Source: a bacterium
GTDB lineage: Bacteria; B130-G9
DNA: 6,432 nucleotides
Direction: 5' to 3'
Assembly (NCBI GenBank): GCA_021160245.1
Contig: JAGHCW010000096.1
Coordinates: 1-6,432, forward strand
The position numbers and the translations under genes are program-made. How positions within the stretch are numbered: the stretch's first letter is position 1; each line of letters starts with the position of its first letter. Below are positions 1 through 6,432 of the stretch, one piece after another. The notes under the pieces were generated by a model. That model had not been told where the DNA came from. It saw only the letters and a list, made by a program, of their open reading frames with translations, and did not search any database.

Positions 1-521
1 CTCCGGCTCCCGATCTGCTTGATGATGAACGGGGATATCATGCCAGCCAGGGCCTCGGACCCGCTAACGTCGATATTGGCACACAGAAATGGGAACTGGG
101 CGAGGTCTATCGCGTGCCCAAGAGGGCCGTCGCCGAGGTCAAACTCATGGTTGCCCACAGCCGCGCAGTCGTAGCGCAGGATGTTCATGCAGCCGATCTC
201 GGGCTCTCCCTTATGTCGGCGGAGCGAGTAGGGGTAGAATATGTCCCCGGAATCCAGCAGGAGAACATTCCACTCCTCATCGCGAATCTGCTGGACGATC
301 GTGGCGATGCGGGCATATCCTCCGACCTCTGCCGGCTGATTGTCCAGACCCTTCGCCTGATACGAGAGGAGGTGGCTATGCACGTCATTGGTATGCACAA
401 TTGTTAGCCTACTGGAGCAACAAGGCGCAAACCATGAGCAGCCGCTCAAAAGCAGTGCAAGGACTACCGCAAGGATGACCAGCAAGACAATGGGTCTAGA
501 TCGCGAAATGAGCCTATTCAA
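1..521 (-). CDS. Lipoprotein 5'-nucleotidase-type metallophosphoesterase, N-terminal part
   Basis: This gene runs off the left edge; 173 codons are visible. It resembles the UshA/CpdB family, which hydrolyses nucleotides or cyclic nucleotides outside the cytoplasm. Residues 1-28 form a lipoprotein signal peptide: basic start (R3, R7, R9), hydrophobic core 11-25 and lipobox LSGC with lipidated C28. The calcineurin-like metal-site motifs follow in family order: TIVHTNDVHSH (40-50), DSGD (90-93) and GNHEFD (123-128), so the visible part of the active site is intact. I chose TTG at 519-521 because AAGGAG sits 7 bases upstream and the signal peptide begins there; no ATG gives a full signal peptide. 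It overlaps the end of the glycosyltransferase gene by 8 bases, so translation is probably coupled. Exact substrate cannot be told, since the C-terminal nucleotide-binding domain lies outside the window. Confidence 0.88.
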   Translation of the reverse strand, partial: MNRLISRSRPIVLLVILAVVLALLLSGCSWFAPCCSSRLTIVHTNDVHSHLLSYQAKGLDNQPAEVGGYARIATIVQQIRDEEWNVLLLDSGDIFYPYSLRRHKGEPEIGCMNILRYDCAAVGNHEFDLGDGPLGHAIDLAQFPFLCANIDVSGSEALAGMISPFIIKQIGSR

Positions 522-1602
522 CTTGATACTCCTTACCGTCCGCACGGTACGACGAGACCTCGCCCAGGCCTACTTGCACGTTCAGCAGGCTTAGAACGGT
601 CATGCCGCGGTGATGAAAGAGGTTACGATGCTCTACATTTGCAGTGCTCCATATATCCTCATCTCGCCGTTTTCTGGTTTTCTGCAAAAATCTCCTGCTC
701 TTCAATAAATTTGGCAGCTTCGCAACGATAAACATCACCGCGCGAACGTGCATCAGAATAGATTTTACGTCCCGATTCCTCAAGCAGACAATCGCCGACT
801 TGATAAGATACCGATGGCAGGCATAAGGAAAATGGCGAACGAGGCTTGAGAGCGAGTAGTTCTTCAGGAATACGTAAAGGTAGTTACGAATGAAGAAATA
901 CTGCTGCCAACGAACGCGGTAGGCGGATGCGGCGGTCGAGCGGTATTTGTGCCGGACGACCGACTTGGGCGCCGTCACAAAATGGTATCCTAAGGCATTT
1001 GCCCGATAGCACACGTCGAAATCCTCGCAATATGAGAACATCGCCTCGTCAAACATCCCCATACCCATAAACAGATCGCGACTCAAGAGCACCGCCGGGA
1101 ATATCGAGCCAAAGACACGCTCGGACTTGTCGAATTGCCTCAGGTCGATCTGGCCGACCCGAGCGTCGCGCCAGTGGCAGCGGACGTGCCATGTTGTGCC
1201 CATCGCGTTGATGATATGCGGCTCGGAATAGAAGACGACCTTTGGGAAACAGCCGATGCAATGAGCATCCTGCTGCTTTAGACATGCGACCAGCTCCGCA
1301 ACGCAGTCCGGCGCGATGGCAGTGTCGTTGTTGAGCAGAAACAGAAGCTCGCCCGCCGCGGCACGAATTCCCTGGTTATTGCTGGCGCAAAAACCTCGAT
1401 TGATGTCGTTTAGAATCAACTTGACGCTTGGGAACTTCCCCTTGATGAACTCAACCGAACCGTCAATCGAGGCGTTGTCAACCATGACCGTCTCAACCCT
1501 CGGATACGTCTGCGCCTCAATAGCCCGCAAACACTCCTCCAGATGCACCCGCCCATTCCAGTTGGCGATAATAATGCTAACAAGAGGCGTTTCATTCTGC
1601 AT
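514..1602 (-). CDS. Family 2 glycosyltransferase (rhamnosyltransferase-like)
   Basis: A 362-residue GT-A fold enzyme that probably transfers a sugar from a nucleotide donor during surface glycan or O-antigen assembly on the cytoplasmic face. The GT2 N-terminus PLVSIIIANWNG (6-17) is followed by VMVDNASIDGS (39-49), GFCASNNQGI (70-79), the DxD-equivalent NNDT (91-94), and YCEDFDVCYR (191-200) carrying the expected ED catalytic-base pair. VVRHKYRST (215-223) fits the C-terminal His of the family. The last 100 residues are basic and less conserved, perhaps membrane-associating. The start is taken at ATG 1602 because the GT2 fold begins at once, yet no Shine-Dalgarno site is visible upstream, which is unusual here. 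Its stop TAG overlaps the next gene's TTG start. The 287 bases upstream hold REP palindromes and no clear promoter. Donor and acceptor are unknown. Confidence 0.9.
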   Translation of the reverse strand: MQNETPLVSIIIANWNGRVHLEECLRAIEAQTYPRVETVMVDNASIDGSVEFIKGKFPSVKLILNDINRGFCASNNQGIRAAAGELLFLLNNDTAIAPDCVAELVACLKQQDAHCIGCFPKVVFYSEPHIINAMGTTWHVRCHWRDARVGQIDLRQFDKSERVFGSIFPAVLLSRDLFMGMGMFDEAMFSYCEDFDVCYRANALGYHFVTAPKSVVRHKYRSTAASAYRVRWQQYFFIRNYLYVFLKNYSLSSLVRHFPYACHRYLIKSAIVCLRNRDVKSILMHVRAVMFIVAKLPNLLKSRRFLQKTRKRRDEDIWSTANVEHRNLFHHRGMTVLSLLNVQVGLGEVSSYRADGKEYQVE

Positions 1603-1657
1603 AACGGAGGCGATTCTGCGCCCGAGAGGTGTAGTCTGTCAATCCGAGGCGTGCTTA

Positions 1658-1707
1658 TGGAGTGCGGTGGCTTGACACCGCTTTGGCTCGCCGCGGCTTG
1701 ACGCGGC
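1658..1707 (+). repeat. Tandem pair of REP palindromes (GGAG family)
   Basis: Two hairpins lie 8 bases apart. The first starts with the GGAG head at 1659 and pairs GCGGTG (1664-1669) with CACCGC (1676-1681). The second pairs GCCGCG (1690-1695) with CGCGGC (1702-1707). Both stems are perfect 6-bp matches around the same loop GCTTGA, although their stem sequences differ. The first shares 19 identical bases (1658-1676) with the copy at 2366-2384. A GGAG or GTAG tetranucleotide beside a short hairpin is the known recognition layout of RAYT transposases, and a RAYT gene lies next door. The pair sits 57 bases before the glycosyltransferase start codon. Confidence 0.8.
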
Positions 1708-1779
1708 ATTGGCTACTATAAATCGGTTTCTTCATCCGCATCGGCTCTCATAAGGCAAGAAGAGAAATTCATTATAGCT

Positions 1780-1805
1780 GCGGCGTGAACCCGCCGCACT
1801 CCAAA
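1780..1805 (-). repeat. REP palindrome, inverted copy abutting the RAYT frame
   Basis: On the minus strand this reads TTTGGAGTGC (1805-1796) and continues into a perfect 6-bp stem, GCGGCG (1797-1792) with CGCCGC (1785-1780), around the 6-base loop GGTTCA. The loop differs from GCTTGA of the other copies at two positions. The GGAG head is at 1802-1799. It is inverted relative to the pair at 1658-1707, giving the head-opposed arrangement of BIME elements. It starts directly after the TGA (1806-1808) that closes the extended transposase frame. Confidence 0.75.
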
Positions 1806-1892
1806 TCAGAAATCGTCGATTACGTTAACTCGATCCGTTTTGAATCCGGAGACAGATTCTCTGAATCCCTTTTCTGCAGTGCGCTCAAACTA
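1806..1892 (-). pseudogene. C-terminal tail of the RAYT transposase beyond an in-frame TAG
   Basis: Past the TAG at 1892-1890 the same frame stays open for 27 codons, to a TGA at 1808-1806. The tail begins FERTAEKGF and ends GFKTDRVNVIDDF. As I recall the family, RAYT proteins of this subgroup carry a WFER...SFKTDRLN...DDF ending just after the CSA motif. The TAG therefore sits where a conserved tryptophan (TGG) is expected, so one base change would explain it. With the tail the protein would be about 176 residues. The reading frame and stop positions are seen directly; the comparison with the family tail is from memory. Confidence 0.65.
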
Positions 1893-2336
1893 AGAAGCCG
1901 AACAGTACGGGTATTGCTTGGCCTCTTCGACTAAACGGTGATGAACTGCGTTGTTATTCACATAATTCAGGCGGGCCAGAATAGATCGCTCGAACGTAAG
2001 CTCTGTGTCCCAATACTGAAACCATACTTTGCGTCCTGGAGCAGTATCAAGGCGGTTGATGTATATCGCTGTGAGTGTATGCAGTTTGGAGATCATGCGC
2101 CTGATTGACTCTGGATAGTCGCGCAGAATCGCTACGAAATGATAATGGTTCGAGAAAACTGCCCAGGCTTGCAGCTGTAACTCGAACTCGCCGGCCAACT
2201 CCAGCAAACGGTCGTGAAGGAATGCGAGTTTTCCGGGAGTGTTGAAGAACTTCTGTTTCCCATAGGCGCCGGCCGTGACGATATACGTCCCTCTCTCGCT
2301 AAACCTGTGGACCGGAGAATGCGGCCACTGTCTCAT
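1890..2336 (-). CDS. REP-associated tyrosine transposase (RAYT, Y1 HUH family), probably C-terminally shortened
   Basis: A 148-residue single-strand DNA transposase related to IS200/IS605 TnpA, expected to cut and rejoin REP hairpins. Family hallmarks in order: RFSERGTYIVTAGAYGKQ (11-28), the metal-binding HUH motif in SNHYHF (H64, H66), KVWFQYWDTELTFE (103-116), and LNYVNNNAVHHRLV (123-136), where Y125 is the likely nucleophile. All predicted catalytic residues precede the stop. I start at ATG 2336, with an AAAGGGG purine tract 5 bases upstream. The longer frame from ATG 2402 merely translates the REP palindrome at 2367-2394 as its first residues. The TAG at 1890 looks premature (see the tail entry), so the product may be inactive or shortened. 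GGAG palindromes flank it on both sides. It follows the MTH1187-family gene on the same strand. Confidence 0.88.
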   Translation of the reverse strand: MRQWPHSPVHRFSERGTYIVTAGAYGKQKFFNTPGKLAFLHDRLLELAGEFELQLQAWAVFSNHYHFVAILRDYPESIRRMISKLHTLTAIYINRLDTAPGRKVWFQYWDTELTFERSILARLNYVNNNAVHHRLVEEAKQYPYCSAS

Positions 2337-2345
2337 GACAACCCC

Positions 2346-2394
2346 TTTGGAGTGCAACCTCCGTTTGGAGTGCGGTGGCTTGACGCCGCACTCC
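2346..2394 (+). repeat. REP palindrome with a half-copy, upstream of the RAYT gene
   Basis: The full copy (2367-2394) is the best hairpin of the family. Outer arms GGAGT (2367-2371) and ACTCC (2390-2394) extend the stem GCGGTG/CGCCGC around loop GCTTGA (2378-2383), giving 11 pairs with one G-T wobble. A truncated copy precedes it: TTTGGAGTGC occurs at 2346-2355 and again at 2364-2373. The hairpin begins 8 bases after the stop of the MTH1187-family gene, so in RNA it could stabilise or end that transcript. It also lies in the 5' leader of the transposase, 30 bases from its start codon. Confidence 0.82.
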
Positions 2395-2402
2395 ATAACC
2401 AC

Positions 2403-2702
2403 TCAGCCCAGCTTGCTTTGAACGGCGTGGAGTTTGCCGTTCATTGTTAGGACCTTGTCGCGGCGCTCATCGATCTTGATAGTAGTGGATACTCGGACGA
2501 CATCATCTGAGAAGACCGAGTTGTGCATCTTCGCGGCAAGGTTCAGGACTTCTTCAAGTTCGCCCTCGATCACCGTCGCCATTGGCGTCAATTGGTATTT
2601 CAGCCCGCTCTCCTTGAGGACTTTCAGCGCATCGGCAACGTATTGGCTGAGGCTTGCGGAGCCAGTTCCAAGCGGCACGACCGTAACTGAACAGACCACC
2701 AT
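2403..2702 (-). CDS. MTH1187-family thiamine-binding protein
   Basis: A 99-residue cytoplasmic protein of the MTH1187/YkoF-like family (small ferredoxin-like alpha/beta fold). Members are annotated as binding thiamine or its precursors, but the physiological role is poorly known. Matching segments are VTVVPLGTGSASLSQYV (6-22), GLKYQLTPMATVIEGEL (33-49), and TTIKIDERRDKVLTMNGK (73-90), whose DERRDK turn is a family signature. Length fits the usual size of about 100 residues. The start is ATG 2702, 8 bases after GAGGAG; the in-frame ATG at 2732 has no ribosome site and would add an atypical basic extension. The gene follows pta across 109 bases that contain a strong hairpin, so it may be expressed by read-through or separately. 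I found no TPP riboswitch upstream. Confidence 0.87.
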   Translation of the reverse strand: MVVCSVTVVPLGTGSASLSQYVADALKVLKESGLKYQLTPMATVIEGELEEVLNLAAKMHNSVFSDDVVRVSTTIKIDERRDKVLTMNGKLHAVQSKLG

Positions 2703-2758
2703 TTGTTTATCTCCTCTCTTTCTGAAAATCACACCGTCTTAGTCGATGCCTGAAGATT

Positions 2759-2787
2759 CGGCGCCTCGGTTGAGTGACGAGGCGCCG
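2759..2787 (-). terminator. Perfect 10-bp GC-rich hairpin after pta
   Basis: CGGCGCCTCG (2759-2768) and CGAGGCGCCG (2778-2787) pair perfectly around a 9-base loop, 24 bases past the pta stop codon. The position fits transcript termination. However, no run of T follows on the minus strand (AATCTTCAGG comes next), so a classical Rho-independent terminator is doubtful. It may instead protect the pta mRNA 3' end or partially attenuate the downstream gene. It shows neither the GGAG head nor the loop of the REP family. Confidence 0.5.
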
Positions 2788-2811
2788 GGATCTTGAGAAT
2801 TGTTCGGTCTG

Positions 2812-3819
2812 CTAGCCCTGAGCCTGAAGGGCGGTGATGGCGGCCAGGACGACGATGTCGTTTGCGGAACAGCCGCGCGATAGGTCGTTGATTGGCGCGG
2901 CCAAGCCCTGCGTGATTGGGCCATACGCGTCGGCGCCACCCAGTCGCTGCACGAGTTTGTAGCCGATGTTGCCGGCGTTAAGGTCCGGGAACACGAGAAC
3001 ATTTGCGTGCCCAGCCACCTTGCTGCCGGGGGCTTTCTTTGCGCCGACCTTCTCGACTATCGCGGCGTCGGCCTGCAGTTCGCCATCTACTGCGAGGTCT
3101 GGCGCTTTTTCCTGAGCTATTTTTGTGGCGGCAATGACCTTATCCACCGTGGAGTGCGTTGCGCTTCCTTTTGTCGAGAATGAGAGCATCGCGACTACAG
3201 GCTCAACACCGATCAGGGCTTTATATGTGCTTGCAGATGAGATCGCGATATCCGCCAGCTGCTCCTCGGTCGGATCGGGCACGAATGCTGGATCGGAGAA
3301 GATGAATATCTTGTCCTCACCTGCCGACGCCTTGGGAACGACCATTATCATTGAGCTGGAGACGACTCTGACGCCCGGGCTTGTGCCGACAACGTGAATC
3401 CCCGCTCTTAGGACGTTGCCCGTGCTGTGACAGGCGCCGGTCACCATTCCGTCGGCCAGTCCTTTCTTGATCATCATCGCGCCGAAATAGAGGGAGCCGA
3501 GCTCATCGCCACCCATAAACTCCGTTGCCTGCTCAAGCGTCATGTGTTTGTGTTTGCGGAGCTCATAAAGCGCATTGCTGAAATCGGCCAGCTTGTCGCT
3601 TTTCTGAAAATCCAATATCTCCACGCCGCTGAAGTTCAGATTCTGCTTGCGCGCCTCGGCAAGAATCTCATCCTTCGGGCCGAGAATCGTTACGCCACAA
3701 ATCTCCTCGTTAACGAGTGTCGCGGCTGCCTCGACCATCCTGGGGTCCGGGCCCTCGCCTAAGACTACATGCGTTTTCTTCGTTCGTGCTCGCATTTTCA
3801 GCTGTTCAACTAGGTCCAT
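2812..3819 (-). CDS. pta: Phosphate acetyltransferase
   Basis: Interconverts acetyl-CoA plus phosphate with acetyl phosphate plus CoA (EC 2.3.1.8), the first step of acetate formation or the second of acetate activation, in the cytoplasm. At 335 residues it is the short single-domain type, without the extra N-terminal domain of the long enterobacterial enzyme. Family motifs seen are the N-terminal VVLGEGPDPRMVEAA (18-32), MVTGACHSTGNVLRAG (125-140), SPGVRVVSSS (147-156), MLSFSTKGSA (211-220), DGELQADAA (245-253), FPDLNAGNIGYKLVQRLGGA (277-296) and GLAAPINDLSRGCSANDI (305-322), so the active-site region looks intact. AGGAGG lies 6 bases before ATG 3819. Acetate kinase, its usual partner, is not in this window. 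A phosphotransbutyrylase is less likely given the full set of Pta motifs. Confidence 0.96.
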   Translation of the reverse strand: MDLVEQLKMRARTKKTHVVLGEGPDPRMVEAAATLVNEEICGVTILGPKDEILAEARKQNLNFSGVEILDFQKSDKLADFSNALYELRKHKHMTLEQATEFMGGDELGSLYFGAMMIKKGLADGMVTGACHSTGNVLRAGIHVVGTSPGVRVVSSSMIMVVPKASAGEDKIFIFSDPAFVPDPTEEQLADIAISSASTYKALIGVEPVVAMLSFSTKGSATHSTVDKVIAATKIAQEKAPDLAVDGELQADAAIVEKVGAKKAPGSKVAGHANVLVFPDLNAGNIGYKLVQRLGGADAYGPITQGLAAPINDLSRGCSANDIVVLAAITALQAQG

Positions 3820-3840
3820 CGTTGTCCTCCTAATTCAAAA

Positions 3841-3869
3841 TATCTAAAATGCCGGTCTTGATCGCTCAA
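3841..3869 (-). promoter_or_regulatory. Weak candidate promoter for pta
   Basis: On the minus strand TTGAGC (3869-3864) and TAGATA (3846-3841) are separated by 17 bases, ending 21 bases before the pta start codon. The -35 matches the sigma70 consensus at four positions but the -10 at only three. Spacing is ideal and the stretch is AT-rich, but the match could be chance. Confidence 0.25.
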
Positions 3870-3888
3870 ATGATGCCCCATGTTCAGA

Positions 3889-3957
3889 TGGCAGGCTGGA
3901 AAGCCCGCCCTACACAGCAAATTGCATCTCAGTGGCAGGCTGGAAAGCCCGTCCTGC
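3889..3957 (-). repeat. Two copies of a second, GTAG-headed REP-like palindrome
   Basis: Copies at 3889-3913 and 3933-3957 are 44 bases apart and share 19 identical bases, TGGCAGGCTGGAAAGCCCG on the plus strand. On the minus strand the first begins GTAGGGCGGGCTTTCC and the second begins GCAGGACGGGC. Each folds into an 8-position stem around a 4-base loop: copy 1 has one mismatch; copy 2 has the same mismatch plus one wobble. A GTAG head with an imperfect palindrome is the classical REP layout. The sequence is unrelated to the GGAG family around the transposase. The copies fill the gap between the dehydratase gene and pta. Confidence 0.75.
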
Positions 3958-3966
3958 GCCGCAAAA

Positions 3967-4986
3967 CTATGTTCGCTCAACATATTGCTTATTGTAGTAA
4001 TTGGCCAATCGCTCTTTGATCTTATGCCACCAATCGGGATTATCCCTGAACCAAAGAACGGTCTCCCGTATGCCATCCTCGAAATCTATTTGAGGCGCCC
4101 AGTTGAACTCGTTGCGAAGCTTATTGCTGCTGATGAAATGCCTCAGGACGTGGCCCGGCCTGTCTATCACAAATCGAATCAGTTCCTTTGGCTTATCTAA
4201 AGCGTCCAATATGCGATCGCACATCTCTAGGATTGTAACCTCTTGACCGGAGCTGACGTTGAACACTTCGCCAAAGCAGTCCGCCTTCAGAAGCAAAAGC
4301 TCAATCGCGCGGCAGTGGTCCATAACGTGTATCCAATCACGCTTGTTCTTGCCGTCGCCATAGACCGGCAGCGGCTTATCCTCAATGGCGTTCGTCGCAA
4401 AGAGCGGGATCATTTTCTCGGGAAGCTGATACGGGCCGTAGTTGTTCGAGCATCTCGTGATGAGCACTGGGACCCCATGCGTCGCCCAATAAGAGAATGC
4501 CAGTCTATCCGCGCCAGCTTTGGACGCGGCGTAAGGGCTTTTGGGCATGAGTGGGCTCTTCTCCGTGCTTGGCTCAAGCAACGAGTCGCCATAGACCTCG
4601 TCCGTCGAGATGTGAATGAACTTCTCCACACCATGCGTTTTGGCAAGTTCAAGCAACACGAACGTTCCGAATACATCGGTTGTGATGAAGGCGCCAGCAT
4701 CCATCACCGAGCGGTCGTTGTGCGTCTCTGCCGCAAAGTGGACGATTATGTTGGCCCATTTGACGAGAGGCTCGACGGCGCTTCTGTCCGCCACATCGCC
4801 CTTCACAAAGCGATAGTTGGGGTTGTCGGCAAAATCCGTCGTGTTCTCCAGATTGCCGGCGTAGGTCAATTTGTCGAGATTGCAGACAAACCAATCGGGA
4901 TGCTCCGCTATCATGAGCCGAATGAAATTGGAGCCGATGAACCCGGCGCCGCCGGTAACAAGCAGCCTTACCTCCTTATCAGTCAC
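3967..4986 (-). CDS. rfbB: dTDP-glucose 4,6-dehydratase (RmlB/RfbB type)
   Basis: A 339-residue short-chain dehydrogenase/reductase. Members convert dTDP-glucose to dTDP-4-keto-6-deoxyglucose (EC 4.2.1.46) on the way to rhamnose and other deoxysugars. The NAD-binding motif TGGAGFIGSN is at 11-20, LDKLTYAGN at 37-45, AAETHNDRS at 85-93, the catalytic triad T128-D129-E130 in STDEVYGD, Y152 and K156 in SPYAASKAGAD, NNYGPYQ at 181-187, and YGDGKNKRDWIHV at 209-221. The substrate-binding region reads DRPGHVLRHF (275-284), where the family usually has GHDRRY, so D, R and Y are replaced by V, L and H. The start is GTG 4986, preceded by AAGGA and overlapping the upstream stop by one base (TAGTG), so the pair is translationally coupled. 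No rfbA or rfbD is visible. A different NDP-sugar substrate is possible. Confidence 0.92.
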   Translation of the reverse strand: MTDKEVRLLVTGGAGFIGSNFIRLMIAEHPDWFVCNLDKLTYAGNLENTTDFADNPNYRFVKGDVADRSAVEPLVKWANIIVHFAAETHNDRSVMDAGAFITTDVFGTFVLLELAKTHGVEKFIHISTDEVYGDSLLEPSTEKSPLMPKSPYAASKAGADRLAFSYWATHGVPVLITRCSNNYGPYQLPEKMIPLFATNAIEDKPLPVYGDGKNKRDWIHVMDHCRAIELLLLKADCFGEVFNVSSGQEVTILEMCDRILDALDKPKELIRFVIDRPGHVLRHFISSNKLRNEFNWAPQIDFEDGIRETVLWFRDNPDWWHKIKERLANYYNKQYVERT

Positions 4987-5447
4987 TATTTGTCCTTCCT
5001 CGCCCAGTCATAGGGTATCCTCGACCCGTGAGCTGGAAGACGGTACTCATCAGGCTTTTTGTAGTTGTAAACCTTGTCTGGGATGTTGATTATGATGCCT
5101 TCTTTCTCGCTGATACACTTGAATCCGTGATATACTCCTTTGGGGATAACCAGCAGAATCGGGTTGTGCTCGCCCATGAAGAACTCGTTGATCTCGCCCT
5201 TTGTCGGCGAATCTTCGCGATCATCATAAAGGACGACCTTCATCATGCCGGAGACCGCCGCAAAATGGTCGGTCTGGTGCTTGTGGTAGTGCCACGCCTT
5301 GACAACTCCCGGATAGCCCGTCGTCATATACGCTTGCCCAAAATGGGTGAAGAACTCCTCGCCATCGTCGCTTCTGAGCAGCTCCATCAGCCGCCCTCGC
5401 TCATCTGGGATGACTTTCAACCTTTTGACAATAACTCCTTCGATCAT
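4986..5447 (-). CDS. RmlC-like cupin, dTDP-4-dehydrorhamnose 3,5-epimerase family
   Basis: A 153-residue cupin, shorter than the usual 180-190 residues of RmlC. Classical members epimerise C3 and C5 of dTDP-4-keto-6-deoxyglucose. KAWHYHKHQTDHF (50-62) aligns with the RmlC active-site segment LRGLHYQ, placing H53 at the catalytic histidine. MMKVVLYDDREDSPT (68-82) corresponds to the RmlC strand ending in DLR, IPKGVYHGF (101-109) to the 'P.G.AHGF' strand, and VYNYKKPDEYR (126-136) to the tyrosine region. The C-terminal segment that supplies the partner Asp in RmlC appears absent, so the reaction is uncertain; such short members are often annotated only by family. ATG 5447 lies 5 bases after AAAGGAGG. 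It is first of a two-gene unit with the dehydratase and has a good promoter upstream. Confidence 0.85.
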   Translation of the reverse strand: MIEGVIVKRLKVIPDERGRLMELLRSDDGEEFFTHFGQAYMTTGYPGVVKAWHYHKHQTDHFAAVSGMMKVVLYDDREDSPTKGEINEFFMGEHNPILLVIPKGVYHGFKCISEKEGIIINIPDKVYNYKKPDEYRLPAHGSRIPYDWARKDK

Positions 5448-5477
5448 AGAAACCTCCTTTATTGTGTTAATGCCGTC

Positions 5478-5506
5478 AATATATGAGCAACGAGATGGAT
5501 TTGCAA
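5478..5506 (-). promoter_or_regulatory. Sigma70-type promoter for the RmlC-like/rfbB pair
   Basis: On the minus strand TTGCAA (5506-5501) and TATATT (5483-5478) are separated by exactly 17 bases. The -10 matches the consensus at five of six positions and the -35 at four. Transcription would begin near 5471, giving a leader of about 24 bases that carries AAAGGAGG before ATG 5447. Confidence 0.6.
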
Positions 5507-5533
5507 CACGTCATCTTACATTCGTCTGCAGTC

Positions 5534-5562
5534 TTGAATCTGGCTCAGGATGAACTTACAAT
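5534..5562 (+). promoter_or_regulatory. Sigma70-type promoter for the AddB-like gene
   Basis: TTGAAT (5534-5539) and TACAAT (5557-5562) are separated by exactly 17 bases. The -10 matches at five of six positions and the -35 at four. Transcription would begin near 5569-5570, so a start codon at 5573 would be almost leaderless, while ATG 5588 would have a leader of about 18 bases. It diverges from the minus-strand promoter, with 27 bases between the two -35 boxes. Confidence 0.5.
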
Positions 5563-5572
5563 CCGAATCAAT

Positions 5573-6432
5573 ATGCGATGCTTAAAGATGTTTGTCGGAC
5601 CAGTCCATTCGGGCAAAAACCAGCCCCTATATGAGGAGTTGGCCGCCCGACTATCTCATGATGCTGCCAATGGGCTGGCATTCCTCGTGCCCTGCTATTC
5701 TTTTGCAAGGCAAATCGAGGCTGCGATGCTCGATAGGCTCGGCGGCTTTCTGTCCTTTCCGCTCACAACGTTTCGACCGCTCTTTCGCGAACTTTACTCC
5801 TGCTTGCGAGACGACAGGCGCCTGGTTGGCGACGCTGCGCGAGAGGTCATCATCATGGGCATACTGAAGAGCGCCTCGCCCCTGCCAATTATGGGCCAGC
5901 TCGGCCCAAGTCGAGGCGTTTGCAGGGCCTTAGGCCGGTTCTTTGCGACCCTCGGCCGGCACTCGCACGTCAACGCGGGCGACGCCAGAGCCGCAATCGA
6001 GGGCATCTTGGGTAAGCTAGACGGCAAACTCGATGAGGCGCTGCGTTTGTATGAGATATACAGGCGCGTTCTTGAGAACAATCGCCTGATCGACGCTGAG
6101 CACGCTGGGATTTTAGTCTGCGAGGCGATAAGGGGCCGGGATAAGGGGATACTCCGGCGACTCAGTGAGATCGAGCTCCTGATGGTCGATGGCTTCTTCA
6201 CTTTTTCCCCGCTTGAACAGAATCTGCTGCTCTCGCTGATTGAGTTGCTTCCCGAGACATGGGTCAGCCTGGACATCGATAAAAGAAGTTCGCCCGAGGT
6301 GTTTGAGCTATCAAGAAGAGCCCTGAAGGCACTTGAACAAGTCTCAGATTCCATTAAAACCGAACGCGTCGATCTGCCGGCAAACCATCAGATGAAAGGT
6401 ACCCGAAAAACTCTCTCCGAGCAGCTCTATAC
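5573..6432 (+). CDS. AddB/RexB-like ATP-dependent nuclease subunit, N-terminal part
   Basis: The frame is open to the right edge (286 codons visible). It resembles the N-terminal helicase-like half of AddB, which with AddA resects double-strand breaks for recombination. The opening MRCLKMFVGPVHSGKN matches an AddB-type beta strand plus P-loop, but position 16 is Asn where Walker A needs Ser or Thr. LAFLVPCYSFARQIE (35-49), FPLTTFRPLFREL (62-74) and the helical stretch to about 200 follow the family pattern. LLMVDGFFTFSPLEQNLLL (202-220) corresponds to the AddB segment replacing a helicase DEAD-type motif. The C-terminal nuclease domain lies outside. The start is uncertain: the frame is open from 5471, and ATGs occur at 5483, 5495, 5573 and 5588, none with a good ribosome site. 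I prefer 5573 because the promoter and the protein fold both point there. Its partner gene is not visible. Confidence 0.68.
   Translation, partial: MRCLKMFVGPVHSGKNQPLYEELAARLSHDAANGLAFLVPCYSFARQIEAAMLDRLGGFLSFPLTTFRPLFRELYSCLRDDRRLVGDAAREVIIMGILKSASPLPIMGQLGPSRGVCRALGRFFATLGRHSHVNAGDARAAIEGILGKLDGKLDEALRLYEIYRRVLENNRLIDAEHAGILVCEAIRGRDKGILRRLSEIELLMVDGFFTFSPLEQNLLLSLIELLPETWVSLDIDKRSSPEVFELSRRALKALEQVSDSIKTERVDLPANHQMKGTRKTLSEQLY

Follow-up and report, generated by a model that had tools for sequence, protein, structure and literature searches.

Most of what is known about REP/RAYT systems concerns GTAG-tagged repeats, best described in Gammaproteobacteria. Published REP tags are GTAG with its close variants, and CGTC (PMC3733652, PMC6006769, PMC2817692). 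Members of the GTAG and CGTC REP superfamilies are short stem-loops, tagged at one end by 4 nt and scattered in many copies (PMC3733652). In the described RAYT (TnpA_REP) REPtrons (PMC2817692, PMC6006769; structure 4ER8), a small Y1 HUH protein is encoded by a single genomic copy, the gene is flanked by inverted tagged hairpins, and hairpins of this kind are dispersed intergenically. Two inverted REPs forming one unit are described as REPINs (Bertels and Rainey 2011, PMC3116915). Subclass 2.8 of the TnpAY1 proteins of Corneloup, from Cyanobacteria, has the motifs NHYH, W[YH] and YIHYNP and the tag GT[AG]G (PMC6006769).

The window, which is the whole 6,432-nt stretch of DNA analysed, is an entire contig of a 3.43-Mb, 244-contig draft genome (G000; 95% complete), and is read as carrying a degenerate REPtron of an apparently undescribed GGAG-tagged RAYT/REP clade. 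The protein type, the single gene copy, the flanking hairpins and their intergenic dispersal were as in the described REPtrons; the tag was GGAG(T) instead of GTAG or GTGG, and the gene copy was truncated. Identity between E. coli TnpA_REP and the window RAYT was about 18% in a structural alignment. The clade resembled subclass 2.8, by motifs alone, in NHYH, W[YF] and long REPs next to the gene, but differed from it in the Y motif (mostly YVHxNP or YVNNNA), in distribution (mainly Verrucomicrobia and Planctomycetes, plus other phyla) and in having GGAG, not GT[AG]G, as the tag. Many copies were paired as in REPINs but, unlike those, had a second inner hairpin at each end, and many lay at the core of a TIR-bounded MITE. 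Their form and dispersal agreed with the GTAG and CGTC superfamilies, whereas GGAG falls outside the tags GYAG, GYRG, GTRG, GTMG, GTGG, CGTC, TGTC and CCTC (PMC3733652); the GTAG or GYRG-type tag of the GTAG superfamily was absent from these REPs. Neither a GGAG-tagged REP class nor GGAGTGCGG was found in the open-access papers searched, to which the claim of novelty is limited.

The RAYT gene as now read (1890–2336, minus strand) started with ATG at 2336 and encoded 148 aa, with the HUH motif NHYH at residues 63–66 (HYH at 64–66), the catalytic Tyr125 and a premature TAG end. Both NHYH and Tyr125 were invariant across a 21-sequence alignment of the RAYT clade. NCBIfam NF047646 (REP-associated tyrosine transposase) scored 68.9 bits with the window RAYT (cutoff 80) and matched all 21 clade members at E ≤ 0.001; Pfam PF01797 matched the window RAYT below its cutoff only. 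A phmmer search of the PDB with the single RAYT sequence gave no relevant match; the clade profile found E. coli TnpA_REP (4ER8) at E 1.4e-8, and 4ER8 was the best PDB fold match (E 2.7e-8) to an AlphaFold2 model of the protein (pLDDT 88). The gene is a RAYT, of the TnpA_REP-type Y1 HUH transposases, with 4ER8 as its closest solved structure. The first-pass annotation, which had placed a Y1 HUH transposase gene between hairpins, was right about the enzyme; the frame itself is broken by the TAG at 1890–1892.

Around the gene, the four hairpins already reported at 1659–1681, 1690–1707, 1780–1802 and 2367–2394 were all confirmed base by base and by ssDNA folding against dinucleotide shuffles, as were the GCTTGA loop in three of them and the GGAG head in three. 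Folding was better than in the shuffles (z −2.4, −3.3 and −4.5, the last for 2367–2394). The 5′ REP of the gene (2367–2394, both strands; GGAGTGCGGTG-[GCTTGA]-CGCCGCACTCC) was a near-perfect palindrome of 28 bp, headed by GGAG on either strand, and had a stem of 11 pairs, one of them a G.T wobble; this 28-bp form also occurred at L001 and L003. A fifth, degenerate head (GGAGTGCAACCTCC, 2349–2362, plus strand), additional to the four hairpins, adjoined the 5′ REP, and the module as a whole spanned 1659–2394. Distant relatives (L148, L159 and L194) also had a doubled head of this kind, in which a truncated GGAGTGC preceded the complete REP next to the RAYT gene by 13–20 nt.

On the other side, a 144-bp REPIN-like element (1659–1802) comprised two inverted GGAG-headed outer REPs, an inner hairpin and a spacer. 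The outer REP at 1659–1681 (plus strand) read GGAG-T-GCGGTG-[GCTTGA]-CACCGC, with a 6-bp stem followed by TTT, and a CT exactly at the 3′ foot of the hairpin (GC/TTT). The inner hairpin at 1690–1707 (plus strand), GCCGCG-[GCTTGA]-CGCGGC, was without a GGAG head. The REP at 1780–1802 (minus strand), GGAG-T-GCGGCG-[GGTTCA]-CGCCGC, was the 3′ REP of the RAYT gene. Elsewhere in this genome about 11 further paired copies had the same layout, a second hairpin recurred at the place of the inner one in other copies, and the nearest copy (L017) was 86% identical over 78 nt on the left and identical at 26/26 nt on the right. The stretch 1659–1802 is one REPIN, not two loose hairpins.

Copies across the genome were counted by pattern search. 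The pattern GGAGTGCGGYG-N6-CRCCGC gave 28 exact matches at 25 distinct sites (three near-perfect palindromes being counted twice), about 40 sites with at most one mismatch, and 102 matches with three mismatches allowed, against 46 for the reversed pattern. A looser head-tail pattern gave 25 matches and its reversed control 0. The possibility of only a few copies, which the first-pass annotation had named as telling against its reading, proved false. The matches were mostly inverted pairs 110–150 bp apart, that is, REPINs of ~120–172 bp, many with the second inner hairpin at each end. Intergenic placement, also anticipated, was borne out: 2 of 35 REP elements fell within an ORF of 150 aa or more, whereas 71% of random positions of the same size did. 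The REPs are a genome-wide, mostly intergenic family with inverted pairs.

Relatives of the window RAYT were found at 80 loci (47–58% identity) from about a dozen phyla; the records carried the labels Verrucomicrobia, Lentisphaerae, Planctomycetes, Armatimonadetes/Chthonomonas, Acidobacteria, Chloroflexi, WOR-3, Marinimicrobia, Hydrogenedentes, Sumerlaeota, Zixibacteria and Proteobacteria. The motif GGAG[TA]GC lay within 400 nt of the RAYT in 74 of the 80, which upholds the earlier proposal that the palindromes are likely cognate REPs with GGAG as a guide-like tag. Its density was 267 sites in 61 kb near the relatives, against 123 in 320 kb further off. When a hairpin was required as well (stem of at least 6 bp), 62 of the 80 loci still had GGAG hairpins, 205 in total where shuffled flanks had 7. 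Among tetramers preceding a hairpin in the relatives' flanks, GGAG was the most frequent (97/546). The four free stem pairs were Watson-Crick in 66–70 of 70 distinct sites, against shuffled means of 31–54, and the stems therefore vary between lineages with compensation. A 3′ GGAG head began 3–4 nt past the stop codon in 12 of the 80 relatives.

At the genome level, 32 of the 40 genomes with a RAYT relative had at least one strict head-tail REP match, and up to 89. The 141 genomes of other groups had mostly 0–1 strict REPs, with the exceptions of G042 (19) and G122 (21). With the clade profile, G042 gave 20 Y1 matches, most of them to longer proteins of a different type, and G122, with its 21 strict REPs, had one weak, distant Y1 match; a second RAYT group with GGAG tags is possible in these two genomes. 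That the GGAG REPs are cognate to this RAYT clade is well supported, as is the family membership of both enzyme and repeats.

The window is thus read, with good probability, as a REPtron in which the RAYT gene is bounded by its cognate REPs and the clade's tag is GGAG(T), not GTAG. Direct support for this reading comes from the homology, the layout, the number of copies, their intergenic position and the compensatory stem changes. Binding, cleavage and mobility in the GGAG system would be as in the TnpA_REP proteins of E. coli, Stenotrophomonas and Marinomonas: by this analogy the enzyme would bind the single-stranded REP hairpin, with the tetranucleotide, which retains the last two bases A3G4 in GGAG, serving as guide. 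It would then nick at a CT beside the hairpin, for which the CT at the 3′ foot is a candidate, and two inverted REPs would leave and move as one REPIN unit. In this genome a large part of today's REPs is carried in a TIR-bounded MITE whose core is a REPIN.

The flanks of many REPINs were themselves repeated and revealed a larger MITE-like element of ~320 bp, most full copies measuring about 302–328 bp. Its TIRs are close to CCCGAAAAATCAGATTGA, and the REPIN occupies a constant internal place. Such elements with a REPIN core were found at L001, L029, L048/L037, L034, L097, L201, L216 and other loci in G000, G001 and G003. In G000, 21 of 39 REP elements adjoined or sat inside the MITE (TIR at least 14/19 within 330 nt), against 2 of 400 windows of shuffled sequence; the TIR pattern had 45 matches in G000, 70 in G001 and 57 in G003, and 0–1 in controls. 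Exact target duplications of at least 4 bp accompanied 6 of 23 TIR-bounded elements, against 3 of 506 mismatched pairs, and so marked some copies, not most; three of them, in REP-containing copies, were of 5 bp (TGATG, ATCTA and CGTTA). Because TIRs occurred together with target duplications, the transposase of the MITE would be of the DDE type, and because many REPs are carried in the element, another transposase would have spread them at least in part. In G001, elements L208–L213 shared the TIR and size of this MITE but had at their core a different, non-REP palindrome. Other repeats were also observed: two copies of a 33-nt repeat (TGGCAGGCTGGAAAGCCCGCCCTACACAGCAAA; 88% alike, 44 nt start to start) at 3889–3965 of the window, upstream of a phosphotransacetylase gene, with similar sequence near REPs at L085 and L099; and another palindromic repeat, GTAGGGGCGGG...CTCCGCCC, adjoining REP elements or MITE arms at L011 and L091 of G000.

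Strict REPs were more numerous in the three other genomes of the family (31, 31 and 94 in G001–G003) than in G000 (25). A RAYT of this clade was not found in these 83–95% complete draft MAGs, whether searched with a single sequence, the Pfam model or the clade profile, and weaker Y1 matches in G002 and G003 belonged to other types. At face value, then, hairpins occurred in relatives lacking the transposase, which the first-pass annotation had held to speak against it; absence of the gene is not proven, since the drafts are incomplete and contigs often break at REPs, many of those in G003 lying within about 200 bp of contig ends. Because no such RAYT was found in these REP-rich relatives and over half of the REP elements are tied to the MITE, most copies cannot be credited to the window RAYT, which by itself does not account for the abundance of REPs in the lineage. 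The description of the module as self-contained is not supported, for the same two reasons.

These results give some room to the view that REPs of the lineage are now no more than hairpins inside a MITE that a conventional, DDE-type transposase moves in trans, the RAYT being an unrelated passenger and its flanking REPs coincidental landings. The frequency of TIRs beside REP elements, the same MITE in G001 and G003, the exact 5-bp duplications in three REP-containing copies and the plentiful REPs where no such RAYT was found all favour it. It is nevertheless unlikely, as the same GGAGTGC hairpins flank RAYT relatives in about a dozen phyla, the 3′ REP recurs at its fixed short distance from their stop codons, and the TIR search of REP flanks found no MITE TIR at the window's own REPs. 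A combination with the REPtron reading may be entertained tentatively, at less than even chances: a TIR/TSD MITE would have taken up GGAG REPINs as its core, and one repeat family would be spread by single-strand Y1 and double-strand DDE-type chemistry, with REPs persisting and multiplying after loss of the RAYT.

Within the REPtron reading, the state of the gene bears on present activity. Residues 1–148 were open, and at the codon for Trp149, invariant in the rest of the 21-sequence alignment, the window RAYT had TAG. Beyond it the frame ran on for 27 further recognisable residues, this former C-terminal tail (1806–1889, minus strand) closing at TGA 1806–1808. The TGA is supported as the ancestral stop because the 3′ GGAG head starts 3 nt past it, as in relatives. 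The TAG removed 28 C-terminal residues, and with them two predicted helices (147–153 and 156–164). E. coli TnpA_REP was impaired in binding and cleavage when shortened by 21 or 34 C-terminal residues, whereas loss of only 13 raised its activity (PMC8266576). Since the tail loss is comparable to the impairing truncations, the window copy is probably defective. The missing intact coding sequence bears on the activity of this copy, not on its ancestry.

The opposite case, that the truncated RAYT is still functional through a dispensable tail or TAG readthrough, with the system active or domesticated in this host, has in its favour a tail still in frame and recognisable after the TAG, and a relative in Luteolibacter marinus (L159) with TAG at the same Trp codon and the tail likewise preserved. 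It is quite improbable, given the invariance of Trp149 elsewhere in the alignment, the loss of both helices and the impaired E. coli truncations; general recoding of TAG was rejected, as TAG also ends the neighbouring phosphotransacetylase gene (stop 2812–2814). Another relative (L173) had TAG at a different conserved Trp codon. That the window and L159 share the position of their TAG, in a set of about 80 sequences, may reflect chance or tolerance of tail loss. Activity of the RAYT/REP system in this host is not supported, and the earlier suggestion of recent activity gives way to a nonsense codon at an invariant Trp and a RAYT that was the only copy of its clade found in the genome.

A role of the hairpins as ordinary transcription terminators, or as RNA elements unlinked to transposition, which their intergenic position and GC-rich stems followed by TTT might suggest, is hardly credible in view of the fixed GGAGT head, the paired inverted copies, the RAYT linkage across phyla, and searches that returned no terminator-like call and no Rfam match at the window hairpins.

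Because a GGAG class has stayed with one RAYT clade across about a dozen phyla and shares only the first base and the last two bases with the GTAG class, comparison of the two classes is a natural way to test how cleavage is guided by the tag. REPs borne by a MITE could survive the loss of their transposase; if so, an abundance of REPs should be taken with caution as a sign of RAYT activity.
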